Shown here: in pieces, positions 1 through 64,000 of the stretch
Position numbering within the stretch: the first letter of the stretch is position 1
Layout of the letters: every line of letters starts with the position of its first letter
Assembly: GCF_900115205.1 (NCBI RefSeq)
Contig: NZ_FOYQ01000001.1
Span: 771,240-835,239, forward strand
Reading direction: 5' to 3'
Length of the DNA: 64,000 nt
Source: Robiginitalea myxolifaciens
GTDB taxonomy: Bacteria > Bacteroidota > Bacteroidia > Flavobacteriales > Flavobacteriaceae
Notes under the pieces: generated by a model
Databases searched by the model: none
What the model was told of the DNA's origin: nothing
What the model saw: the letters and a program-made list of their open reading frames with translations, nothing else
Position numbers and translations under genes: made by a program

Positions 1-1
1 C

Positions 2-103
2 GAAAAAAATGCCGAAATCGACATTCAGGAACTTACCGATAGCTATACCAAAAAAGTCGACGCCATCCTCGAAGTTAAGGAGGCGGAAATCATGAAAGTT
101 TGA
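2..103 (+). CDS. frr: Ribosome recycling factor, C-terminal end (partial)
   Basis: Open from the window edge to a TGA at 101-103, giving 33 residues. The tail reads DIQELTDSYTKKVDAI and ends KEAEIMKV, which matches the C-terminal helix of ribosome recycling factor; the family typically ends in a KEKEIM-type motif. RRF works with EF-G to split post-termination ribosomes in the cytoplasm. Most of the gene lies upstream of the window, so the call rests on a short but characteristic tail. A small hairpin (GGAGTG/CACTCC, 128-142) without a T-run lies in the 61-nt gap before the next gene. Confidence 0.8.
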   Translation, partial: EKNAEIDIQELTDSYTKKVDAILEVKEAEIMKV

Positions 104-164
104 TCGGCTTGGCTGGGCAAATGCAACGGAGTGAAACACTCCCGACAACTTCCAGCCGTACCCT

Positions 165-2570
165 ATGGTAGCTAAACTCACACAAGGATTTTGGGCCCGT
201 ACCGCCAGGATCATTTTGCGAAATCGCATCCTGATCCTATTGGCGATCGCAGCGATCACGGTCTTTATGGGAACGCAGTGGCAGTATATGCGTTTTTCCA
301 CCTCAGAGGCCAACTTACTCCCCGACGACCATCCGGAAACGCTGGGGTATCAGGAATTCCTCAAACAGTTCGGCGAAGAGGGTAATGCGGTTGTCCTGGC
401 CATTCGGGACAGTGCCTTGTTTACCCCGGAACGTTTTAATCAATGGAACATCCTGAGCAAACAGCTCGAAGCCTTTCCCGAGGTAGATCTGGTCGTCTCC
501 ACGGAAAACCTCAGGCGCCTGGTTCGGGACACTACTGCGAATGCCTTTGCCCTCCAACCCTGGTTGGAAGGGCCAGTTGCCGACCAGATGACCCTCGACA
601 GCCTCAGCGGAGAACTCTTTGAGCGCTTACCATTCTACGAAGGCTTATTATACAATCCCGAAAGTAAGACCATTCAAACGGTGGTCTACATGGACAAAGA
701 CCTGGTGAATACCCCGGTGCGGAAAGACTTTGTCCTGAACGATTTGCGGAATCTGGTTTCGGACTTCGAGGAGGAGACCGGGATGGACGTTCATATATCC
801 GGTATGCCGTACATCCGGACCATGAATTCGCAGAACATTATCGACGAGATCGGGATATTCATTGCCGGTGCCTTATTGGTAACCTCCCTGATCTTTTTCT
901 TCTTCTTCCGATCCTTCCGGGCTACACTTATTTCGATTTGTGTAGTAGTTATTGGGGTGATGTGGGCCTTTGGTACGCTGGGATTACTCAAATACGAAAT
1001 CACGGTCCTAACTGCCCTGATTCCTCCTGTAATCATTGTTATCGGAATCCCCAATTGCATCTTCCTGATCAATAAATACCAACAGGAAGTAAAAAAACAC
1101 GGGAATCAGGCCCTTTCCCTGCAGCGGGTTATTTCCAAAATTGGGAATGCCACCCTGATGACCAACGTCACTACCGCCTCGGGGTTTGCCACTTTCATCA
1201 TTACGGATAGTCAATTACTTTCCGAATTCGGTATTGTCGCCTCGATCAATATCTTGAGTATTTTCATTCTCTCCCTGCTGATTATCCCCATCCTGTACAG
1301 CTTTATGCCGCTTCCCAAAACCAAGCACCTGAAGCATTTGAACAAACGGTGGATCGACGCCTTTGTGAGTTGGATGGAACGCATTGTCCGCAATCACAGG
1401 ATCGCGGTGTATATGGTGACCATTGGCACCCTGGTGGCCAGTATCATCGGGATGTATCAGATTCGAATATCCGGGAGCCCCATTGAGGATATGCCGAAAG
1501 GGGAGGAATTCTTCCAGGATATCCGCTTCTTTGAGCAGGAATTCGACGGGATCATGCCCGTTGAAATCGTAATCAATTCCCAACGTCGAAACGGTATCAT
1601 GAAGCCGGCGACATTGCGCAGGATGGACCAGTTGGGCACTTACATCGAGGAAACCCCGGAACTTTCCCGTCCGGTTTCCGTGGTAGATCTGGTCAAATAC
1701 TCCAAGCAGGCCTTTTACAATGGCATCCCAAAATATTATCAACTCCCCACCTCCCAGGAAAGTAATTTTATCCTGGATCTGGCGCGGAAATCACAGGACA
1801 ACTCCAACCTACTGGAGAGCTTTGTGGATTCTACCGGGCAATACGCGCGCATGACCACGTATATGCGCGACATGCCTACCGAGCGCATGGAGGAAATAGA
1901 GGAAGACCTCAAGGCAGAGATCGCCAAGATATTTCCGGAGGAGCGTTACGAGGTATCCATGACCGGAAAGGCCTTGTTATTCCTGAAAGGCACCAAGTAC
2001 CTGGTGCGTAACCTCGTACTTTCCCTCTCTTTGGCCATACTGCTGATTGCATTGCTGATGGCTTTCCTGTTCAGGTCCTTCCGGATGATTATCATTTCCC
2101 TGGTCCCGAACCTGCTTCCCCTGGTAATTACCGCTGGGGTCATGGGCTTTTTGGGCGTACCCATAAAACCCTCTACCATCCTGGTGTTTAGTATCGCCTT
2201 CGGAATTTCGGTAGACGACACCATACACTTCCTGGCCAAATACCGGCAGGAACTCAGCGCCAACCACTGGCGCATCCGAAAATCGGTATACGCAGCGCTA
2301 CGGGAAACCGGAGTGAGTATGTTCTACACCTCTATCGTGCTGTTTTTTGGATTTTCCGTCTTTATCATCTCGAGCTTCGGGGGAACTGTAGCCCTTGGTG
2401 CCCTTGTTTCGGCTACCCTGCTTTTTGCCATGCTGGCCAACCTGATCCTGCTTCCTTCCCTCCTACTTTCCCTCGAACGGAGTATCGCCAATAAGCAGGT
2501 ACTCAAAAAGCCTCAGATCGATATCCTGTCCGATTCGGATTCGGCAAAAAATTCTCCTCAGGCGGAATAA
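165..2570 (+). CDS. RND superfamily exporter, MMPL type
   Basis: An 801-residue inner-membrane protein with the duplicated RND layout. There is one membrane segment near residues 18-38, a large periplasmic loop to about 225, a bundle of segments at about 225-400, a second loop to about 610, and a second bundle at about 611-775. Each bundle begins with a hydrophobic helix ending in FRSF. The acidic pair in FGISVDDTIHF (about 680) fits the proton-relay position of the family. Such proteins export lipids or hydrophobic compounds using the proton gradient; the substrate cannot be told from sequence. It follows frr in the same direction and ends just before the asnS promoter. Confidence 0.85.
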   Translation: MVAKLTQGFWARTARIILRNRILILLAIAAITVFMGTQWQYMRFSTSEANLLPDDHPETLGYQEFLKQFGEEGNAVVLAIRDSALFTPERFNQWNILSKQLEAFPEVDLVVSTENLRRLVRDTTANAFALQPWLEGPVADQMTLDSLSGELFERLPFYEGLLYNPESKTIQTVVYMDKDLVNTPVRKDFVLNDLRNLVSDFEEETGMDVHISGMPYIRTMNSQNIIDEIGIFIAGALLVTSLIFFFFFRSFRATLISICVVVIGVMWAFGTLGLLKYEITVLTALIPPVIIVIGIPNCIFLINKYQQEVKKHGNQALSLQRVISKIGNATLMTNVTTASGFATFIITDSQLLSEFGIVASINILSIFILSLLIIPILYSFMPLPKTKHLKHLNKRWIDAFVSWMERIVRNHRIAVYMVTIGTLVASIIGMYQIRISGSPIEDMPKGEEFFQDIRFFEQEFDGIMPVEIVINSQRRNGIMKPATLRRMDQLGTYIEETPELSRPVSVVDLVKYSKQAFYNGIPKYYQLPTSQESNFILDLARKSQDNSNLLESFVDSTGQYARMTTYMRDMPTERMEEIEEDLKAEIAKIFPEERYEVSMTGKALLFLKGTKYLVRNLVLSLSLAILLIALLMAFLFRSFRMIIISLVPNLLPLVITAGVMGFLGVPIKPSTILVFSIAFGISVDDTIHFLAKYRQELSANHWRIRKSVYAALRETGVSMFYTSIVLFFGFSVFIISSFGGTVALGALVSATLLFAMLANLILLPSLLLSLERSIANKQVLKKPQIDILSDSDSAKNSPQAE

Positions 2571-2590
2571 TTGCACCGGCGGAAGCTGCC

Positions 2591-2618
2591 TTGTGTTCCT
2601 TGGATTCCTTTATATTTG
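2591..2618 (+). promoter_or_regulatory. Bacteroidota-type promoter of asnS
   Basis: TTG at 2591-2593 and TATATTTG at 2611-2618 are separated by 17 nt, close to the TTTG / TAnnTTTG pattern of the Bacteroidota primary sigma factor. The -7 box lies 21 nt before the ATG at 2640. It overlaps the long upstream extension of the open frame, which argues that the extension is not translated. Confidence 0.55.
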
Positions 2619-2639
2619 CCCTTTCATTTAAGTTGGGAA

Positions 2640-4067
2640 ATGAGTACTGTAAAAGATCTACTGAAGCAAAAACCATTACTCCAGGAAGTAACGCTTAAAG
2701 GTTGGGTGAGGACCTTCCGATCCAATCGGTTTATCGCCCTTAACGATGGTTCCTGTCTGGGTAACCTGCAGTGCGTGGTCGATTTCGAAAGCATGGATGA
2801 GGCCCTGTTACGCCGGATTACCACAGGGGCTGCGATCGCGGTTACCGGTACCCTGGTAGAGAGTCAGGGTCGCGGGCAATCCGTTGAGATCCAGGTTAAA
2901 GATCTTGAAATCTTAGGGGATGCCGATCCGGAAACCTATCCCATCCAACCGAAAAAACACAGCCTGGAATTCCTCAGGGAACAAGCGCATTTGCGTGTGC
3001 GTACCAGTACCTTCAGTGCTGTTATGCGTATCCGGGCAGCCCTGTCCTTTGCCGTGCACCAGTACTTTACCTCCCGCAACTTTTACTATTTCCACGCCCC
3101 CATCATCACGGGATCCGATGCCGAAGGTGCTGGAGAGATGTTCCGGGTTACCACCCTGGATCCGAAATCCCCTCCCCTCGACGAAACAGGAGAAGTGGAT
3201 TATAAAAAAGACTTTTTTGGCAAGGAAACCAACCTGACCGTTTCCGGGCAACTGGAGGCAGAATCCTACGCCATGGGCCTTGGTAAGGTGTACACCTTTG
3301 GCCCGACCTTCCGGGCGGAAAACTCAAACACTTCCCGCCACTTGGCAGAATTTTGGATGATTGAGCCGGAAATGGCCTTCTACGACCTGGATGCCAACAT
3401 GGATTTGGCCGAAGATTTTATCCAGGAGGTACTGAAGTATGTACTGGAAAACTGCCAGGAAGACCTGGAGTTTCTCGAGAAGCGCCTGGCCGACGAAGAG
3501 AAATCCAAACCGGCTGCTGAGCGTTCCGAAATGCCTTTGATTGAGAAGTTGCGTTTCGTAACCGACCAACCGTTTAAGCGGGTTACCTACACCGAAGCGA
3601 TCGACATCCTTCGCAACAGTAAGCCGAACAAAAAGAAAAAGTTCCAGTTCCCAATCGACGAATGGGGTGCCGACCTGCAGAGCGAGCACGAACGCTTCCT
3701 GGTGGAAAAGCATTTTAAATGCCCGGTAATCCTCTTTAACTATCCTGCCAAGATCAAGGCTTTCTACATGCGCCTGAATGAGGATGGCAAGACCGTAAGG
3801 GCAATGGATGTGCTCTTTCCGGGCATCGGGGAAATCGTTGGCGGTTCACAACGTGAGGAGCGCCTGGACGTACTGGTAGAAAAGATGGAAGCCCTCGGGA
3901 TTGAAGAGAAGGAACTTTGGTGGTATCTGGAGCTGCGTAAATTCGGAACGGCCCCACACAGTGGATTTGGCCTGGGCTTTGAACGCCTGGTACAGTTCGC
4001 TACGGGAATGGGGAATATCCGGGATGTCATTCCTTTTCCACGTACGCCGCAGAACGCCGAATTCTAA
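2640..4067 (+). CDS. asnS: Asparaginyl-tRNA synthetase
   Basis: A 475-residue class IIb aminoacyl-tRNA synthetase that charges tRNA-Asn. The N-terminal OB-fold (about 1-110) contains [20 protein letters not shown]. Class II motif 2 is visible as [21 protein letters not shown] (first 20 residues from about 223), and motif 3 as [20 protein letters not shown] near the C-terminus, followed by PFPR. The length fits the bacterial enzyme (about 466). The frame stays open upstream to a TTG at 2571, but ATG 2640 begins the usual MSTVKDLL-type N-terminus and sits behind a good promoter, so I chose it. rpoN follows on the same strand. Confidence 0.95.
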
Positions 4068-4096
4068 GGCGAATTCCTTATTTTTATGAGGGGTAC

Positions 4097-4118
4097 GGGG
4101 TAAAATAAAACCCCTTTT
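4097..4118 (+). terminator. Weak hairpin with T-run after asnS
   Basis: GGGGT (4097-4101) pairs with ACCCC (4110-4114) around an A-rich 8-nt loop and is followed by TTTT. The stem is only 5 bp, so termination may be partial and rpoN may be co-transcribed with asnS. Confidence 0.3.
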
Positions 4119-4144
4119 CCCGAGTTAAGTACCCAAAAGGATTC

Positions 4145-5602
4145 ATGCTAAAACAACACCTTCAGTTTAAACTCTCACAAAAGCTGTCGCCACAGCAGAT
4201 TCAGCTGATGAAGCTGATTCAGCTGCCTACCCAGGCTTTCGAGCAGCGTCTGAAGCAGGAACTGGAGGAAAATCCCGCCCTGGAGTCCGGCAAGGAGGAT
4301 TCCGGGAGCCTGGAGGATGAATACGCAGAAGCCTACGACGGGGCCGAGGAGCACGAACGCATCGAGGCCGACGACATCAACATCGACGAATACCTAAGCG
4401 ATGATGAAGTCCCCGATTACCTGACTCGTACGAGTAATTACAGCCAGGACGACGAAGAAAAGCAAGTCCCCTACGCCTCCGGTATTTCCTTTACCCAATA
4501 CCTGATGAACCAGCTCAATACCGAATATCTCGACGATGAGCAATGGACCATCGCGGAATTTCTGGTTGGGAGTATCGATGAAAGCGGCTATATCCGCCGT
4601 TCGATTTCCGATATCATGGACGACCTGGCCTTCACCCAAAGTGTTTTTACGGACGAAAAGACCATCCTCGAAGTCCTGGAAAAGGTTCAGCAATTAGACC
4701 CCCCAGGGGTTGGCGCCCGCTCTCTGGAGGAATGTTTGTTGATTCAACTTCGGCGCAAAGAGCCTACTCCTTCCGTTGAACAGGCGATTAGCATTTTGGA
4801 AAAATCCTTTGACCACTTTTCCAAGAAGCACTTTCAGAAGCTCCTGCAAAGACACGATCTCAATGAGGAAGAACTCAAGGATGCTATCGGGGAAATAGAG
4901 AAATTGAATCCCAAGCCAGGGGGTTCGTACTCCGGGGGAAACAAAATTGTTGAGCATGTCGTGCCCGACTTTTCCATCCGCATTGTCGACGGGGAACTGG
5001 AATTGAGCCTAAACGGGCGCAATGCCCCTGAGCTCCACGTGAGCCGGGAATATTCCCAGATGCTGGCGGGCTATAAGAACGCCAAGGACAAATCCAAGGA
5101 ACAGAAGGATGCCGTATTGTTCATCAAGCAGAAACTCGATGCGGCCAAATGGTTTATCGATGCCATCCGGCAGCGGCAACAAACCCTGTTTGTAACCATG
5201 AGTGCTATCATGGATTACCAGCAGGAATACTTCATGACCGGGGACGAACGAAATTTGAAACCAATGATCCTCAAGGATATTGCCGACCGAATCAACATGG
5301 ACGTATCTACCGTTAGCCGGGTGGCGAACAGTAAGTATGTAGATACGCCCTATGGCACCCGTTTGATCAAGGATTACTTCTCGGAAGCAGTTAAGAACGA
5401 GCAGGGGGAAGACGTCAGTACCAAGGAGATTAAGAAAATCCTGGAAACGGTAGTGGCGGAGGAAAACAAGAAAAAGCCGCTTACCGACGACCGCCTGGCC
5501 AAGATCCTGAAAGACAAAGGCTACCCGATAGCGCGGCGCACCGTGGCCAAATATCGGGAGCAATTGGGAATCCCGGTGGCCCGGCTCCGCAAAGAAATCT
5601 GA
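4145..5602 (+). CDS. rpoN: RNA polymerase sigma-54 factor
   Basis: A 485-residue sigma-54 that directs RNA polymerase to -24/-12 promoters and needs an enhancer-binding AAA+ activator. The Gln/Leu-rich region I is clear (LSQKLSPQQIQLMKLIQLP, residues 11-29), followed by an acidic region II (about 50-110), the core-binding domain, a helix-turn-helix (IADRINMDVSTVSRVANS, about 377), and the RpoN box ARRTVAKYRE near residue 464. The length is typical. The stop codon overlaps the next ATG (TGATG), so the downstream membrane gene is probably translationally coupled. No activator gene is present in this window. Confidence 0.96.
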   Translation: MLKQHLQFKLSQKLSPQQIQLMKLIQLPTQAFEQRLKQELEENPALESGKEDSGSLEDEYAEAYDGAEEHERIEADDINIDEYLSDDEVPDYLTRTSNYSQDDEEKQVPYASGISFTQYLMNQLNTEYLDDEQWTIAEFLVGSIDESGYIRRSISDIMDDLAFTQSVFTDEKTILEVLEKVQQLDPPGVGARSLEECLLIQLRRKEPTPSVEQAISILEKSFDHFSKKHFQKLLQRHDLNEEELKDAIGEIEKLNPKPGGSYSGGNKIVEHVVPDFSIRIVDGELELSLNGRNAPELHVSREYSQMLAGYKNAKDKSKEQKDAVLFIKQKLDAAKWFIDAIRQRQQTLFVTMSAIMDYQQEYFMTGDERNLKPMILKDIADRINMDVSTVSRVANSKYVDTPYGTRLIKDYFSEAVKNEQGEDVSTKEIKKILETVVAEENKKKPLTDDRLAKILKDKGYPIARRTVAKYREQLGIPVARLRKEI

Positions 5603-6207
5603 TGCGCATCTTAAGTCAGTTAATCGGTTTGATTGCCCATCCCCTGCTGATTCCAGCCTTCGGGGCCTTCTTTTATTTTCAGGTAACGCCCAAATACAGT
5701 CCCCCGGACCTGCAGCGCGCCAATATCCTCCCCATTTTTATCCTTACCGCAATCATTCCCCTTATCAGTATGATCATCCTGCAGAACCTGGGGCTGATCC
5801 GATCAGCGCAGATGAAAAATCCTGATGAGCGGGTATACCCGTTACTGGTAGGGCTTGTGCTCTTGCTTATGGTGTTGTTGCAGGTAATCCCCAACAACTA
5901 TACCCCGGAACTCTATTTTTATATTCTCGGTCTGACCATTGCTGTGGCAGCCTGCTTATTGCTGGCCCTAACGCGAAAGATCGTTAGCCTGCACATGGTA
6001 GGCATGGGTAGCCTGCTCGCTTTTATGGTTGCCCTGAGCATTCACTTTGAGAAAAATATCGTTGTAGCCATAAGCCTTTGTACCCTGGCCTGCGGACTCG
6101 TCGCTATGGCACGTCTTTACCTGAAGATACACGGAAGGGCGGGGGTATTTACAGGCTTGCTAATTGGCCTGGTTTCTCAACTCCTGCTGATTCGCTTCTG
6201 GGTGTAG
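5602..6207 (+). CDS. Conserved integral membrane protein
   Basis: A 201-residue protein that is almost entirely hydrophobic, with about six membrane segments. Its ATG shares a base with the rpoN stop, so the two are co-transcribed. A polar RSAQMKNPDERVYPL loop near residue 68 and a RLYLKIHGR loop near 172 are the only charged stretches. The layout recalls small PAP2-like membrane proteins found beside rpoN in flavobacteria, but I see no complete phosphatase motif. No function is assigned. It converges on the exbD gene with an 8-nt gap. Confidence 0.6.
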   Translation: MRILSQLIGLIAHPLLIPAFGAFFYFQVTPKYSPPDLQRANILPIFILTAIIPLISMIILQNLGLIRSAQMKNPDERVYPLLVGLVLLLMVLLQVIPNNYTPELYFYILGLTIAVAACLLLALTRKIVSLHMVGMGSLLAFMVALSIHFEKNIVVAISLCTLACGLVAMARLYLKIHGRAGVFTGLLIGLVSQLLLIRFWV

Positions 6208-6215
6208 CTTTCCCC

Positions 6216-6698
6216 TTAGTCCCCTTGCGCAGCTTTCTCAATCGTAGCGTAATTAATCTTCAGGGCATTGACCTTGCGCAATTCCTGCTTCACATCGTTT
6301 ATAAGGCCCATCCCGGCCTTTTCGTCTACCTTGAGCACCACAGTTACCAGAGACCGGAGTTCTGCGGGTAGCGCTTCTCTTTTCTGGAGCACATACGGAC
6401 CGATATCACTGACCCGGGCAAAGGAATCGTCTAATTGGATTTGCGGTTCAGTGCCGTAAACCGAACGATACTGTTGTTCCGGTGGACCGATGTGGATGTA
6501 AATCAAGCGGTCCTTCTTCTCCAACTTTTTAATTTCAGTAGCATCGGGGAGCTGATTTAGCACCTTAAGGTCCTTCTCTTGAATCGTGGTCACCGTCATA
6601 AAGAAAAACAACAGCATAAATACAATATCCGGTAGGGATGCTGTAGATACCGGGGGAAGGCTTGCAGAACTTCTTGCTTTGAATCGTATCATGATCAT
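6216..6698 (-). CDS. ExbD/TolR-type biopolymer transport protein (short form, distal pair)
   Basis: A 160-residue protein with a short cytoplasmic N-terminus, one membrane helix containing LPDIVFMLLFFFMTVTT, and a periplasmic domain. Asp24 in that helix matches the essential proton-pathway aspartate of ExbD/TolR. These proteins form a channel with ExbB/TolQ that couples the proton gradient to TonB or Tol function. It lies 15 nt after the longer ExbD gene and is probably co-transcribed. It is strongly similar to the short ExbD at 8248-8730, including PDATEIKKLEKKDRLIYIHI against PNATETKKLEKKDRVIYIYV, so the pair arose by duplication. Confidence 0.85.
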   Translation of the reverse strand: MIMIRFKARSSASLPPVSTASLPDIVFMLLFFFMTVTTIQEKDLKVLNQLPDATEIKKLEKKDRLIYIHIGPPEQQYRSVYGTEPQIQLDDSFARVSDIGPYVLQKREALPAELRSLVTVVLKVDEKAGMGLINDVKQELRKVNALKINYATIEKAAQGD

Positions 6699-6713
6699 TT
6701 AAATTTATTAGTG

Positions 6714-7313
6714 CTATTCAGATGCTGTTTCGGCCTCCGAAAGGTTCAGGGGGAAAAGCTCCTGGATTTGTAAGATCTGCGCTTTGAGCTGTTCCTTTTG
6801 CAGGGGCCCGGTCTGTGGGTTCAAATAATCCTGCTCCAAGGCCGTGTAATCGCTTCCAAACAAGCGCTGGGCTTCCCGGTTGCGCAGCGTATTATAACCC
6901 GCGGTAATTTCGTTCTGGACGGCTATGTAATCGGCATAGGCGGTTTGCCGGTCGCTCCTCAGGGATACTATCGCAATATTGGGATTGTCCGAAGATGTTT
7001 CTTCCCTGTTCCCCTTGCAATAATCACAGCTACCGTCGCCCCCATTGTCCAGGAAAGCGATTACGACATCCTTCAATTCCTCGAGTGGCAGGAGCTCTTC
7101 TTCTACGAGTAAGGCCCCGGAGTTGTTGATATTTACTGTTAGAATGTTGCGCTGGCGCACCACTATGGTACTGGTATCGTCTATCCGAGGCAGCAACCGA
7201 TCGATACCGGCATCGGTTTCAATGGTAGTAGTCACCAAAAAAAAGATAAGGAGTAAAAAAGCGATGTCTGCCATTGATCCCGCGTTCACCTCCGTATTCG
7301 CTCTGTTTCGCAT
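6714..7313 (-). CDS. ExbD/TolR-type biopolymer transport protein (long form, distal pair)
   Basis: A 199-residue ExbD/TolR protein. The membrane helix reads NAGSMADIAFLLLIFFLVTT with the catalytic-type Asp16. The periplasmic domain has an insertion holding CDYC (GGDGSCDYCKGNREE) and a C-terminal helical region ending LFPLNLSEAE. It is the partner of the short ExbD downstream and a paralogue of 8745-9353, which shares the CxxC insertion and the C-terminal LFPQKLSEAET motif. No ExbB gene accompanies this pair; the single ExbB of the region lies upstream beside the other pair. Confidence 0.85.
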   Translation of the reverse strand: MRNRANTEVNAGSMADIAFLLLIFFLVTTTIETDAGIDRLLPRIDDTSTIVVRQRNILTVNINNSGALLVEEELLPLEELKDVVIAFLDNGGDGSCDYCKGNREETSSDNPNIAIVSLRSDRQTAYADYIAVQNEITAGYNTLRNREAQRLFGSDYTALEQDYLNPQTGPLQKEQLKAQILQIQELFPLNLSEAETASE

Positions 7314-7458
7314 ATCCTGAATTTTTCCTCAAAATAGCAGGCGAACAAGAGGAAGTAAACGGGGAATGCGTGAGTCAGCGATTTCGATGAGGGAACCCGA
7401 CGGATCAGGGAAGCTTATTGAGTGTCACTGAAATAAAAAGACCTATTGCGAAGTAATC

Positions 7459-8181
7459 CTAAAGAATATAGAACGTCAATCCCAAACGTAAGGGCGCCAT
7501 TTCAAGAGAGGTGCCATCACTGGTCTGGGTTCCGTCCTGGAAGAGGGCATTGAGGCCATAATAGGCGTGCAGATTAAAGGTATTATAGCCCACATTTAAG
7601 GTTAGTCCGTAGCGGAAGCGTTCTACCTGCTGGTTGTAAAAGGTATCCCGGAAATCATCCGTTATTATTTTGGAACGGTTGGCAAAAGCATAGCCAAACT
7701 TTACGCCTCCATAAATCCTCCAGAATTTAAATGTATCCGGAGTAGAATTACGCCATCGGATTTCAAGGGGAACTTCTATTAGGTGCATCTCCAGTTTATT
7801 CCGATTGTAAAAGGACCGGTTCCTGATAAACGTGTATGCGGGGGTTTCTGCCGTGGCCATGGCTGCATTGGAATCCGCCCAAAGATTGGAATAATAAGAG
7901 TTCACAGCATAGCCCAGGCCTATTCCCAGGGCAAGTGTGCGATCCCTATTGATGGGCATATCCCGGATAACACCCACGTTAAGGCCATAGGAGAAATTAC
8001 TTTGGCTAAACCCATCCGGCTTGTCCAGGATTAAATTGTAGGTGAGCCCAAGGTAAATTTGATCCTCGCGGTAGCGCAGATCCGGCGAGGAATCTCCTTC
8101 AACAGGAACATCCTGAGAAATCGCCAGATTGAGGCCGCCCACAAGCAGGAGGAATAGAAAAATTGAGATTCTCACATTCAT
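7459..8181 (-). CDS. Outer-membrane beta-barrel (porin-family) protein
   Basis: A 240-residue protein with a signal peptide (ISIFLFLLLVGGLNLAISQ, residues 5-23). The remainder alternates hydrophobic and polar residues in the manner of a small beta-barrel and ends with GLTFYIL, an aromatic-rich C-terminal strand. Motifs such as YRPKFGYAF-like KFGYAFANRS and LNVGYNTFNLHAYYGLNAL fit PorT-like or OmpX-like flavobacterial barrels. It lies between the two ExbD pairs and behind a terminator, so it may be read separately. It could be an outer-membrane partner of the Exb system, but that is inferred only from position. It is not convincingly PorT of the type IX system. Confidence 0.6.
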   Translation of the reverse strand: MNVRISIFLFLLLVGGLNLAISQDVPVEGDSSPDLRYREDQIYLGLTYNLILDKPDGFSQSNFSYGLNVGVIRDMPINRDRTLALGIGLGYAVNSYYSNLWADSNAAMATAETPAYTFIRNRSFYNRNKLEMHLIEVPLEIRWRNSTPDTFKFWRIYGGVKFGYAFANRSKIITDDFRDTFYNQQVERFRYGLTLNVGYNTFNLHAYYGLNALFQDGTQTSDGTSLEMAPLRLGLTFYIL

Positions 8182-8191
8182 AAGATATAAA

Positions 8192-8218
8192 AAAACGCTT
8201 CAGAAACTGAAGCGTTTT
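8192..8218 (-). terminator. Rho-independent terminator of the proximal exb operon
   Basis: A perfect 12-bp stem (AAAACGCTTCAG / CTGAAGCGTTTT) closes an AAA loop, and on the minus strand it is followed by a run of T. It lies between the end of the short ExbD gene (8248) and the start of the barrel gene (8181), so the ExbB-to-ExbD unit ends here. Confidence 0.8.
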
Positions 8219-8247
8219 ATACTGATCTAACTTAAGTAATGAATCTG

Positions 8248-8730
8248 CTACTGCAGGTTCGCAAAGGCATCCCCGTCCGTAGTGGTATAATTCACTTTAA
8301 GGGCATTTACCTTACGCAGTTCTTGCTTGATATCGGATATCAGACCCATGTTAGCATCCCGGTCTACCTTTAAGGCAGTCGTCAGAACGTTCTGCAGTTC
8401 CTGTGGTTTTGCAGCGCGCTCCTGCAGGATAAAATCTCCTACATCCCCTACATCAGCAAACTTATCATTTAGCTGAATCTTTGGCTCCGAACCAAAGGTG
8501 CTGGTGTACTGGCTCGTTGGTTTCCCTACATAGATGTAGATTACCCTGTCCTTTTTTTCCAGCTTCTTGGTCTCGGTAGCATTCGGCAGGGTATTCTCAA
8601 CCATGATCGAACTATCCTTCATGGTTGTTACCGTCATAAAGAAGAATAACAGCATGAAAACGATGTCGGGCAATGATGCCGTAGATACCGCAGGGACGTC
8701 TCCGTCTTTTTTCTTATTAAACTTGGCCAT
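8248..8730 (-). CDS. ExbD/TolR-type biopolymer transport protein (short form, proximal pair)
   Basis: A 160-residue ExbD/TolR protein with one membrane helix carrying LPDIVFMLLFFFMTVTT; Asp22 is the expected proton-pathway residue. The periplasmic domain ends in a helix with DIKQELRKVNALKVNYTT. It follows the long ExbD gene by 14 nt within the operon exbB - membrane protein - exbD - exbD and is the last gene before a strong terminator. It is a close paralogue of the short ExbD at 6216-6698. Confidence 0.88.
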   Translation of the reverse strand: MAKFNKKKDGDVPAVSTASLPDIVFMLLFFFMTVTTMKDSSIMVENTLPNATETKKLEKKDRVIYIYVGKPTSQYTSTFGSEPKIQLNDKFADVGDVGDFILQERAAKPQELQNVLTTALKVDRDANMGLISDIKQELRKVNALKVNYTTTDGDAFANLQ

Positions 8731-8744
8731 ATTCGTTTATGCTT

Positions 8745-9353
8745 TTAGTTGGAAGTTGACGTTTCGGCTTCGGATAGCTTCTGAGGAAACAACCCCTGGA
8801 TGCGCTCAACTTTTTCTTTGAGCTCATCCCGGATTGCCTGATCCGTTTCCGGATTCAGATACTCCGCTTCCATTTCCGTAAAGTCCACTCCGTATAAACG
8901 ATTCGATTCGCGGTTCCGAAGTTCGTTATAGGCTCCTACCAACTCGTTCTGGACGGTGATATAAGTCGCGTACTTCGTTTCCCGGTCGTTCTTCAGTGAA
9001 ATAATGGCCTTCGTAGGATTGTCTGAAGATTCCGGATTCTTGCGGCCCTTGCAGTAATTACAAGTTCCGTCTCCTCCGTTGTCAAGGAAAGCCATCGCAG
9101 CCTCCCTCAAATCTTTCAGGTCGATCAATTCTTCTTCTGCCAGTAACTGGCCATTCTTGTTGATGTTAACCGTAAAGATATTCTTCTGCTTGATCACCAC
9201 ATCTTCTTCTGGCGGCTCAATAGGCGGGAGCATACGGTCCAGCCCTGAGTCCGTCTCAATAGTTGTGGTCACCAGGAAAAAGATCAGGAGCAGAAAGGCG
9301 ATATCCGCCATCGATCCTGCGTTTACTTCCGGTGGTCCTCCTCTTCTAGGCAT
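8745..9353 (-). CDS. ExbD/TolR-type biopolymer transport protein (long form, proximal pair)
   Basis: A 202-residue ExbD/TolR protein with helix NAGSMADIAFLLLIFFLVTT and Asp17 in the proton-pathway position. A periplasmic insertion holds CNYC (GGDGTCNYCKGRKN). The following region contains RNRESNRLYGVDFTEMEAEY and ends LFPQKLSEAETS. It sits 10 nt after the small membrane gene and 14 nt before the short ExbD, so the genes form one operon. Two different ExbD subunits beside one ExbB is a known arrangement in flavobacteria. Confidence 0.88.
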   Translation of the reverse strand: MPRRGGPPEVNAGSMADIAFLLLIFFLVTTTIETDSGLDRMLPPIEPPEEDVVIKQKNIFTVNINKNGQLLAEEELIDLKDLREAAMAFLDNGGDGTCNYCKGRKNPESSDNPTKAIISLKNDRETKYATYITVQNELVGAYNELRNRESNRLYGVDFTEMEAEYLNPETDQAIRDELKEKVERIQGLFPQKLSEAETSTSN

Positions 9354-9363
9354 TACTTTCTAT

Positions 9364-9807
9364 TTACTTGTTCGTCATTTTCTTAACCCCGCCCCACAGC
9401 ATGGATCCCACGGCAATGAGGGTTAGGATAAAGAATACATTCAACCCGGCACCGATTTTCTTAACGGTGCTTTCAGTAGTGGCTACACCTCTGCTAGCCA
9501 TTTCCTCTACAGTTCCATCAGCTCCGTCTGAAAGGACATAAGCCACGGCAACTACGATCAAAAATCCTACTATTACAAACAGTGTCTTTTTGAGGCTTGC
9601 AGGATTAGCAAAAAGGTTCTTTAAAGTGAACAACAGACTGAATAACACAGCGATCCCAAGAAGGATATACGTGATAATGAACATTCCGTTCATTGCTCCG
9701 CTCGCTACCGCTTCAGCTGTAGGCACTTCTTTCTCCGGAAGCATGAACCACAGTACTGCGGCTATAGCTCCGAGAACTACCAATAATATTTTAACAATCT
9801 TGTGCAT
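9364..9807 (-). CDS. Small membrane protein of the exb operon
   Basis: A 147-residue protein with about four membrane helices: residues 5-21, about 40-62, about 75-95 and about 122-142. The helices are separated by short polar loops, one of which is GADGTVEEMASRGVATTEST. It is encoded between ExbB (25 nt upstream) and the ExbD pair (10 nt downstream), so it is very likely made with them and may be an accessory subunit. No named family is recognised and no catalytic residues are seen. Confidence 0.65.
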   Translation of the reverse strand: MHKIVKILLVVLGAIAAVLWFMLPEKEVPTAEAVASGAMNGMFIITYILLGIAVLFSLLFTLKNLFANPASLKKTLFVIVGFLIVVAVAYVLSDGADGTVEEMASRGVATTESTVKKIGAGLNVFFILTLIAVGSMLWGGVKKMTNK

Positions 9808-9832
9808 ACTCTAAGGTATTAAGCGTTCTGAA

Positions 9833-10603
9833 TTACTTCTTGTGATCTACCAGCATATCGATCAGAGAGATCGAAGAATCTTCCATATCATTAACGATGC
9901 TGTCGATTTTCGCAATGATGTAGTTATAGAAGATTTGCAGGATGATCGCAGTAATCAGACCGAATACCGTGGTCAAGAGTGCTACCTGGATATCTCCTGC
10001 AATCAGGGAGGCACTCAGGTTACCTACTGCACTAATTTTCTGGAATGCCTGGATCATACCAATTACCGTACCCATGAACCCAAGCATGGGCGCAATCGCG
10101 ATAAAGAGGGATAACCAGCTCACATTCTTCTCGAGTTGTCCCATTTGAACTCCTCCGTAAGCAACAACGGCTTTTTCAGCAGACTCGATGCTTTCTCCAG
10201 CCCGGTCCAGACCTTGATAATAGATGGAGGCAACGGGGCCTTTAGTGTTACGACATACTTCTTTAGCGGCTTCTACTCCACCGGAAGCAAGTGCATCTTC
10301 AACTTGTTGCTTGAGTTTACCAGAATTGGTGCTGGCCATATTAAGGTAAATAATACGCTCAATGGCTACCGCCAGACCTAAAATCAAACACAGGAGTACA
10401 ATTCCCATAAATCCGGCTCCACCCTGGATAAACTGTTCCTTGAGTACCTGGGTGAATCCTCTGTCAGCAGCAGCGTCATCTTGAAGCATAACCATTGCGG
10501 TTGATACTGTGCTTGAAACCAATGCTGGCGCCTTCGCGCTTACCGTATTTGTACCGAGGACAAATAGCCCAGCCACAGCCAGGATTGAGAATAATTTTTT
10601 CAT
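9833..10603 (-). CDS. exbB: MotA/TolQ/ExbB proton channel protein
   Basis: A 256-residue protein with an N-terminal signal-like segment (LFSILAVAGLFVLGTNTVSA) followed by three membrane helices of the ExbB/TolQ fold. These lie at about residues 57-80 (GIVLLCLILGLAVAIERIIY), about 160-188 (LSLFIAIAPMLGFMGTVIGM) and about 205-232 (IQVALLTTVFGLITAIILQI). The GFMGTVIGM segment is the family signature. It is the first gene of the minus-strand exb operon and would form the pentameric channel around the ExbD dimer that powers TonB-dependent transport. The cleavable-looking extra N-terminus is common in Bacteroidota. Confidence 0.9.
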   Translation of the reverse strand: MKKLFSILAVAGLFVLGTNTVSAKAPALVSSTVSTAMVMLQDDAAADRGFTQVLKEQFIQGGAGFMGIVLLCLILGLAVAIERIIYLNMASTNSGKLKQQVEDALASGGVEAAKEVCRNTKGPVASIYYQGLDRAGESIESAEKAVVAYGGVQMGQLEKNVSWLSLFIAIAPMLGFMGTVIGMIQAFQKISAVGNLSASLIAGDIQVALLTTVFGLITAIILQIFYNYIIAKIDSIVNDMEDSSISLIDMLVDHKK

Positions 10604-10866
10604 TTTTTCAAACTTAAATTTAGATTAGTTATTGAGGCTAAAGATAAAAAAAAATTAAAACTAAAAAATTAAATGTAACCGCCCGAAACCCTGATATTTC
10701 CAAAAGATTGGGCGATTTTAAAAGAATTCCTTTCCCAAAACGGGCAAGGGTTGAAAAGTATGCAAAAAGTAGGAAAGGCGCAAGTTTGTTTTACATGGAT
10801 TCGCAACCGCCTTGGAAGTTGGTGTATTCAGATCGAAGTTTAAGGGGATTAGCTGCGCTGATCCCG

Positions 10867-10931
10867 GGCCGAACGACCAAAAAACCTCCAGTGGAGGTTT
10901 TTTAGTGAGGAGCCAGCTGGTGCGCTGGCAA
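10867..10931 (-). repeat. Dispersed 65-nt three-hairpin element, copy A
   Basis: Read on the minus strand it starts TTGCCAGCGCACCAGCTGGC (hairpin 1, stem GCCAGC/GCTGGC). A spacer TCCTCACT follows, then a 25-nt hairpin with an 11-bp perfect stem and 3-nt loop (10879-10903), then GGTC-GTTC-GGCC. Copy B at 61286-61350 has the same length and near-identical flanks, but the central stem differs at four base pairs with compensation on both arms. It lies at the far end of the region downstream of tRNA-Ser and may also act as a terminator, since its central stem ends in a T-run on both strands. Confidence 0.75.
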
Positions 10932-10963
10932 TTTCAGGTGCGGAACAAGCATAGAAAGCAGCG
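10932..10963. repeat. 32-nt direct repeat, copy 1
   Basis: Begins TTTCAGGTGCGGAACAAGCA and ends AAGCAGCG. It differs from copy 2 (11019-11050) at two of 32 positions; the starts are 87 nt apart. It abuts the dispersed 65-nt element. Confidence 0.8.
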
Positions 10964-11018
10964 ATCTGGCTTCGCCAGGATTAGCTCCTGCATTCGCAGT
11001 CGCTGATCCCTGCACCTC

Positions 11019-11050
11019 TTTCAGGTGCCGGACAAGCATAGAAAGCAGCG
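11019..11050. repeat. 32-nt direct repeat, copy 2
   Basis: Begins TTTCAGGTGCCGGACAAGCA and ends AAGCAGCG. It is separated from copy 1 by a 55-nt stretch that contains two hairpins (10966-10978 and 10978-11009). Confidence 0.8.
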
Positions 11051-11070
11051 CGCAGCATCGCTGCTCGCTT

Positions 11071-11129
11071 ATTCTAAAATCAAAGGCCGTCCAGAAGCGA
11101 GCTTCCGACGGCCTTTTAAATTTTAGAAT
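11071..11129. terminator. Nested 59-nt hairpin, probable terminator/trailer of tRNA-Ser
   Basis: The outer arms ATTCTAAAAT / ATTTTAGAAT are perfect, the middle arms AAAGGCCGTC / GACGGCCTTT are perfect, and the inner arms are GAAGC / GCTTC. A/T-rich outer arms around a GC-rich core give a bidirectional terminator-like shape. It lies 35 nt beyond the 3' end of tRNA-Ser on the minus strand. Confidence 0.5.
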
Positions 11130-11163
11130 GTCGCCGCTATTGCGGCGATGCTTTCCTTTTGTG

Positions 11164-11250
11164 CAGAGAGGAAGGGATTCGAACCCTCGATCCGCTCTCG
11201 CGGAAACACGCTTTCCAGGCGTGCGCCTTAAACCACTCGGCCACCTCTCT
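11164..11250 (-). tRNA. tRNA-Ser (anticodon GGA)
   Basis: An 87-nt class II tRNA on the minus strand. The acceptor stem AGAGAGG/CCTCTCT is complete. The D-arm contains GCCGAGTGGTTTAAGGC. The anticodon stem CACGC/GCGTG holds the loop CTGGAAA with anticodon GGA. The long variable arm (CCGC-GAGA-GCGG) and the T-loop GGTTCGAATCC are clear. No CCA is encoded. It decodes UCC and UCU. Confidence 0.96.
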
Positions 11251-11332
11251 AGTTGCAGCCAGGGGCTGCCAAAACAGGTTGGCAAATTAACGAAAAAAAT
11301 ACCCGGGAATAAAATTTTGTAGCCGCTAAATT

Positions 11333-12364
11333 TCAGGACATTTCCCCCCGCAGGGAAGTTTCAAAAATGGTCTTGAAGGACGCCGGACTCACGCCTGCGC
11401 CAAGGAGATACATCAGTTTGGCTAGCGCCGCTTCTGTAGTGATATCGCGTCCGTCGATTAGCGGGATGGCTGCCAGCTCAACACTGGTTTCATAATGTCC
11501 CATCATCACACTCCCGCCTCCGCATTGGGTAACATTTACAATCTGGACCCCGCGGTGGACCGCTTGCTTTAAAGAACTGATTAGCCAGGGCGATGTCGGG
11601 GCATTTCCAGCTCCAAAGGTTTCAAGAACCAATCCGTGCAGGTCCGGGCTGGCCAACAAGGCTTCCACCCAGCCGCGATTGAGTCCGGGAAAGAGTTTTA
11701 AAATCCCGATGCGATTATCCATCTTGGTGTGGACCACCAACTTCTTTCGGGCCTCCCCCGGCCAGAGAAACTCACGGCGCACGTTAAGATGAACCCCGGA
11801 AATCGCAAGGGCGGGATAATTCGGGGTATCGAACGCCTCAAAGTGTTCGGTATTCATTTTAGTGGTGCGGTTTCCGCGATACAATTTGTAATCGAAGTAC
11901 AAACATACTTCCCGGATTGTGGCCCGATTATTATCGCGCAATGCCGCCAGTTGAATAGAGGTAATCAGGTTTTCCTTGGCATCTGTCCGCAGGTCTCCAA
12001 TAGGCAACTGGGATCCCGTTAAAATCACGGGCTTGTTCAAATTCTCCAGAATAAAACTAAGGGCCGAGGCCGTATAGCTCATCGTATCGCTGCCGTGCAG
12101 CACCACGAATCCGTCGTAGGTGGCATATTGTTCCCCGATAATCTCTGCCAGCCGAACCCAATGCGGGATGTCCATATTGGACGAATCCAGCGGCTTGGAA
12201 AAGGATACGGAATCGATGGAACATTCCAGCTGATAGAGCTCGGGGATTTGCTGTACCAGGCGATTGAAGTCGAAAGCCTTCAGACTACCGCTCTGGTATT
12301 CCCTCATCATACCGATGGTCCCTCCGGTATATATCAATAATATGCGGGGTTGTGCTGCCATCAT
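11333..12364 (-). CDS. ansA: Type I L-asparaginase
   Basis: A 343-residue cytoplasmic asparaginase that hydrolyses L-asparagine to aspartate and ammonia. The first catalytic threonine lies in the N-terminal LIYTGGTIGM motif, and the second active-site motif is VVLHGSDTMSYTASALSF (about residue 86). Length and lack of a signal peptide fit the type I (AnsA) group. Two adjacent ATGs are possible: 12364 overlaps the tatD stop by 4 nt (ATGA), and 12361 overlaps it by 1 nt. Either way it is translationally coupled to tatD upstream. Confidence 0.9.
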   Translation of the reverse strand: MMAAQPRILLIYTGGTIGMMREYQSGSLKAFDFNRLVQQIPELYQLECSIDSVSFSKPLDSSNMDIPHWVRLAEIIGEQYATYDGFVVLHGSDTMSYTASALSFILENLNKPVILTGSQLPIGDLRTDAKENLITSIQLAALRDNNRATIREVCLYFDYKLYRGNRTTKMNTEHFEAFDTPNYPALAISGVHLNVRREFLWPGEARKKLVVHTKMDNRIGILKLFPGLNRGWVEALLASPDLHGLVLETFGAGNAPTSPWLISSLKQAVHRGVQIVNVTQCGGGSVMMGHYETSVELAAIPLIDGRDITTEAALAKLMYLLGAGVSPASFKTIFETSLRGEMS

Positions 12365-13146
12365 TGCGAAAATGCGCTTACATCCAGGTTAAAAACATTC
12401 CGGGCATTCTCAGAAGTAATACGGTCTATCCCCGAAGGATCTTTCTGGTAGATTTCCGCAAGGCGATCCCGAACCTGAATCAGGTAAGCCGGTTCATTTC
12501 TTTTGCCCCGGAAGGGTGTTGGTGCCAGATAGGGCGCGTCGGTTTCCAGTACAATATGTTCCAGGGGAATCTGATCGAGGAACTGATCGATTTTACCATT
12601 CTTGAAGGTAGCGACTCCTCCTATTCCCAATTTCATGCCAAGGGCAATGGCCCGGTTGGCCTGCTCCTTTGTCCCGGTAAAACAATGGAAGATCCCAAAG
12701 AGTTCCGGACCCTTTTCCTCCTCCAAAATCTCAAAAATCGGGTCAAAGGCGTCCCGACAATGAATTACGATTGGAAGCCCGAATTCCCTGGCCCATCCTA
12801 TCTGAATCCGAAAGGCCTGCTGTTGCTCGGCCAGCCGGGTTTTATCCCAGTAAAGATCGATGCCTATTTCACCAACTGCCTGGTAGCCTCCCGCCTGGAG
12901 TTCCCGACGAACATGTTCGAGTTCCTCCTCCCAGTTATCCTGGACGTGGGTTGGATGTAAGCCGGCCATCAGGCTAATGCGATCCGGATACGCCCGTTGT
13001 AATTCACGCATGGCGGCGGTATACTGCGAATCAATTGCGGGGAGGCAAAAATAATCGACTCCAGCCGACAGGGCTCGTGCTATGACTTCCTCGCGGTCCT
13101 CATCAAAAGCCTCGACATAGAGATGGTTGTGGGTGTCGATTAACAT
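12361..13146 (-). CDS. TatD family metal-dependent hydrolase
   Basis: A 261-residue TIM-barrel hydrolase of the TatD/YcfH family, which includes metal-dependent 3'-5' DNA exonucleases. Metal-binding motifs appear in order: DTHNHL at residues 4-9, VGEIGIDLYWD (about 95), VIHCRD (about 130), IFHCFTG (about 155) and LETDAPYLAP (about 205). The length is typical. It starts at an ATG 41 nt from the divergent retropepsin-like gene and overlaps ansA by a few bases, so tatD-ansA is an operon. Confidence 0.88.
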   Translation of the reverse strand: MLIDTHNHLYVEAFDEDREEVIARALSAGVDYFCLPAIDSQYTAAMRELQRAYPDRISLMAGLHPTHVQDNWEEELEHVRRELQAGGYQAVGEIGIDLYWDKTRLAEQQQAFRIQIGWAREFGLPIVIHCRDAFDPIFEILEEEKGPELFGIFHCFTGTKEQANRAIALGMKLGIGGVATFKNGKIDQFLDQIPLEHIVLETDAPYLAPTPFRGKRNEPAYLIQVRDRLAEIYQKDPSGIDRITSENARNVFNLDVSAFSQ

Positions 13147-13162
13147 GGGGTAAAAATAGGAC

Positions 13163-13170
13163 TATCTTTG
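13163..13170 (+). promoter_or_regulatory. Candidate -7 box for the retropepsin-like gene
   Basis: TATCTTTG matches TAnnTTTG and lies 17 nt before the GTG start. No clear TTTG is visible at the -33 position. Confidence 0.35.
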
Positions 13171-13187
13171 TCAAAAGCCTCAGCTCA

Positions 13188-13643
13188 GTGCTCAAAAACC
13201 TGCTCGAAAAAACCGGATATATCCGGATACCCCTGGAACCGACCGGAACGGATCATCTCGCGCTCCAAGCGACCCTCAATAATAAGGAGGGACTGTTTAT
13301 ACTGGACACCGGAGCCTCAGGCACCTGCGTTGGCATGGATGCTGCTTTGCATTTTGAGATGCAGGAGGAAGAAACCGAACTCAAAGCAGCTGGTGCCGGA
13401 GCCACAGAAATGGATACGCGCATTTCGGAAAACAATATGTTACGCATTGGCGATTGGCAGTGCGAAGGCTTAAAGATTATTCTCCTTGATCTGAGTCATG
13501 TGAACACGGCGCTAACCGGTCAGGACGAGCAACCGGTCGATGGGATTATCGGTGCCGATGTCCTGAGGATGGCCGCAGGTATCATCGATTACGGGGAAGA
13601 TGCGCTTTACCTGAAATCTACCGAGTCCGATAGCGAATTATAA
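13188..13643 (+). CDS. Retropepsin-like aspartyl protease family protein
   Basis: A 151-residue single-domain protein with the aspartic protease signature FILDTGASGTCVG; the catalytic aspartate would be Asp40. The family's second hydrophobic-glycine motif follows as DGIIGADVLRMAAGIIDY near residue 115. Proteins of this size act as homodimers with one aspartate from each chain. There is no signal peptide or membrane segment, so a cytoplasmic location is likely. Translation starts at GTG 13188, as no ATG fits the conserved N-terminus. It converges on odhB with a 13-nt gap. The substrate is unknown. Confidence 0.75.
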   Translation: MLKNLLEKTGYIRIPLEPTGTDHLALQATLNNKEGLFILDTGASGTCVGMDAALHFEMQEEETELKAAGAGATEMDTRISENNMLRIGDWQCEGLKIILLDLSHVNTALTGQDEQPVDGIIGADVLRMAAGIIDYGEDALYLKSTESDSEL

Positions 13644-13656
13644 GGCCGGAAACCAG

Positions 13657-14892
13657 TTATAGCTCAAGCGCTTTCTTCAAGTCGCCATCCATCAGATGCT
13701 CCACCGGGTTTTCAATACCTTCTTTTACCGCAACCAGGAATCCTACTGATTCCTTACCATCGATAATACGGTGGTCGTATGACAGGGCTACATACATAAC
13801 TGGCGCAATGGCTATAGCGCCATCACGGACAATCGCCCGTTCTACGATATTGTGCATCCCAAGGATACCACTTTGCGGTGGGTTGATGATCGGGGTGGAA
13901 AGCATGGAACCAAAGACGCCTCCGTTGGAAATCGTAAAGGTTCCTCCGGTCATTTCGTCTACGGTAATCTGCCCGTCACGCGCTCGGAGCGCCAGGCGTT
14001 TTACCTCTGCTTCAATACCGCGGAAACTCAGGTTCTCCGCATTGCGAATCACGGGAACCATAAGGCCTTTGGGTCCGGAAACTGCTATACTGATATCGCA
14101 AAAATCGTAGGTAATCATTTCCTTGCCGTCGATCATGGAGTTGACCGCCGGATACATTTGCAGGGCGCGGATTACCGCCTTGGTAAAGAAGGACATAAAT
14201 CCTAGTCCAACCCCGTGCTTTTCTTTAAAAGCCTCTTTGTGCTGGCTGCGCAATTCAAATACGGCAGACATGTCGACCTCGTTGAAGGTGGTCAGCATGG
14301 CTGTTTCATTTTTGGCTGCCACAAGGCGTTCGGCTACCTTCCGGCGTAACATCGACAGCTTGGAGCGTTGTTGTCCGCGAGAGCCACTGCCCGGACTTCC
14401 CATAGAAGGAACCGCATTCATCGCATCTTCTTTCAGGATGCGTCCATCCTTGCCGCTGCCGCTAACCGATGCGGGATCTATTCCTTTTTCGTCCAGGATT
14501 TTCTTAGCCGCAGGAGAAGGCGTACCGGAGGCATAGGTGGTTTTAGCCTCGGATTCCTTTTTCTCAGGTTCGGGTGCCGGTTCTTCAGCTGGCTTCTCTT
14601 TCTTCTCGGCTGCTTTTGATTCTTTCTTTTCGGTTTCTCCCCCGCCCGGTTTTTCGGCATCGGTATCGATCAGGCAAACCACTTCGCCCACAGCAACGGC
14701 ATCGCCTTCTTCGGCTTTCAGGGTAATTACCCCACTTTCCTCAGCGGGCAATTCCAGGGTCGCCTTGTCTGAATCTACCTCAGCGATGGCCTGGTCCTTC
14801 TCGACATAATCACCGTCCTGCACCAGCCATTGGGCAATTTCAACTTCAGTAATAGATTCTCCCGGGGAAGGGACTTTCATTTCTAGAATCAT
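13657..14892 (-). CDS. odhB: 2-oxoglutarate dehydrogenase E2, dihydrolipoyl succinyltransferase
   Basis: A 411-residue E2 subunit that transfers the succinyl group from E1 to CoA. The N-terminal lipoyl domain has the attachment lysine Lys43 in VDSDKATLE. A Glu/Lys/Ala/Pro-rich linker (about 80-118) follows. The subunit-binding domain contains SPAAKKILDEKGIDP (about 126). The catalytic domain ends with the active-site motif SYDHRIIDGKESVGF. One lipoyl domain and the overall length are typical of SucB. sucA lies 57 nt upstream on the same strand, so the pair forms an operon in the order sucA-odhB. The third subunit (Lpd) is not in the window. Confidence 0.95.
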   Translation of the reverse strand: MILEMKVPSPGESITEVEIAQWLVQDGDYVEKDQAIAEVDSDKATLELPAEESGVITLKAEEGDAVAVGEVVCLIDTDAEKPGGGETEKKESKAAEKKEKPAEEPAPEPEKKESEAKTTYASGTPSPAAKKILDEKGIDPASVSGSGKDGRILKEDAMNAVPSMGSPGSGSRGQQRSKLSMLRRKVAERLVAAKNETAMLTTFNEVDMSAVFELRSQHKEAFKEKHGVGLGFMSFFTKAVIRALQMYPAVNSMIDGKEMITYDFCDISIAVSGPKGLMVPVIRNAENLSFRGIEAEVKRLALRARDGQITVDEMTGGTFTISNGGVFGSMLSTPIINPPQSGILGMHNIVERAIVRDGAIAIAPVMYVALSYDHRIIDGKESVGFLVAVKEGIENPVEHLMDGDLKKALEL

Positions 14893-14949
14893 GGGTCGCT
14901 ATTTACTAAACTTTCGTCTGTTTTCTGGGGCCCTTGCCGGCACCCTTTG

Positions 14950-17769
14950 TTATTTTTTCGCCGCTTCAGCTTTTGACTGAGGCCTTGTTTGATTGTTTTT
15001 GGACTTGTCAAAGACATAGTCGATCACCTGTTGGTGGCGCATGCGCGAACGCACCGCACTTCCAGCCGCAGGGGAAGCGTAGAATCTTCTGGAAGCTACG
15101 CGGAATTCCGAAGCTCCGGGGAAATGCATTAGCAAGTGACTCCAGGCTCCCATGTTGCGGGGTTCTTCCTGAGCCCATACAACTTCTTCGGCATTGGCGT
15201 ATTTCTCAATGGTTTCCTGCATCTGTTTAGCCGGAAGTGGAAATAACTGTTCCAGCCTTACCAGCGCAACATCTTCCCGACCCAATTCTTCCCGGGCTGC
15301 CAGGAGGTCGTAATAAAATTTACCGGTACAAAATACGAGCGACTTAACCTTATTGGTCTTAACACTATCGTCATCGATAAGCTCCTGGAATTTCCCTGAG
15401 GCCAACTCGGAAACTGTCGAAACGCATTTGGGATGTCTCAACAGGCTCTTGGGTGTAAATACAATTAGCGGCTTGCGATAGTTTACTTTCATTTGCCGCC
15501 TCAGCAGGTGGAATAAATTGGCCGGGGTACTGACATCGGCAACAAACATATTATCCCGGGCACACAACTGCAGGTAGCGTTCCATCCGTGCCGAGCTGTG
15601 TTCCGCTCCCTGTCCTTCATAGCCATGGGGCAGGAGGAGTACCAGGCCATTTTGCGTTTTCCATTTGTCCTCTGCAGCAGAGATGTATTGATCGATCATG
15701 ATCTGGGCTCCATTGCTGAAATCCCCGAATTGGGCTTCCCAAATGGTTAGCGTATTCGGGCTGGCCATGGCGTAGCCGTATTCAAATCCAACAACCCCGT
15801 ATTCGGACAAGAGGGAATTGTAAATCTGGAAATCTCCCTGTTCTTTGGAAAGGTGGTTGAGCAAGAGCACTTCTTCTTCACTTTCTTCCACCTTCATCAC
15901 AGCATGGCGGTGCGAAAACGTTCCCCTTTCCACATCCTGTCCGGAAATTCGAACATCAAAACCTTCCTGTAACAGCGTCCCATAGGCCAAAAGCTCACCC
16001 ATAGCCCAGTCCAGGTTGTCGGTTTCAAAAAAGCGCTTCCGCCGGTCTTCGACCAGGCGCTCTACCTTGCGCAGAAATTTCTTGCCTTCGGGGAGTTTGG
16101 TGATTACCGTAGCCACAGCTTCCAGTGCTTTTGGATCCACAGAGGTATCAACGGCCTCCATCATCTCCCATTCCCGGGCATTTTCGAATCCGCTCCACTC
16201 ATCTTCCATAAAGGGAGTGATGCGGGTCTTGTCTTCTTTCCGGCTGTCTTCTAATTCTTCCTCCAGGGAAGCTTTGTAATCCGCCTCTAATTGCGCCACA
16301 AAATTGTCGTCGATCACGCCTTCCTCCCGGAGCTTGGCCGCATAGATATCCCTGGGATTCTGATGTTTGGCAATTGCCTTATACAGCTTAGGCTGGGTAA
16401 ACCGGGGCTCGTCCCCTTCGTTGTGACCGTATTTGCGATAACCCAACAGATCCAGGAATACATCGCGTTGAAACCGCATCCGGTACTCCAGGGCAAACAA
16501 GGAGGCATGAACCACCGCCTCGGCGTCATCGGAGTTAATATGCAGCACCGGACTCAGGGTTACCTTCCCGACATCGGTACAGTAGGTAGAGGATCGCCCA
16601 TCGAGGTAATTCGTTGTAAATCCGATTTGATTATTCACTACGATATGTATGGTCCCGGCAGTTCTGTAGCCATCGAGCAACGCCATTTGCACAACCTCGT
16701 ACGCTAATCCCTGCCCGGCAATAGCAGCATCTCCATGTACTACAATGGGTAGCACCTTGGAAAAATCGTCAGGGCAATGCAATTCTTGTTTCGCCCTTGA
16801 AATTCCTTCGACCACAGCACCTACGGTTTCGAGGTGGGACGGGTTCGGAGCGATATTCATATTGATGGATTTCCCGGAATCCGTCTTCCGTTGTGAAGTC
16901 CACCCCAGGTGATATTTTACATCCCCGTCAAATACTTCCTGTTCGTAGTCTTTCCCATCGAATTCACTGAAAATATCCGTGGCGGGTTTGCCGAAAATAT
17001 TGGTCAGGACATTGAGGCGACCCCTGTGGGCCATCCCCATAACGAATTGCTCCACGCCCATTTCGGCAGCGCGTTCCACAATGGCGTCAACGGCTGGGAT
17101 AAGGGATTCATTCCCTTCCAGTGAAAAGCGTTTTTGCCCAACGTACTTGGTGTGGAGGAAGGCTTCAAAACTTACCGCTTCGTTGAGTTTGCGTAAAATA
17201 TGCTTCTTCCGCTCGGGGCTGAAATCCGGGTGATTGTCGTTGACATTGAGTTTGTCCTGTATCCACTGTACGCGCTCCGGCTTGCGGATGTACATGTATT
17301 CCACCCCAATGGCATCGCAGTAAATACGCTGTAAATGGTTTACGATTTCCCTTAGGGACGCCGCGCCAATCCCGATGATTTCGCCTGCACTGAATACCGT
17401 ATCCAGGTCGCTTTCGGATAAGCCAAAATTGGAAATATCCAGGGAAGGGGTGTATGTCCGGCGTTCCCGAACCGGATTGGTTTTGGTAAAAAGGTGGCCT
17501 CGTGAGCGATAACCGTCGATCAGTCGGATCACCATAAATTCCTTCTGTAGCGATTCCGGCATGGCCTGCTGTGAGCCATCAGCAAGCTGAACTACACCAT
17601 TGGATGCATCGATACCCAGTTCCTCCAGAGCACTCTCGGTTCCAAAATCGAAGCCTTGGAAAAAAGCCCTCCAGCTCGGCTCCACGCTATCCGGGTGGCT
17701 GAGATACTGATCGTAAAGTTTCGAAAAATACGCGGTGTGCGCCGCGTTCAAAAAGGAATACTTATCCAT
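14950..17769 (-). CDS. sucA: 2-oxoglutarate dehydrogenase E1 component
   Basis: A 939-residue thiamine-diphosphate enzyme that decarboxylates 2-oxoglutarate in the TCA cycle. The N-terminus has the E1o pattern (FLNAAHTAYFSKLYDQYLSH, from residue 5). Core motifs include GMAHRGRLNVLTNIFGKP (about 246), the TDP-binding GDAAIAGQGLAYEVVQMALL region (about 348), HNEGDEPRFTQP (about 450), and LLPHGYEGQGAEHSSARMER (about 710). The length matches bacterial SucA (about 930). It is followed by odhB. Confidence 0.96.
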   Translation of the reverse strand: MDKYSFLNAAHTAYFSKLYDQYLSHPDSVEPSWRAFFQGFDFGTESALEELGIDASNGVVQLADGSQQAMPESLQKEFMVIRLIDGYRSRGHLFTKTNPVRERRTYTPSLDISNFGLSESDLDTVFSAGEIIGIGAASLREIVNHLQRIYCDAIGVEYMYIRKPERVQWIQDKLNVNDNHPDFSPERKKHILRKLNEAVSFEAFLHTKYVGQKRFSLEGNESLIPAVDAIVERAAEMGVEQFVMGMAHRGRLNVLTNIFGKPATDIFSEFDGKDYEQEVFDGDVKYHLGWTSQRKTDSGKSINMNIAPNPSHLETVGAVVEGISRAKQELHCPDDFSKVLPIVVHGDAAIAGQGLAYEVVQMALLDGYRTAGTIHIVVNNQIGFTTNYLDGRSSTYCTDVGKVTLSPVLHINSDDAEAVVHASLFALEYRMRFQRDVFLDLLGYRKYGHNEGDEPRFTQPKLYKAIAKHQNPRDIYAAKLREEGVIDDNFVAQLEADYKASLEEELEDSRKEDKTRITPFMEDEWSGFENAREWEMMEAVDTSVDPKALEAVATVITKLPEGKKFLRKVERLVEDRRKRFFETDNLDWAMGELLAYGTLLQEGFDVRISGQDVERGTFSHRHAVMKVEESEEEVLLLNHLSKEQGDFQIYNSLLSEYGVVGFEYGYAMASPNTLTIWEAQFGDFSNGAQIMIDQYISAAEDKWKTQNGLVLLLPHGYEGQGAEHSSARMERYLQLCARDNMFVADVSTPANLFHLLRRQMKVNYRKPLIVFTPKSLLRHPKCVSTVSELASGKFQELIDDDSVKTNKVKSLVFCTGKFYYDLLAAREELGREDVALVRLEQLFPLPAKQMQETIEKYANAEEVVWAQEEPRNMGAWSHLLMHFPGASEFRVASRRFYASPAAGSAVRSRMRHQQVIDYVFDKSKNNQTRPQSKAEAAKK

Positions 17770-17881
17770 TAAAAGCTATGCTTTCACCTTCGGGTTGAAT
17801 ATTATATCAAAAATACAATAATTCCGGTGGATTAGACATCTTTATGCCGCTTTTAAGCCTGCAACTCAAAAGCGCAGATTC

Positions 17882-18910
17882 TCAAGGGTGTAACCCGCGA
17901 ATTTTTTGCTCCCATTGCCAGGCCGAAAGGACCGCCTCATCCAGGCTCGATTCGGCTTTCCATCCCAGGACCTCATTGGCCCGCGTAGTATCCGCATAGG
18001 CAGCGACGACATCTCCGGGACGTCGGGGTGCGATCCGATAATTCAGGGATTTACCCGATACCCGCTCAAAACTTTGAATGACTTCGAGTACAGAACTTCC
18101 GGTACCCGTGCCCAGATTAAATACTTCAAAATCTTCCGAATTCTCACGGTTAACCAGGCGGTTCAGTGCCATGACATGGGCTTTGGCCAAATCCACAACA
18201 TGAATATAATCCCGAACGCAGGTCCCATCTGTAGTGGGATAATCATCCCCGAAAACAGCCAATTCCTCACGAAGTCCGGCGGCAGTTTGCGTGATAAAGG
18301 GCACCAGATTTTGCGGAACCCCCAAAGGCAATTCCCCAATTTCAGCCGAAGCATGCGCCCCGATCGGGTTAAAATATCTGAGGGAAATCGCCTGCAGCGC
18401 CGGATAGACCTTACAGGAATCCCGTATTATTTCCTCCCCGATTTGCTTGGTATTTCCGTAGGGGGATTCGGCCGGAACCACGGGGGCCTGCTCGGTAATC
18501 GGCAGGTCTTTGGCCTGGCCATAAACGGTACAGGAAGAACTAAAAATGAAGTGCGCGCCTTCCCGCTGGTGCAGGGCTTGAAGCAGGTACACCAGGCTGT
18601 TGAGGTTATTCTCGTAGTAAAGCAACGGATTCTCCACGCTTTCCCCGACAGCTTTGGATGCGGCAAAATGAATAACCGCTTTCAGGTCGGGATGTCTTTC
18701 AAAAAAAGCGAGCACAGCCGACTTATCGCGCAAATCAATGCGGTGAAATTCGGGTCGGGTACCAGTGATGTTTTCGATCCCTTCGAGCACCGTTTCCCGG
18801 GCATTGGAGCAATCATCAATAATGACTACCTCGTATCCCGCCTCTTGTAATTCAACGGCTGTATGGGACCCGATAAAACCAAGCCCTCCGGTTACTAAAA
18901 CCTTTGTCAT
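17882..18910 (-). CDS. galE: UDP-glucose 4-epimerase
   Basis: A 342-residue extended short-chain dehydrogenase that interconverts UDP-glucose and UDP-galactose, and often the N-acetylated forms. The NAD-binding motif GGLGFIGSH is at residues 8-16. The catalytic Ser/Thr lies in SSSCTVYG (about 123), and the YxxxK motif is SPYGNTK (about 150). YFNPIGAH and RRPGDVVAAYAD are characteristic GalE motifs. It lies 39 nt downstream of a PLP sugar aminotransferase on the same strand, which suggests a role in surface-polysaccharide precursors. Confidence 0.93.
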   Translation of the reverse strand: MTKVLVTGGLGFIGSHTAVELQEAGYEVVIIDDCSNARETVLEGIENITGTRPEFHRIDLRDKSAVLAFFERHPDLKAVIHFAASKAVGESVENPLLYYENNLNSLVYLLQALHQREGAHFIFSSSCTVYGQAKDLPITEQAPVVPAESPYGNTKQIGEEIIRDSCKVYPALQAISLRYFNPIGAHASAEIGELPLGVPQNLVPFITQTAAGLREELAVFGDDYPTTDGTCVRDYIHVVDLAKAHVMALNRLVNRENSEDFEVFNLGTGTGSSVLEVIQSFERVSGKSLNYRIAPRRPGDVVAAYADTTRANEVLGWKAESSLDEAVLSAWQWEQKIRGLHP

Positions 18911-18949
18911 GCGCTCATCAATTCTGATATGAAGTACGAAGTAACGGCT

Positions 18950-20101
18950 TCACCCCAAATATTGCAATATGGTCTTGCAGATAAAATCCAACTGCTCCTG
19001 ATCCAATTCGGTGTGCATGGGCAGGGAAATGACTTCCTCCGACAGGCTGTTGGTTACCGGGAAATCGGCCTCGTTATATCTGGGATCTGCATACGCCTTC
19101 TGCCGGTGCAGGGGAACCGGGTAGTAGATTCCGTGTGGAATGCCCTGTTCCGCCAAATGAGCGGCCAATCCATCGCGTTTCCCGTTGGCGATCTTCAGGG
19201 TATACTGGTGAAACACGTGGCAATCGCAGGTATCGCAAATACCCGCACAACCCCGCATGGTCACCGGGGTAGTGATCTCGGGATGATCGGCTAGTGCCCG
19301 GTTGTAGGCGCGCGCGGCGTTCCGGCGTTTTTCACAATAGCCGTCCAGAAGGGGAAGTTTCGCCTGAAGAACTGCTGCCTGCAGGGAATCAAGTCGGGAA
19401 TTAACGCCAATCACATCGTGGTAGTACCGTTCATACATCCCGTGGTTTACAATTCCCCGGAGCGTATGTGCCAGTTCAGCGTCATCGGTAAAGATGGCAC
19501 CCCCATCGCCGTAGGCTCCGAGGTTTTTTGAAGGGAAGAAAGATGTTGCCCCGACATGCCCCAGGGTGCCGGCTTTTTTCAGGCTGCCATCTGCAAATTT
19601 ATAGTTGGCGCCTATCGCCTGGGCGTTATCTTCGATGACGTATAAATTGTGTTTTTCAGCAATCTCGAGAATTGCTTCCATTTCGGCGCATTGCCCAAAT
19701 AAATGTATGGGGACAATGGCTTTGGTTTTTGGTGTAATTGCCTTTTCGACAGCTTCCGGATCTATATTGAAAGTGTCGGGGCGCACATCGACCAGCACTG
19801 GCGTGAGGCCAAGCAGCCCAATTACCTCAACGGTGGCAGCAAAGGTAAAATCTGCGGTAATGACCTCGTCTCCAGGCTTCAACCCCAATCCCATCATCGC
19901 GATTTGCAAGGCATCGGTACCGTTGGCACAAGGGATCACATGAGCTACTCCGAGATATTCTTCCAGGGCCTGCTGGAAGGCCTTAACACGTGGTCCGTTA
20001 ATAAAGGCTGCCGATTCCAGGATTTCAGAAAAAGCTTCCTGGACTTCCTCCTTAATATCCTGATACTGGCCCACCAAATCGACCATTTGGATCTTTTTCA
20101 T
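18950..20101 (-). CDS. DegT/DnrJ/EryC1/StrS family sugar aminotransferase
   Basis: A 383-residue PLP enzyme that would aminate a keto-sugar nucleotide. The PLP lysine is in FFPSKNLGAYGDGGA (about 190), preceded by the nucleotide-sugar motif PIHLFGQCAEM and VIEDNAQAIGA; NGTDALQIAMMGL (about 60) is the phosphate-binding region. An unusual feature is a cluster of four cysteines (C-x3-C-x2-C-x-C) in RGCAGICDTCDCHVFHQYTL (about residue 281), just before the conserved HQY motif. galE follows. The exact sugar cannot be named. Confidence 0.88.
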   Translation of the reverse strand: MKKIQMVDLVGQYQDIKEEVQEAFSEILESAAFINGPRVKAFQQALEEYLGVAHVIPCANGTDALQIAMMGLGLKPGDEVITADFTFAATVEVIGLLGLTPVLVDVRPDTFNIDPEAVEKAITPKTKAIVPIHLFGQCAEMEAILEIAEKHNLYVIEDNAQAIGANYKFADGSLKKAGTLGHVGATSFFPSKNLGAYGDGGAIFTDDAELAHTLRGIVNHGMYERYYHDVIGVNSRLDSLQAAVLQAKLPLLDGYCEKRRNAARAYNRALADHPEITTPVTMRGCAGICDTCDCHVFHQYTLKIANGKRDGLAAHLAEQGIPHGIYYPVPLHRQKAYADPRYNEADFPVTNSLSEEVISLPMHTELDQEQLDFICKTILQYLG

Positions 20102-20185
20102 GGCTAAAATTTTCGTCCCTCAAAGGTATAAAATAACCAAGGGGCAGCCAATGAATAGTTTAAAGAACCGTAATTTAGCTGAGGA

Positions 20186-21442
20186 ATGGTTTTGGTCTAT
20201 TTCTTTTATGATCTCGCGGTCCGGCTCACCGGATTCCTACTGCACCTGCCTGCACTTTTCAATCAGAAAATCCGGCAATTTCTTACGGGGCGGCAAGGCG
20301 TCTGGGAATATTTGCAAACGTTTCGGCAGCCCGATAAAAATTTGATTTGGCTGCACGCGGCATCCCTCGGTGAATTTGAACAGGGACTGCCCGTGCTGGA
20401 ACACCTGCAAAAGGAATTTCCCCAACACCAGTACCTGGTCACCTTTTTTTCCCCTTCGGGATATGAAGTAAAAAAGGGAAGTATGCCGGGTGTGGGAATG
20501 ACCTACCTCCCCTTAGATACTACCAGCGCCGCAAAGCGATTTATACAGCTGGTAAAGCCGGAAATAGCGTTGTTTGTTAAATATGAAGTCTGGCCGAACC
20601 TCTATCGGGAATTGCATCGGGCCGGAATCCCGAATGTTATGATCTCTACCCTCTTCAAACCCGGGCAGGCCTATTTTAAATGGTACGGGGGGATTATGCG
20701 AGCTGCGCTGAAACACGTTGTGTATTTTTATGTGCAGGACGAGCGCTCGGCGCAACTACTGGAATCACTTGGTTTTGAAAACCATACGGTTTGCGGGGAT
20801 ACCCGATTCGATCGCGTACTGGAAATACTGGATCGGGACAATCAGCTCGATTTCATGGAGTATTTCAAGGGGAAACGCAGCTGCCTGGTTGCCGGAAGTA
20901 CCTGGCCGGAGGACGAGACTGTCCTGTTGCCTTTGCTCAGGGAATTAGATCCGGCGAATTCCTGTGCGGTTATGGCTCCGCACGCCATTCAGCCCCATGC
21001 GATCAAAAAGCTGCAAGAGAAACTGGGGCCGGGTACGATCTGCTACTCGGAAATCTCCGGCAAGGGGAAAGACTTCCTTAAAAATGCGCGAATCCTCGTG
21101 TTAGATACTATTGGAATACTAACCAAGGTCTACAGTTACGCCGACCTGGCCTATGTCGGTGGAGGCTTTGCCACAGGGTTGCACAATACCCTGGAGCCAG
21201 CTGTGTTTGGGATTCCCGTTATCATCGGTCCACAGTACAGTGGATTCAGGGAAGCGGAACAGTTGGTTGCCCTCGGAGGAATTCGCGTGGTGGAAGACCC
21301 CAAAGCGGCGCATATCACCTTAAGTGAATACCTGAATTCCCCTGAAAAGCGATCTGAAACGGGCCAAATTAATTCCGAATTTATTCTTAAAAGCAAGGGG
21401 GCGAGCATCCAAATAGCCGCGGGTATCCGTAAATACTTATAG
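20186..21442 (+). CDS. waaA: 3-deoxy-D-manno-octulosonic acid transferase
   Basis: A 418-residue GT30 glycosyltransferase that adds Kdo to lipid A precursors at the inner membrane. It has an N-terminal membrane anchor, then the catalytic motif LIWLHAASLGEFEQGLPVLE with the likely base Glu near residue 62. The second domain has VAGSTWPEDE (about 238) and the donor-binding GGGFATGLHNTLEPAVFGIP region (about 330). The length fits WaaA (about 425). Its presence shows a gram-negative envelope with lipopolysaccharide or lipooligosaccharide. It is divergent from the aminotransferase, and a small lipoprotein gene follows 13 nt downstream. Confidence 0.93.
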   Translation: MVLVYFFYDLAVRLTGFLLHLPALFNQKIRQFLTGRQGVWEYLQTFRQPDKNLIWLHAASLGEFEQGLPVLEHLQKEFPQHQYLVTFFSPSGYEVKKGSMPGVGMTYLPLDTTSAAKRFIQLVKPEIALFVKYEVWPNLYRELHRAGIPNVMISTLFKPGQAYFKWYGGIMRAALKHVVYFYVQDERSAQLLESLGFENHTVCGDTRFDRVLEILDRDNQLDFMEYFKGKRSCLVAGSTWPEDETVLLPLLRELDPANSCAVMAPHAIQPHAIKKLQEKLGPGTICYSEISGKGKDFLKNARILVLDTIGILTKVYSYADLAYVGGGFATGLHNTLEPAVFGIPVIIGPQYSGFREAEQLVALGGIRVVEDPKAAHITLSEYLNSPEKRSETGQINSEFILKSKGASIQIAAGIRKYL

Positions 21443-21455
21443 AAGCCCCTTACTT

Positions 21456-21686
21456 ATGCATTATCCTAAATGGTCTGGCATGGCATTGATTGCCCTGCTT
21501 TTGCTTAGCAGCTGTTTGCTTCGGGAGGATTCCTCCCAAAAGGGGCAGGAAGATGCTCCCGCCCTCCAGGCTCCGGACACAGCTGGTCTGCGGAATCCGG
21601 AACTTCGGGAAAAAGCAAACCCCAATCGCAAAAAGTCTACAGATACCATTCGGCCCTCTGTGGCCAGAAGCCAGTTTGAGGATTGA
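21456..21686 (+). CDS. Small predicted lipoprotein
   Basis: A 76-residue protein with a lipoprotein signal: GMALIALLLLSSCLLREDSS, with the lipobox LSSC placing the modified cysteine near residue 20. The rest is short, polar and Lys/Pro/Asp-rich with no recognised domain, so it is probably an unstructured tail anchored in a membrane. It starts 13 nt after waaA and could be co-transcribed. The clean lipobox in frame is the main reason for calling it real. Confidence 0.55.
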   Translation: MHYPKWSGMALIALLLLSSCLLREDSSQKGQEDAPALQAPDTAGLRNPELREKANPNRKKSTDTIRPSVARSQFED

Positions 21687-21735
21687 GTCCGGATTTTATT
21701 AGTTTTACCGGGAACCACCAATCCCTAACCAATCC

Positions 21736-23097
21736 ATGCAATCCAAACTACTCCGCATTTCACTTACTGCTGCCCTGGCAGGATTCCTTTTTGGATTTGA
21801 CACTGTCGTAATCAGCGGGGCCAACCTGCCCATAAAAGCGCTTTGGAACACCAGTCCCTGGTTTCACGGCACCTTTATTATGTCCATGGCCCTTTGGGGA
21901 ACGGTCTTTGGTTCCGTTTTTGGCGGAATTCCCTCGGATAAACTGGGACGAAAAAAAACCTTATTCTGGATAGGAGTTCTCTACTTTACTTCAGCCATGG
22001 GTTCTGCCCTCGCGACAGACCCCTATGTATTCTCTTTCTTTCGATTTATCGGTGGAGTCGGGGTAGGCGCATCTTCTGTTGCCGCACCTATTTACATCTC
22101 AGAAATATCTTCCTCCGAAAACCGTGGGAGGCTTACGGCTATGTACCAGTTCAACATCGTCTTCGGAATCTTTGTAGCCTTTATCTCCAATTACCTGCTC
22201 AAGGGCGTGGGAGGCGACAATGACTGGCGATGGATGCTGGGGGTGGAAGGTATCCCGGCCCTCATTTACACCCTGATGGTACTCCGGATCCCGAATAGCC
22301 CGAGATGGTTGCTTTCGCGAAAAGGCCAGGAGGAAAAAGCCCTGGACATTCTGAAGTTCCTGGGATATAGTCTGGAAGCCGCCAAGACCGAAATCAAGGA
22401 AGTCCTGGAAGCGGCTTCACGCAGTGTAACCAAGGAAAACCTCTTTTCAAAAGCCTACAGCAAGCCGCTGGCCCTGGCGTTTATGCTCGCTTTTTTCAAC
22501 CAACTCAGCGGGATCAATTTTATACTGTATTACGCGCCGGAAATTCTTGAACGCGCCGGACTGGCATCGAGTGAATCGCTTTTCAATTCTATCTCCATAG
22601 GTATTGTTAACCTGATTTTCACCCTGGTGGGTGTTCGCCTGATCGACAACCTGGGACGGAAAAAACTCATGTTCATCGGATCGGTGGGTTATATCGTTAG
22701 CCTGGCGATGGTCGGTTGGTGCTTTTACAGCGGGGCGGGTTCCGGGCTCTTACTGGTATTTGTGCTGGTCTTTATCGCTTCCCATGCCATAGGGCAGGGC
22801 GCTGTAATCTGGGTATTTATCTCGGAAATTTTCCCCACCAAGGTGCGGGCCTACGGGCAATCGTGGGGCACGGGAACCCATTGGGTATTTGCAGCCCTCA
22901 TTACATTACTTACCCCAATTTTCCTGGATGCCGAAGAAGGTATCTTCGGTGATAATCCCTGGCCGATTTTTGCCTTCTTTGCAGGGATGATGGTCCTGCA
23001 ATTGCTGTGGGTCATCTTTAAAATGCCCGAAACAAAAGGGGTATCTCTGGAGGAATTGAGTGCTAAGCTTACCGGGCGCAAATCACAGGAAAACTAG
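21736..23097 (+). CDS. MFS sugar porter (sugar:H+ symporter)
   Basis: A 453-residue transporter with twelve membrane helices and sugar-porter signatures. These are GFDTVVISG in helix 1, DKLGRKKTLF between helices 2 and 3, PIYISEISSSENRGRLTAMY (about 121), NSPRWLLSRKGQEEKA at the central loop, the sugar-binding FNQLSGINFILYYAPEI in helix 7, DNLGRKK, and the C-terminal PETKGVSLEELS. It would import a hexose or pentose with a proton. The specific sugar is not determinable. It follows the small lipoprotein and is unrelated to the sequences after it. Confidence 0.92.
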   Translation: MQSKLLRISLTAALAGFLFGFDTVVISGANLPIKALWNTSPWFHGTFIMSMALWGTVFGSVFGGIPSDKLGRKKTLFWIGVLYFTSAMGSALATDPYVFSFFRFIGGVGVGASSVAAPIYISEISSSENRGRLTAMYQFNIVFGIFVAFISNYLLKGVGGDNDWRWMLGVEGIPALIYTLMVLRIPNSPRWLLSRKGQEEKALDILKFLGYSLEAAKTEIKEVLEAASRSVTKENLFSKAYSKPLALAFMLAFFNQLSGINFILYYAPEILERAGLASSESLFNSISIGIVNLIFTLVGVRLIDNLGRKKLMFIGSVGYIVSLAMVGWCFYSGAGSGLLLVFVLVFIASHAIGQGAVIWVFISEIFPTKVRAYGQSWGTGTHWVFAALITLLTPIFLDAEEGIFGDNPWPIFAFFAGMMVLQLLWVIFKMPETKGVSLEELSAKLTGRKSQEN

Positions 23098-23299
23098 CGG
23101 CAATCGGAGTCTATTTTAGGAATAGCATCCCATCAAGCCTGTTTTAACATAAACTTAACCTGAAGCCGAAATACCATAAAATGGTCTGTCTGCCCGCCGA
23201 TGTTCGATGCATAAGGCCACGAAATGATTTTATTCGGACCTTCATTTTGGGTAATTAGCTTGGTTTTTAGGAGTTTATTAGCTTTTTTTGCGTTTCCTA

Positions 23300-23320
23300 G
23301 ATAAAATCATGTATTTTATC
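23300..23320. other. Palindrome in the 361-nt leader of the secreted Ig-repeat gene
   Basis: The gap 23098-23458 has no substantial gene. It contains a perfect inverted repeat with 8-nt arms (GATAAAAT / ATTTTATC) around CATGT, shaped like a regulator site. It also holds a -7-like TATAATTTTTG at 23362-23372, one base longer than consensus, and a 20-codon ORF (23395-23457) whose stop lies one base before the next ATG. These are the only features I see there. Confidence 0.4.
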
Positions 23321-23458
23321 GAGGTTACATATTAGTCCAGGCGCAGTCTTCCCCCGTGCGCTATAATTTTTGTCCTTCTAAAACCCCACAACTTATGAGC
23401 GGACGAGAACGCTCTACATATATCCTTTTTTTATTTAACCCCACAAACACTATTTGAA

Positions 23459-25849
23459 ATGAGAGTGAAAACTACGCTATTGCTTTTATTGGCCCTGTGC
23501 TGCTCAATCGTTGCCTCCGCGCAATGTAGCGGTGCAACCTTTCAGGAGCAAAACGGCATTGTCGTAATCCAGGCCGAAAATGTCAGTACCACTGGCTCAT
23601 GGGCCAAACAATCCTCCCAATCCGGATCCACCGGTAGCGGTTACCTGAACTGGACCGGATCCGAATTTTTCGGAACTCCCGGGAATGGCCTGATCCAATA
23701 TACGGTAAGGATTAATTCCCCAGGGACCTACCGCTTTAACTGGAGGACGAAAATTGGTATTGGAAACAACAGTACAGAACACAACGATACCTGGTTGCGA
23801 ATTCCAGGGGCAGCAGATTTCTACGCCCAAAAAGGAAACAGCCGCATCTATCCGAGAGGAACAGGCAAAACTCCAAACCCGGAAGGAGCCAGCTCCAACG
23901 GATGGTTTAAGGTTTACATGAATTCCCTGCAATGGACCTGGTCTGCATTTACCAGCGACTTTGACGGACACGTAATTTATGTACGTTTTGCAACCGCAGG
24001 TGTGTACACTATTCAATTATCAGCCCGTTCTCGCGGACACTTGATCGATCGAATGGTACTCTATAAAGAAAGCCAATACGGCGCTGGATCTGCCCAGGAT
24101 CTGTCCCGGGCCGAAACACTTTGCGACGGCAATCCTACGCCTCCACCATCAGGTGGCGGTGGCGGTGGCGGCGGTACTGGCGGTGGCGGTGGCACCGGTG
24201 GTGGTGGCGGAGCAGCCAATACGGCTCCAACCGTGAACATTACCAGTCCTTCGAATGGAGCTACAATTGCTCCAGGCAGTAACGTAAGCATTGCTCTGAA
24301 TTCCAATGATTCCGACGGGAACGTCGTTCAACACCGCATCTTCGTTAATGGTGCTGTGGTAGATACAGACGGTGCGGGCTATACCCCTCATGTGATCAGT
24401 AATATTGCCAGTGGAAGTTACACCGTTCGCGCTTCGGTAACCGATAACGACGGGGCCGTGGCGAATGACGAAATCACCTTTACCGTAAGCGGAAGCACCG
24501 GCGGTGGTGGAAACACTGGTGGTGGCGGAAGTACCGGAGGCGGTGGAAGCACTGGAGGTGGCGGAAGCACCGGAAATGCAGCACCTACCGTAAACATTAC
24601 CAGTCCTGGTAATGGGGCCAACGTTGCCGTTGGTAGCAATGTTTCCGTAAATCTGAGCACCAATGACAGTGACGGAACCGTTGTTGAACATAAGATATTC
24701 GTAAATGGAACCCTGGTAGATACCGATGGTCCCGGATTTACACCACATATTATCACCGGAATTGCCGCGGGTAACTATACCGTCCGCGCCATGGTAACCG
24801 ACAACGATGGTGCAACCAGTGAAGACACCGTTAGCTTTACTGCCGGAGGTGGCTCAGGCGGTGGAACCGGAGGTGGAACTGGTGGAGGCACTGGTGGAGG
24901 AACCGGTGGAGGCAATGGAGCTCCTACCGTAAGCATTACCAGTCCTTCAAATGGAGCAAATGTTGCTGTAGGTAGTAACGTATCCGTTAACCTATCAGCC
25001 AATGACGCCGATGGAAGTGTTGTAGAGCACAAGATTTTCGTAAACGGGCGCCTTGTCGATACCGATGGTGCCAACTTTACGCCTCACATTATTGTTGGGG
25101 TTGCTGCAGGAGGCTATACCGTCCGGGCACTGGTTACCGACAATGATGGTAACACCGGTGAAGCTACTATCAATTTCAGCGCCGGAGGTACCGGTGGTGG
25201 ATCTGGTGGTGGAACCGGAGGTGGATCTACGGAAACTGTTGTTTTCAACCTGATCAATCCGTCCAATAATACCAGCCTTGGAGCTTTAAATAACGGAAGC
25301 AACATCGCCAATGGTAGTTCTTTGAACATACAGGTTTCCACTTCTGTATCCGGTGCGGGTAGTGTCGTATTTGGTCTGAGTGGAACACAGAGCAGAGGAT
25401 GGGTGGAAAGCACCGCCCCCTATGCCTTGTTTGGAGATTTCAATGGAGACTATATCGCCGGAAGCCTTGCTCCTGGAAGCTACATCTTGTTGGCAACCTT
25501 CTATTCTGGGGCTAGAGGTACTGGCTCCGTTGTCGATAGCAGAACCATCAGCTTCACGGTATCAGGATCCGGAAGGGAAGTAACAGACGTTAAGGCTGTT
25601 GCCTACCCGAACCCAACCCCTGACGGGACGTTGTCCGTTAAGTTCCCTCGCGTAATGGGAGCCGAAATTGGATACAACCTGATGTCTCCTGCAGGCCAGT
25701 TAATCGCCTCTGGGGTTATCGAGAATGCTACGGCTTCCGATGCCGCTGAGCTTAAACTGCCAGCATTACAAAACAGTCAGGAAGGAATCTATTACCTGAT
25801 TGTAACGGATGGTGCGCAATCGTATACCATCCCGGTTATTCGCAAATAG
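23459..25849 (+). CDS. Secreted multi-domain protein with Ig-like repeats and type IX sorting domain
   Basis: A 796-residue exported protein. A signal peptide ends near VASAQ (residue 21-22). A jelly-roll, CBM-like domain (about 30-205) with IVVIQAENVSTTGSWAKQS resembles carbohydrate-binding modules. Three near-identical Ig-like domains start at about residues 254, 373 and 486 with the pattern APTVNITSPSNGA and carry VEHKIFVNGTLVDTDG-type cores. They are joined by glycine-rich linkers such as GGGGTGGGGG. A fourth divergent domain spans about 590-705. The final ~85 residues form a type A C-terminal domain of the type IX secretion system (VAYPNPTPDGTLSVKFP ... GIYYLIV). It is probably displayed on the cell surface to bind polysaccharide; no catalytic module is seen. 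Confidence 0.85.
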   Translation: MRVKTTLLLLLALCCSIVASAQCSGATFQEQNGIVVIQAENVSTTGSWAKQSSQSGSTGSGYLNWTGSEFFGTPGNGLIQYTVRINSPGTYRFNWRTKIGIGNNSTEHNDTWLRIPGAADFYAQKGNSRIYPRGTGKTPNPEGASSNGWFKVYMNSLQWTWSAFTSDFDGHVIYVRFATAGVYTIQLSARSRGHLIDRMVLYKESQYGAGSAQDLSRAETLCDGNPTPPPSGGGGGGGGTGGGGGTGGGGGAANTAPTVNITSPSNGATIAPGSNVSIALNSNDSDGNVVQHRIFVNGAVVDTDGAGYTPHVISNIASGSYTVRASVTDNDGAVANDEITFTVSGSTGGGGNTGGGGSTGGGGSTGGGGSTGNAAPTVNITSPGNGANVAVGSNVSVNLSTNDSDGTVVEHKIFVNGTLVDTDGPGFTPHIITGIAAGNYTVRAMVTDNDGATSEDTVSFTAGGGSGGGTGGGTGGGTGGGTGGGNGAPTVSITSPSNGANVAVGSNVSVNLSANDADGSVVEHKIFVNGRLVDTDGANFTPHIIVGVAAGGYTVRALVTDNDGNTGEATINFSAGGTGGGSGGGTGGGSTETVVFNLINPSNNTSLGALNNGSNIANGSSLNIQVSTSVSGAGSVVFGLSGTQSRGWVESTAPYALFGDFNGDYIAGSLAPGSYILLATFYSGARGTGSVVDSRTISFTVSGSGREVTDVKAVAYPNPTPDGTLSVKFPRVMGAEIGYNLMSPAGQLIASGVIENATASDAAELKLPALQNSQEGIYYLIVTDGAQSYTIPVIRK

Positions 25850-25892
25850 TGAAGCATCGTAAATAGGAATATTTACATGCTGAGGTAAACAG

Positions 25893-25921
25893 AAAACCCT
25901 GGTCGTTAAGACCGGGGTTTT
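25893..25921 (+). terminator. Terminator of the secreted Ig-repeat gene
   Basis: AAAACCCTGGTC and GACCGGGGTTTT form a long stem with one central mismatch around GTTAA, followed by CTTTT. It begins 43 nt after the stop codon. Confidence 0.8.
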
Positions 25922-26046
25922 CTTTTATGCTTATTTACCGTTTACCGAATATTCTTCCCACGCATCCGTAAAAACCTCATTTTGATCGAATAGCAAAAAG
26001 GCATTGCCCTCAATTTTAGTATATTGGGAGTAAACACTATAGGATT

Positions 26047-26175
26047 ATGGAAAATAATATCTCCGCCGGCACACGTGTCCTGAATGGATTTCTGAGAATT
26101 ATGGTCGGTACACTTATCGTCGTATTGGGCGCAGTGGTTGTCTGTATGATCCTGGCGGCTCTTGGAGTTTTTTAA
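26047..26175 (+). CDS. 42-residue single-span membrane protein
   Basis: ATG at 26047 opens a 42-codon frame: a polar start (MENNISAGTRVLNGFLRI) followed by one strongly hydrophobic helix (about residues 19-42: VGTLIVVLGAVVVCMILAAL) and a TAA. It stands alone between two terminators (25893-25921 and 26199-26227), which suggests its own transcript. No family is recognised. The clean amphipathic-then-hydrophobic design and bracketing by terminators support a real small protein. Confidence 0.5.
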   Translation: MENNISAGTRVLNGFLRIMVGTLIVVLGAVVVCMILAALGVF

Positions 26176-26198
26176 AGGCCAAACGAAAAACGAAACTT

Positions 26199-26227
26199 AA
26201 CCCTCTGCTGAATCGCAGGGGGTTTTT
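26199..26227 (+). terminator. Terminator after the 42-residue membrane protein
   Basis: AACCCTCTGC pairs with GCAGGGGGTT around TGAATC (one wobble pair) and is followed by TTT. It overlaps the end of the convergent threonylcarbamoyl-AMP synthase gene. Confidence 0.7.
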
Positions 26228-27191
26228 ATTTGCCAAACGGCGAGCTGTGACCAAAGGACGCTTTCAGCAATCGATCCATAATAGCTACTCCGATTCCTTC
26301 TTTCGGAACGGGCTCCGCAATAATCAGTTCCAGACCGGCATGTTGCAGGTCGTGCATCGCTCCAAAAAGGCCGGCTGCATATTTGCTGAGATCCCCATCT
26401 TCGGCGAGTAGGCGCACTTCTTTAAAGGGTGCAGGCGCAGGGCCGCTCAAACCAATATAGCCTGTGCGTTCGGGGTCAATAGATTGAATCAATTCCGGCG
26501 TACTTAGCATAAAGGGAATGACCGGGCTATAGTGGGAATCCATCATTCCCGGGGCTTCGGTAATAGAGGAACCCGGAAGTTCCGGGGCTTCGGGGACCAG
26601 GCGCAACAAATCGTTTCGGGTAATGGCCCCGGGACGCAACAAACGGAATCCGTCCTCCTGTAAGGCCACGATAGTGGATTCTATCCCCACCCGGGTGATC
26701 CCGCCATCCAGCACTTTATCCACACCAGGCAGATAGCGGTCTACGTGCCAGGCCCGGGTCGGGCTAATGCGTCCGAACTTATTGGCACTGGGGGCAGCTA
26801 GTGGCCGGTCTGCTTCACGGATCAATTCCAGGGCAATGGGATGGTCCGGCATTCGGATCCCTACCGTTGGGAGGCCTGAAGAAACGATGTCGGGCACAAC
26901 ATCCGATTTCGGCACGACCAAGGTCAATGGACCTGGCCAAAAAGCTTCTGCCAGGGTGTACATCATCTTGTTTCGGAATGTCGTCAGGGTTTCGGCCCGG
27001 GCAATACTATCGACATGCACGATAAGCGGATCAAAAGACGGGCGTTCTTTAAGTTCATAGATCTTTGCCACGGCCAAAGGATCCAGGGCATTGGCTCCTA
27101 ATCCATATACCGTCTCGGTAGGAAATGCCACAAGCTTCCCCGCGCGAATGAAGGCAGCTGCCTCTTTGATATCCTTTTTGTTCCCTGTCAT
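26226..27191 (-). CDS. L-threonylcarbamoyladenylate synthase (Sua5 type)
   Basis: A 321-residue enzyme that makes threonylcarbamoyl-AMP from threonine, bicarbonate and ATP, the first step of the t6A37 modification of ANN-decoding tRNAs. The YrdC domain (about 1-200) has the KxR/SxN-type features: GKLVAFPTETVYGLGANA, LKERPSFDPLIVHV, PGPLTLVV and APSANKFGRISPT. The extra C-terminal region (about 225-321) is the Sua5 domain, which distinguishes it from short TsaC. It lies next to tRNA-Leu but is a separate gene. The length fits Sua5 (about 330). Confidence 0.92.
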   Translation of the reverse strand: MTGNKKDIKEAAAFIRAGKLVAFPTETVYGLGANALDPLAVAKIYELKERPSFDPLIVHVDSIARAETLTTFRNKMMYTLAEAFWPGPLTLVVPKSDVVPDIVSSGLPTVGIRMPDHPIALELIREADRPLAAPSANKFGRISPTRAWHVDRYLPGVDKVLDGGITRVGIESTIVALQEDGFRLLRPGAITRNDLLRLVPEAPELPGSSITEAPGMMDSHYSPVIPFMLSTPELIQSIDPERTGYIGLSGPAPAPFKEVRLLAEDGDLSKYAAGLFGAMHDLQHAGLELIIAEPVPKEGIGVAIMDRLLKASFGHSSPFGK

Positions 27192-27225
27192 TTTCAGAAG
27201 TACGACCCTGAGACCGCCTTAAAAT

Positions 27226-27252
27226 AAAAAACCCATCCGGCGGGATGGGTTT
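27226..27252 (-). terminator. Terminator of tRNA-Leu(CAG)
   Basis: AAACCCATCC and GGATGGGTTT form a perfect 10-bp stem with a 4-nt loop. On the minus strand it is followed by TTTTTT-type sequence (27231-27226). It lies 8 nt beyond the tRNA 3' end. Confidence 0.8.
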
Positions 27253-27259
27253 CCTTAAG

Positions 27260-27341
27260 TGCAGATGAAAGGACTCGAACCTTCACGCCTTGCGGCACTA
27301 GTACCTGAAACTAGCGTGTCTACCAATTCCACCACATCTGC
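27260..27341 (-). tRNA. tRNA-Leu (anticodon CAG)
   Basis: An 82-nt class II tRNA on the minus strand with acceptor GCAGATG/CATCTGC and discriminator A. The D-arm contains TGGAATTGGTAGACAC. The anticodon stem CTAGT/ACTAG holds the loop TTCAGGT (anticodon CAG). There is a variable arm and the T-loop GGTTCGAGTCC. No CCA is encoded. It decodes CUG. Confidence 0.96.
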
Positions 27342-27549
27342 AGCTTTTGGTATTGCTTACCAAAGCGGCGACAAATGTACTAATTTTTTTGGCTGACTGC
27401 GTAATATTTCGAGTCATTTCACAAAGAGTGGCAGCGGAATATTAAATCTTTACTAAATCCTGCTTTTTAGCCTGAATTCAACGCCTGGGATTTGGGTTAA
27501 ATCGATGTAAATCCTTACATTTTACCTTGCTAAATTCAATACACTAACA

Positions 27550-30285
27550 ATGAAGTTAAAATTCTTTTTTGCACTCTGCTTTCTGGCCGCAATAAGCCTG
27601 CAGGCCCAGTATAAGCAAACTGCCTCCGTGGAGGGAATCACGGAGTATCAACTAGACAATGGCCTTAAGGTATTGTTGTTCCCCGACAATTCCTCCCAGA
27701 CCATTACGGTCAACATCACCTACCTGGTAGGGTCCCGCCATGAAGGATATGGAGAAAAGGGGATGGCGCACCTGTTGGAGCACCTGGTTTTTAAAGGAAC
27801 CCCAAACCACCCGGACATTCCAAAAGAGCTGAGTTCTCATGGTGCCCGTCCGAACGGAACCACCTATTACGACCGCACCAATTATTTTGAAACGTTTAAT
27901 GCCACCGAAGAGAACCTCGACTGGGCCCTGGATCTGGAATCCGACCGGATGATGAATTCCTTCATCGCCCAGGAAGACCTGGAATCCGAGTTTACCGTGG
28001 TGCGCAATGAATTCGAAAGCGGAGAAAACAGCCCGTTCCGTGTGCTGATCCAAAAGGTAACCGACGCGGCCTACCTCTGGCACAACTATGGGAATTCCAC
28101 CATTGGTAACCGATCGGATATCGAAAGGGTTCCGATTGAGAACCTCAAGGAATTCTACCGTAAATTTTATCGTCCGGATAACGCGGTATTAATGATTACC
28201 GGAAAATTCGAGAACGAAGCCATGATGGAAAAAGTGGTGGAGAAATTCGGCCCGTTGAAGGCGCCGGACATGCCCATCCGGGATTCCTATACCGAAGAGC
28301 CTGCTCAGGACGGTGAGAAACGCGTAACCGTTAGCCGTGTAGGCGACATTCAACTCGTTGCTTCCCTCTATCACGGCCCTGCTGGGTCGCATCCGGATTA
28401 CGCCGCTATGGCGATTGTGGAAGAAGTACTCACCGATGAGCCTTCCGGACGCCTGTACAAGGCGCTGGTAGAATCCCAAAAGGCTTCTTCCGTTTGGTCC
28501 TTCTCCCCTTTCCTCAAGGAACCCGGCTTTATATTCATCAATGCGGAGGTACCTTCCGATAAAGATGCCGATGAAGTGGAACGCATCCTGAAGGAAACCC
28601 TTGATGGTCTTAAAGACAATCCGATTACCGAAGAAGAGTTGAAACGCGCCCAGGCCAACCTGGCCAAGTCTACAGATCAGATGATGCGCAATTCCTCCTT
28701 CCTCGGACTCAATATGAGTGAATATATCGGAGCTGGCGATTGGAGGCTCGCCTTCATTACCCGGGACCGGGTAGCTGAGGCAACCCTGGAGCATGTCAAC
28801 AAAGTGGCTGCCAAGTACTTCATCCCGTCTAACCGCACCATCGGAAGATTCATGCCTACCGAGAATCCTGTACGTGTTGAGATTCCTCACACCCAGGGTC
28901 TGGAAGAACTCGTTACCTCCTACAAAGGCAAAGAGGACATGGGTACGGGAGAAGCCTTTGACGTTAGCTATGACAATATCCAGCAGCGTCTGGATCAGGG
29001 TCAATTAGACAACGGGATCCAATATGGCTTCATCGAAAAGCAAAATCGGGCCAATGCCGTGAACCTTAATTTCAGTATGCGTAACGGGGATGTAAATTCC
29101 CTGATGAACAAAGGGGTGATTCCCGGATTCACCGCGCAGATGCTGAATAAAGGAACAACGTCACGCAGCAGACAACAGATCGAAGATGAGCTCAGCGCAT
29201 TGAAATCTTCGATTTTCCTTACTGGTCGCAACGGAAACGTTTATGCCTATATCTCTTCCACAAAGGAAAACCTGATGCCTACCGTGGAGCTGATGACGGA
29301 TATGATTAAGAATCCGGCCTTTGATCCGGCAGAGCTTGAAAAACTCAAGACCGAACGAATCGCTGCCCTGGAACTCAATAAGACAGAGCCGCAATCTGTA
29401 GCCGGGCGTCGCCTTTCGGAAATTAACAACCATTATCCCAAAGGACATCCGAATTATGCGATGTCTCTGGAGGAAGAAATGGAGGCCATCAAGGCAGTAA
29501 CCATAGATGATCTGAAGCAATTCTACAACGACTTCTATGGCTTGGGGAAATCAATCACCATCGGGATCGGAACCTTCGAATCAGAAGAGGTTAAGGCGTA
29601 CCTTCAAAAGGAATTCGCCGGATTTGATGACGCTGAGGACTATGCGGAAATTAAATCGCCGTTTCATGCGAATAACGTCGCCAATGAAAACATCATTACC
29701 CCGGATAAAAAGAATGCGATCACCTTTGGCGTTCTTGGGGTAAAAATGAGTCAGGACGATAAGGATTATCCGGCATTACAAATCGCTGCCACTGTTTTCG
29801 GAGGAGGCTTTTTGAATTCTCGTGTTGCTGAGCGCCTGCGTCAGAAAGACGGGGTCAGTTATGGAGCCGGTGCAAGTCTTAATGCAGATAGTGACAAGGA
29901 CGACCAAAATTCATCCCTTTTCGTTTATGCCATCTACAATCCAATGAACCTGGATAAGGTCCAGCTCGGATTTACAGAAGAAACCCAGCGCTTTATTGAT
30001 GGGGGGATTACCGAGGAGGAACTCACCAATGCCGTAAATGGTTGGATCCAGGGGCAGAATGTGAGCCGAGCCAAAGACAATGAGCTGGCGTCCGTCATTA
30101 ACAACAACATCTACTACAGTCGGGACATGTCCTATCAAAAGGAAATGGAGGCTAAGGTAAGCGCCCTGACTGTTGCCGATGTCAACGCAGCCATTAAGAA
30201 GTACTTTAAACCCTTCTCAGAGTGGACCGTGGTCAATGCCGGAGATTACAATGCCGGTGACGCCTCCGGAACAGAAGAGGAATAA
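27550..30285 (+). CDS. M16 family zinc peptidase, two-domain secreted form
   Basis: A 911-residue insulinase-family peptidase with a signal peptide (LKFFFALCFLAAISLQAQ). The N-terminal half carries the inverted zinc motif HLLEHLVFKGT (HxxEH, about residues 74-78), with the downstream glutamate in the FTVVRNEFESGENSP helix. The C-terminal half (about 480-890) is the inactive M16 partner domain. It ends with a conserved GVSYGAGASL and NAAIKKYFKPF region. Such periplasmic or surface enzymes degrade peptides. It stands alone with its own terminator. Confidence 0.9.
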   Translation: MKLKFFFALCFLAAISLQAQYKQTASVEGITEYQLDNGLKVLLFPDNSSQTITVNITYLVGSRHEGYGEKGMAHLLEHLVFKGTPNHPDIPKELSSHGARPNGTTYYDRTNYFETFNATEENLDWALDLESDRMMNSFIAQEDLESEFTVVRNEFESGENSPFRVLIQKVTDAAYLWHNYGNSTIGNRSDIERVPIENLKEFYRKFYRPDNAVLMITGKFENEAMMEKVVEKFGPLKAPDMPIRDSYTEEPAQDGEKRVTVSRVGDIQLVASLYHGPAGSHPDYAAMAIVEEVLTDEPSGRLYKALVESQKASSVWSFSPFLKEPGFIFINAEVPSDKDADEVERILKETLDGLKDNPITEEELKRAQANLAKSTDQMMRNSSFLGLNMSEYIGAGDWRLAFITRDRVAEATLEHVNKVAAKYFIPSNRTIGRFMPTENPVRVEIPHTQGLEELVTSYKGKEDMGTGEAFDVSYDNIQQRLDQGQLDNGIQYGFIEKQNRANAVNLNFSMRNGDVNSLMNKGVIPGFTAQMLNKGTTSRSRQQIEDELSALKSSIFLTGRNGNVYAYISSTKENLMPTVELMTDMIKNPAFDPAELEKLKTERIAALELNKTEPQSVAGRRLSEINNHYPKGHPNYAMSLEEEMEAIKAVTIDDLKQFYNDFYGLGKSITIGIGTFESEEVKAYLQKEFAGFDDAEDYAEIKSPFHANNVANENIITPDKKNAITFGVLGVKMSQDDKDYPALQIAATVFGGGFLNSRVAERLRQKDGVSYGAGASLNADSDKDDQNSSLFVYAIYNPMNLDKVQLGFTEETQRFIDGGITEEELTNAVNGWIQGQNVSRAKDNELASVINNNIYYSRDMSYQKEMEAKVSALTVADVNAAIKKYFKPFSEWTVVNAGDYNAGDASGTEEE

Positions 30286-30330
30286 AGTTCACGATCCAAA
30301 AACAGGGAACATCCTGTAATTAATTTGAAA

Positions 30331-30359
30331 AAAGCTCCCGTTAAATCCGGGAGCTTTTT
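30331..30359 (+). terminator. Terminator of the M16 peptidase gene
   Basis: AAAGCTCCCG and CGGGAGCTTT form a perfect 10-bp stem around a 7-nt loop, followed by TT. An A-run precedes it. Confidence 0.85.
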
Positions 30360-30389
30360 GTTTATATTCAAAATTCAAAAAAACTTGCG

Positions 30390-30776
30390 ATGGATTATTA
30401 CACCCTGATGTACCTACACCTGGCCACCGTAATACCGTGTTTTTTAATTGGCACAATGCTCCTAATGCTAAAGAAAGGTACGGGTATCCATAGATCTTTC
30501 GGGAGGGTTTACATGATCCTTATGCTAATAACCGCGACAATAACACTTTTTATGCCAGCCGATGTGGGGCCCAGATTTTTGAATCACTTTGGCTGGATTC
30601 ATAGCTTTAGTTTTCTTACCATATATACCGTGCCGACGGCATATTGGGCTATTAAAAAAGGTAACGTCAAATCGCATAGCAGGAAAATGGTCCTCCTTTA
30701 TTTTGGTGCGATAATAATCGCAGGTGGATTTACCTTTTCCCCTGGCCGTTACTTGCACGATTTATTCTTTGGCTAG
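30390..30776 (+). CDS. DUF2306 family membrane protein
   Basis: A 128-residue protein with four membrane helices. HLATVIPCFLIGTMLLMLKK opens the first helix, and conserved histidines appear as GIHRSFGRVYMILM, GWIHSFSFLT and VKSHSRKMVLLYFGAI. The spacing of these histidines and the arginine-containing turns match DUF2306 (four-helix proteins, possibly haem-related, function unproven). The start ATG lies 31 nt after the terminator of the M16 gene. The following lipoprotein gene begins 34 nt downstream. Confidence 0.75.
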   Translation: MDYYTLMYLHLATVIPCFLIGTMLLMLKKGTGIHRSFGRVYMILMLITATITLFMPADVGPRFLNHFGWIHSFSFLTIYTVPTAYWAIKKGNVKSHSRKMVLLYFGAIIIAGGFTFSPGRYLHDLFFG

Positions 30777-30810
30777 GCAACATCGAACGAGCTTCTGGCG
30801 TTTTCAGGAT

Positions 30811-31665
30811 ATGAAATTTCATCCTTTCCAGCTACTTTTAATAACACCGCTACTCTTCCTGAGCTGTTCTTCAGAAGATAGTCCGCGCGAGGAGGTAATG
30901 CCAGACACTTTCATTTTTGAGGACGATTTTGAAACGGTCTCCGGGGAGTTGGACGAACTCTTTCCTACCGATCAATCCAGATGGTCCACATTACAACAGA
31001 CGAATCCAAGTGGTGCCGTGAATGAGATTTCGGTAAGTACTGCCCGGTCGAGTTTGGGCGCTTCCTCCCTAAGGATCCTGGCTCGGCAATCGGACGCCTT
31101 GCTTTCCAAAATGGATATTGAAAAAAACGGCTTGAACATTGCCCCGGGTAGTCGGGTAAGCATTGCGGCAGATTTCTTTATCCCAGGTACCCAGCCCCTG
31201 ACGAATTTACTGTTGATTGACCTGGAATGTTGTTCGTGCTGGGACCCGGAAGTGGGCGATAACTTCGGTGCGGAAAACCAATGCCCGGGAGTGCGGCTTA
31301 TGATGACCGGAGACAATGACTACCTGGCTATAGAGCGCGGTAAGATCTCCGGTACCACACTCGTGCAATCTGCTGTTCCTTTTCCGAGAAATGAGTGGGT
31401 AAACGTCGTTTGGGAAATGACGCTTGCCCCTGATGATACCGGTCAGAACATCCTGAGGATCGAAGGGGTCGAAGTAATTAATGAAAGTGCAATGAATCTG
31501 CCCAGCGCAGCCGTTTTCCGAGAGGTATTCGCCCAGGAAGGCATCGCCTTTGAGCTGGCAGACCCCGCTTTTTATGAACGTGTTCAAATCGGGGCTACGG
31601 CCAATCCCATAGCCGGCGATGTCGAGATCTATATAGATAACTTTTCGATCCGAATCGAGCAATAA
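30811..31665 (+). CDS. Predicted lipoprotein with jelly-roll-like domain
   Basis: A 284-residue protein. I start it at ATG 30811, because this gives a clean lipoprotein signal (FQLLLITPLLFLSCSSEDSP, lipobox LSCS with Cys near residue 19); the frame is open further upstream but that would bury the signal. The body is rich in beta-strand patterns (VSIAADFFIPG, EWVNVVWEMTLAPDD, GDVEIYIDNFSIRIE), the look of concanavalin/LamG-type folds that bind or cleave glycans. A cysteine-rich stretch ECCSCWDPEVGDN sits near residue 141. No catalytic residues can be assigned. Confidence 0.6.
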   Translation: MKFHPFQLLLITPLLFLSCSSEDSPREEVMPDTFIFEDDFETVSGELDELFPTDQSRWSTLQQTNPSGAVNEISVSTARSSLGASSLRILARQSDALLSKMDIEKNGLNIAPGSRVSIAADFFIPGTQPLTNLLLIDLECCSCWDPEVGDNFGAENQCPGVRLMMTGDNDYLAIERGKISGTTLVQSAVPFPRNEWVNVVWEMTLAPDDTGQNILRIEGVEVINESAMNLPSAAVFREVFAQEGIAFELADPAFYERVQIGATANPIAGDVEIYIDNFSIRIEQ

Positions 31666-31696
31666 AAAAAGCCGACTGTTAAAAGTCGGCTTTTTT
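31664..31696. terminator. Bidirectional terminator between the lipoprotein gene and tRNA-Leu
   Basis: AAAAAAGCCGACT and AGTCGGCTTTTTT form a perfect stem around GTTAAA. T-runs lie on both strands, so it can serve both convergent genes. It overlaps the last bases of the lipoprotein stop region. Confidence 0.85.
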
Positions 31697-31698
31697 CG

Positions 31699-31780
31699 TG
31701 CAGGCGGAGGGACTCGAACCCACACACCTCGCGGCACTAGATCCTAAATCTAGCGTGTCTACCAATTCCACCACGCCTGC
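31699..31780 (-). tRNA. tRNA-Leu (anticodon TAG)
   Basis: An 82-nt class II tRNA on the minus strand with acceptor GCAGGCG/CGCCTGC and discriminator A. The D-arm is the same as in the other tRNA-Leu. The anticodon stem CTAGA/TCTAG holds the loop TTTAGGA (anticodon TAG). The T-loop is GGTTCGAGTCC and no CCA is encoded. It decodes CUN codons. Confidence 0.96.
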
Positions 31781-31891
31781 GATTGGGAGGCAAATATACA
31801 CTTTTTATTCCTCTGGCGCTTTCTTAAATTTATCCCTCCGGCAAAGAACTTTTCCTGCCGCAGGTTCACCAAAACGAAATTGCATACATAA

Positions 31892-33286
31892 ATGACTTCT
31901 ATTTCCTCCTATATTGAAAAACACAAGCAACGCTTTCTGGACGAATTGCTCGATCTCCTGCGCATTCCGTCCGTCAGTGCGGATTCCAATTACGCTAAAG
32001 ATGTCCACCGCTGCGCCGCAACCGTTGCCGAATCCCTGCGCAATGCAGGTTGTGAGCACGTGGAAATTTGTGAAACCTCGGGCTATCCTATCGTATATGG
32101 TGAGAAGAATGTAAATCCGGATCTTCCTACTGTACTGGTCTATGGGCATTACGATGTGCAGCCGCCCGATCCGCTGGACCTCTGGAATTCCCCACCGTTT
32201 GAACCGGTAATCAAGGAAACGAAACTACATCCCGAAGGCGCAATTTACGCTCGTGGGGCTTGCGACGACAAAGGCCAATTCTACATGCACGTTAAGGCGC
32301 TGGAATATATGGTTAGCGAGGGCGCCTTACCCTGCAATGTGAAGTTTATGATCGAAGGGGAAGAGGAAGTGGGCAGCAAAAGCCTCGGGACTTTTGTACG
32401 TGAGAACCGGGAGAAACTGGCCAATGACATTATCCTGATTTCAGATACCGGGATGATCGGGAGGAATGCTCCCTCAATTACTACAGGATTGCGGGGCCTA
32501 AGTTATGTGGAAGTTACCGTTACCGGTCCGAATCGGGACCTGCATTCCGGATTGTATGGCGGAGCCGTCGCCAATCCTATCAATGTTCTGGCACAAATGA
32601 TCGCCTCCTTACACGATGAGAATCGCCGGATTACCATCCCCGGATTTTATGATAAAGTCCAGGAGGTTTCCAAGGAAGAACGTCAACTGCTGGCCGCTGC
32701 TCCGTTTGATCTGCAGGAATATAAGGATGCGCTGGATATCCCTGACGTTATGGGGGAAGCTGGCTATGCCACCCATGAACGCAATGCCATCCGCCCCACC
32801 CTCGATGTAAATGGAATTTGGGGTGGCTATATCGGGGAAGGCGCTAAAACAGTGATCCCTTCTCAAGCCCATGCTAAACTTTCCATGCGTCTGGTACCGG
32901 ATCAGGATTGGGAAGAGATTACCGAATTATTCCAGAAGCACTTCGAAGCCATAGCGCCAGAGGGGGTAAGCGTAGCGGTTCGCCCCCATCACGGCGGGCA
33001 GGCTTATGTAACTCCAATGGACCACATCGGGTATCAGGCCGCTCACAAGGCCTATGAAACCACCTTTGGCAAAGCGCCTGTGCCCCAGCGGGGTGGAGGA
33101 AGTATCCCAATTGTAGCCCTCTTCGAAAAAGAATTGGGCAGCAAGACGATTCTAATGGGATTTGGCCTGGACAGCGACGCTATCCACTCCCCTAATGAGC
33201 ATTTTGGCATTTGGAATTACTTCAAGGGGATTGAAACGATTCCACATTTCTATCAGCACTTTACCGCGCTTAGCCAGGGGGAATAA
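31892..33286 (+). CDS. M20 family metallodipeptidase
   Basis: A 464-residue cytoplasmic zinc dipeptidase of the M20 (CNDP/DUG1-like) type. Metal-binding motifs are in order: VLVYGHYDVQPPDPLDLW (His near residue 88), YARGACDDKGQFYMH with the bridging Asp (about 121), and FMIEGEEEVGSKSLG with the catalytic and metal Glu (about 153). The dimerisation domain spans about 205-360, and HSPNEHFGIWNY near the end supplies the last metal histidine. Length and motifs match the family. Confidence 0.92.
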   Translation: MTSISSYIEKHKQRFLDELLDLLRIPSVSADSNYAKDVHRCAATVAESLRNAGCEHVEICETSGYPIVYGEKNVNPDLPTVLVYGHYDVQPPDPLDLWNSPPFEPVIKETKLHPEGAIYARGACDDKGQFYMHVKALEYMVSEGALPCNVKFMIEGEEEVGSKSLGTFVRENREKLANDIILISDTGMIGRNAPSITTGLRGLSYVEVTVTGPNRDLHSGLYGGAVANPINVLAQMIASLHDENRRITIPGFYDKVQEVSKEERQLLAAAPFDLQEYKDALDIPDVMGEAGYATHERNAIRPTLDVNGIWGGYIGEGAKTVIPSQAHAKLSMRLVPDQDWEEITELFQKHFEAIAPEGVSVAVRPHHGGQAYVTPMDHIGYQAAHKAYETTFGKAPVPQRGGGSIPIVALFEKELGSKTILMGFGLDSDAIHSPNEHFGIWNYFKGIETIPHFYQHFTALSQGE

Positions 33287-33349
33287 GTAGCCCTGGATTC
33301 TGCAGATAAACGGGCAGCATACCAGCTAAATGGCAAAACTTTAACTAAA

Positions 33350-33388
33350 CTACATTTGTAGAATTAAAGATTTATTCTATGTTTGTAG
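33350..33388 (+). promoter_or_regulatory. Promoter of the blaI-M56 operon with two BlaI-type operators
   Basis: Operator 1 is CTACATTTGTAG (33350-33361) and operator 2 is CTATGTTTGTAG (33377-33388), 27 nt apart. They contain TTTG (33355-33358) and TATGTTTG (33378-33385) with a 19-nt gap, a textbook Bacteroidota promoter. A repressor bound at both would cover both promoter boxes. CTACA/TGTAG is the classic BlaI/MecI half-site, so the downstream BlaI-type protein is the likely autorepressor. Confidence 0.8.
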
Positions 33389-33424
33389 AAAGGATTTAGC
33401 ATATCCGTATAAAAAGCCTTGCTC

Positions 33425-33790
33425 ATGAAATTATCCGCTGCAGAAGAAGCCCTCATGCAACTGCTTTGGGAGAACCAACCGGTTTTATTGAAGGATTTGG
33501 TAGAAGCCCATCCCGAGCCGCGTCCTGCCCAGACCACCGTGGCAACCCTGCTCAAACGTATGCAGGAAAAGGGCTATGTGGCTTTCACTTCCCGAGGTCG
33601 TGCCCGGGAGTATTCGGCCACGGTAAGCAAAAAGGAATATTTTTCCGGACACTTCAATAAACTAATTGCCAATTTCTTCAACAACAGTAAGGCCCAGTTT
33701 GCTTCTTACTTTACGCGGGAAACGGATTTGACCAAAGAGCAGCTAGAAGATCTCAAACGCCTGATTGAGGCAGAAATCGATAAGAAATGA
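33425..33790 (+). CDS. BlaI/MecI/CopY family transcriptional repressor (system 1)
   Basis: A 121-residue winged-helix repressor. The N-terminus KLSAAEEALMQLLWENQPVL and the recognition region TTVATLLKRMQEKGYV are typical, followed by the dimerisation tail that is normally cut to release repression. ATG 33425 was chosen over a TTG two codons earlier. Its stop overlaps the M56 gene start (ATGA), so the pair is translationally coupled. It is likely autoregulated through the two palindromes upstream. Confidence 0.92.
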   Translation: MKLSAAEEALMQLLWENQPVLLKDLVEAHPEPRPAQTTVATLLKRMQEKGYVAFTSRGRAREYSATVSKKEYFSGHFNKLIANFFNNSKAQFASYFTRETDLTKEQLEDLKRLIEAEIDKK

Positions 33791-35535
33791 TTGAGTACCT
33801 GATTAAATCCAGCGCCTGCCTGCTCATCTTTTTCCTGTTTTATCGCCTGGTACTGGAAAGGCAAAGCAACCATGTCTTTAAGCGATTTTACCTGCTGGGC
33901 AGTTTACTGGCTGGCCTGGGAATACCCCTGCTAATCCTGGGCGAAACTGTTATTGCACTGGCTCCGGATTCCGAATCCCTGGTTGGTGCACTTCCGGATC
34001 CTGAAATAGGCGATGCCCTGCTTACAACTTCTCCGGGGGAGAATGGAAAGATCCTCACCAACGAATACCTCTTAAATCCGGATTTCTGGGAAGCCTTTTA
34101 CTTTATTGGGTTGTTGATTTTCGGGGCTTACTTTATCTGGAATCTGTCCTTCCTCCTGCATAAAATATATGGCAACAAGCGCTTACGGGAGACCACTCAC
34201 ACCAAGGTCTTGTTGGAGCAACCTGAGCCACCGCACACTTTCCTTCGCTTCCTCTTCCTCGGACAGCAGGCCTACGCGGATAAAAATATTCCGGAATCCG
34301 TCCTGCAACACGAACAAACCCACATAGACGAGAAACACAGCCTGGATGTGCTCCTGGCCGAATTCCTGCGCCTGATCTTTTGGTTCCATCCCCTGGTGTG
34401 GGCTTATTGCAGGGCAATTCGACTCAATCACGAATTCCTCGCAGATCGAAAAGTAATAGCAAAAGGCTACTCGGCACTCGAATACCAGCACGCCTTACTG
34501 GCTTTTGCGCAAAACAGTAATCAGCCGGCATTATCACATGCCATTCATTATTCATCAATCAAAAAACGAATTCAGATCATGAAGACAAACACCTCAAAAC
34601 GCCGCAATAAACTGGCCTTGTTGTTGCTCACTCCGATTATCGCGTTGACCGTCCTGAGTTTCAGCAGTAGAAAAATTACGTATCAACCTGTACCGGATGA
34701 ATCGATTAGTCTGGAATACCTGAGTCCGGATGCACTGCGATGGAACGGGTCGGATTATACGCCAGAAGCGGCAGCCAAATTGGTAAAGGAAACCGCTGGA
34801 GAAGCTGCCTCCGTGCTTATTACGGCCCCACATGAAATTACGGCCGCTGCCACGCAGCGTATTGGATCGGCCTTTCAAGCGGCAGGGATTGATCAGATAC
34901 AGATTAATGCGGACACCTATCGCATGCCTGTCCAAGAATATTCAGACCAGGTGGCTACTGAATCTGCCGGAGTACTAATGCGAGCCAACCGCCTTGTCCT
35001 GGAAGAGGAGGAACCCATTGCGGTCCAGCAGGAAAGCGCTACCCGGGAGGAAATGAAAATCTACAACGGTTTGGCTAAGAAGTATAATGCCATGATCGCC
35101 AAGGGAAAGGTGCAAGTGTATATGAAGGAAGTGGAGCGCATGATGTACATCTATAACAAAATGAGCGAGAAGCAGCGTGCGGATGCTGAGCCTTTTCCTG
35201 ATTTCCCTGATCCCCCGCCTCCACCGCCCACACCGACACCTTCTCCCCAGGCAACCAAAATGGCTACGCCTCCCCCGCCTCCACCGCCAGCCCCAGGGGC
35301 AGTTAGTGGCAGCGCGCCTTCCCCCAAGCTACCTCCGCCGCCACCTCCGCCACCAACTATGGAGGAAATCCTGGCTAAACTGAAGGCTTCGGGTATGGAA
35401 AACACCACCTTTTACTTTAATGGAAAAGCCCTGAATAAAAAAGATGCCATTCGAATTATGGAAGATGGGAAAGCCAGCAGCGTAAGTATTCAGACCAAAA
35501 ATGACGGAAGTACCGTGGTCAAGCTGTCGAATTAA
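33787..35535 (+). CDS. M56 family (BlaR1/MecR1-like) membrane metallopeptidase (system 1)
   Basis: A 582-residue protein with four membrane helices within the first ~310 residues and a cytoplasmic zinc peptidase domain: VLQHEQTHIDEKHSLDVLLA (HExxH near residue 175) and NHEFLADRKVIAKG downstream. The last helix (about 277-296) is followed by an exported region with an extreme proline block (about 475-520, runs of seven or eight prolines separated by Ser/Thr/Lys) and a small C-terminal domain with FYFNGKALNKKDAIRIM. BlaR1-like proteins sense an external signal and cleave the partner BlaI. The sensor domain is not a penicillin-binding domain, so the signal is not obviously a beta-lactam. Confidence 0.85.
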   Translation: MIEYLIKSSACLLIFFLFYRLVLERQSNHVFKRFYLLGSLLAGLGIPLLILGETVIALAPDSESLVGALPDPEIGDALLTTSPGENGKILTNEYLLNPDFWEAFYFIGLLIFGAYFIWNLSFLLHKIYGNKRLRETTHTKVLLEQPEPPHTFLRFLFLGQQAYADKNIPESVLQHEQTHIDEKHSLDVLLAEFLRLIFWFHPLVWAYCRAIRLNHEFLADRKVIAKGYSALEYQHALLAFAQNSNQPALSHAIHYSSIKKRIQIMKTNTSKRRNKLALLLLTPIIALTVLSFSSRKITYQPVPDESISLEYLSPDALRWNGSDYTPEAAAKLVKETAGEAASVLITAPHEITAAATQRIGSAFQAAGIDQIQINADTYRMPVQEYSDQVATESAGVLMRANRLVLEEEEPIAVQQESATREEMKIYNGLAKKYNAMIAKGKVQVYMKEVERMMYIYNKMSEKQRADAEPFPDFPDPPPPPPTPTPSPQATKMATPPPPPPPAPGAVSGSAPSPKLPPPPPPPPTMEEILAKLKASGMENTTFYFNGKALNKKDAIRIMEDGKASSVSIQTKNDGSTVVKLSN

Positions 35536-35596
35536 CCTCCAAAGTTTACGTTAAAAGTTAAAAGCGGCGTAACATTTCCCGGCAGGTCGCGTTCTA

Positions 35597-36721
35597 ATGA
35601 ATACACCAAACCGAGAACACATGCTACGTCGCTTTTTTATTCTCTGCTCAGGAGCAGACCGTACCATCCTTGAAGAGTGCTCCGAAGGAGAAAACAACAA
35701 ATACGCCGGAATCGGCGCCACCGTCTTTTTTACTGCAGTTATGGCCTTCCTGGCCTCGGCCTATGCCCTCTACACTGTCTTTGACAATGTATGGGCCGCC
35801 GTAGGCTTTGGGCTCATTTGGGGACTGCTGATTTTTAATCTCGACCGCTACATCGTTTCTACGATGCGCAAACGGGATAGTTTCTGGAAGGAACTCCTCC
35901 AGGCCGGCCCTCGTATAGTGCTTGCCCTGATTATTGCCGTGGTCATTTCCAAACCCCTGGAACTTAAAATTTTCCAGAAGGAAATTGATCAGGTCCTGCT
36001 GGAGGAAAAAAACCAGATGACCCTGGATAACCAGGAGCAACTGGCCCTTCAATACGCTCCGGCCATAGCCGAAAAACAAGCCGAAATTGCTGCGATAAAA
36101 GACGAAGTAGCCTCCAAAGAAGCCGCCACTGACGCTTTATATGAAACCTACATCGCCGAAGCAGAAGGACGTGCCGGAACCGGACTCTTGGGCAAGGGAC
36201 CGGTTTATGCCGAAAAGCGCGAAAAGCACGATGCCGCCCTAGCAGAACTACAGGATCTTAAATCCAGTAGTCGGGAACAGATCGCGGTCATAGAAGATGA
36301 AATCCTTGCCCTGGAAGCGGGATATGCAGAAGCCGTGGACACGAGCCAGCCGGTAATCGATGGATTCGATGGGCTAATGGCGCGGATCGACGCCCTGGGT
36401 AAACTTCCCTGGTTCCCTTCCTTTTTTATATTCCTCCTGTTTCTGGCCATAGAAACCTCCCCCATCCTGGTAAAGTTGATGTCGCCTAAGGGACCTTATG
36501 ATTTAAAATTACAGGATGCAGAAGATTCCGTGGAATCCTGGGTCAAGCAGAAAGTAGATCAGCGTTTCCACATCGCGGATACCGACAGGCAGCTCAATGA
36601 AAAAGTCTACGGGGAAATTTCGGAGGAGGAAGCGGTTTACCGGCACAAGAAAGAACAAGCCGAAGCCCTCATGCAAGCCCACGGGGATTTTTTTGCAAAA
36701 ATAGAAAGGGGTAGATTTTAA
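35597..36721 (+). CDS. DUF4407 family membrane protein
   Basis: A 374-residue protein with the DUF4407 layout. There is an N-terminal FILCSGADRTILEECSEGEN segment, three closely spaced membrane helices (about 40-60, 65-85 and 105-122), a long coiled-coil-like loop rich in Ala/Glu/Lys (about 130-265), and a fourth helix (WFPSFFIFLLFLAIETSPIL, about 273-292). A charged C-terminal tail follows. NLDRYIVSTMRKR after helix 2 is characteristic. The function is unknown. It is transcribed in the same direction as the M56 gene after a 61-nt gap. Confidence 0.8.
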   Translation: MNTPNREHMLRRFFILCSGADRTILEECSEGENNKYAGIGATVFFTAVMAFLASAYALYTVFDNVWAAVGFGLIWGLLIFNLDRYIVSTMRKRDSFWKELLQAGPRIVLALIIAVVISKPLELKIFQKEIDQVLLEEKNQMTLDNQEQLALQYAPAIAEKQAEIAAIKDEVASKEAATDALYETYIAEAEGRAGTGLLGKGPVYAEKREKHDAALAELQDLKSSSREQIAVIEDEILALEAGYAEAVDTSQPVIDGFDGLMARIDALGKLPWFPSFFIFLLFLAIETSPILVKLMSPKGPYDLKLQDAEDSVESWVKQKVDQRFHIADTDRQLNEKVYGEISEEEAVYRHKKEQAEALMQAHGDFFAKIERGRF

Positions 36722-36737
36722 GAATTTTTCCGGCCTA

Positions 36738-37097
36738 TTAGCTGAGTTGTTCCAATTCGGCCTTTAGCTTCTTCGTGAGGGAAGCGACCACCAGATTATA
36801 TGAATCATCTACCAGCTCAATGACGAGTTTGGCGGGTAACTCGGTAATGTGAACGGTATTCCAGTGCACCTTGTTCATATGCCAGCCCGGAAGGATTCGT
36901 CCGTCGTATTCTTCCCTTAGGGCCAGGGCTTTCTCCGGATCGGATTTCAAATTTATTTGAGGAGGGATACGGTCCAGGCCGGAAACGGCAAACATCTTTC
37001 CCATAACCTTAAAGACCAGCGCATCGGCACCAAATGGGAAACCTTCGGTTACCCCCGGTTTGGAAAGACAGTATTCCCGCAGTTCTTCGATATGCAT
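36738..37097 (-). CDS. MmcQ/YjbR family protein
   Basis: A 119-residue protein of the MmcQ/YjbR family, small CyaY-like folds often annotated as DNA-binding. Characteristic stretches are LSKPGVTEGFPFGADALVFK at the N-terminus, FAVSGLDRIPPQINLKSDPE in the middle and LPGWHMNKVHWNTV near residue 75. The length is typical. It is the last of three closely packed minus-strand genes, 11 nt after the Dabb-domain lipoprotein. Its biochemical role is not established. Confidence 0.85.
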   Translation of the reverse strand: MHIEELREYCLSKPGVTEGFPFGADALVFKVMGKMFAVSGLDRIPPQINLKSDPEKALALREEYDGRILPGWHMNKVHWNTVHITELPAKLVIELVDDSYNLVVASLTKKLKAELEQLS

Positions 37098-37108
37098 GAT
37101 TTTTCCTT

Positions 37109-37597
37109 TTACTTATCGATCCCCATGGCATCGTAAACCACCACCTTCTCCCAAAGGTGCTGGGCCTCTTCAATAAAATCCAAATGCGGCTGATCGTCCT
37201 GGTAGGCCTGTTGGGCTTCGGCCGATTCAAAGGTTACAATCAGGTTGTAGGTAAAACTGCCATCTACTACCCCGCGGGTGGCTACAGGGGGCGTCCCGAT
37301 AAAATGGGTCTTGGCGTAACCCGATCGGGAAAGGAATTTTGTGAGGGCGGCTTCAAAGGCCTGGCGATCGTCTTCCTTGTCTGGATTGTGTAACCAGAAG
37401 TAAACGACGTGGGCGAAATTCGAATCAAAGGTTTTCATAGCATCCTGTGTTTGTTGCTCGGTTTCATTAGTAAGTGCTGCAGTCTCCGCCGTAGCGTCTT
37501 CGGGACTAGTTGTCGTTTCGGTTTTATTGTCTTTACAGGAGAAAAGGCTTCCGGCCAGAACCAGGGCAAAGACTCCTTTTAGGAATATTGATTTCAT
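37109..37597 (-). CDS. Dabb (stress-responsive alpha/beta barrel) lipoprotein
   Basis: A 162-residue protein with a lipoprotein signal (LKGVFALVLAGSLFSCKDNK, Cys near residue 21), a Thr/Glu-rich spacer (about 25-58) and a C-terminal Dabb domain beginning FAHVVYFWLHNPDKEDD and ending HLDFIEEAQHLWEKVVVYD. Dabb proteins are small dimeric barrels of the ferredoxin-like fold. Having one on a lipidated tether is typical of Bacteroidota. It lies between the DUF4230 and YjbR genes with short gaps, so these are probably co-transcribed. No substrate is apparent. Confidence 0.82.
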   Translation of the reverse strand: MKSIFLKGVFALVLAGSLFSCKDNKTETTTSPEDATAETAALTNETEQQTQDAMKTFDSNFAHVVYFWLHNPDKEDDRQAFEAALTKFLSRSGYAKTHFIGTPPVATRGVVDGSFTYNLIVTFESAEAQQAYQDDQPHLDFIEEAQHLWEKVVVYDAMGIDK

Positions 37598-37603
37598 TTG
37601 TAA

Positions 37604-38239
37604 TTATTCTTTTAATTCTTTACGCTCCTGTTCCAACTGCAACGCCTCGGCCGAATCCAGTTCGAGGGCACTGTAATCCAGGCGCCAGCCAATGGTCTCC
37701 ACCAGCTTTTCCATGAGTAACAGGGTTTCCATGGCCTCCCGGCGGGCCGATTCCATCAGGCCGCTCCCAGGAATCTTCTCGCGAATATGGGCCTTGGCCT
37801 CCTTGTTCAGGGTCGTGAGATCATCGGGAGTAAAGGCATTGAAAAGGTCGTTTCGGATATCGTAGAATTCCAGGTCCGGCTCTATGGAAAGGATTTCGGG
37901 CTGGGGGAAATCCTGAAGGTATATGGTCTTCTTGGCATCGTCGGCCCGGATGCGGATCTTTTTAAAATCAAAACCGATCTGGGCCTTGGCATTGATTACA
38001 ATCAGGGCTTTTTTCTTGGTGCTGAAAAGTTTTCCAAAGTGGGACTTGCGATTCTCGAAGCGATAGATTTCCGCAAAGTCTCCCTCAACTGAAATCAACT
38101 TGCAAACCGAACGGATCTGCTGGAGTAAAACAGTAGACTGATGTTGGGTTTTACTGCGTCGGCTACGACCACTGATCAGGCTGTAAATCCCATAGGTGAG
38201 CAGCGCCCCCAATACCAATCCAATAAAGACTTCGATCAT
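37604..38239 (-). CDS. DUF4230 family membrane-anchored protein
   Basis: A 211-residue protein with one N-terminal membrane helix (IGLVLGALLTYGIYSLI) and an exported or cytosolic domain containing ALIVINAKAQIGFDFKKIRI and TIYLQDFPQPEILSIEPDLE, the core of DUF4230. The C-terminal third is helical and charged, with RREAMETLLLMEKLVETIGW. The family has no proven function. It is the first gene of the DUF4230-Dabb-YjbR run, with a 6-nt gap to the next gene. Confidence 0.82.
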   Translation of the reverse strand: MIEVFIGLVLGALLTYGIYSLISGRSRRSKTQHQSTVLLQQIRSVCKLISVEGDFAEIYRFENRKSHFGKLFSTKKKALIVINAKAQIGFDFKKIRIRADDAKKTIYLQDFPQPEILSIEPDLEFYDIRNDLFNAFTPDDLTTLNKEAKAHIREKIPGSGLMESARREAMETLLLMEKLVETIGWRLDYSALELDSAEALQLEQERKELKE

Positions 38240-38257
38240 GGTATAAATATAGCCTTT

Positions 38258-39052
38258 TTACCTCAGGACTTTGGCTGGAAAGACAATGGGTCGGCTCGGG
38301 CAGGCATCATTAATCATAGGTCCCAGCTGCAGATTTAAAAGATAGATTCCATCTTCAAGAGATTCGGGAATCGCCAGCAATTCTGAAATTGTAGCTTCCG
38401 GGCGAAAGTCAGGACCGGGCTCACGGTCTTCGCCTATCCCCCAAAAAATACGGTGGGCCATGAGCGCGCCACCATCCTCCTCCGGATCTACCGACGGCAG
38501 GTTAATCAGCAGGTGTTCAATCCCATGGACAACCAGTGCCTGCATGGCTGCGGGGGTCAAATAGGGTGGATTACTCCCGGACCAGTTGGCCGGTGCATCC
38601 AAATTCTCCGGAGCCGTCATTAGCATCAATTCCGGACTAACCAAGCGCAGGATGATCGCAGTTATTTCGGGAGCCAGGGTTTTACCTTCGAAAAAATGGG
38701 CCGGAATACCTCCATTTGCATCCAGGGCGCCTTCATTTATCGTGAGTAACTGCGCAAACTGCAGGGCTGGAGGCGGGTTAAGGGTCAAAGGCCGAATTTC
38801 CCGTAAGACGTGTCCGCAGGATTCCGTGTGCGTACCGTGGGCATGTGGGTTAAATTGGACATTGTTAAAATTGACACTTCCCCCTGCCTGGACACTCCCA
38901 ATAAATTCTCCGATTTGCAAAGGTGAAATTGTTGCAGGTGAAATTTCCCAGGCTGTGGTACCCCCATCGGATACCGGAAGACTCAGGTCTGTTGGTGCGG
39001 TAAGATCTACATCCGCTTCGATACCCCCTACTGTTATCCGTTGCCAGGCCAT
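38258..39052 (-). CDS. Cyclase family protein (kynurenine formamidase-like)
   Basis: A 264-residue protein of the cyclase/kynurenine formamidase fold, metal-dependent hydrolases. The signature metal motif appears as NPHAHGTHTESCGHVLREI (HxxGTHxxxxxH, about residue 68-84). It starts with DLTAPTDLSLPVSDGG, like the LS-rich N-terminus of the family, and ends with LQLGPMINDACPSRPIVFPA. Kynurenine formamidase is one possibility, but no tryptophan pathway neighbours are present, so only the family is claimed. It lies 9 nt after hemW on the same strand. Confidence 0.75.
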   Translation of the reverse strand: MAWQRITVGGIEADVDLTAPTDLSLPVSDGGTTAWEISPATISPLQIGEFIGSVQAGGSVNFNNVQFNPHAHGTHTESCGHVLREIRPLTLNPPPALQFAQLLTINEGALDANGGIPAHFFEGKTLAPEITAIILRLVSPELMLMTAPENLDAPANWSGSNPPYLTPAAMQALVVHGIEHLLINLPSVDPEEDGGALMAHRIFWGIGEDREPGPDFRPEATISELLAIPESLEDGIYLLNLQLGPMINDACPSRPIVFPAKVLR

Positions 39053-39061
39053 CTGCTTGTT

Positions 39062-40192
39062 TTATTCCAAATTAAGCATAAAGAGGTCGCTCGCAATACC
39101 GTCCGCAAGGAATTTTGCAGCCCGTGCAGTAAATAGCCTTTCCTCATCCTCAAAGAGCCAACCTTTACGGATATACGATTCGGCTTGCATCTTCAAATAG
39201 TTTTCGTATTTCGGCCCGATTTCTTCGCGTATCCTATGGTAGGAAACCCCCCACTGCGTTCGCAGCCCCGTCATCACGGCTTCGTTGTAGCGGTCGCGAT
39301 CGGTCAAGGTTTCCGTTTCGAAGTAGCTTTCGCCCTGATCCAGCGCCCGGGTATACTTTATGTTATTCCGGACATTCCATCGGCGCGTTCGCCCGTCATA
39401 GGAGTGGGCAGAAGGTCCAATCCCGAGGTAGGGCTTCCCCAGCCAATAGGAACTATTGTTTTTGGAGTAGTAGCCATCCCGGGCAAAATTGGAAATCTCA
39501 TAGTGCTGATATCTGGCTTCATCGAGGCGCTGCATCAGGATCTTAAAATCGTCCTCCGCCCGTGTATCCGAAACATCCGGGGATTTCCCGGTTTGGATCA
39601 TGTGCTCCAAAGCGGTATTCTCTTCCACGGTTAGTGCATAGGCCGAGATGTGTGGCGGGTTATAGCCAAGGGCCGTATTCAGGGTAGCCTCCCATTGTTC
39701 GGGCGAGCTGCCAGGTATCCCGTAGATCAGATCGATGGAATAATTATCGAAGTGCTGCGCCATCAGGGCCAGGGCACTATGGGCCTGTTGCTGATTATGG
39801 GCGCGATTCATCCAGCGTAATTCTTCTTCTTCAAAACTCTGAATCCCCAGACTCAGGCGATTGATCCCAACTTGTTTCCAGGCCTGAATTCGCGATTCGT
39901 CCAGATCGTCTGGGTTGGCTTCCAGGGTAATTTCCGCATTGTCTTTCACCGTATACTGCTTGCGAATTGCAGAAATAAATGCCCCGATCTGATCCGCCTT
40001 CAGCAGGGAGGGCGTTCCTCCGCCAAAGTAAATCGTGGCTACTTCCCCCTGCACTTCCCCACTGCGGTCCCTTAATTCCTGATGCATGGCACCGAGCACC
40101 GGTTCCAGGTGTTTTAAACGGGTGGAAAAATGGAAATCGCAGTAATGGCAAGCCTGTTTACAGAAAGGGATATGGAGGTAGATGCCGGACAT
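39062..40192 (-). CDS. hemW: Radical SAM haem chaperone HemW
   Basis: A 376-residue radical SAM protein. The cluster motif CKQACHYC (Cys11, Cys15, Cys18) follows GIYLHIPF, and the SAM/glycine-rich IYFGGGTPSLL is near residue 55. NRLSLGIQSFEEEELRWMNR and the C-terminal YLGIGPSAHSYDGRTRRWN are diagnostic of HemW rather than coproporphyrinogen dehydrogenase HemN. HemW binds haem and delivers it to target proteins. ruvC lies 9 nt upstream and the cyclase gene 9 nt downstream, so these form one transcription unit. Confidence 0.9.
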   Translation of the reverse strand: MSGIYLHIPFCKQACHYCDFHFSTRLKHLEPVLGAMHQELRDRSGEVQGEVATIYFGGGTPSLLKADQIGAFISAIRKQYTVKDNAEITLEANPDDLDESRIQAWKQVGINRLSLGIQSFEEEELRWMNRAHNQQQAHSALALMAQHFDNYSIDLIYGIPGSSPEQWEATLNTALGYNPPHISAYALTVEENTALEHMIQTGKSPDVSDTRAEDDFKILMQRLDEARYQHYEISNFARDGYYSKNNSSYWLGKPYLGIGPSAHSYDGRTRRWNVRNNIKYTRALDQGESYFETETLTDRDRYNEAVMTGLRTQWGVSYHRIREEIGPKYENYLKMQAESYIRKGWLFEDEERLFTARAAKFLADGIASDLFMLNLE

Positions 40193-40201
40193 GCGTTGCG
40201 A

Positions 40202-40774
40202 TTATTCGCTGACCCGGTTTCCCTGTTGCTTTACAAAAGACTCCCAACCGGTATATTTCTTGCCACCGGTAGGATTGCCCATATTGTAGAAATGGCAAAC
40301 CGCTGCGGCCAGGCCATCGGTGCTGTCCAGGTTATTGGGCAGGGTCTTTAGCCCGAGCAGGGTCTGCAGCATACGAGCCACCTGCTCCTTACTCGCATTT
40401 CCGTTCCCGGTAATGGCCATTTTGATTTTCTTGGGCAGGTATTCGGTAATGGGTACCTGACGGGAAAGTCCGGCAGCCATAGCAACCCCCTGGGCGCGGC
40501 CCAATTTCAACATCGATTGCACGTTCTTTCCAAAGAAAGGGGCTTCGATAGCAATTTCATCGGGGTGATAGGTATCGATCAATTCAATGGTTCGGTCAAA
40601 GATGAGCTTGAGTTTGGTAAAAGGATCGGAATACTTCCGCAGCACCAGTTCATTCATCTGAATAAACTCCATTTTACTTCCCTGGACCCGGATAATCCCG
40701 AATCCCATAATCGTGGTTCCCGGGTCAATCCCGAGGATAATGCGTTCCGAAAGTTTGCCTTGCAGGGTAGCCAT
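40202..40774 (-). CDS. ruvC: Holliday junction endonuclease RuvC
   Basis: A 190-residue resolvase that cuts four-way junctions during recombination. The first catalytic aspartate is Asp17 in ILGIDPGTTIMGFGII, the Glu lies in IAIEAPFFGKNVQSMLKLGR (about 75), and the last acidic residues are in LDSTDGLAAAVCH (about 149). The start codon shares a base with the stop of the upstream lipoprotein (TAATG), so translation is coupled. The length is slightly above E. coli RuvC (173), owing to a C-terminal tail. Confidence 0.94.
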   Translation of the reverse strand: MATLQGKLSERIILGIDPGTTIMGFGIIRVQGSKMEFIQMNELVLRKYSDPFTKLKLIFDRTIELIDTYHPDEIAIEAPFFGKNVQSMLKLGRAQGVAMAAGLSRQVPITEYLPKKIKMAITGNGNASKEQVARMLQTLLGLKTLPNNLDSTDGLAAAVCHFYNMGNPTGGKKYTGWESFVKQQGNRVSE

Positions 40775-41274
40775 TATTCTTTTGCTTTTAAGACAAGGGG
40801 AATCCGAAATTCGGCCGCCACCGGCACCCCTCTTTTCAAGGCGGGTTCCAGCGGGGGAAGGTCCGACATACTCCGACTCATGGTCTCATAGATCCCCGGG
40901 TACTTATTTGCCGTGGCGTTGGTAAAGGCGGTCGAATCCAGGGTAACAACTCCCTGTTGATCTACGGTAAAGTCCAACCAAAGCGTGTCCCCGGCAGGCC
41001 CCTGAAAGGTTACGCCGTTTTCCTCCATAATCAGGGATAGATTCATGAGCATGGTGCTTTCAAAACAGTCTTGTTGTCTGAATTTCGAGGCGGTTTCATC
41101 ACAAATCTCGAAGAGGGGAAACTGGTCGAGCTGATTGAAATCTATTTGTTTCATCTCCTCCTCAACATAAGCTTTGGTCCGGGCCTCGCGCGACGCGAAC
41201 CATTGACAGGAACTTAATCCTGACAGCAATACTACCCCTAAAACCAATCTGATCCTCGCCAAAATAATTTCCAA
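40774..41274 (-). CDS. Predicted lipoprotein with TonB-like C-terminal fold
   Basis: A 166-residue protein with a lipobox signal (IRLVLGVVLLSGLSSCQWFA, Cys near residue 23). The rest resembles the small TonB C-terminal-like domains common in Bacteroidota: LWLDFTVDQQGVVTLDSTAF, then a helix, then LKRGVPVAAEFRIPLVLK. Two cysteines (EICDETASKF and RQQDCFE) could pair. It overlaps ruvC by one base. Its role is unknown; it lacks a membrane anchor of the TonB type. Confidence 0.65.
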   Translation of the reverse strand: MEIILARIRLVLGVVLLSGLSSCQWFASREARTKAYVEEEMKQIDFNQLDQFPLFEICDETASKFRQQDCFESTMLMNLSLIMEENGVTFQGPAGDTLWLDFTVDQQGVVTLDSTAFTNATANKYPGIYETMSRSMSDLPPLEPALKRGVPVAAEFRIPLVLKAKE

Positions 41275-41331
41275 ATCAGCCCACTGATTTGAAATTTCAG
41301 TTTAAGCTGGATGTTGCTGGAAAATTACGAC

Positions 41332-42459
41332 TTATTTGGGATTATCGGCAGACTCCTCTGCGAGTTGCCTCAGTCGCTTTCGGGCTGTATTGGTAAAGTA
41401 GTTGTCGTATTTGCCATACGTATTGAGATAGTCCTCATAAGCCCGGGCAACGACTTCACGGTCGGCATAGGTCTTATCCATCAGGGTGCAGATCTGGTAA
41501 TCTACCCGTAAACTGGGCCCGATTTCCTCCCGTACGAGCAAATAGTATTTCAGCGCGAGTTCAAAATTCTTAGCGCCTTGTTCCAGTCGGCCTAATGCCT
41601 GGTGCTCAGCTGCCAGCGCAGGTTCCTTTGCCGCAATCGCTTTTTTGAAATAGATCCGGGCGCTATCCCGCTGAAATTCCAACTCAAAAGTCCGCCCCAT
41701 ACCGTAATAGGCCATGGCTTCACTCCCTTCAAATGTCTCGAGATTACGGAATGCAATCCGTGCGCTATCCAACCTGGAGAGCACAATATAGGACTCCCCC
41801 AACTTCTCCCAGATATGATCCTTTTCCTCTCCCATTGCAATCAGCCGCCAGAATTCCGGAATAGCTTCCCGGAAACTGTCCCGATTGTATAAGGCCTGGC
41901 CCTTGAGATTTATCAGAACAGGATGATTGGGATTGGTGCGCATACCGAGTTCAGTAAACAGAAGCGCAGAATCCGGCTCATTCTGACGGATATACTGGGT
42001 GCTCAGACTCATAATGGCCCGTAAATGCGTGGTATCCTGAGCAATGGCCTCCCGCCAGTTTTTAATGGCTCCTTCCGGGTTTGCCCTGCTGAAATCCATG
42101 AGTCCCCGGTAAAACAAAAATTCGGACTGGCCGGGATGTTGCTGGAGTAAGGTGTCCAGGTGTTTGGCAGCTATAAGGTAATTCTTGTCCTTATAGTGCA
42201 TACGGGCCAATTCAAAGCGCGAAAGTGCCCAGGCGGGGTATTGCGTAACCAGCTCCTCGTACTGCTCCCGTGCTTTGCGCTCCAAACCAATGGCATTGTA
42301 AGCTCGCGCTATTTGCAATTGTGCCCGGCGATCCTCCAATTTGGAATACGCCCGTATCGCAGCATTGTAATTGCCTACGGCATACAGGCTATCGGCCCGA
42401 GCCGGGTTCCGGACCTCCTGCGCGCGAACCTGGGTTACCACCCCAAGCAGGAAAAACAC
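41332..42459 (-). CDS. Tetratricopeptide repeat protein, exported
   Basis: A 375-residue protein made of TPR helices: YAVGNYNAAIRAYSKL at the start, RAYNAIGLERKAREQYEELV, DKNYLIAAKHLDTLLQQHPG, and more to about residue 300. The listed start is GTG 42459, which gives a signal peptide without a charged n-region (VFFLLGVVTQVRAQ). Reading the frame back to ATT 42486 adds KKRLSGFL and yields a complete signal peptide; no ATG, GTG or TTG exists upstream before an in-frame TAA. So either a weak signal peptide or a rare ATT start is used. TPR proteins mediate protein contacts. Confidence 0.75.
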   Translation of the reverse strand: MFFLLGVVTQVRAQEVRNPARADSLYAVGNYNAAIRAYSKLEDRRAQLQIARAYNAIGLERKAREQYEELVTQYPAWALSRFELARMHYKDKNYLIAAKHLDTLLQQHPGQSEFLFYRGLMDFSRANPEGAIKNWREAIAQDTTHLRAIMSLSTQYIRQNEPDSALLFTELGMRTNPNHPVLINLKGQALYNRDSFREAIPEFWRLIAMGEEKDHIWEKLGESYIVLSRLDSARIAFRNLETFEGSEAMAYYGMGRTFELEFQRDSARIYFKKAIAAKEPALAAEHQALGRLEQGAKNFELALKYYLLVREEIGPSLRVDYQICTLMDKTYADREVVARAYEDYLNTYGKYDNYFTNTARKRLRQLAEESADNPK

Positions 42460-42507
42460 TAAAAATCCCGATAATCTCTTTTTAATAGCAATGATCTTTT
42501 AATACTG

Positions 42508-43947
42508 CTAATCTAATTTAAATACAATGGGCAGCGAAAAGGGGACCTTAACCGCACCGCCTTCATGTATTCCCGGCTTCATTTTTGGCAGCCGGCCTAT
42601 AATCCTTCTCACCTCCTCTTCTAACAGCGGATGTGGTCCACGGGTCGCAATTTTTTCAATCCCACCGTCGATCCCAATGGTAAAAATGACAGCAACGCGA
42701 CCCTGAATCCCCTGGGCTTCCGCCTCTTCGGGATAATTGAAATGCTTACGCACATGCTCTATCATTTTCTTGTTGAAACACGCTTTGGGATCCGCTGCAT
42801 CTTCGCAACCTGGGAAAACGGGTACCTCATCAATAACCGCAAACGGGACCTCGACAATAGCGCGGTTGTCCTTGGTATTACCCGAAGCGGTGGCATTTTC
42901 GCCCGGAAATTCCACATCTCCGGAACTACCGCTGGCCTTTTCGATCGCAGCGACTAAGTCATCGAGGATGGCTTGGCGTTGTTCCGGGGTCAGGTCTTCG
43001 TTCTGATTGAGTATTTCCATCATTCGCGCCTTATAATCGGCAACTTTTTCCCCTTCGGTCAGGGCAACATCGCTTATGGCAGCAGGTTCTGACTCCTGCT
43101 CACAAGCGCTTACCCAAAGCATTGCTCCCAGTAGTGGAAGGACCAGTAAATAGGTAATAATATTGGATTTTCGGGTGGATTTTCTCTGTAACATTTTAAT
43201 GCGTTTTACGATTAGTGATTTCTTGAAAAAGGTATGCCCCAGGATCCCGGAGGGAACCCCAAATACCTGCCCGAGGAGTTCCCGGTAATATTGTTCCGGA
43301 GGATTGCCGGAAACGACCGTGGCGTCTGCGGCAAATTCGTGGACCTCGTCCAATAAGCGATGGTAAATCCATAATATCGGGTTAAACCAAAAAGGGATTC
43401 TCAAGGCTTCCAACAAGACTACGTCCAGGCTATGCCACTGTCGGGCATGAGCCAGTTCGTGCTCCAGAATTCGTTTTTCCTGTGCTGCGTCTAACAATTC
43501 CCCGAGGAAAATCCAATGGAAAAAGGAGAAGGCTTGGTCCGACCCGGGCAACCGGACAATGTGCATGGCTTCGAAGCTTTCGGATCGGTTTCCGCGGGAC
43601 AACCCATGAAGCTTACTCAGGCGAAATAGCAACCAGAACAGACTCATTACCGCCCCACCTGTCCAGATCGCCAGTATCCAGGAGAACCCAGAGGTCGCGC
43701 TACCCGGCCCCAATACAATGGCCTCCAGCTCAATCAGATTGGTCTCGACTAGGGCCATGTCCAGGGCTGGCAAGCTTGAATTCCTGAAAACCGGTAATTC
43801 GATTAACGGCAGGACCAGGGACACGACCAGGCTACCTACAAGAAAGACCCGATTACTGCTGAAAAAAGTCATCCGCCGCAGGGCTACCAGGTAAAAAAGT
43901 ATAAACAGGGATTGAAATAATAGTGTCTCCAGTATGTATGCAATCAT
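42508..43947 (-). CDS. M56 family BlaR1-like metallopeptidase with TonB C-terminal domain (system 2)
   Basis: A 479-residue membrane protein. Four helices lie in the first ~290 residues, with a zinc peptidase motif ILEHELAHARQWHSLDVVLL (HELAH at 163-167) and DEVHEFAADATVVSG. After the last helix (about 268-285, TYLLVLPLLGAMLWVSAC) there is an exported part with an EDLTPEQRQAILDDLVAAIE helix and a C-terminal TonB-type domain (about 385-479) with FPGCEDAADPKACF and IQGRVAVIFTIGIDGGIEKI. BlaR1-like proteases inactivate a partner BlaI on sensing a signal; TonB-type domains contact outer-membrane receptors. It overlaps its BlaI gene by 4 nt. Confidence 0.86.
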   Translation of the reverse strand: MIAYILETLLFQSLFILFYLVALRRMTFFSSNRVFLVGSLVVSLVLPLIELPVFRNSSLPALDMALVETNLIELEAIVLGPGSATSGFSWILAIWTGGAVMSLFWLLFRLSKLHGLSRGNRSESFEAMHIVRLPGSDQAFSFFHWIFLGELLDAAQEKRILEHELAHARQWHSLDVVLLEALRIPFWFNPILWIYHRLLDEVHEFAADATVVSGNPPEQYYRELLGQVFGVPSGILGHTFFKKSLIVKRIKMLQRKSTRKSNIITYLLVLPLLGAMLWVSACEQESEPAAISDVALTEGEKVADYKARMMEILNQNEDLTPEQRQAILDDLVAAIEKASGSSGDVEFPGENATASGNTKDNRAIVEVPFAVIDEVPVFPGCEDAADPKACFNKKMIEHVRKHFNYPEEAEAQGIQGRVAVIFTIGIDGGIEKIATRGPHPLLEEEVRRIIGRLPKMKPGIHEGGAVKVPFSLPIVFKLD

Positions 43948-44306
43948 GATTCCTTGTCTTTAAGTTCTTTCATTAGGGCTTCCAGTTCCTTGAGGCTGAG
44001 GTCTTCCTTTTTCATAAAGAAGGACACCAGGCTTTTATAGGAACCCTGGAAATAACCGTCGACCAATTTTTCCAGAGAACTATGGCTGTAGGCCGATTTC
44101 TCCACAATCGGGAAATACTGGTAGCCTTTGCCTTGTTGCTCATGATCTACAAAACCTTTGTTTTCCAGGATCCGGACTATGGTCGAGACCGTGTTGTAAG
44201 CGGGTTTGGGTTCGGGTAATTGCTCAATTATGCCCGCGACATTGGACTTCTGGAGCTCCCAGAGTATTTGCATTACCTCTTCTTCTGCCTTGGTTAATTG
44301 CTTCAT
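43944..44306 (-). CDS. BlaI/MecI/CopY family transcriptional repressor (system 2)
   Basis: A 120-residue winged-helix repressor beginning MKQLTKAEEEVMQILWELQK, with YNTVSTIVRILENKGFVDHE as the recognition part and a C-terminal dimerisation tail. The frame is open to an ATG at 44324, but 44306 gives the family's standard N-terminus. 44324 would also fall at the expected transcription start. It is the first gene of the blaI-M56 operon, with two perfect palindromes immediately upstream that differ from those of system 1. Confidence 0.9.
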   Translation of the reverse strand: MKQLTKAEEEVMQILWELQKSNVAGIIEQLPEPKPAYNTVSTIVRILENKGFVDHEQQGKGYQYFPIVEKSAYSHSSLEKLVDGYFQGSYKSLVSFFMKKEDLSLKELEALMKELKDKES

Positions 44307-44331
44307 AAGTGCCGGTTGAGGCATGCAATAT

Positions 44332-44365
44332 AACTAATTTTTTAGTTTTAACTAATTATTTAGTT
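44332..44365 (-). promoter_or_regulatory. Two palindromic operators upstream of blaI system 2
   Basis: AACTAATTTTTTAGTT (44332-44347) and AACTAATTATTTAGTT (44350-44365) are perfect inverted repeats with 6-nt arms AACTAA/TTAGTT and 4-nt spacers; the centres are 18 nt apart. A degenerate promoter (TTAG, 19 nt, TATATTGC on the minus strand) overlaps them. The arms differ from the CTACA/TGTAG half-sites of system 1. Confidence 0.7.
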
Positions 44366-44441
44366 GAAAGTTTGTGGCTATTATCTTCCCGAATTGACTT
44401 TCCAGTTGTAACACTTTCCCAATTTCCACGTCTAATGCGCT

Positions 44442-44975
44442 ATGGAAATTGTACTTCTTGTCCTGGGACTCTTATGTGTGATCATTGGAATTCTCGGCAG
44501 TTTTCTACCTGTTTTGCCCGGACCCCCGATTAGTTGGCTGGGGTTACTCCTCCTCTACCTTACCCCTTCCGTGCCGGACAATTGGTGGTTTCTGGTTATT
44601 ACTGCGGTGATTGCCCTGGCCATTACCGCACTGGATTACTGGTTCCCGGTAATGGGGACGAAAAAATTTGGTGGAAGCCGTGCCGGGATGATCGGAACGA
44701 CCATTGGCCTGGTAGTCGCCATATTTTTCCCGGTATTGGGTATTTTCGGGATTGTAATCTGGCCTTTTGTAGGGGCCCTGGTCGGGGAGTTGACCAATAA
44801 TTCCAACCGGGAAGGTGCGGTCAAGGCGGCCTTTGGATCCTTTCTCGGTTTTCTGACCGGGACCTTTCTCAAGTTTGTAGTGGCAATCGTCTACTTTGGC
44901 TTTTTTATTCAGATTGCCTGGCGTTACCGGGAAGGGCTGTTCGCCTTTGAACTATTCAGCTCATCGGGATTCTGA
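44442..44975 (+). CDS. DUF456 family membrane protein
   Basis: A 177-residue integral membrane protein with four to five helices, glycine-rich in the way typical of DUF456. LLVLGLLCVIIGILGSFLPV opens the protein, PVMGTKKFGGSRAGMIGTTI is the conserved central segment, and GAVKAAFGSFLGFLTGTFLK lies near the C-terminus. The family has no known function. It is divergent from the blaI system 2 gene and converges on the nitroreductase gene. Confidence 0.85.
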   Translation: MEIVLLVLGLLCVIIGILGSFLPVLPGPPISWLGLLLLYLTPSVPDNWWFLVITAVIALAITALDYWFPVMGTKKFGGSRAGMIGTTIGLVVAIFFPVLGIFGIVIWPFVGALVGELTNNSNREGAVKAAFGSFLGFLTGTFLKFVVAIVYFGFFIQIAWRYREGLFAFELFSSSGF

Positions 44976-44995
44976 TACGTCCTCAGTGGCCTACG

Positions 44996-45547
44996 TCACA
45001 ACCATGCAACCACCTCTTCCAGTGGTTTGCGATCTACGGCTTCCGCTGGAATTTCAGGATACCCCATATAGAAGAATCCCAGGCAGCGCTCCCCTTCGGC
45101 CAGCTCCAGAAATTCCCCCATATATTTTATCAAACCGGGCGAGCTCCAATAGGCGCCGATTCCTAAATTCGTAGCCACGAGCCACATATTCTGAACAGCC
45201 ATGGCTGTAGCCGCAATCTCTTCCCATTCGGGCACCCGATTCTCAGGATCCCGCTGCATGCAGATTACAATCATGGCCCCGGCTTTAGCGGGATTATTCA
45301 ACAGCTTTTGAGCCTTGAATTTCTTGGGATTCTCTTCCGTAGCCAGGTATTTTTCACTGAGAAATTTTCCCAGTTCCACCCGAGTATCGGCTGTAAGAAC
45401 CTTCAATCTCCAGGGTTCCGTCTTGCGGTGGGTAGGTGCCCAACGGGCCGCTTCTACTATTCGCCTAACGAGGTCATCGGGGATTTGTTGGGAGGAATAT
45501 TGTGCCGGGAAAATCGACCGACGCTTTCGAATGAGTTCTTCAACCAT
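44996..45547 (-). CDS. Nitroreductase family protein
   Basis: A 183-residue FMN-dependent oxidoreductase of the YdjA-like short nitroreductase group. The N-terminal RKRRSIFPAQYSSQQIPDDL has the FMN-binding Arg-Arg-Ser, VEAARWAPTHRKTEPWRLKV follows, and YMGYPEIPAEAVDRKPLEEV lies at the C-terminus. It reduces nitro or quinone-like compounds with NAD(P)H; the natural substrate is unknown. A TAAATTTG -7 box lies at 45562-45569 on the minus strand, 14 nt before the start. It is divergent from hutH. Confidence 0.87.
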   Translation of the reverse strand: MVEELIRKRRSIFPAQYSSQQIPDDLVRRIVEAARWAPTHRKTEPWRLKVLTADTRVELGKFLSEKYLATEENPKKFKAQKLLNNPAKAGAMIVICMQRDPENRVPEWEEIAATAMAVQNMWLVATNLGIGAYWSSPGLIKYMGEFLELAEGERCLGFFYMGYPEIPAEAVDRKPLEEVVAWL

Positions 45548-45621
45548 AATTGCGCTTTTTACAAATTTACAACTTGAGGCATTAGTCGTACCTTAGTCGG
45601 GACAACTTTAGCCAAACGAAA

Positions 45622-47202
45622 ATGTCTGAAAATCGATCGGTTTTCCAATATGGAGAAGACCGGCTTACGGTAGGTATTGCCCTGGGATTATCCCGAGGAA
45701 ATGTTCAGGGCAACATTGGAGCGAAGGCCGCTTCCAGGATCGAAAAGTCCGCCGCACGCGTCGCTGCAATTGTGGCTCAAAATGAAGCCGTTTATGGAAT
45801 TAATACGGGCTTTGGTCCGCTTTGTACCACCAGGATCTCCGCCAGTGAAACCAATTTATTGCAGGTCAACATCCTCAAAAGCCACAGCGTAGGAGTTGGC
45901 GACCCCATTTCGGAGGAGCTCAGCCGGCTGATGCTGGTGTTGAAAGTTCAGGCACTTGCCCAGGGGCATTCCGGGATTCAACCGAAGACCCTGGATCGAA
46001 TCCTCTGGCACCTGGAGTCGGGATATACTCCGGTGGTCCCCGCTCAGGGATCGGTGGGAGCCTCTGGGGATCTGGCCCCACTTGCCCATCTGTTTTTGCC
46101 TTTGATAGGACTGGGAAAGGTGTGGAAGGATGGAAAAATTATCCCCACCGCCACCATTATGGAGCCGCTTGGACTGGAACCGTTGGCCCTCGGACCCAAA
46201 GAAGGGTTGGCGCTGATCAATGGCACCCAATTCATCGCAGCCCATGCAGTTTTGGTTGTGGAAAAGATGCAACGCTGCTTGAACCAGGCCGATGTTATCG
46301 GGGCAATGATGATCGAAGGCTTACAGGGTTCGGTAAAACCTTTCCACCAGGGCCTGCATCAATTGCGCCCCTATTCGGGAACCCAGCACGTTGCCGAACG
46401 CATGCGAAACCTGCTTAAAGGATCAGAAATCCTGGAAGAGCATATCGATTGCGAACGGGTACAGGACCCTTACTCCCTGCGTTGCATTCCTCAGGTCCAT
46501 GGCGCCTCCCGAAATGCATGGCTCCATCTTAAGGAATTGGTGGAAATTGAACTGAATTCCGTGACCGACAACCCCATAATCCTCGAAGATGGGGAGGCGG
46601 TTAGCGGGGGTAACTTTCACGGTCAGCCCCTGGCCATGGCATTGGATTACGCCTGCCTGGCAGCCAGTGAAGTGGGTAATATCAGCGACCGCAGGATCTA
46701 CCTTGCCCTGGAGGGGAATCAAACCGACCTGCCCAAATTGCTGATGCAGGATACCGGACTCAATTCCGGTTATATGATCCTGCAATATACCTCTGCTGCC
46801 CTGGCAAGCGAAAACAAGGGCCTTTGTTTTCCGGCCAGTGCCGATAGTATTCCCACTTCCATGGGACAGGAAGATCATGTGAGCATGGGCTCGATAAGCG
46901 GGCGCAAGGCCCTGCAAGTACTGGAAAATGTCGAAAAGATCCTGGCAATCGAACTCCTCACAGCAGCCCAGGCCTTTGAATTTCGAAAGCCGCTGAAATC
47001 GGGCTGGTTCCTCGAAAAAGTCCACAATCTGGTGCGGGAACACGTGTCCTTCGCTAAAGAGGATCGCGTTTTTGCCGATGACATCGAGAAAGGACTGGAA
47101 TTGCTTCGTTCCGGGGCATTGATCGGGATGCTCGACTCGGTATCCAAAAAGAAGAAAGTGGGCCTGAAAACCCAATTTGAGAACCTCTTTGAAAGCCTCT
47201 AG
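45622..47202 (+). CDS. hutH: Histidine ammonia-lyase
   Basis: A 526-residue enzyme that deaminates L-histidine to urocanate. The Ala147-Ser148-Gly149 triad in PAQGSVGASGDLAPLAHL cyclises to the MIO electrophile. GINTGFGPLCTTRIS (about 55) and QDPYSLRCIPQVHGASRNAW (about 286) are other signatures. The length is slightly above the typical 510. It is the first gene of hutH-hutI-hutU-hutG, with an 8-nt gap to hutI, so the set is an operon. A direct repeat TTAGTCG (twice, 45582-45598) precedes it. Confidence 0.95.
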   Translation: MSENRSVFQYGEDRLTVGIALGLSRGNVQGNIGAKAASRIEKSAARVAAIVAQNEAVYGINTGFGPLCTTRISASETNLLQVNILKSHSVGVGDPISEELSRLMLVLKVQALAQGHSGIQPKTLDRILWHLESGYTPVVPAQGSVGASGDLAPLAHLFLPLIGLGKVWKDGKIIPTATIMEPLGLEPLALGPKEGLALINGTQFIAAHAVLVVEKMQRCLNQADVIGAMMIEGLQGSVKPFHQGLHQLRPYSGTQHVAERMRNLLKGSEILEEHIDCERVQDPYSLRCIPQVHGASRNAWLHLKELVEIELNSVTDNPIILEDGEAVSGGNFHGQPLAMALDYACLAASEVGNISDRRIYLALEGNQTDLPKLLMQDTGLNSGYMILQYTSAALASENKGLCFPASADSIPTSMGQEDHVSMGSISGRKALQVLENVEKILAIELLTAAQAFEFRKPLKSGWFLEKVHNLVREHVSFAKEDRVFADDIEKGLELLRSGALIGMLDSVSKKKKVGLKTQFENLFESL

Positions 47203-47210
47203 GTAGACTT

Positions 47211-48455
47211 ATGAAATCAAAAATCCAGCTTCTCGGTCCTTTTACTCAATTGCTACCCATGTCGCAGCTGCCAACAAGGGGAGCACTTAAGGACAGCTCA
47301 ATCCCCATCATTGAGGATGGGGGCTTGCTGGTCCAGGGAGATCGGATCCTGGACGTTGGCCCTTATGCGGATCTTCTTAATACGGAGGCTGGAAAGCAAG
47401 CCGAAAAAATTACAACAACAGGAGAATTAGTAGTCCTCCCCGGAATGATCGACGGGCACACCCACAGTTGTTTTGCCGGGAGCCGCGCCCGGGATTACGC
47501 CATGCGCAATGGCGGGCAATCCTATCTGGAGATCGCAGCGGCAGGCGGCGGGATTTGGGATACCGTAACCCAGACCAGAAAAGCCAGCCTCGATGTGCTC
47601 AGGGAATCATTGGTTTCCCGATGCCGGCATTTTGCAACGATGGGAATCACCACCCTGGAGGTCAAAAGTGGTTATGGCCTGAATCCGGAGGAAGAACTAA
47701 AAATGCTTCAGGCCATTGACGGGGCTGCTGAAGAAGTGCCCCAGGACCTGGTTGCCACCTGCCTGGCAGCCCATATGGCGCCCCGGGATTTTTCGGGTAG
47801 CAAGACGGCGTATCTGGATTGGATCGCAACAGAACTACTCCCCGTAGTTCGGGACAAAAACCTGGCCACCCGCGTCGATGCCTTCGTAGAAGAAACTGCC
47901 TTTAGCCCGGAGGAAATTCGACCGTACCTCGAAAAAGCAGCGGAAATGGGTTTTGACCTTACAGTCCATGCCGATCAGTTTTCCACCGGCGGTAGCGAAG
48001 TTGCCATTGCCTGCGGAGCCAAAAGTGCCGACCACCTGGAGGCAAGCGGGCCTCGCGAAATTGAATTGTTTGCCAAAAGCGATACCATTCCGGTTGCGCT
48101 ACCCGGAGCCAGCCTGGGCTTGGGTTGTGCCTTTACCCCTGCCCGGCAGCTGTTAGATGCAGGCGCTTCCCTGGCCATAGCCAGCGACTACAATCCCGGT
48201 TCTGCCCCCATGGGGGATTTGCTTACCCAGGCCGCAATCCTGGGCACCTTTGAAAAACTGAGCAATGCAGAAGTTTTGGCTGGAATTACCTTCCGGGCTG
48301 CCGCAGCACTCGGATTGGAAGATCGCGGAATTCTCGATACCGGAAAACGTGCCGATTTTATTGCCTTTCCAACCGCAGACTACCGGGAAATCCTGTATTG
48401 TCAGGGGCAACTTCGACCTTCGAAGATTTGGATTGCCGGTGAGCAAGTTTTGTGA
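47211..48455 (+). CDS. hutI: Imidazolonepropionase
   Basis: A 414-residue amidohydrolase that opens the ring of 4-imidazolone-5-propanoate to N-formimino-glutamate, the third step of histidine breakdown. The metal-binding motif GMIDGHTHSCFAGSRA is near residue 80, LEVKSGYGLNPEEELKMLQA near 148, DLTVHADQFSTGGSE near 247 and IASDYNPGSAPMGDL near 324. The length is typical. It lies 8 nt after hutH. The product then goes to hutG; hutU, encoded next, supplies its substrate. Confidence 0.95.
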   Translation: MKSKIQLLGPFTQLLPMSQLPTRGALKDSSIPIIEDGGLLVQGDRILDVGPYADLLNTEAGKQAEKITTTGELVVLPGMIDGHTHSCFAGSRARDYAMRNGGQSYLEIAAAGGGIWDTVTQTRKASLDVLRESLVSRCRHFATMGITTLEVKSGYGLNPEEELKMLQAIDGAAEEVPQDLVATCLAAHMAPRDFSGSKTAYLDWIATELLPVVRDKNLATRVDAFVEETAFSPEEIRPYLEKAAEMGFDLTVHADQFSTGGSEVAIACGAKSADHLEASGPREIELFAKSDTIPVALPGASLGLGCAFTPARQLLDAGASLAIASDYNPGSAPMGDLLTQAAILGTFEKLSNAEVLAGITFRAAAALGLEDRGILDTGKRADFIAFPTADYREILYCQGQLRPSKIWIAGEQVL

Positions 48456-48511
48456 TGCACCCAGGGAAACAGAAAGTACCCGAATGAATAACCGGCTAAA
48501 TCAATGCCGCC

Positions 48512-50533
48512 ATGCAAGAGACTAAAAATCATACCGAATTTCAAAAGAAAATCCTGGAGGGAATTCCCGCAACACTTCCCCCTGCCAAAAAGCGGAATCC
48601 GGATGTAAGCCATGCCCCTCGGCGAAAAGATATTCTGGATACCCCCGACAAGAAATTGGCGTTACGCAATGCGCTGCGCTATTTTCCGAAGTCCTGGCAC
48701 GCCGAACTCGCCCGGGAATTCAAGGAAGAATTCGACCAATATGGTCGCATCTATATGTATCGGTTTATGCCCGATTATCCCATGTACGCCCGGCCAATAA
48801 CGGAATACCCCGCCAGGTGTGCTGCGGCAGCGGCTATTATGCTGATGATCCAGAATAACCTGGATCCGGCGGTGGCCCAACATCCCGAAGAATTGATCAC
48901 CTATGGCGGGAATGGGGCGGTCTTTCAGAATTGGGCCCAGTACCTGCTGACCCTAAAATACCTCGCTGAAATGACGGAGCAGCAAACGCTGCATATGTTT
49001 TCAGGACACCCCATGGGATTATTCCCTTCCTCGCCTCAGGCGCCGCGGGTGGTAGTGACCAATGGGATGATGATCCCCAATTATTCGCAGCCCGATGACT
49101 GGGAGCGCTTCAACGCCCTCGGGGTAACCCAGTATGGGCAGATGACGGCAGGATCCTATATGTATATTGGCCCGCAGGGCATTGTTCACGGGACGACTAT
49201 AACCGTACTCAATGGGTTTCGCAGGTGCCTGCCCGGGGAGGAAGATTTTAGCGGAAAGCTGTTTCTGACTGCAGGCCTGGGGGGAATGAGCGGAGCGCAG
49301 CCAAAAGCCGGGAACATTGCCGGATGCATCACGGTATGCGCAGAAGTCAATCCCGCTGCAGCCCACAAAAGACACGAACAAGGATGGGTAGATGAACTTT
49401 ACGAAGATCTGAAGCAGCTCGTTATTCGCACCCGGGAGGCCATGGCTGAAAAGGAAGTTGTTTCCCTGGCTTATCTGGGGAATATCGTGGAGGTTTGGGA
49501 GCGCTTTGCCGATGAAGACATCTACGTAAGCCTGGGCAGTGATCAGACCTCCCTGCACAATCCATGGGCAGGGGGTTACTACCCCGTCGGCCTGAGTTTT
49601 GAAGCGGCCAATACTATGATGGCCGAAGATCCCGAAAGCTTTAAAAAGGAGGTGCAGGCTTCCCTGGTCAGACAGGTAAATGCCATTGCCCGGCATACAG
49701 CCAAAGGCACCTACTTCTTTGATTACGGCAATGCGTTCCTGCTCGAAGCTTCCCGGGCCGGCGCGAAGCTGCTTTCGGCCGATGGAAAATCTTTTATTTA
49801 TCCTTCCTACGTGCAAGACATCCTGGGGCCGCTTTGTTTTGATTATGGTTTCGGACCGTTCCGTTGGGTATGTTCCTCCGGCGACCCCAAAGACCTCAGC
49901 CTGACCGATCAGTTGGCGCTGGAAGTAATGGAGCGACAACGGGAGGAGGCCCCGGCGGAAATCCGCGGCCAATTACAGGATAATATCCAATGGATTCAAC
50001 AGGCCGAAGAGAATCAATTGGTGGTGGGCTCACAGGCCCGCATCCTCTATGCCGACGCGCAAGGGCGAATGGAGATTGCACGAGCTTTCAATGAAGCGAT
50101 CGCAGCAGGACGAATTTCGGCCCCGGTTATTCTGGGAAGGGACCACCACGATGTAAGCGGTACAGACAGTCCTTTCCGGGAGACCAGCAATATTTACGAC
50201 GGGAGTCAGTTTACTGCCGATATGGCCGTGCATAACGTTATCGGAGACAGTTTCCGCGGAGCTACCTGGGTTTCCCTGCACAATGGTGGCGGAGTCGGCT
50301 GGGGAGAAGTTATCAATGGGGGATTTGGCCTGGTGCTCGACGGTAGTGCAGAAGCCGAAAGACGCCTGACCCAAATGCTGTTTTACGATGTAAATAACGG
50401 GATTGCCCGCAGAAGTTGGGCGCGAAATCAAGAAGCTATCTTTGCCATCAAACGCGAAATGGATCGTACCCCGGGCCTTGCTGTTTGCATCCCGGAAATG
50501 GTAGACGATTCCTTACTGGACGACTTATTTTAG
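48512..50533 (+). CDS. hutU: Urocanate hydratase
   Basis: A 673-residue NAD-dependent enzyme that converts urocanate to imidazolone-propionate, the second step of histidine use. Core motifs are ITYGGNGAVFQNWAQYLLTL (about 130), MFSGHPMGLFPSSPQAPRVV, VTNGMMIPNY, and GLGGMSGAQPKAGNIAGC around the NAD site (about 252). It is longer than the E. coli-type 557-residue enzyme, with extra residues at both ends, as in other Bacteroidota and mammals. It lies 56 nt after hutI. Confidence 0.94.
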   Translation: MQETKNHTEFQKKILEGIPATLPPAKKRNPDVSHAPRRKDILDTPDKKLALRNALRYFPKSWHAELAREFKEEFDQYGRIYMYRFMPDYPMYARPITEYPARCAAAAAIMLMIQNNLDPAVAQHPEELITYGGNGAVFQNWAQYLLTLKYLAEMTEQQTLHMFSGHPMGLFPSSPQAPRVVVTNGMMIPNYSQPDDWERFNALGVTQYGQMTAGSYMYIGPQGIVHGTTITVLNGFRRCLPGEEDFSGKLFLTAGLGGMSGAQPKAGNIAGCITVCAEVNPAAAHKRHEQGWVDELYEDLKQLVIRTREAMAEKEVVSLAYLGNIVEVWERFADEDIYVSLGSDQTSLHNPWAGGYYPVGLSFEAANTMMAEDPESFKKEVQASLVRQVNAIARHTAKGTYFFDYGNAFLLEASRAGAKLLSADGKSFIYPSYVQDILGPLCFDYGFGPFRWVCSSGDPKDLSLTDQLALEVMERQREEAPAEIRGQLQDNIQWIQQAEENQLVVGSQARILYADAQGRMEIARAFNEAIAAGRISAPVILGRDHHDVSGTDSPFRETSNIYDGSQFTADMAVHNVIGDSFRGATWVSLHNGGGVGWGEVINGGFGLVLDGSAEAERRLTQMLFYDVNNGIARRSWARNQEAIFAIKREMDRTPGLAVCIPEMVDDSLLDDLF

Positions 50534-50604
50534 TTTCAATAAGCAACCCATAGAATTGATGAGTAACGCAAAAACTAATCAGTAACGCATAATACCAAAG
50601 TGCT

Positions 50605-51600
50605 GTGAGCTTTCAATACCTTCCTCCTAATCCCGACCTGTGGCATGGGCGCAGCTCTTCGTCAAAGGAGTATCTGCATGAAAATGTGCACTGTTTGGCC
50701 CTCGAGGGGGAGACCAGCCGATTGGGTAGTGACCCTACCGGACCGGGTAGCGACTCAGCAGCCTCTAAAGCCAAATCAGCGTTTATCCTTGGGTATGCCA
50801 GCGACCTGGGCGTAGCCCGAAATTCCGGGAGGGTTGGGGCAGCGCAGGGCCCTGAGGCCTTTCGTAGCGCGCTGGCTAAACTGCCCTGGCACCTGGGAAG
50901 TCAGCAACTAATTGATCTAGGGGATCTGACGCATCAGGGAGACGACCTTTCAGGCCTACAGGCCGGCTTCTCCAAAATCGTTATGGAAAACATAAAAGCC
51001 GGGAACTTTTCCCTGGCCGTAGGAGGGGGTCACGATATCGCATATGCGCATTACACAGGATTGAGCAGTGCAATCTCACCAGATCAAAAGCTGGGTATCA
51101 TCAACTTCGATGCGCATCTGGATTTGCGCTTGCCGGGGGATGCGGCGCATTCCGGATCTCCCTTTTACCAGATCTCCCAGGATTGCAAGGCAAAACAACG
51201 AGCCTTTGATTACGCCTGTATCGGGGTACGCGAGGATGCCAATATTCCGGAACTCCTGAACCGGGCACGTGAACTCGATGTCCTGATGGTTTATAGAGAT
51301 GCCCTGGAAGATTCCCTGCCCCGTTTTGAGGAATTTCTTGCCAACCAGGATTACCTGTATCTGACCATTGATCTCGACGGATTCGCTTCGGCCTTTGCCC
51401 CGGGCGTCAGTGCGGCTTCTCCACTGGGCTTCTCCCCTATTGAAGTATATCCCTTTCTGGATCGGGTGCTTGCAAGCGGAAAACTATTGGGTGCGGATCT
51501 TGCAGAATTAAATCCCACTTATGACCGGGATAACCAAACCGCAGCCCTTGCAGCTGGTTTGGCGCATCGGATATTACATAAGCGGAAGGAAGTTCGCTAA
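50605..51600 (+). CDS. hutG: Formimidoylglutamase
   Basis: A 331-residue arginase-superfamily enzyme that hydrolyses N-formimino-L-glutamate to glutamate and formamide. The binuclear manganese motifs are GGGHDIAYAHY (about 143), IINFDAHLDLRLPG (about 170) and TIDLDGFASAFAPGVSA (about 254). It starts at GTG 50605. The short gap after hutU carries the 9-nt direct repeat AGTAACGCA twice (50562 and 50581). It completes the four-step pathway, so this organism can use histidine without tetrahydrofolate-dependent transfer. Confidence 0.9.
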   Translation: MSFQYLPPNPDLWHGRSSSSKEYLHENVHCLALEGETSRLGSDPTGPGSDSAASKAKSAFILGYASDLGVARNSGRVGAAQGPEAFRSALAKLPWHLGSQQLIDLGDLTHQGDDLSGLQAGFSKIVMENIKAGNFSLAVGGGHDIAYAHYTGLSSAISPDQKLGIINFDAHLDLRLPGDAAHSGSPFYQISQDCKAKQRAFDYACIGVREDANIPELLNRARELDVLMVYRDALEDSLPRFEEFLANQDYLYLTIDLDGFASAFAPGVSAASPLGFSPIEVYPFLDRVLASGKLLGADLAELNPTYDRDNQTAALAAGLAHRILHKRKEVR

Positions 51601-51614
51601 GGCGGCGATTCCAA

Positions 51615-52772
51615 CTACTCCAGCCAGGATTTGTAATACTTCCCGTCGTCCAGGTCGAGTGCGGTCTGAGTGACCATAAGCGGCTTGAAGGTATCTACCA
51701 TCACCGCGAGTTCCTCCGTTCCCTTTTTACCAATACTGGCCTCGTAAGTCCCCGGGTGTGGGCCATGTGGGATTCCTGCGGGATGCAAAGAAATATAGCC
51801 CTTGTCGATACCCTTGCGGCTCATGAAGTCGCCGTCTACATAATAGAGCACCTCATCCGAGTCGATATTCGAATGGTTGTAAGGGGCCGGGATCGCTTCC
51901 GGGTGGTAATCATACAAGCGGGGAACAAAAGAACAAACCACAAAGGCACTGGTCTCGAACGTTTGGTGTACGGGTGGCGGTTGGTGGACACGGCCCGTTA
52001 TGGGTTCAAAATCGTGGATGGAAAACGCATAGGGATAATTGTAGCCGTCCCAGCCCACCACGTCGAACGGATGGGTGGCGTAAACCATGTGGTGCAATTG
52101 CCCTTGCTTCTTAACCTTCATCAGGAATTCGCCTTTTTCGTCGTGGGCCTGAAGGTTTTCCGGCAGGCGGAAGTCCCGCTCGCAAAATGGGGAATGCTCC
52201 AGATGCTGCCCAAACCAGTTCCGGTACCGTTTGGGGGTATAGATCGGATGATAGGATTCCACAATGAATAAGCGGTTATCAGGACTATCGAAATGAATTT
52301 GATAGATCATCCCCCTGGGGATCAATAGATAATCCCCATAACTAAATGAGAGGTCTCCCATCAGGGTTTTGAGTGTCCCCGAACCCTCGTGGATAAACAA
52401 GAGCTCGTCGGCATCGGCATTTTTGTAAAAATATTCAGTTTGAGACTTTCGGGGAGCTGCCAGCGTAATATGCACATCCGAGTTAAAGAGTACCACTTTC
52501 CGGCTGTCGAGATAATCATCGGTGGGAGGTAGCTCCAGGCCTTTCAGCAAGCGGGAATGCATATTGTATTGCACGGCTGCACGAGGGGAATAATCCAGTG
52601 TTTTGGTAATCTCACTAACCTGAGTTGGCCGGTGGAGGTGATAGAGCAGGGAGGACATTCCATCGAAACCAATAGTCCCGAACAATTGCTCATAGTGCAG
52701 GGTACCGTCGGCCTTGCGGAATGTGGTGTGTCTTTTATGGGGAATCTTACCCAATTTGTGATAGAGCGGCAT
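51615..52772 (-). CDS. hmgA: Homogentisate 1,2-dioxygenase
   Basis: A 385-residue cupin-type iron enzyme that opens the ring of homogentisate in tyrosine/phenylalanine catabolism. I start it at ATG 52772 (PLYHKLGKIPHKRHTTFRK), the usual N-terminus; the frame is open 15 codons further. Typical segments are EQLFGTIGFDGMSSLLYHLH, FLMKVKKQGQLHHMVYATHP, DVVGWDGYNYPYAFSIHDFE and GIPHGPHPGTYEASIGKK, which hold the Fe ligands. It converges on hutG with a 14-nt gap. A promoter-hairpin-terminator module lies directly upstream and may control it. Confidence 0.92.
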   Translation of the reverse strand: MPLYHKLGKIPHKRHTTFRKADGTLHYEQLFGTIGFDGMSSLLYHLHRPTQVSEITKTLDYSPRAAVQYNMHSRLLKGLELPPTDDYLDSRKVVLFNSDVHITLAAPRKSQTEYFYKNADADELLFIHEGSGTLKTLMGDLSFSYGDYLLIPRGMIYQIHFDSPDNRLFIVESYHPIYTPKRYRNWFGQHLEHSPFCERDFRLPENLQAHDEKGEFLMKVKKQGQLHHMVYATHPFDVVGWDGYNYPYAFSIHDFEPITGRVHQPPPVHQTFETSAFVVCSFVPRLYDYHPEAIPAPYNHSNIDSDEVLYYVDGDFMSRKGIDKGYISLHPAGIPHGPHPGTYEASIGKKGTEELAVMVDTFKPLMVTQTALDLDDGKYYKSWLE

Positions 52773-52815
52773 AGTGCTGAAGCTTTTTTCTGCTGCCCTA
52801 AAAATACGAAGAAAC

Positions 52816-52916
52816 AAAAAAAGCCTCCCTTATCGGAAAGCCTTTCATTGAATACGGCATTGGTTGCCGTTGACCTCGAATCCCCGAAGGGATTACAACA
52901 CAACGAGGCAAAGATA
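52816..52916 (-). ncRNA. Candidate small RNA or attenuator leader of hmgA
   Basis: On the minus strand TATCTTTG (52916-52909) matches the -7 promoter box. It is followed by a UUCG-capped hairpin AATCCC-TTCG-GGGATT (52894-52879), a hairpin ACGGCA-ACCAA-TGCCGT (52870-52854) and a strong terminator: AAAGGCTTTCC / GGGAGGCTTT with loop GATAA (52845-52816) ending in a T-run. A transcript from about 52903 would be about 88 nt. CCTCG/CGAGG (52908-52904 / 52878-52874) could close the first hairpin only in a longer transcript. It could be a free small RNA or a leader that attenuates hmgA 43 nt further on. It may also just end the GH109 transcript. Confidence 0.45.
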
Positions 52917-52932
52917 ATAAAGATTTTGATTC

Positions 52933-54321
52933 CTAATAACTATCCTTGATCCAGGCGTAGGGTTGGCGGTATTGCCATTGGCCCCGGGTAAAGTCTGGAA
53001 TAAACTGGGGTTCGCCCCCAGCGGCAATAGAACGTTCCGATAAAGGTGTGATCACTGACCAGGCTGCGGCGTCGTAAGCATCGATAGGAGGTGCCACCCC
53101 CTGCTTGGCCGATTCCACAAAGGCATGCAGGACAAAGAAGTCCATGCCCCCATGTCCGGCACCTGTTGCGTATTCCCCATACTTCTTCCAAAGCGGGTGG
53201 TCATAACGCTCCAGCCATTCGCTGGCCACATCCCAACGGTGGGGATCGGACTGGCCTTCTACATAGATGCGGTTGCCATCTACTTCCCACAGTCCGTTGA
53301 CTCCCTGAACCCGGAAGCCCAGCGAATAGGGACGCGGTAAATTGCAATCGTGGGTTATAATGATCGTTTCCCCCCGGGCGGTAGTCACTGTTGTGGTGAT
53401 TACGTCACCCTGTTTGAATTTCAGGGAGGCGTTGGGGTGGTCGGCTCCTCCCTTGGAAACAATGTGGTTGTGCAATCCTATGGCTTTGGTGGCCGAGGAA
53501 GTTAGGCTCACCATCCGGTTTCCCCGATTGATATCGGCCATGGCCGCAATTGGTCCCAGTCCATGGGTGGGATACACATCCGCATTCCTGCTCAAGGAAT
53601 ACTGGGTCCTCCAGCGGGCCTCGGATATAGCCTTTTCTCCAAATTCCACGCCGCCTCCGTAGGGTTGTTTGCCATTGTTGAATTTAACCTCCCTAAGATC
53701 GTGCTGATACCCACAGCGGAAATGGACCAATTCCCCGAAAACCCCTTCGCGAACCATATTTAAGACGGCCAGGATATCCCTCCGGTAATTGACATTCTCC
53801 AACAACATGAGGTGCGACCCACTGGCCTCGTGAGTATTGACCAGATCCCAGCACTCTTCGAGCGTGGTAGCCGCTGAGACTTCCAAGCCGGTATATTTAC
53901 CCGCTTTCATACTATCGACAGCCATAGGAGTATGCCAGTTCCAGGGGGTGGAAATGATCACAGCGTCCACGTCGTCCCGCTCCAGTAAATTCCGATAGTC
54001 GTAGTCGCTTTCCCCCAGCATAACGGCTTTGGGCTTCCCCGCTTTAGCTAAGAGGTGTTCCGCCAGTGAAAGACGCGTTGGATCGGTATCACAGATTGAG
54101 GTTACCTGAACATCGTCGCGCAAAATCAGGTTGTTCAGGTGGTTGGTCCCTCTAAGGCCCACGCCAATCAGGCCCACTCGTAACATCCCTTCAGTGTAGG
54201 GGAATCCTTTAAATGCCGCTGCTTGCTCCGGGTGGCCAGCAGCTAATGTAGTAGACGGGAAAAGACCAAGGGCGGCGGCAGCCCCTGCGGTTTGTCTGAT
54301 AAATTTTCTGCGTGATTTCAT
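52933..54321 (-). CDS. GH109-like NAD-dependent glycosidase / Gfo-Idh-MocA family protein
   Basis: A 462-residue exported Gfo/Idh/MocA-fold protein resembling GH109 alpha-N-acetylgalactosaminidases. ATG 54321 gives a twin-arginine signal (KSRRKFIRQTAGAAAALGLF), so it would be folded with NAD before export. The Rossmann motif is VGLIGVGLRGTNHLNNLILR (about 50). The GH109-like central region includes LLENVNYRRDILAVLNMVRE and FRCGYQHDLREVKFN; VYPTHGLGPIAAMADINRGN follows. The upstream extension of the frame lacks a sensible signal. It is divergent from a nucleotidyltransferase-kinase pair, suggesting amino-sugar use. Confidence 0.82.
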   Translation of the reverse strand: MKSRRKFIRQTAGAAAALGLFPSTTLAAGHPEQAAAFKGFPYTEGMLRVGLIGVGLRGTNHLNNLILRDDVQVTSICDTDPTRLSLAEHLLAKAGKPKAVMLGESDYDYRNLLERDDVDAVIISTPWNWHTPMAVDSMKAGKYTGLEVSAATTLEECWDLVNTHEASGSHLMLLENVNYRRDILAVLNMVREGVFGELVHFRCGYQHDLREVKFNNGKQPYGGGVEFGEKAISEARWRTQYSLSRNADVYPTHGLGPIAAMADINRGNRMVSLTSSATKAIGLHNHIVSKGGADHPNASLKFKQGDVITTTVTTARGETIIITHDCNLPRPYSLGFRVQGVNGLWEVDGNRIYVEGQSDPHRWDVASEWLERYDHPLWKKYGEYATGAGHGGMDFFVLHAFVESAKQGVAPPIDAYDAAAWSVITPLSERSIAAGGEPQFIPDFTRGQWQYRQPYAWIKDSY

Positions 54322-54394
54322 GGCGGGCATGCTGTGTTGCTGGTTGAATAAATCGGGATAGATATCCGAAATATAGGAAATAAAGCGGCGGTCC

Positions 54395-54423
54395 TTTCGT
54401 TCCTGTTCAAAATGGTATTTTTG
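54395..54423 (+). promoter_or_regulatory. Promoter of the nucleotidyltransferase-kinase pair
   Basis: TATTTTTG at 54416-54423 matches TAnnTTTG, with TTTC at 54395-54398 in the -33 position (17-nt gap). It lies 33 nt before the ATG at 54457. Confidence 0.5.
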
Positions 54424-54456
54424 CGTCGGATTTCGACCCCTAAACAATAACTAACA

Positions 54457-55341
54457 ATGACCCTATTATTGATGGCCGCCGGACGAGGCAGCCGCTACGG
54501 CAAACTAAAACAGTTCGATTCCTTTGGACCCCAAGGAGAATTCCTGATGGAATTCAGCATTTACGATGCGATCAAAAATGGATTTGAGCATATTGTGCTG
54601 ATAACCCAAAAGGACAATGTCGACTACCTGAAAGATTACTTTTCAGGGCGATTGCCGGAAGCTATAAAACTCGATGTCCTGGCACAGGAACTGACCGACC
54701 TGCCCGAGGGTATTACCTTCGAGGGAGAGCGGCCGAAACCCTGGGGAACCGCCCATGCCGTTTGGACTGCACGGGAGGTTATCGACGGTCCTTTTGCCGT
54801 TCTGAATGCAGATGACTATTACGGGCAACCGGCCTTTGAACATTCGGCCCGCTTTATGAAGGATTCCGAAGAAACCGGAGCTTTCGGTTTGGTAGCCTAT
54901 ACTTTGGAGGATACCCTGAGCCCATATGGTTCGGTAAGTCGTGGCGTTTGCAGCCGTAATGGGAATCAATTGGTTTCTGTGGTCGAGCGTACTCAGATTG
55001 AGCGACAGGGAGATCGGATTGTCGATTCGGATAGCGGACTCGAGTTTGAAGGCAACACTCTGGTCAGTATGAATTTCTGGGTTTGCCAGCCCTCGATATT
55101 CCCACAGATCGAAACTGATTTTCGCCATTTCCTGGAGGAATCTGAAGATCCATCCAAAGGTGAAATCTATATTCCTTTTGTTATTCAGGATATGCTCCAG
55201 GCGGGAAAGGCCGAGGTTGCGGTGATCCCTGCCGAGAGCCAATGGTTCGGAGTTACCTACTCTGAAGACAAGCAGAGCGCAATGGATGCCCTGGCTAAAC
55301 TGAGCCAGGATGGGGCGTACCCCTCCCCACTCTGGTCCTGA
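54457..55341 (+). CDS. Sugar-1-phosphate nucleotidyltransferase family protein
   Basis: A 294-residue NTP-transferase fold protein. The nucleotide-binding signature is LLLMAAGRGSRYGKLKQFDS at the N-terminus, followed by ERPKPWGTAHAVWTAREVID (about 87) and FAVLNADDYYGQPAFE with the metal-binding Asp pair (about 107). It would make an NDP-sugar from a sugar 1-phosphate. It precedes, by 24 nt, a kinase of the N-acetylhexosamine 1-kinase type, which would supply that sugar phosphate. The sugar and the nucleotide are inferred from neighbours only. Confidence 0.82.
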   Translation: MTLLLMAAGRGSRYGKLKQFDSFGPQGEFLMEFSIYDAIKNGFEHIVLITQKDNVDYLKDYFSGRLPEAIKLDVLAQELTDLPEGITFEGERPKPWGTAHAVWTAREVIDGPFAVLNADDYYGQPAFEHSARFMKDSEETGAFGLVAYTLEDTLSPYGSVSRGVCSRNGNQLVSVVERTQIERQGDRIVDSDSGLEFEGNTLVSMNFWVCQPSIFPQIETDFRHFLEESEDPSKGEIYIPFVIQDMLQAGKAEVAVIPAESQWFGVTYSEDKQSAMDALAKLSQDGAYPSPLWS

Positions 55342-55365
55342 ACCAATAGCTAATAGTATGCTGTA

Positions 55366-56421
55366 GTGGAAACTGATTCGTTAGCTGCCATCCTCCGGGC
55401 CTATGGGTACACTCCCGAAAGTGCCCGGCTTGCTCCCATGCAGGAAGGCTATATCAATCAGTCCTATCTCCTGTGTGCTCCGGGGTTTCCGGATCGTTTA
55501 TTGCAGCAAATCAGCCTGGCTGTTTTTCCGGATATAGATCCGCTGATGGAGAACTTGCAGCGGGTGCTCCCCTTACTACAGGCCCCGGATTACCATCCCA
55601 TCCAATTGATCCCGGCTTCCTCCGGGGAGTCCTTTATTCGCGATAACACGAACGCTCCGTGGCGCTTGCTTTCCTTTGTGGAAAACTCTCGCAGTTATGG
55701 CCATACAGACAATCCGGAAATTGCCTTTGAATGCGGCCGGATTGTAGGGAGATTTCACCAATTGCTGGAAGGCGTGGACGTGAATTCCTTTCCACCTGTG
55801 CTCGTGGATTTTCATAATCTGGAAGTCCGCCTGGAACAACTCCGGCTAGCTGAGGAATCGGCAGCCCGGGAAAGAATGCAAAAAGCTTCCCCCTGGATCT
55901 CACAGGTTGGGGAATTGGCCCGCTATTTCGATTATTTTCCGTGGGAAAGCCTGCCCTTGCGACTGTGTCATAACGATACCAAACTGAGTAATTTCCTTTT
56001 CGACGAAGCTTCGGATAAAGGACGCTGCCTGGTCGATTTAGATACCATTATGCCCGGGTATTTACTTTACGATTTGGGCGATATCCTCCGGATGCTTATC
56101 CAGCCCTTTGCCGAAGACCATCCAAATTACAAGGAGCTATACTTACGACCGGAATACTTTGAAGTCTTTTGCCAGGGTCTGGCAAGCTCTGGTCTTTACA
56201 TGACGCCTGCAGAAAAAGGAGTAGTGGCTGAATCGGCATTCCTTATGCCCTTGTTGCATGGGATTCGTGGCTTAACGGACTATCTCGAAGGCGATCGGCA
56301 CTATCGCGTGGTCCATCCCGAGCAGAATTTAGTACGTGCCAGTAACCTGATCACCACAGCCAGGTTGGTACACCAGGACATGGACAACCTTAAGCAACTG
56401 GCAAGATCCGTACTCGATTAG
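55366..56421 (+). CDS. APH-fold kinase, N-acetylhexosamine 1-kinase-like
   Basis: A 351-residue aminoglycoside-phosphotransferase-fold kinase. The catalytic loop reads LRLCHNDTKLSNFLFDEASD (about 202) and the metal-binding motif CLVDLDTIMPGYLLYDLGDI (about 222). This version with HNDTK and DLDTIMPG resembles NahK/AmgK-type sugar kinases, not antibiotic-resistance enzymes. It starts at GTG 55366. With the nucleotidyltransferase it forms a two-step sugar activation route; N-acetylgalactosamine or N-acetylglucosamine is the likely sugar given the GH109-like gene across the divergent promoter. Confidence 0.82.
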   Translation: METDSLAAILRAYGYTPESARLAPMQEGYINQSYLLCAPGFPDRLLQQISLAVFPDIDPLMENLQRVLPLLQAPDYHPIQLIPASSGESFIRDNTNAPWRLLSFVENSRSYGHTDNPEIAFECGRIVGRFHQLLEGVDVNSFPPVLVDFHNLEVRLEQLRLAEESAARERMQKASPWISQVGELARYFDYFPWESLPLRLCHNDTKLSNFLFDEASDKGRCLVDLDTIMPGYLLYDLGDILRMLIQPFAEDHPNYKELYLRPEYFEVFCQGLASSGLYMTPAEKGVVAESAFLMPLLHGIRGLTDYLEGDRHYRVVHPEQNLVRASNLITTARLVHQDMDNLKQLARSVLD

Positions 56422-56462
56422 GCCAATTAAACTGAAAGGGCTAACCGGACGAGAGCAAGTCC

Positions 56463-57641
56463 TTATTTAAAAGCACTGATCCCAGTTATATCCGCACCGG
56501 TTATCAGCAAGTGGATATCGTGGGTACCCTCGTAGGTGATCACGGATTCCAGATTCATCATGTGGCGCATGATGGAATACTCGCCGGTAATCCCCATTCC
56601 CCCGAGAACCTGACGGGCTTCGCGGGCAATTTTCAGGGCCATGTCCACATTGTTCCGTTTGGCCATAGAAATCTGTGCTGTAGTGGCCCGACCTTCGTTT
56701 TTGAGTTGTCCCAGGCGGAAGGCCAGGAGCTGTGCTTTGGTGATTTCAGTAATCATTTCGGCAAGCTTCTTTTGTTGCAACTGGAAGCTTGCGATTGGTT
56801 TCCCAAACTGGCTGCGTTCTTTTGCATACCGCAGGGCGGTGTCGTAGCAATCCATGGCCGCACCAATAGCTCCCCAGGCAATCCCATAACGGGCAGAATC
56901 CAGGCAGCCCAGCGGGGCACCCAATCCGTTCTTACCGGGCAGCAGATTCTCCTTGGGCACCTTGACATTATCGAAAATCAGTTCCCCGGTGGCAGATGCA
57001 CGCAGGGACCATTTATTGTGGGTTTCGGGCGTGGAAAATCCTTCCATGCCGCGTTCCACAATTAGTCCGTGAATCCGACCCTCTTCATTCTTAGCCCATA
57101 CTACGGCCAGATCCGCAAAGGGGGAATTGGAAATCCAGAGCTTTGCCCCATTGAGGAGGTAATGATCGCCCTTATCTGCAAAGCGCGTAACCATCCCTCC
57201 AGGGTTCGAGCCGTGATCCGGTTCGGTAAGCCCAAAACAGCCCATCTTTTTTCCGGAAGCCAGGTCGGGCAGGAATCTTTTGCGCTGCTCCTCGGTACCA
57301 TAAGCAAAGATCGGGTACATGACCAGGGACGACTGTACCGACGCCGTTGAGCGGACCCCACTATCGCCCCGTTCTATTTCCTGCATGATCAAGCCATAAC
57401 TGATCTGATCCAATCCAGCACCACCATATTCCTCGGGGATATACGGGCCAAAGGCTCCAATTTCTGCCAGGCCGGCTATAATTTCGTTCGGGAATTCAGC
57501 TCGCTGCGCATAGTCCTCAATAATCGGACTCACGGCCCGCTTTACCCAACTACGGGCAGCATCACGGACCAGTTTATGTTCCTCGCTAAGCAGGTCGTCC
57601 AGGTTGTAATAATCGGGAGATTCGAATAAGTCGGGCTTCAT
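56463..57641 (-). CDS. gcdH: Glutaryl-CoA dehydrogenase
   Basis: A 392-residue FAD-dependent acyl-CoA dehydrogenase that oxidises and decarboxylates glutaryl-CoA to crotonyl-CoA in lysine, hydroxylysine and tryptophan breakdown. The catalytic base is in SVITYEGTHDIHLLITGADI (Glu near residue 370), STASVQSSLVMYPIFAYGTE (about 97) is the glutaryl-specific substrate region, and FGLTEPDHGSNPGGMVTRF is the FAD-binding loop. These match GCDH rather than short- or medium-chain enzymes. It stands alone behind its own promoter. Confidence 0.92.
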   Translation of the reverse strand: MKPDLFESPDYYNLDDLLSEEHKLVRDAARSWVKRAVSPIIEDYAQRAEFPNEIIAGLAEIGAFGPYIPEEYGGAGLDQISYGLIMQEIERGDSGVRSTASVQSSLVMYPIFAYGTEEQRKRFLPDLASGKKMGCFGLTEPDHGSNPGGMVTRFADKGDHYLLNGAKLWISNSPFADLAVVWAKNEEGRIHGLIVERGMEGFSTPETHNKWSLRASATGELIFDNVKVPKENLLPGKNGLGAPLGCLDSARYGIAWGAIGAAMDCYDTALRYAKERSQFGKPIASFQLQQKKLAEMITEITKAQLLAFRLGQLKNEGRATTAQISMAKRNNVDMALKIAREARQVLGGMGITGEYSIMRHMMNLESVITYEGTHDIHLLITGADITGISAFK

Positions 57642-57664
57642 CTTCGGCTATTTTTTGACGACAT

Positions 57665-57698
57665 CAAATGTATGGAAATATCACATCTGACGTCCAAA
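57665..57698 (-). promoter_or_regulatory. Promoter of gcdH
   Basis: On the minus strand TTTG (57698-57695) and TACATTTG (57672-57665) are 22 nt apart, 24 nt before the ATG at 57641. Upstream an inverted repeat AACGAG/CTCGTT (57712-57738) could be a regulator site; it has one internal mismatch and a 9-nt-plus loop. Confidence 0.55.
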
Positions 57699-57781
57699 AT
57701 GTTTCATATTTAACGAGTAGTGGCAATTACTGCTCGTTTTAGGTGCAATTTTTTACAAAGTTCTGCATTCTCAGCGACATA

Positions 57782-59218
57782 TCAATCCACCCGGCCAGGT
57801 TCCCGGCGCGCCTTACCTTCAGCACCGGTGAGCGCATCTCCTAATTCCTGCCGCATCGCCTCCGCCAATGCCAGAAGCTCACTTACTTTTTCGGGGTAGG
57901 CGTCTGCAAGATCCTGGGATTCAGCCGGGTCATCCGAGAGCCGGTAGAGTTCGGGTTGCTTAACTTCAAAGTGGGTGTATTCCCCGGGTAACCCATCGCC
58001 CCCCGGTGGTTGTCCTTTCATAGATCGGTAGCGGTGTGGTAAGAGCAATTTCCACTCCCCAAGCCGTACCGCTTGCAATTCATTGACGCGGTAGTAATAG
58101 AAATACGGACGCTCCGGTGCCTCCGATGTGTTGCCACTTAATAAGGGCCATATGGAATTGCCATCGATTTTTTTACCAGGTAGGGCCAGGCCACAAGCCT
58201 GCACCAGTGTAGGCAGTATATCAATGGCCATCACTGGCTGATCAATAAGCTGTCCTGCTTTAATTCCCGCGGGATACTTCATTACAAAAGGCTCTCGCAC
58301 ACCACCTTCCCAGTTCGTACCCTTCCCCTCGCGTAATTCTCCGGCACTCCCAGCATGATTGCCATAGGACAGCCAGGGACCGTTATCGGAGGTAACCATT
58401 ACTATAGTATTATCGGATAGTCCTGAACGCTCCAGGGCCTTCAGGATTTCTCCTACCGACCAATCGAGCTCCATAATCACATCCCCGTACAAGCCCCGTC
58501 CGCTTTTTCCTTTAAAACGATCCGATACATACAGGGGTACATGGGGTTGCGGATGGGGAACATATAGGAAGAAAGGACGTGCTTTGTTTCTTTCAATAAA
58601 TGCAACGCTCTTTTGGGTTAGCGCCATGGTAAGCGTTGTTTGGTCGGTCAGGGTATCGATCACCTGCTCCTGCTCGTAAAGCGGTAAGGGAGGGAAATCA
58701 AAGACCGGTCCCTGTTGCGGGTGCAGGGGCCACATATCATTGGAATAGGGAATGCCAAAATATTCATCGAACCCATGTCGGGTGGGCAGAAATTCAATTG
58801 CATCGCCCAGGTGCCATTTCCCAAAGATCCCTGTGCGGTACCCTTTGGCCTGCATTAATTCTGCCAGGGTTTCTTCCTCCGGATTAATTCCCACCGGACT
58901 ATTCGGCATCAATGCATTGTGAATACCAATCCGGTTGGGATAGCAACCGGTAAGTAAAGCTGCCCGTGAAGCCGAGCAAACTGGTTGGGCTGCATAGAAA
59001 TTTGTGAGTTGTACCCCATCCGCGGCGATGCCGTCCATATTCGGGGTTGGGATGTCTTTTGCTCCAAAAACGCCTATGTCGCCATAGCCCATATCGTCCA
59101 TAAAAATCAGGACAACATTTGGAGGCTGCTGCGTTCCTCGGGTAAGATCCATTGCAGGGCGCTGTCCCGATAAGGCCAACAGTAACAGATACAGGTAGAG
59201 ATGCGGAGCGGTAAACAC
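57782..59218 (-). CDS. Sulfatase (S1 family, arylsulfatase-like)
   Basis: A 478-residue formylglycine sulfatase. The activation motif is CSASR (Cys81-Arg85) in AAQPVCSASRAALLTGCYPN; Ala replaces the usual Pro, which is allowed in this class. The metal Asp pair is in VVLIFMDDMGYGDIGVFG (about 41), with HLGD, GIPYSNDMWPLHP and VTSDNGPW downstream. An N-terminal hydrophobic segment (about 7-18) suggests export. It starts at GTG 59218. Sequence resembles N-acetylgalactosamine-sulfate or aryl sulfatases, but the substrate is not assigned. No maturase gene is in the window. Confidence 0.88.
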   Translation of the reverse strand: MFTAPHLYLYLLLLALSGQRPAMDLTRGTQQPPNVVLIFMDDMGYGDIGVFGAKDIPTPNMDGIAADGVQLTNFYAAQPVCSASRAALLTGCYPNRIGIHNALMPNSPVGINPEEETLAELMQAKGYRTGIFGKWHLGDAIEFLPTRHGFDEYFGIPYSNDMWPLHPQQGPVFDFPPLPLYEQEQVIDTLTDQTTLTMALTQKSVAFIERNKARPFFLYVPHPQPHVPLYVSDRFKGKSGRGLYGDVIMELDWSVGEILKALERSGLSDNTIVMVTSDNGPWLSYGNHAGSAGELREGKGTNWEGGVREPFVMKYPAGIKAGQLIDQPVMAIDILPTLVQACGLALPGKKIDGNSIWPLLSGNTSEAPERPYFYYYRVNELQAVRLGEWKLLLPHRYRSMKGQPPGGDGLPGEYTHFEVKQPELYRLSDDPAESQDLADAYPEKVSELLALAEAMRQELGDALTGAEGKARREPGRVD

Positions 59219-59309
59219 TACAGGTAATTTTATCGGAATGTACGCAAATTTAAATCGGGGATTCGCTACGCAGGCCGCGATTGCAGCAGCCAGGGTAATG
59301 CGGTGCCAG

Positions 59310-59849
59310 CTAGGGATTCAGGAACAGGTCAATCAGACCGTCGGGGGTATTGATGTGGATTTCGCGGGCTTTTCGATCTACCCGCTCCAGGAAGGGATCA
59401 CTTACCGGAATCAGGAGTTCCTTACCGTCTTTTTCTGCGATGAAAAGGACCTGGGAACTCTGGTCATTGACCCCTTTGATTTCGCCAACGTGTCCATGCT
59501 GGCGATCAATCAGGCTAAACCCGATAACCTCATGGTAGTAGAATTGATTACCGGATAGCTCCGGGAGCTGTGTCAGGGGCAGGTATAGTTCTGCTCCGAT
59601 GAGTTTGGTGGCTGCATCCTCCCCGCTTACCTCCTCAAAACTCAGACGAAGTAATTCACTCTTGTGCAGGCGACTTTGGCGTATAAAAAAAGGAACCAGT
59701 GTATTCCCAAGGGAAATAAACACTGATTCCAGATTTTCGTATTCGCCTGGCTGGTCGGTATCCAGCTTTGCGAGTAAATCGCCTTTATAACCATGGCGGG
59801 AGACAATCTTACCGAGGTAGAAACAGTCCTCCTTGCGCATGGCGGGCAA
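59310..59849 (-). CDS. rimM: 16S rRNA processing protein RimM
   Basis: A 179-residue protein that helps mature the 30S head near ribosomal protein uS19. It has an N-terminal RimM beta-barrel beginning FYLGKIVSRHGYKGDLLAKL and a C-terminal PRC-barrel-like domain with YYHEVIGFSLIDRQHGHVGE and ELLIPVSDPFLERVDRKARE. It follows rpsP by 2 nt, the standard rpsP-rimM order. The length is typical. Confidence 0.94.
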   Translation of the reverse strand: MPAMRKEDCFYLGKIVSRHGYKGDLLAKLDTDQPGEYENLESVFISLGNTLVPFFIRQSRLHKSELLRLSFEEVSGEDAATKLIGAELYLPLTQLPELSGNQFYYHEVIGFSLIDRQHGHVGEIKGVNDQSSQVLFIAEKDGKELLIPVSDPFLERVDRKAREIHINTPDGLIDLFLNP

Positions 59850-59851
59850 AT

Positions 59852-60454
59852 TTATTCCTCTTCGCTCTCGGCAGCTTCGGCCTTAGCTTCTTCAACAGCT
59901 TCTGGCGCTTCTGCTTCGGCTACTTCTGCTTCAGGAGCTGGAGCTTTGGCAACGGCTTCAACCTCTTCGGTTGCAGCTTCTCCTTCAGGAGTTTCAGGCA
60001 GTTCTGCTTCAGCAGCAGCGGCGGCGCGTTTCTCGTTAGCTTCTTTCTCAGCTTCCAGAGCTTTTGCGCGAGCTTCTTCTTTAGCTTTCTCCAGATCTTT
60101 AGACTTTGCAAGGATTTTTTGCTCCTTGTCGGTAAGCCAGGCCTGGAATTTCTTTTCAGCTTCCTCTTCGCTGAAAGCACCTTTGCGAACGCCACCCAGG
60201 AGGTGGTGCTTCATCATTACTCCTTTATAGGAAAGGATACGACGAGCAGTTTCGCTGGGCTGAGCTCCATTGTTGAGCCATTCCACAGACTGATCCACAT
60301 CCAGCTCAATAGTAGCAGGATTGGTATTTGGATTGTAAATTCCTAATTTCTGGAGGAAACGTCCGTCGCGTTTTGCGCGGGCGTCTGCAGCCACGATCCA
60401 GTAGAAAGGTTTTCCTTTTTTACCATGGCGTTGCAATCTAATTCTTACGGGCAT
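59852..60454 (-). CDS. rpsP: Ribosomal protein bS16 with long acidic/alanine-rich tail
   Basis: A 200-residue bS16. The first ~85 residues are the conserved fold (PVRIRLQRHGKKGKPFYWIV, RDGRFLQKLGIYNPN, LSYKGVMMKHHLLGGVRKGA). The usual protein is 80-90 residues, so about 110 residues form an extension: first a charged helix (KAKEEARAKALEAEKEANEK), then a low-complexity Ala/Glu/Pro tail ending AESEEE. Such tails are common in flavobacteria and of unknown role. It is the first gene of the rpsP-rimM operon. Confidence 0.94.
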   Translation of the reverse strand: MPVRIRLQRHGKKGKPFYWIVAADARAKRDGRFLQKLGIYNPNTNPATIELDVDQSVEWLNNGAQPSETARRILSYKGVMMKHHLLGGVRKGAFSEEEAEKKFQAWLTDKEQKILAKSKDLEKAKEEARAKALEAEKEANEKRAAAAAEAELPETPEGEAATEEVEAVAKAPAPEAEVAEAEAPEAVEEAKAEAAESEEE

Positions 60455-60519
60455 ATCACATTAAATTTTGAGGTTCCCGACCCCGGTTATTAATTCATTA
60501 TTTGCTTAAAAAGCGGGTG

Positions 60520-60527
60520 CAAATATA
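60520..60527 (-). promoter_or_regulatory. -7 box of the rpsP-rimM operon
   Basis: TATATTTG on the minus strand is an exact TAnnTTTG match, 65 nt before the rpsP ATG. No clear TTTG is visible at -33. Confidence 0.5.
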
Positions 60528-60687
60528 CATTTCTTTTATAGAAGTCTCACTATATCCTATAGTTTTTTATTAGGCCTCTCCCTGGAGAAAACTGGTGATC
60601 CCGAAGGGGTGCGATCCGCTTAATCCGGCGATGCAGGGGCTCAAAGTGTTAAAGGGTGCCGCTCCTTTGTTAAACTATGTTAATCGC

Positions 60688-60751
60688 TTGATTTTCCGAT
60701 AGTTAATTCTTATACTATATATGGTGTTACCGAAAGACGGTAAGCCACCCA
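60688..60751 (+). promoter_or_regulatory. Unusual promoter and leader hairpin of the DUF2383 gene
   Basis: The 320-nt gap 60455-60774 between divergent rpsP and the DUF2383 gene has no gene. Near the latter, TTGATT (60688-60693), 17 nt, TATACT (60711-60716) looks like an E. coli-type promoter, not the TAnnTTTG type. It is followed by a hairpin: TTACCG-AAAGA-CGGTAA (60727-60743) extended by GGTG/CACC across a 2-nt bulge. The rest of the gap shows nothing I can name. Confidence 0.35.
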
Positions 60752-60774
60752 GAATTTAAAATGAAGATAGATTA

Positions 60775-61224
60775 ATGAAGTATTCGGAAAAGATTTCCAA
60801 TAAATTAAATGAATTACTCGAAAAAACTTATGACGCGGAAAAAGGCTATCGCCTGGCTGCCGACAAGGTAGAAAACCCAGCGGTCAAGAAGTTTTTAAAC
60901 GATAAAGTACAACAGCGCTACAATTTCGGGCATGAACTCAAGAATGAAATTTCGGAGTTCGGACAATTGCCGGATAAAGGCGGAAGTTTTAAAGGGGACA
61001 TGCACAGAATCTGGATGAACCTGACTTCCACCCTGAGCAACAACGATACAGAGAGAATCCTCGAAGAAGTTGAACGCGGCGAAAAAGCAAGCCTGGAGGA
61101 ATACAACGAAATCCTCAAGGAAACTACCTTGCCAATGAGCACGGAAAACTTGCTCACCAAGCAGCGCGATGCCATTAAGGCCGCCCTCGAAACAGCTAAG
61201 CGTTTTGAGACTGCAGTAGCCTAA
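60775..61224 (+). CDS. DUF2383 / PA2169-family four-helix-bundle protein
   Basis: A 149-residue all-helical protein of the ferritin-like PA2169/DUF2383 family: SNKLNELLEKTYDAEKGYRL at the N-terminus, VQQRYNFGHELKNEISEFGQ in helix 2, and EILEETTLP-like EILKETTLPMSTENLLTKQR in the last helices. These small proteins are often stress-induced; the metal-ligand Glu/His set is not clearly complete. It stands alone with a strong terminator behind it and a promoter unlike most in the window. Confidence 0.82.
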   Translation: MKYSEKISNKLNELLEKTYDAEKGYRLAADKVENPAVKKFLNDKVQQRYNFGHELKNEISEFGQLPDKGGSFKGDMHRIWMNLTSTLSNNDTERILEEVERGEKASLEEYNEILKETTLPMSTENLLTKQRDAIKAALETAKRFETAVA

Positions 61225-61258
61225 GACTTTGGCACTATAAATAAACCCTAACCGAAAG

Positions 61259-61287
61259 AATCCCGGCCATGAGTCGGGATTTTTTTT
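61259..61287 (+). terminator. Terminator of the DUF2383 gene
   Basis: AATCCCG (61259-61265) and CGGGATT (61275-61281) form a 7-bp stem with a 9-nt loop, followed by a run of T to 61287. The dispersed 65-nt element begins inside the T-run. Confidence 0.8.
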
Positions 61288-61350
61288 GCCAGCGCACCAG
61301 CTGGCTCCTCGCTGTAAAAGATCCACAGGATCTTTTACGGTCGCTCGACC
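61286..61350 (+). repeat. Dispersed 65-nt three-hairpin element, copy B
   Basis: It starts TTGCCAGCGCACCAGCTGGC (hairpin 1), then TCCTCGCT, then a 25-nt hairpin with an 11-bp perfect stem and ACA loop (61314-61338; arms GTAAAAGATCC / GGATCTTTTAC), then GGTC-GCTC-GACC. Outside the central hairpin it matches copy A (10867-10931) at 37 of 40 positions. Inside, four stem pairs differ with compensation. It directly follows the DUF2383 terminator and precedes dnaE. Otherwise 61351-61429 shows nothing certain. Confidence 0.75.
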
Positions 61351-61429
61351 CCAGTTGATAACTCCTAAAAAGTAGGCTTTATCTAAAGGAGGTATTTCCA
61401 TATTTTTAACCCTTGCAACCGGCGAACCT

Positions 61430-64000
61430 ATGTACCTGATTTTTGATACCGAAACCACCGGGCTCCCCAAGCGATGGGATGCCCCTGTTAGTGACCTAGA
61501 CAACTGGCCGCGTTGTGTACAGATCGCCTGGCAATTGCACGATGCCCAGGGGAATCTGCTGGAACAATACGATGCCCTGATCCAGCCGGAAGGGTTCAAT
61601 ATCCCTTACGAAGCGGAACAAATCCACGGGATTTCCACCCAACTGGCCCAAGAGGAAGGGTTACCCATGCAGGAAGTGCTCGACGCCTTTGATCAGGCGC
61701 TGTCGCGGACAAAATTTCTGGTCGGTCAGAACGTAGGCTTTGACATCAACGTTATGGGATCGGAGTATTTCCGTTTCCGCGGTGCAGACCCACTATCCGA
61801 ACTTCCGGTTCTCGACACCTGTACGGAGGAAACGGCTGCCCTTTGCCAGCTGCCAGGAGGAAGAGGTGGGAAATTCAAGCTACCCACCCTTACTGAGCTG
61901 CACGAATTCCTCTTTGGAGAGCCATTCGGGGAAGCCCACAACGCTACTGCCGATGTAGAGGCTACTACCCGTTGTTTTCTGGAATTGTTGCGCCGGGAAT
62001 CCTACCCCCTCAGCCAACTAAACCAGGGGCCGGATTATTACCGGGAATTCAAGCGTAACAATCCTGAGCCGATTGCTCCAATAGGACTCAAGCACGTTAA
62101 TCTTAAAAAGGCATCGGCACGACTCCTAAAAAAGGAGGAAACAATCCAGGGACCTTCCCAGGCCGAAATACAGGAAAATGAAGAGGCGCTGGAATCGGTT
62201 GGTTTTGCCCACCTGCATAATCACAGTCAGTTCTCCGTCCTGCAGTCTACCATTGCAGTCGCAGATCTGGTGGCTGCGGCAGCCAAACACAAGATGCCGG
62301 CCGTTGCCCTGACGGATCATGCCAACATGATGGGCGCCTTCCACTTTGTAAAGGAAGTCAAGGCACATAATCAAAAAATTGCTGCGGCGCAGGAAGCTGC
62401 TGCAGAAGCCGGAGGGGTGGAGGAATCGGATTCCGAAAGTCCGAAACCACTGGTCCCCATCATCGGTTGCGAGTTTTTCGTCTGCAACGACCGTCACGAT
62501 CGTTCCCACAAAGATTACGGCTACCAGGTGGTTTTCCTGGCAAAGAATAAAAAGGGGTATCACAACCTGGCGAAGATGTCGTCCATCGCCTATACGGAAG
62601 GCTTTTACTACGTGCCCCGAATAGACCGGGAAGTGGTCCTCGCCCACAAGGACGATCTGATTGTACTTACCGGAAACCTCTACGGGGAGGTTCCTTCGAA
62701 AATCCTGAACCAGGGGGAAAAACAGGCCGAAGAAGCCCTGCTCTGGTGGAAAGAAGCTTTTGGCGACGACCTCTATATAGAGCTGATGCGTCACGGACAG
62801 GAAGACGAAGATCGCGCCAACCGATCCCTGGTAAACCTGGCGCAAAAGCACGGGGTAAAACTGGTCGCCACCAACAATACCTACTACTGCGAGAAAGAGG
62901 ACGCAGAAGCCCACGACATCCTGCTCTGTGTGAAGGAAGGGGAAAAACAGGCCACACCAATAGGCAGGGGACGCGGCTACCGTTTTGGTCTGCCGAACCA
63001 GGAATACTATTTCAAATCGGACGATGCTATGAAGGCCCTTTTTAAGGATTTGCCGGAAAGTATTCAGTCCATTCCCGAGATCATTGAAAAGATCGAACCC
63101 TTTGACCTGGCACGCGATGTCTTGCTGCCCAAATTTGAAATTCCCGAGGAATTCCAGGTCCCTGAAGATGAACAGGACGGAGGGAAACGCGGGGAGAACG
63201 CTTACCTGAGACACATCACCTACAAAGGAGCGGAGGCCCGTTACGGAGAGGTAGATGCCGAAAAACAGGAGCGTATCGATTTTGAGTTACAGACCATTGC
63301 GAATTCCGGATATCCAGGCTACTTCCTCATTGTAGAAGACTTTATCCGGGAAGCGCGGAATATGGGTGTTTCTGTAGGTCCCGGACGCGGATCAGCAGCC
63401 GGGTCCGTGGTTGCTTACTGTCTTGGGATTACCAATATTGACCCCTTAAAGTACGACCTGCTTTTTGAGCGGTTCCTGAATCCCGACCGGGTGAGCATGC
63501 CCGATATCGATATCGACTTTGACGACGAAGGCCGCTCTAAAGTCATGGACTATGTGATTGAAAAATATGGTGCCAACCAGGTAGCCCAGATCATAACCTA
63601 TGGCACCATGGCAGCGAAGTCGTCTATCCGGGATACCGCCCGGGTCCTGGATTTGCCCCTGAATGATGCCGACCGGATCGCCAAACTGATCCCGAATATG
63701 ACCAAACTCGGGAAGATCTTTGGAAAGCCCGAAGCCGAATTACGCCAGAAATTCCGATCCGATGACCTCTCCAAGGTCAACGAGCTACTCAATATTTCCG
63801 AAGGGGAAGACCTGGAGGCACAAACGGTGAACATGGCGCGGGTGCTCGAGGGCTCCGTGCGGAATACGGGGATTCACGCCTGCGGGGTCATTATTACCCC
63901 GGACGATATCACCAAGTTTGTCCCGGTGGCCACGGCTAAGGATTCCGACCTGTACGTGACCCAGTTCGACAACTCGGTGGTGGAGAGCGCCGGCCTTTTG
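61430..64000 (+). CDS. dnaE: DNA polymerase III alpha subunit with fused 3'-5' exonuclease (partial, 857 residues in window)
   Basis: The frame is open from ATG 61430 to the window end. An N-terminal DEDD exonuclease domain (about 1-185) starts YLIFDTETTGLPKRW with Asp6 and Glu8, then GQNVGFDINVMGSEY (about 103) and HNATADVEATTR (about 172). The PHP domain begins FAHLHNHSQFSVLQST (residue 259). The polymerase catalytic motif SMPDIDIDFDDEGR gives Asp692 and Asp694, preceded by VGPGRGSAAGSVVAYCLGIT. This exonuclease-PHP-polymerase order, with proofreading in the same chain, is typical of Bacteroidota replicases. The C-terminal beta-clamp and tau-binding parts lie outside the window. Confidence 0.95.
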   Translation, partial: MYLIFDTETTGLPKRWDAPVSDLDNWPRCVQIAWQLHDAQGNLLEQYDALIQPEGFNIPYEAEQIHGISTQLAQEEGLPMQEVLDAFDQALSRTKFLVGQNVGFDINVMGSEYFRFRGADPLSELPVLDTCTEETAALCQLPGGRGGKFKLPTLTELHEFLFGEPFGEAHNATADVEATTRCFLELLRRESYPLSQLNQGPDYYREFKRNNPEPIAPIGLKHVNLKKASARLLKKEETIQGPSQAEIQENEEALESVGFAHLHNHSQFSVLQSTIAVADLVAAAAKHKMPAVALTDHANMMGAFHFVKEVKAHNQKIAAAQEAAAEAGGVEESDSESPKPLVPIIGCEFFVCNDRHDRSHKDYGYQVVFLAKNKKGYHNLAKMSSIAYTEGFYYVPRIDREVVLAHKDDLIVLTGNLYGEVPSKILNQGEKQAEEALLWWKEAFGDDLYIELMRHGQEDEDRANRSLVNLAQKHGVKLVATNNTYYCEKEDAEAHDILLCVKEGEKQATPIGRGRGYRFGLPNQEYYFKSDDAMKALFKDLPESIQSIPEIIEKIEPFDLARDVLLPKFEIPEEFQVPEDEQDGGKRGENAYLRHITYKGAEARYGEVDAEKQERIDFELQTIANSGYPGYFLIVEDFIREARNMGVSVGPGRGSAAGSVVAYCLGITNIDPLKYDLLFERFLNPDRVSMPDIDIDFDDEGRSKVMDYVIEKYGANQVAQIITYGTMAAKSSIRDTARVLDLPLNDADRIAKLIPNMTKLGKIFGKPEAELRQKFRSDDLSKVNELLNISEGEDLEAQTVNMARVLEGSVRNTGIHACGVIITPDDITKFVPVATAKDSDLYVTQFDNSVVESAGLL

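Follow-up and report, generated by a model that had tools for sequence, protein, structure and literature searches.

The window analysed here, a stretch of 64,000 nt from Robiginitalea myxolifaciens (contig NZ_FOYQ01000001.1), contains two copies of a 65-nt sequence built around a hairpin whose arms differ between the copies and are paired in both. The locus raises the question of whether this repeat is a structured RNA that trails genes or a piece of DNA that moves. We favour the latter and give a probability of roughly 0.6 to the view that the repeat acts as a folded DNA hairpin and is a small mobile element without an enzyme of its own (non-autonomous). The evidence for this reading includes a siting at tRNA genes in fixed orientation, conserved blocks that pair around a variable, near-perfect inverted repeat, and a scarcity of wobble pairs.

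The two copies in the window and their family

The features of the two copies are given below in window numbering. The given strand is the minus strand for copy 1 and the plus strand for copy 2, and model positions run from 1 to 66, starting from GCC.

10867–10931, minus: copy 1 of the 65-nt element (model match 10866–10931)
10879–10903, minus: central hairpin of copy 1, variable in sequence (11 pairs and a 3-nt loop)
10904–10914, minus: left conserved block of copy 1 (model positions 16–26, 5′ side of the outer stem)
10866–10875, minus: right conserved block of copy 1 (model positions 55–64, 3′ side of the outer stem)
11163–11250, minus: tRNA-Ser (gga), upstream of copy 1
61286–61350, plus: copy 2 of the 65-nt element (model match 61288–61353)
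61288–61353, plus: 66-nt presence/absence segment, bounded by the T run and GTTGATAACTC; G006, G005 and G001 lack it at the orthologous locus
61314–61338, plus: central hairpin of copy 2, variable in sequence (11 pairs and a 3-nt loop)
61303–61313, plus: left conserved block of copy 2 (model positions 16–26)
61342–61351, plus: right conserved block of copy 2 (model positions 55–64)
60775–61224, plus: DUF2383 gene (Pfam PF09537), upstream of copy 2
61259–61287, plus: terminator-like hairpin and T run immediately 5′ of copy 2 (by eye)

A recount bore out the original prediction of two 65-nt copies. Of 40 flank positions 37 are identical, each central 25-nt block folds into 11 perfect pairs with a 3-nt loop, and every one of the four central pairs (of 11) that differ between the copies is compensated. 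When the window was searched without guidance, 14 inverted-repeat pairs emerged, and the two copies constitute the longest of them (66 nt, 82%). The predicted common orientation relative to the upstream gene holds as well, with copy 1 lying 232 nt 3′ of tRNA-Ser on the same strand and copy 2 following the DUF2383 gene. The two leading T of copy 2 are common to the preceding T run, and the hairpin at 61259–61287 is missing from the output of the terminator scan, its loop exceeding the range of the scan. Neither copy matched an Rfam family at the gathering score, in agreement with the statement that no named family was recognised; below this score only Hrs12, STnc370 and RNAI appeared, each at less than two thirds of its cut-off.

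Two further features of the window were recorded. A second dispersed repeat (10932–10963 and 11019–11050; also in L347, L348, L349 and L350) lies between tRNA-Ser and the element. Read on the minus strand, it contains ATGCTTGT(C/T)CGGCACCTGAAA, after which comes GGGATCAGCG...TAATCC, and sister species have at least one copy at the same locus. An S16-Flavobacteria ribosomal protein leader (RF03138; 60460–60494, minus) is found just 5′ of the minus-strand ORF 59852–60454.

The repeat belongs to a family whose dispersed copies are spread patchily over Bacteroidota and gut Clostridia. The exact 14-nt core has three perfect matches in its own genome, namely both window copies and one that lacks the hairpin. 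A covariance model built on seven copies, the kind of search proposed with the original prediction, revealed six confident copies in this genome; two more matches were doubtful (E 0.017 and 0.029), and a further two rows were at chance level. Matches were obtained in 10 of 10 genomes of Robiginitalea and, with the own genome counted, in 38 of 149 relatives. The prediction had staked itself on the existence of more copies and on compensated changes in their arms, and both were found. Robiginitalea contributes 57 of the 113 model matches, 69 of which were read. Genome G030 has 18 matches; the 11 copies that were aligned hold the module within a longer composite unit, L132 differing at the left. 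This composite unit (L123–L132) has sharp ends near TTTACTCGATAATCGAGA and GAGGTAGTTTACT.

Among the matches listed, paired stems occur in the Bacteroidota hosts Maribacter, Croceivirga, Eudoraea, Muriicola, Flavobacterium, Algoriphagus, Cyclobacterium and Roseivirga, and also in Clostridia/Ruminococcus MAGs; many further rows of the host pattern scan are, among the matches listed, chance matches without a paired stem. Seven Clostridia MAGs hold 17, 9, 6, 14, 3, 21 and 5 matches, with copies often paired about 185–200 nt apart. The patchy spread is illustrated by the presence of the element in 23 of 395 genomes of the class and in 5 of 147 genomes of the order around one Clostridia MAG (the MAG itself counted). 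The REP-like dispersed repeat that had been proposed is supported by these data.

Fold of the element and scarcity of wobble pairs

Mutual information over 62 non-redundant copies highlighted the central stem, the pairs 24–57, 21–60 and 16–64, and an unusual coupling of positions 19 and 62. In 58 copies from both phyla, 24–57 is GC in 38, AT in 18 and AC in 2, and 16–64 is GC in 43, CG in 6, CT in 6 and GG in 3. The coupled positions 19–62 are TC in 34 of these copies, CT in 18, TA in 2, CC in 2, CG in 1 and TT in 1. A second alignment, composed of 50 distinct copies that are mainly from Clostridia and were fitted to the model, gave GC 29, CG 15, AU 3 and other 3 for 24–57, and CG 41, GC 5 and other 4 for 25–56, with all slid controls far lower than the real pairs. 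Coupled changes, both canonical and non-canonical, thus join the conserved blocks GCYCCTCRCT and CGYTCGGY into an outer stem that encloses the hairpin. In the second alignment 16–64 is GC in 7 copies and other in 39; being mostly unpaired there, the pair is confined to Bacteroidota. Pyrimidine mismatches at 22·59, 23·58 and 26·55 are near-invariant in the 58 copies, and the five outer pairs are all formed together in only 33 of 62.

Seen from the complementary strand, these mismatches become G·A and A·G, with a tandem GA step, and 19–62 becomes an A·G/G·A exchange that is occasionally Watson–Crick. The complement is the more stable strand in 51 of the 58 copies when DNA parameters are used, and in 44 with RNA parameters. 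The functional strand is most likely the complement of the given strand, on which the G·A and A·G pairs would form. The outer stem was also considered as a kink-turn, but by the general consensus of that motif its bulge is on the wrong side relative to the G·A pairs, and the reading was dropped.

Three hairpins had originally been drawn along the element. The second, central one stands, but the first and third do not hold as general features and are largely replaced by the single outer stem. Hairpin 1 (GCCAGC/GCTGGC) is complete, with each of its six pairs formed, in 12 of 62 copies and in 8 of the 41 from Robiginitalea. All four pairs of hairpin 3 are present in 14 of 62 copies; since these 14 are all among the 41 Robiginitalea copies, hairpin 3 may be a local alternative pairing within the genus.

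The flank blocks of five copies in the own genome are 93% alike, as against 47.5% for the first 8 nt of the arm, and the arm sequence itself is therefore free. Pairing may be all that is required of the arms, or both may be rewritten jointly, template switching being one conceivable route. Many arms outside Robiginitalea have the form AAAA...TTTT around a GC-rich tip, and many Robiginitalea arms are without a T run. A CCCGATAGCTATCGGG-type palindrome lies within or replaces the left arm of the element in L097, L113, L114 and L122, and is absent from the window.

The 58-copy set comprises 76 parsed rows minus L164 (false), L086, one row of L153, and then rows more than 90% alike. Watson–Crick pairs account for 570 of its 589 stem pairs; 2 are G·T on the given strand, 4 would count as wobble on the complementary strand, and the remaining 13 are mismatches of other kinds. 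The parser required A or G at position 24, C or T at position 57 and a well-paired stem, so that the perfection of the stem is inflated and the comparison of wobble with other mismatches is unaffected. Counted pair by pair, the changes in 44 copies are two-sided in 101 cases and one-sided in none, with one wobble pair; the second alignment gives 104 two-sided and 3 one-sided changes, with three wobble pairs. Structured RNAs normally evolve via G·U intermediates, and the tolerance of wobble in conserved stems that marks them is not displayed by the element. A wobble-poor pattern would fit pairing on both strands, a DNA hairpin, or the copying of one arm from the other. Selection on secondary structure, as first proposed, is supported, and arm swaps almost without wobble, together with the presence or absence of the 66-nt segment, fit a mobile DNA hairpin better than an RNA. 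Strong covariation is usually a sign of structured RNA; here it most likely reports DNA structure, which may be extruded or single-stranded, and the missing wobble provides a usable test.

Siting at tRNA genes and tRNA-derived brackets

The siting sample contained 51 of the 57 Robiginitalea matches, 51 copies from 36 Clostridia stretches (75 matches listed), 10 of the 18 G030 copies and 12 other members of the family, tandem copies being non-independent. In Robiginitalea, 31 of 51 copies have a tRNA gene at most 600 nt away. Of these, 26 lie 3′ of the tRNA and 5 lie 5′ of it, and all 31 are oriented in its direction. The Clostridia copies are likewise near a tRNA in 31 of 51 cases, 30 of them on the 3′ side and at 16 different anticodons, with all 31 oriented against the tRNA. 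For the other 20 of 51 copies in each group no tRNA was found within 600 nt, several Clostridia stretches being cut by contig ends. None of the 10 G030 copies examined, which belong to the composite unit, is near a tRNA, and 4 of the 12 other members are. Copy 2 of the window is one of the copies far from tRNA; as the window has three tRNAs, about 6% of it lies within such a distance.

Copies often come after a separate terminator-like hairpin. The 5′ end of tRNA-Pro is adjoined by L086, L091, L093, L098 and L117 in Robiginitalea and by L248 in a Bacteroidia MAG, the adjoining tRNA-Pro of L086 and L093 looking degenerate by eye. Hairpin modules of the form GGATCAC...GTAATCC, with variable arms, were also observed 3′ of tRNAs in Robiginitalea (L005, L084, L095, L113 and L122); by eye, their outer bases resemble the T-stem (GGGAT..ATCCC) of the tRNA at the locus.

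In most Clostridia units examined, the element is bracketed by segments of the adjacent tRNA. Along the tRNA strand, as read by eye, the tRNA comes first and is followed by a terminator-like hairpin and an inverted segment of that tRNA; then come the element and a tail, and after these a direct copy of the 3′ end of the tRNA and another terminator-like hairpin. The brackets were analysed in one unit from each of 24 of the 36 Clostridia stretches, those with an ARAGORN tRNA. The segment at the given-strand 3′ end of the element begins exactly at U54, which is 23 nt from the tRNA 3′ end, in 19 of 24 units (exceptions: L302, L308, L314, L317 and L330). On the other side, the complement of at least the last 14 tRNA nucleotides is present in 18 of 24 units, and in 14 of those it amounts to exactly 14 (exceptions: L307, which runs into a contig end, L314, L318, L322, L326 and L330). 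The mean bracket match is 13.2 and 13.3 nt to the own tRNA versus 5.7 and 5.7 nt to other tRNAs, and 19 of 24 units on the U54 side and 21 of 24 on the complement side lie above the 95th percentile of mismatched tRNAs. L200 and L204, from one genome, have core arms in common and different tRNA brackets.

The bracket layout is also found in Bacteroidota in L250 (Glu) and L234 (Leu), and in one-sided form in L099 and L112 (Asn). On the right side, an own-tRNA match of at least 9 nt occurs in 8 of 40 Bacteroidota cases versus 1.2% for other tRNAs, and in Robiginitalea the brackets are mostly undetectable. Possible origins of the brackets are template switching at the T-arm, a recombinase using the symmetry of the T-arm, or tRNA-primed copying. 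A small, probably mobile element is found at many different tRNA genes, and its breakpoints at exact tRNA positions in Clostridia make the integration route directly testable.

Possible mobility, explanations weighed and known systems

The DUF2383 gene was found in 7 of 10 Robiginitalea genomes. Behind it, G006, G005 and G001 have a terminator-like hairpin and then GTTRATAACTC, and the own genome has 66 nt between the two. At the same place G002 carries a scrambled remnant, G004 another sequence without the element, and G007 a different downstream sequence. The locus of copy 1 contains two copies of another repeat, and no element, in the sister genome G002. Comparison across the genus genomes revealed no clear target-site duplication at copy 2 and no excision. 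With respect to the terminal inverted repeats and target-site duplication that define MITEs of DDE transposons, what flanks the element in Clostridia is derived from tRNA, in inverted and in direct copies. In Algoriphagus L205, the element parts two stretches that are 27 nt apart in L222 (flanks searched separately); this apparent insertion lies within a gene that looks RHS-like by eye, and a single tested fragment of such a gene had no Pfam match. Tandem duplication was seen as 69-nt units in L150 and as 185–195-nt units in Clostridia, so that several copies can be explained without transposition. Units carrying a gene of their own were not seen among the loci inspected. As for phage or plasmid carriage, blastn with a composite query gave no match, and the strict element pattern was unmatched in viral contigs. 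A looser pattern gave nine matches in viral contigs, all without the conserved stem by eye, and carriage by phages or plasmids was set aside.

Two of the alternatives to a mobile DNA hairpin concern transcripts. The element could be a tRNA-trailer or 3′-end RNA, co-transcribed with the upstream tRNA or gene and affecting its 3′ processing or stability. The location that had suggested a trailer-type RNA was confirmed, in that all 31 tRNA-near Robiginitalea copies share the direction of the tRNA and 26 of 51 lie 3′ of it on its strand, and the covariation is strong. However, a trailer is hard to reconcile with two or three wobbles among hundreds of stem pairs, with the opposite orientation in Clostridia (31 of 31), with the copies away from tRNAs (20 of 51 in Robiginitalea, 10 of 10 examined in G030), or with the apparent insertion within a protein gene, and we regard this explanation as improbable. 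It is similarly doubtful that the repeat is a portable bidirectional intrinsic terminator, in which a stem of A-tract, GC hairpin and T-tract would stop transcription both ways. Such a terminator would by itself forbid wobble, and it would suit the AAAA...TTTT arms with a GC-rich tip that are common outside Robiginitalea, the position of copies downstream of tRNAs and genes, and the T run preceding copy 2. Yet it leaves the outer stem, the 19–62 coupling and the tRNA brackets unexplained, a T run is missing from many Robiginitalea arms, and copies are often preceded by a terminator-like hairpin separate from their own. A plain terminator was set aside, as the simple scan found neither window copy.

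The other two alternatives invoke a different mobilising machinery. An atypical REP moved by a RAYT or Y1 (HUH) transposase that was since lost in some hosts would be in line with a passage of PMC6006769 that describes atypical structures lacking GTRG for the Bacteroidetes RAYT subclass 2.6. Y1_Tnp is present in 14 of 25 element-bearing genomes tested, and Y1-like ORFs lie near the element at two Algoriphagus loci: L205:6065–6406, about 330 nt from the element and with an ORF fragment matching Pfam Y1_Tnp at E 1.7e-6, and L212:3037–3354, at about 1.2 kb. By contrast, Y1_Tnp is absent from 10 of 10 Robiginitalea genomes, from G030 with its 18 copies and from MAG G152 with its 14, a MAG that may be incomplete. 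Moreover, the element is absent from the loci fetched around Y1 genes (0 of 30 and 0 of 34), a Y1-like ORF occurs in only 2 of 248 sequences searched, and the consensus has no GTRG foot. On account of these absences and element-free Y1 loci, a RAYT-driven REP was abandoned as the leading idea in spite of the two nearby ORFs, and we consider it unlikely. A retroelement-like, tRNA-primed copy, with the 5′ bracket as primer-binding site and the insertion as a cDNA product, appears very improbable. The bracket does complement the tRNA 3′ end and begins with TGG in most Clostridia units, and a TGG-starting complement of a tRNA 3′ end resembles retroviral primer-binding sites. Against this, the stem behaves as DNA, and RVT_1 is above the cut-off in only 4 of 17 element-bearing genomes and below it or absent in 13 (several are MAGs and may be incomplete), for which reason a resident reverse transcriptase was discarded as a general need.

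For the mobile DNA hairpin, the reading we prefer, a putative enzyme acting in trans would recognise the foot TCRCT / CGYTCGG and join it at tRNA 3′ ends, in Clostridia at the T-loop position U54. The tRNA-matched brackets would be made during integration, by copying of the target. More tentatively, the family might represent a new class of genome parasite spanning at least two phyla, whose minimal element of folded DNA would target tRNA genes generally and join at a fixed T-loop position. It would remake its flanks from the tRNA entered (complement of 76–63 on one side, 54 onward on the other) by an undescribed recombination or copying route. If every newly entered tRNA does lead to the brackets being remade, the element would have an unusual means of adapting to its target.

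A comparison with known systems reveals partial likenesses. Genomic islands at tRNA 3′ ends are surrounded by direct copies of the tRNA 3′ end, and the element shares with them both the sites and the flanking direct copies. The element differs in having no integrase in its 65–190-nt units, in using many different tRNAs per genome and in adding an inverted tRNA segment. Integron attC sites act as single strands that fold, leaving some bases unpaired and ending in a variable tip, as the element may, but their RYYYAAC / GTTRRRY ends are absent from its consensus by eye, and no cassettes were seen. Rickettsia palindromic elements (RPE) are short palindromes entering genes, and the element is a short palindrome as well, a likeness that extends to CGTC-tagged repeats. 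The latter are reported in Bacteroidetes among other phyla in a section of PMC3733652; the element consensus has no CGTC end, and has a conserved outer stem and tRNA siting. A literature search on dispersed palindromes of Flavobacteria and Bacteroidetes and on tRNA-linked repeats, in which few subscription journals were covered, turned up no paper recognised as dealing with the element.

The nearest kind is REP/RAYT. REP, BIME and REPIN sequences are presented in parts of PMC6006769 and PMC3733652 as small dispersed, mostly intergenic DNA hairpins with stem mismatches and many copies, presumed to be non-autonomous and mobile, and according to PMC6006769 the hairpin foot bears a GTAG or GTGG tetranucleotide. 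The element is likewise dispersed, mostly intergenic and present in many copies as an imperfect hairpin. It departs from this kind in guide, transposase and neighbourhood: there is no GTAG, GTGG or GTRG foot in its 44-copy consensus and no Y1 transposase in Robiginitalea or G030, and its copies do not flank Y1 genes in the loci fetched. Unlike REPs, the element is tied to tRNA genes, with tRNA-matched brackets in Clostridia. We thus place it among the small palindromic mobile repeats, with its tRNA-bracket behaviour possibly constituting a new principle.
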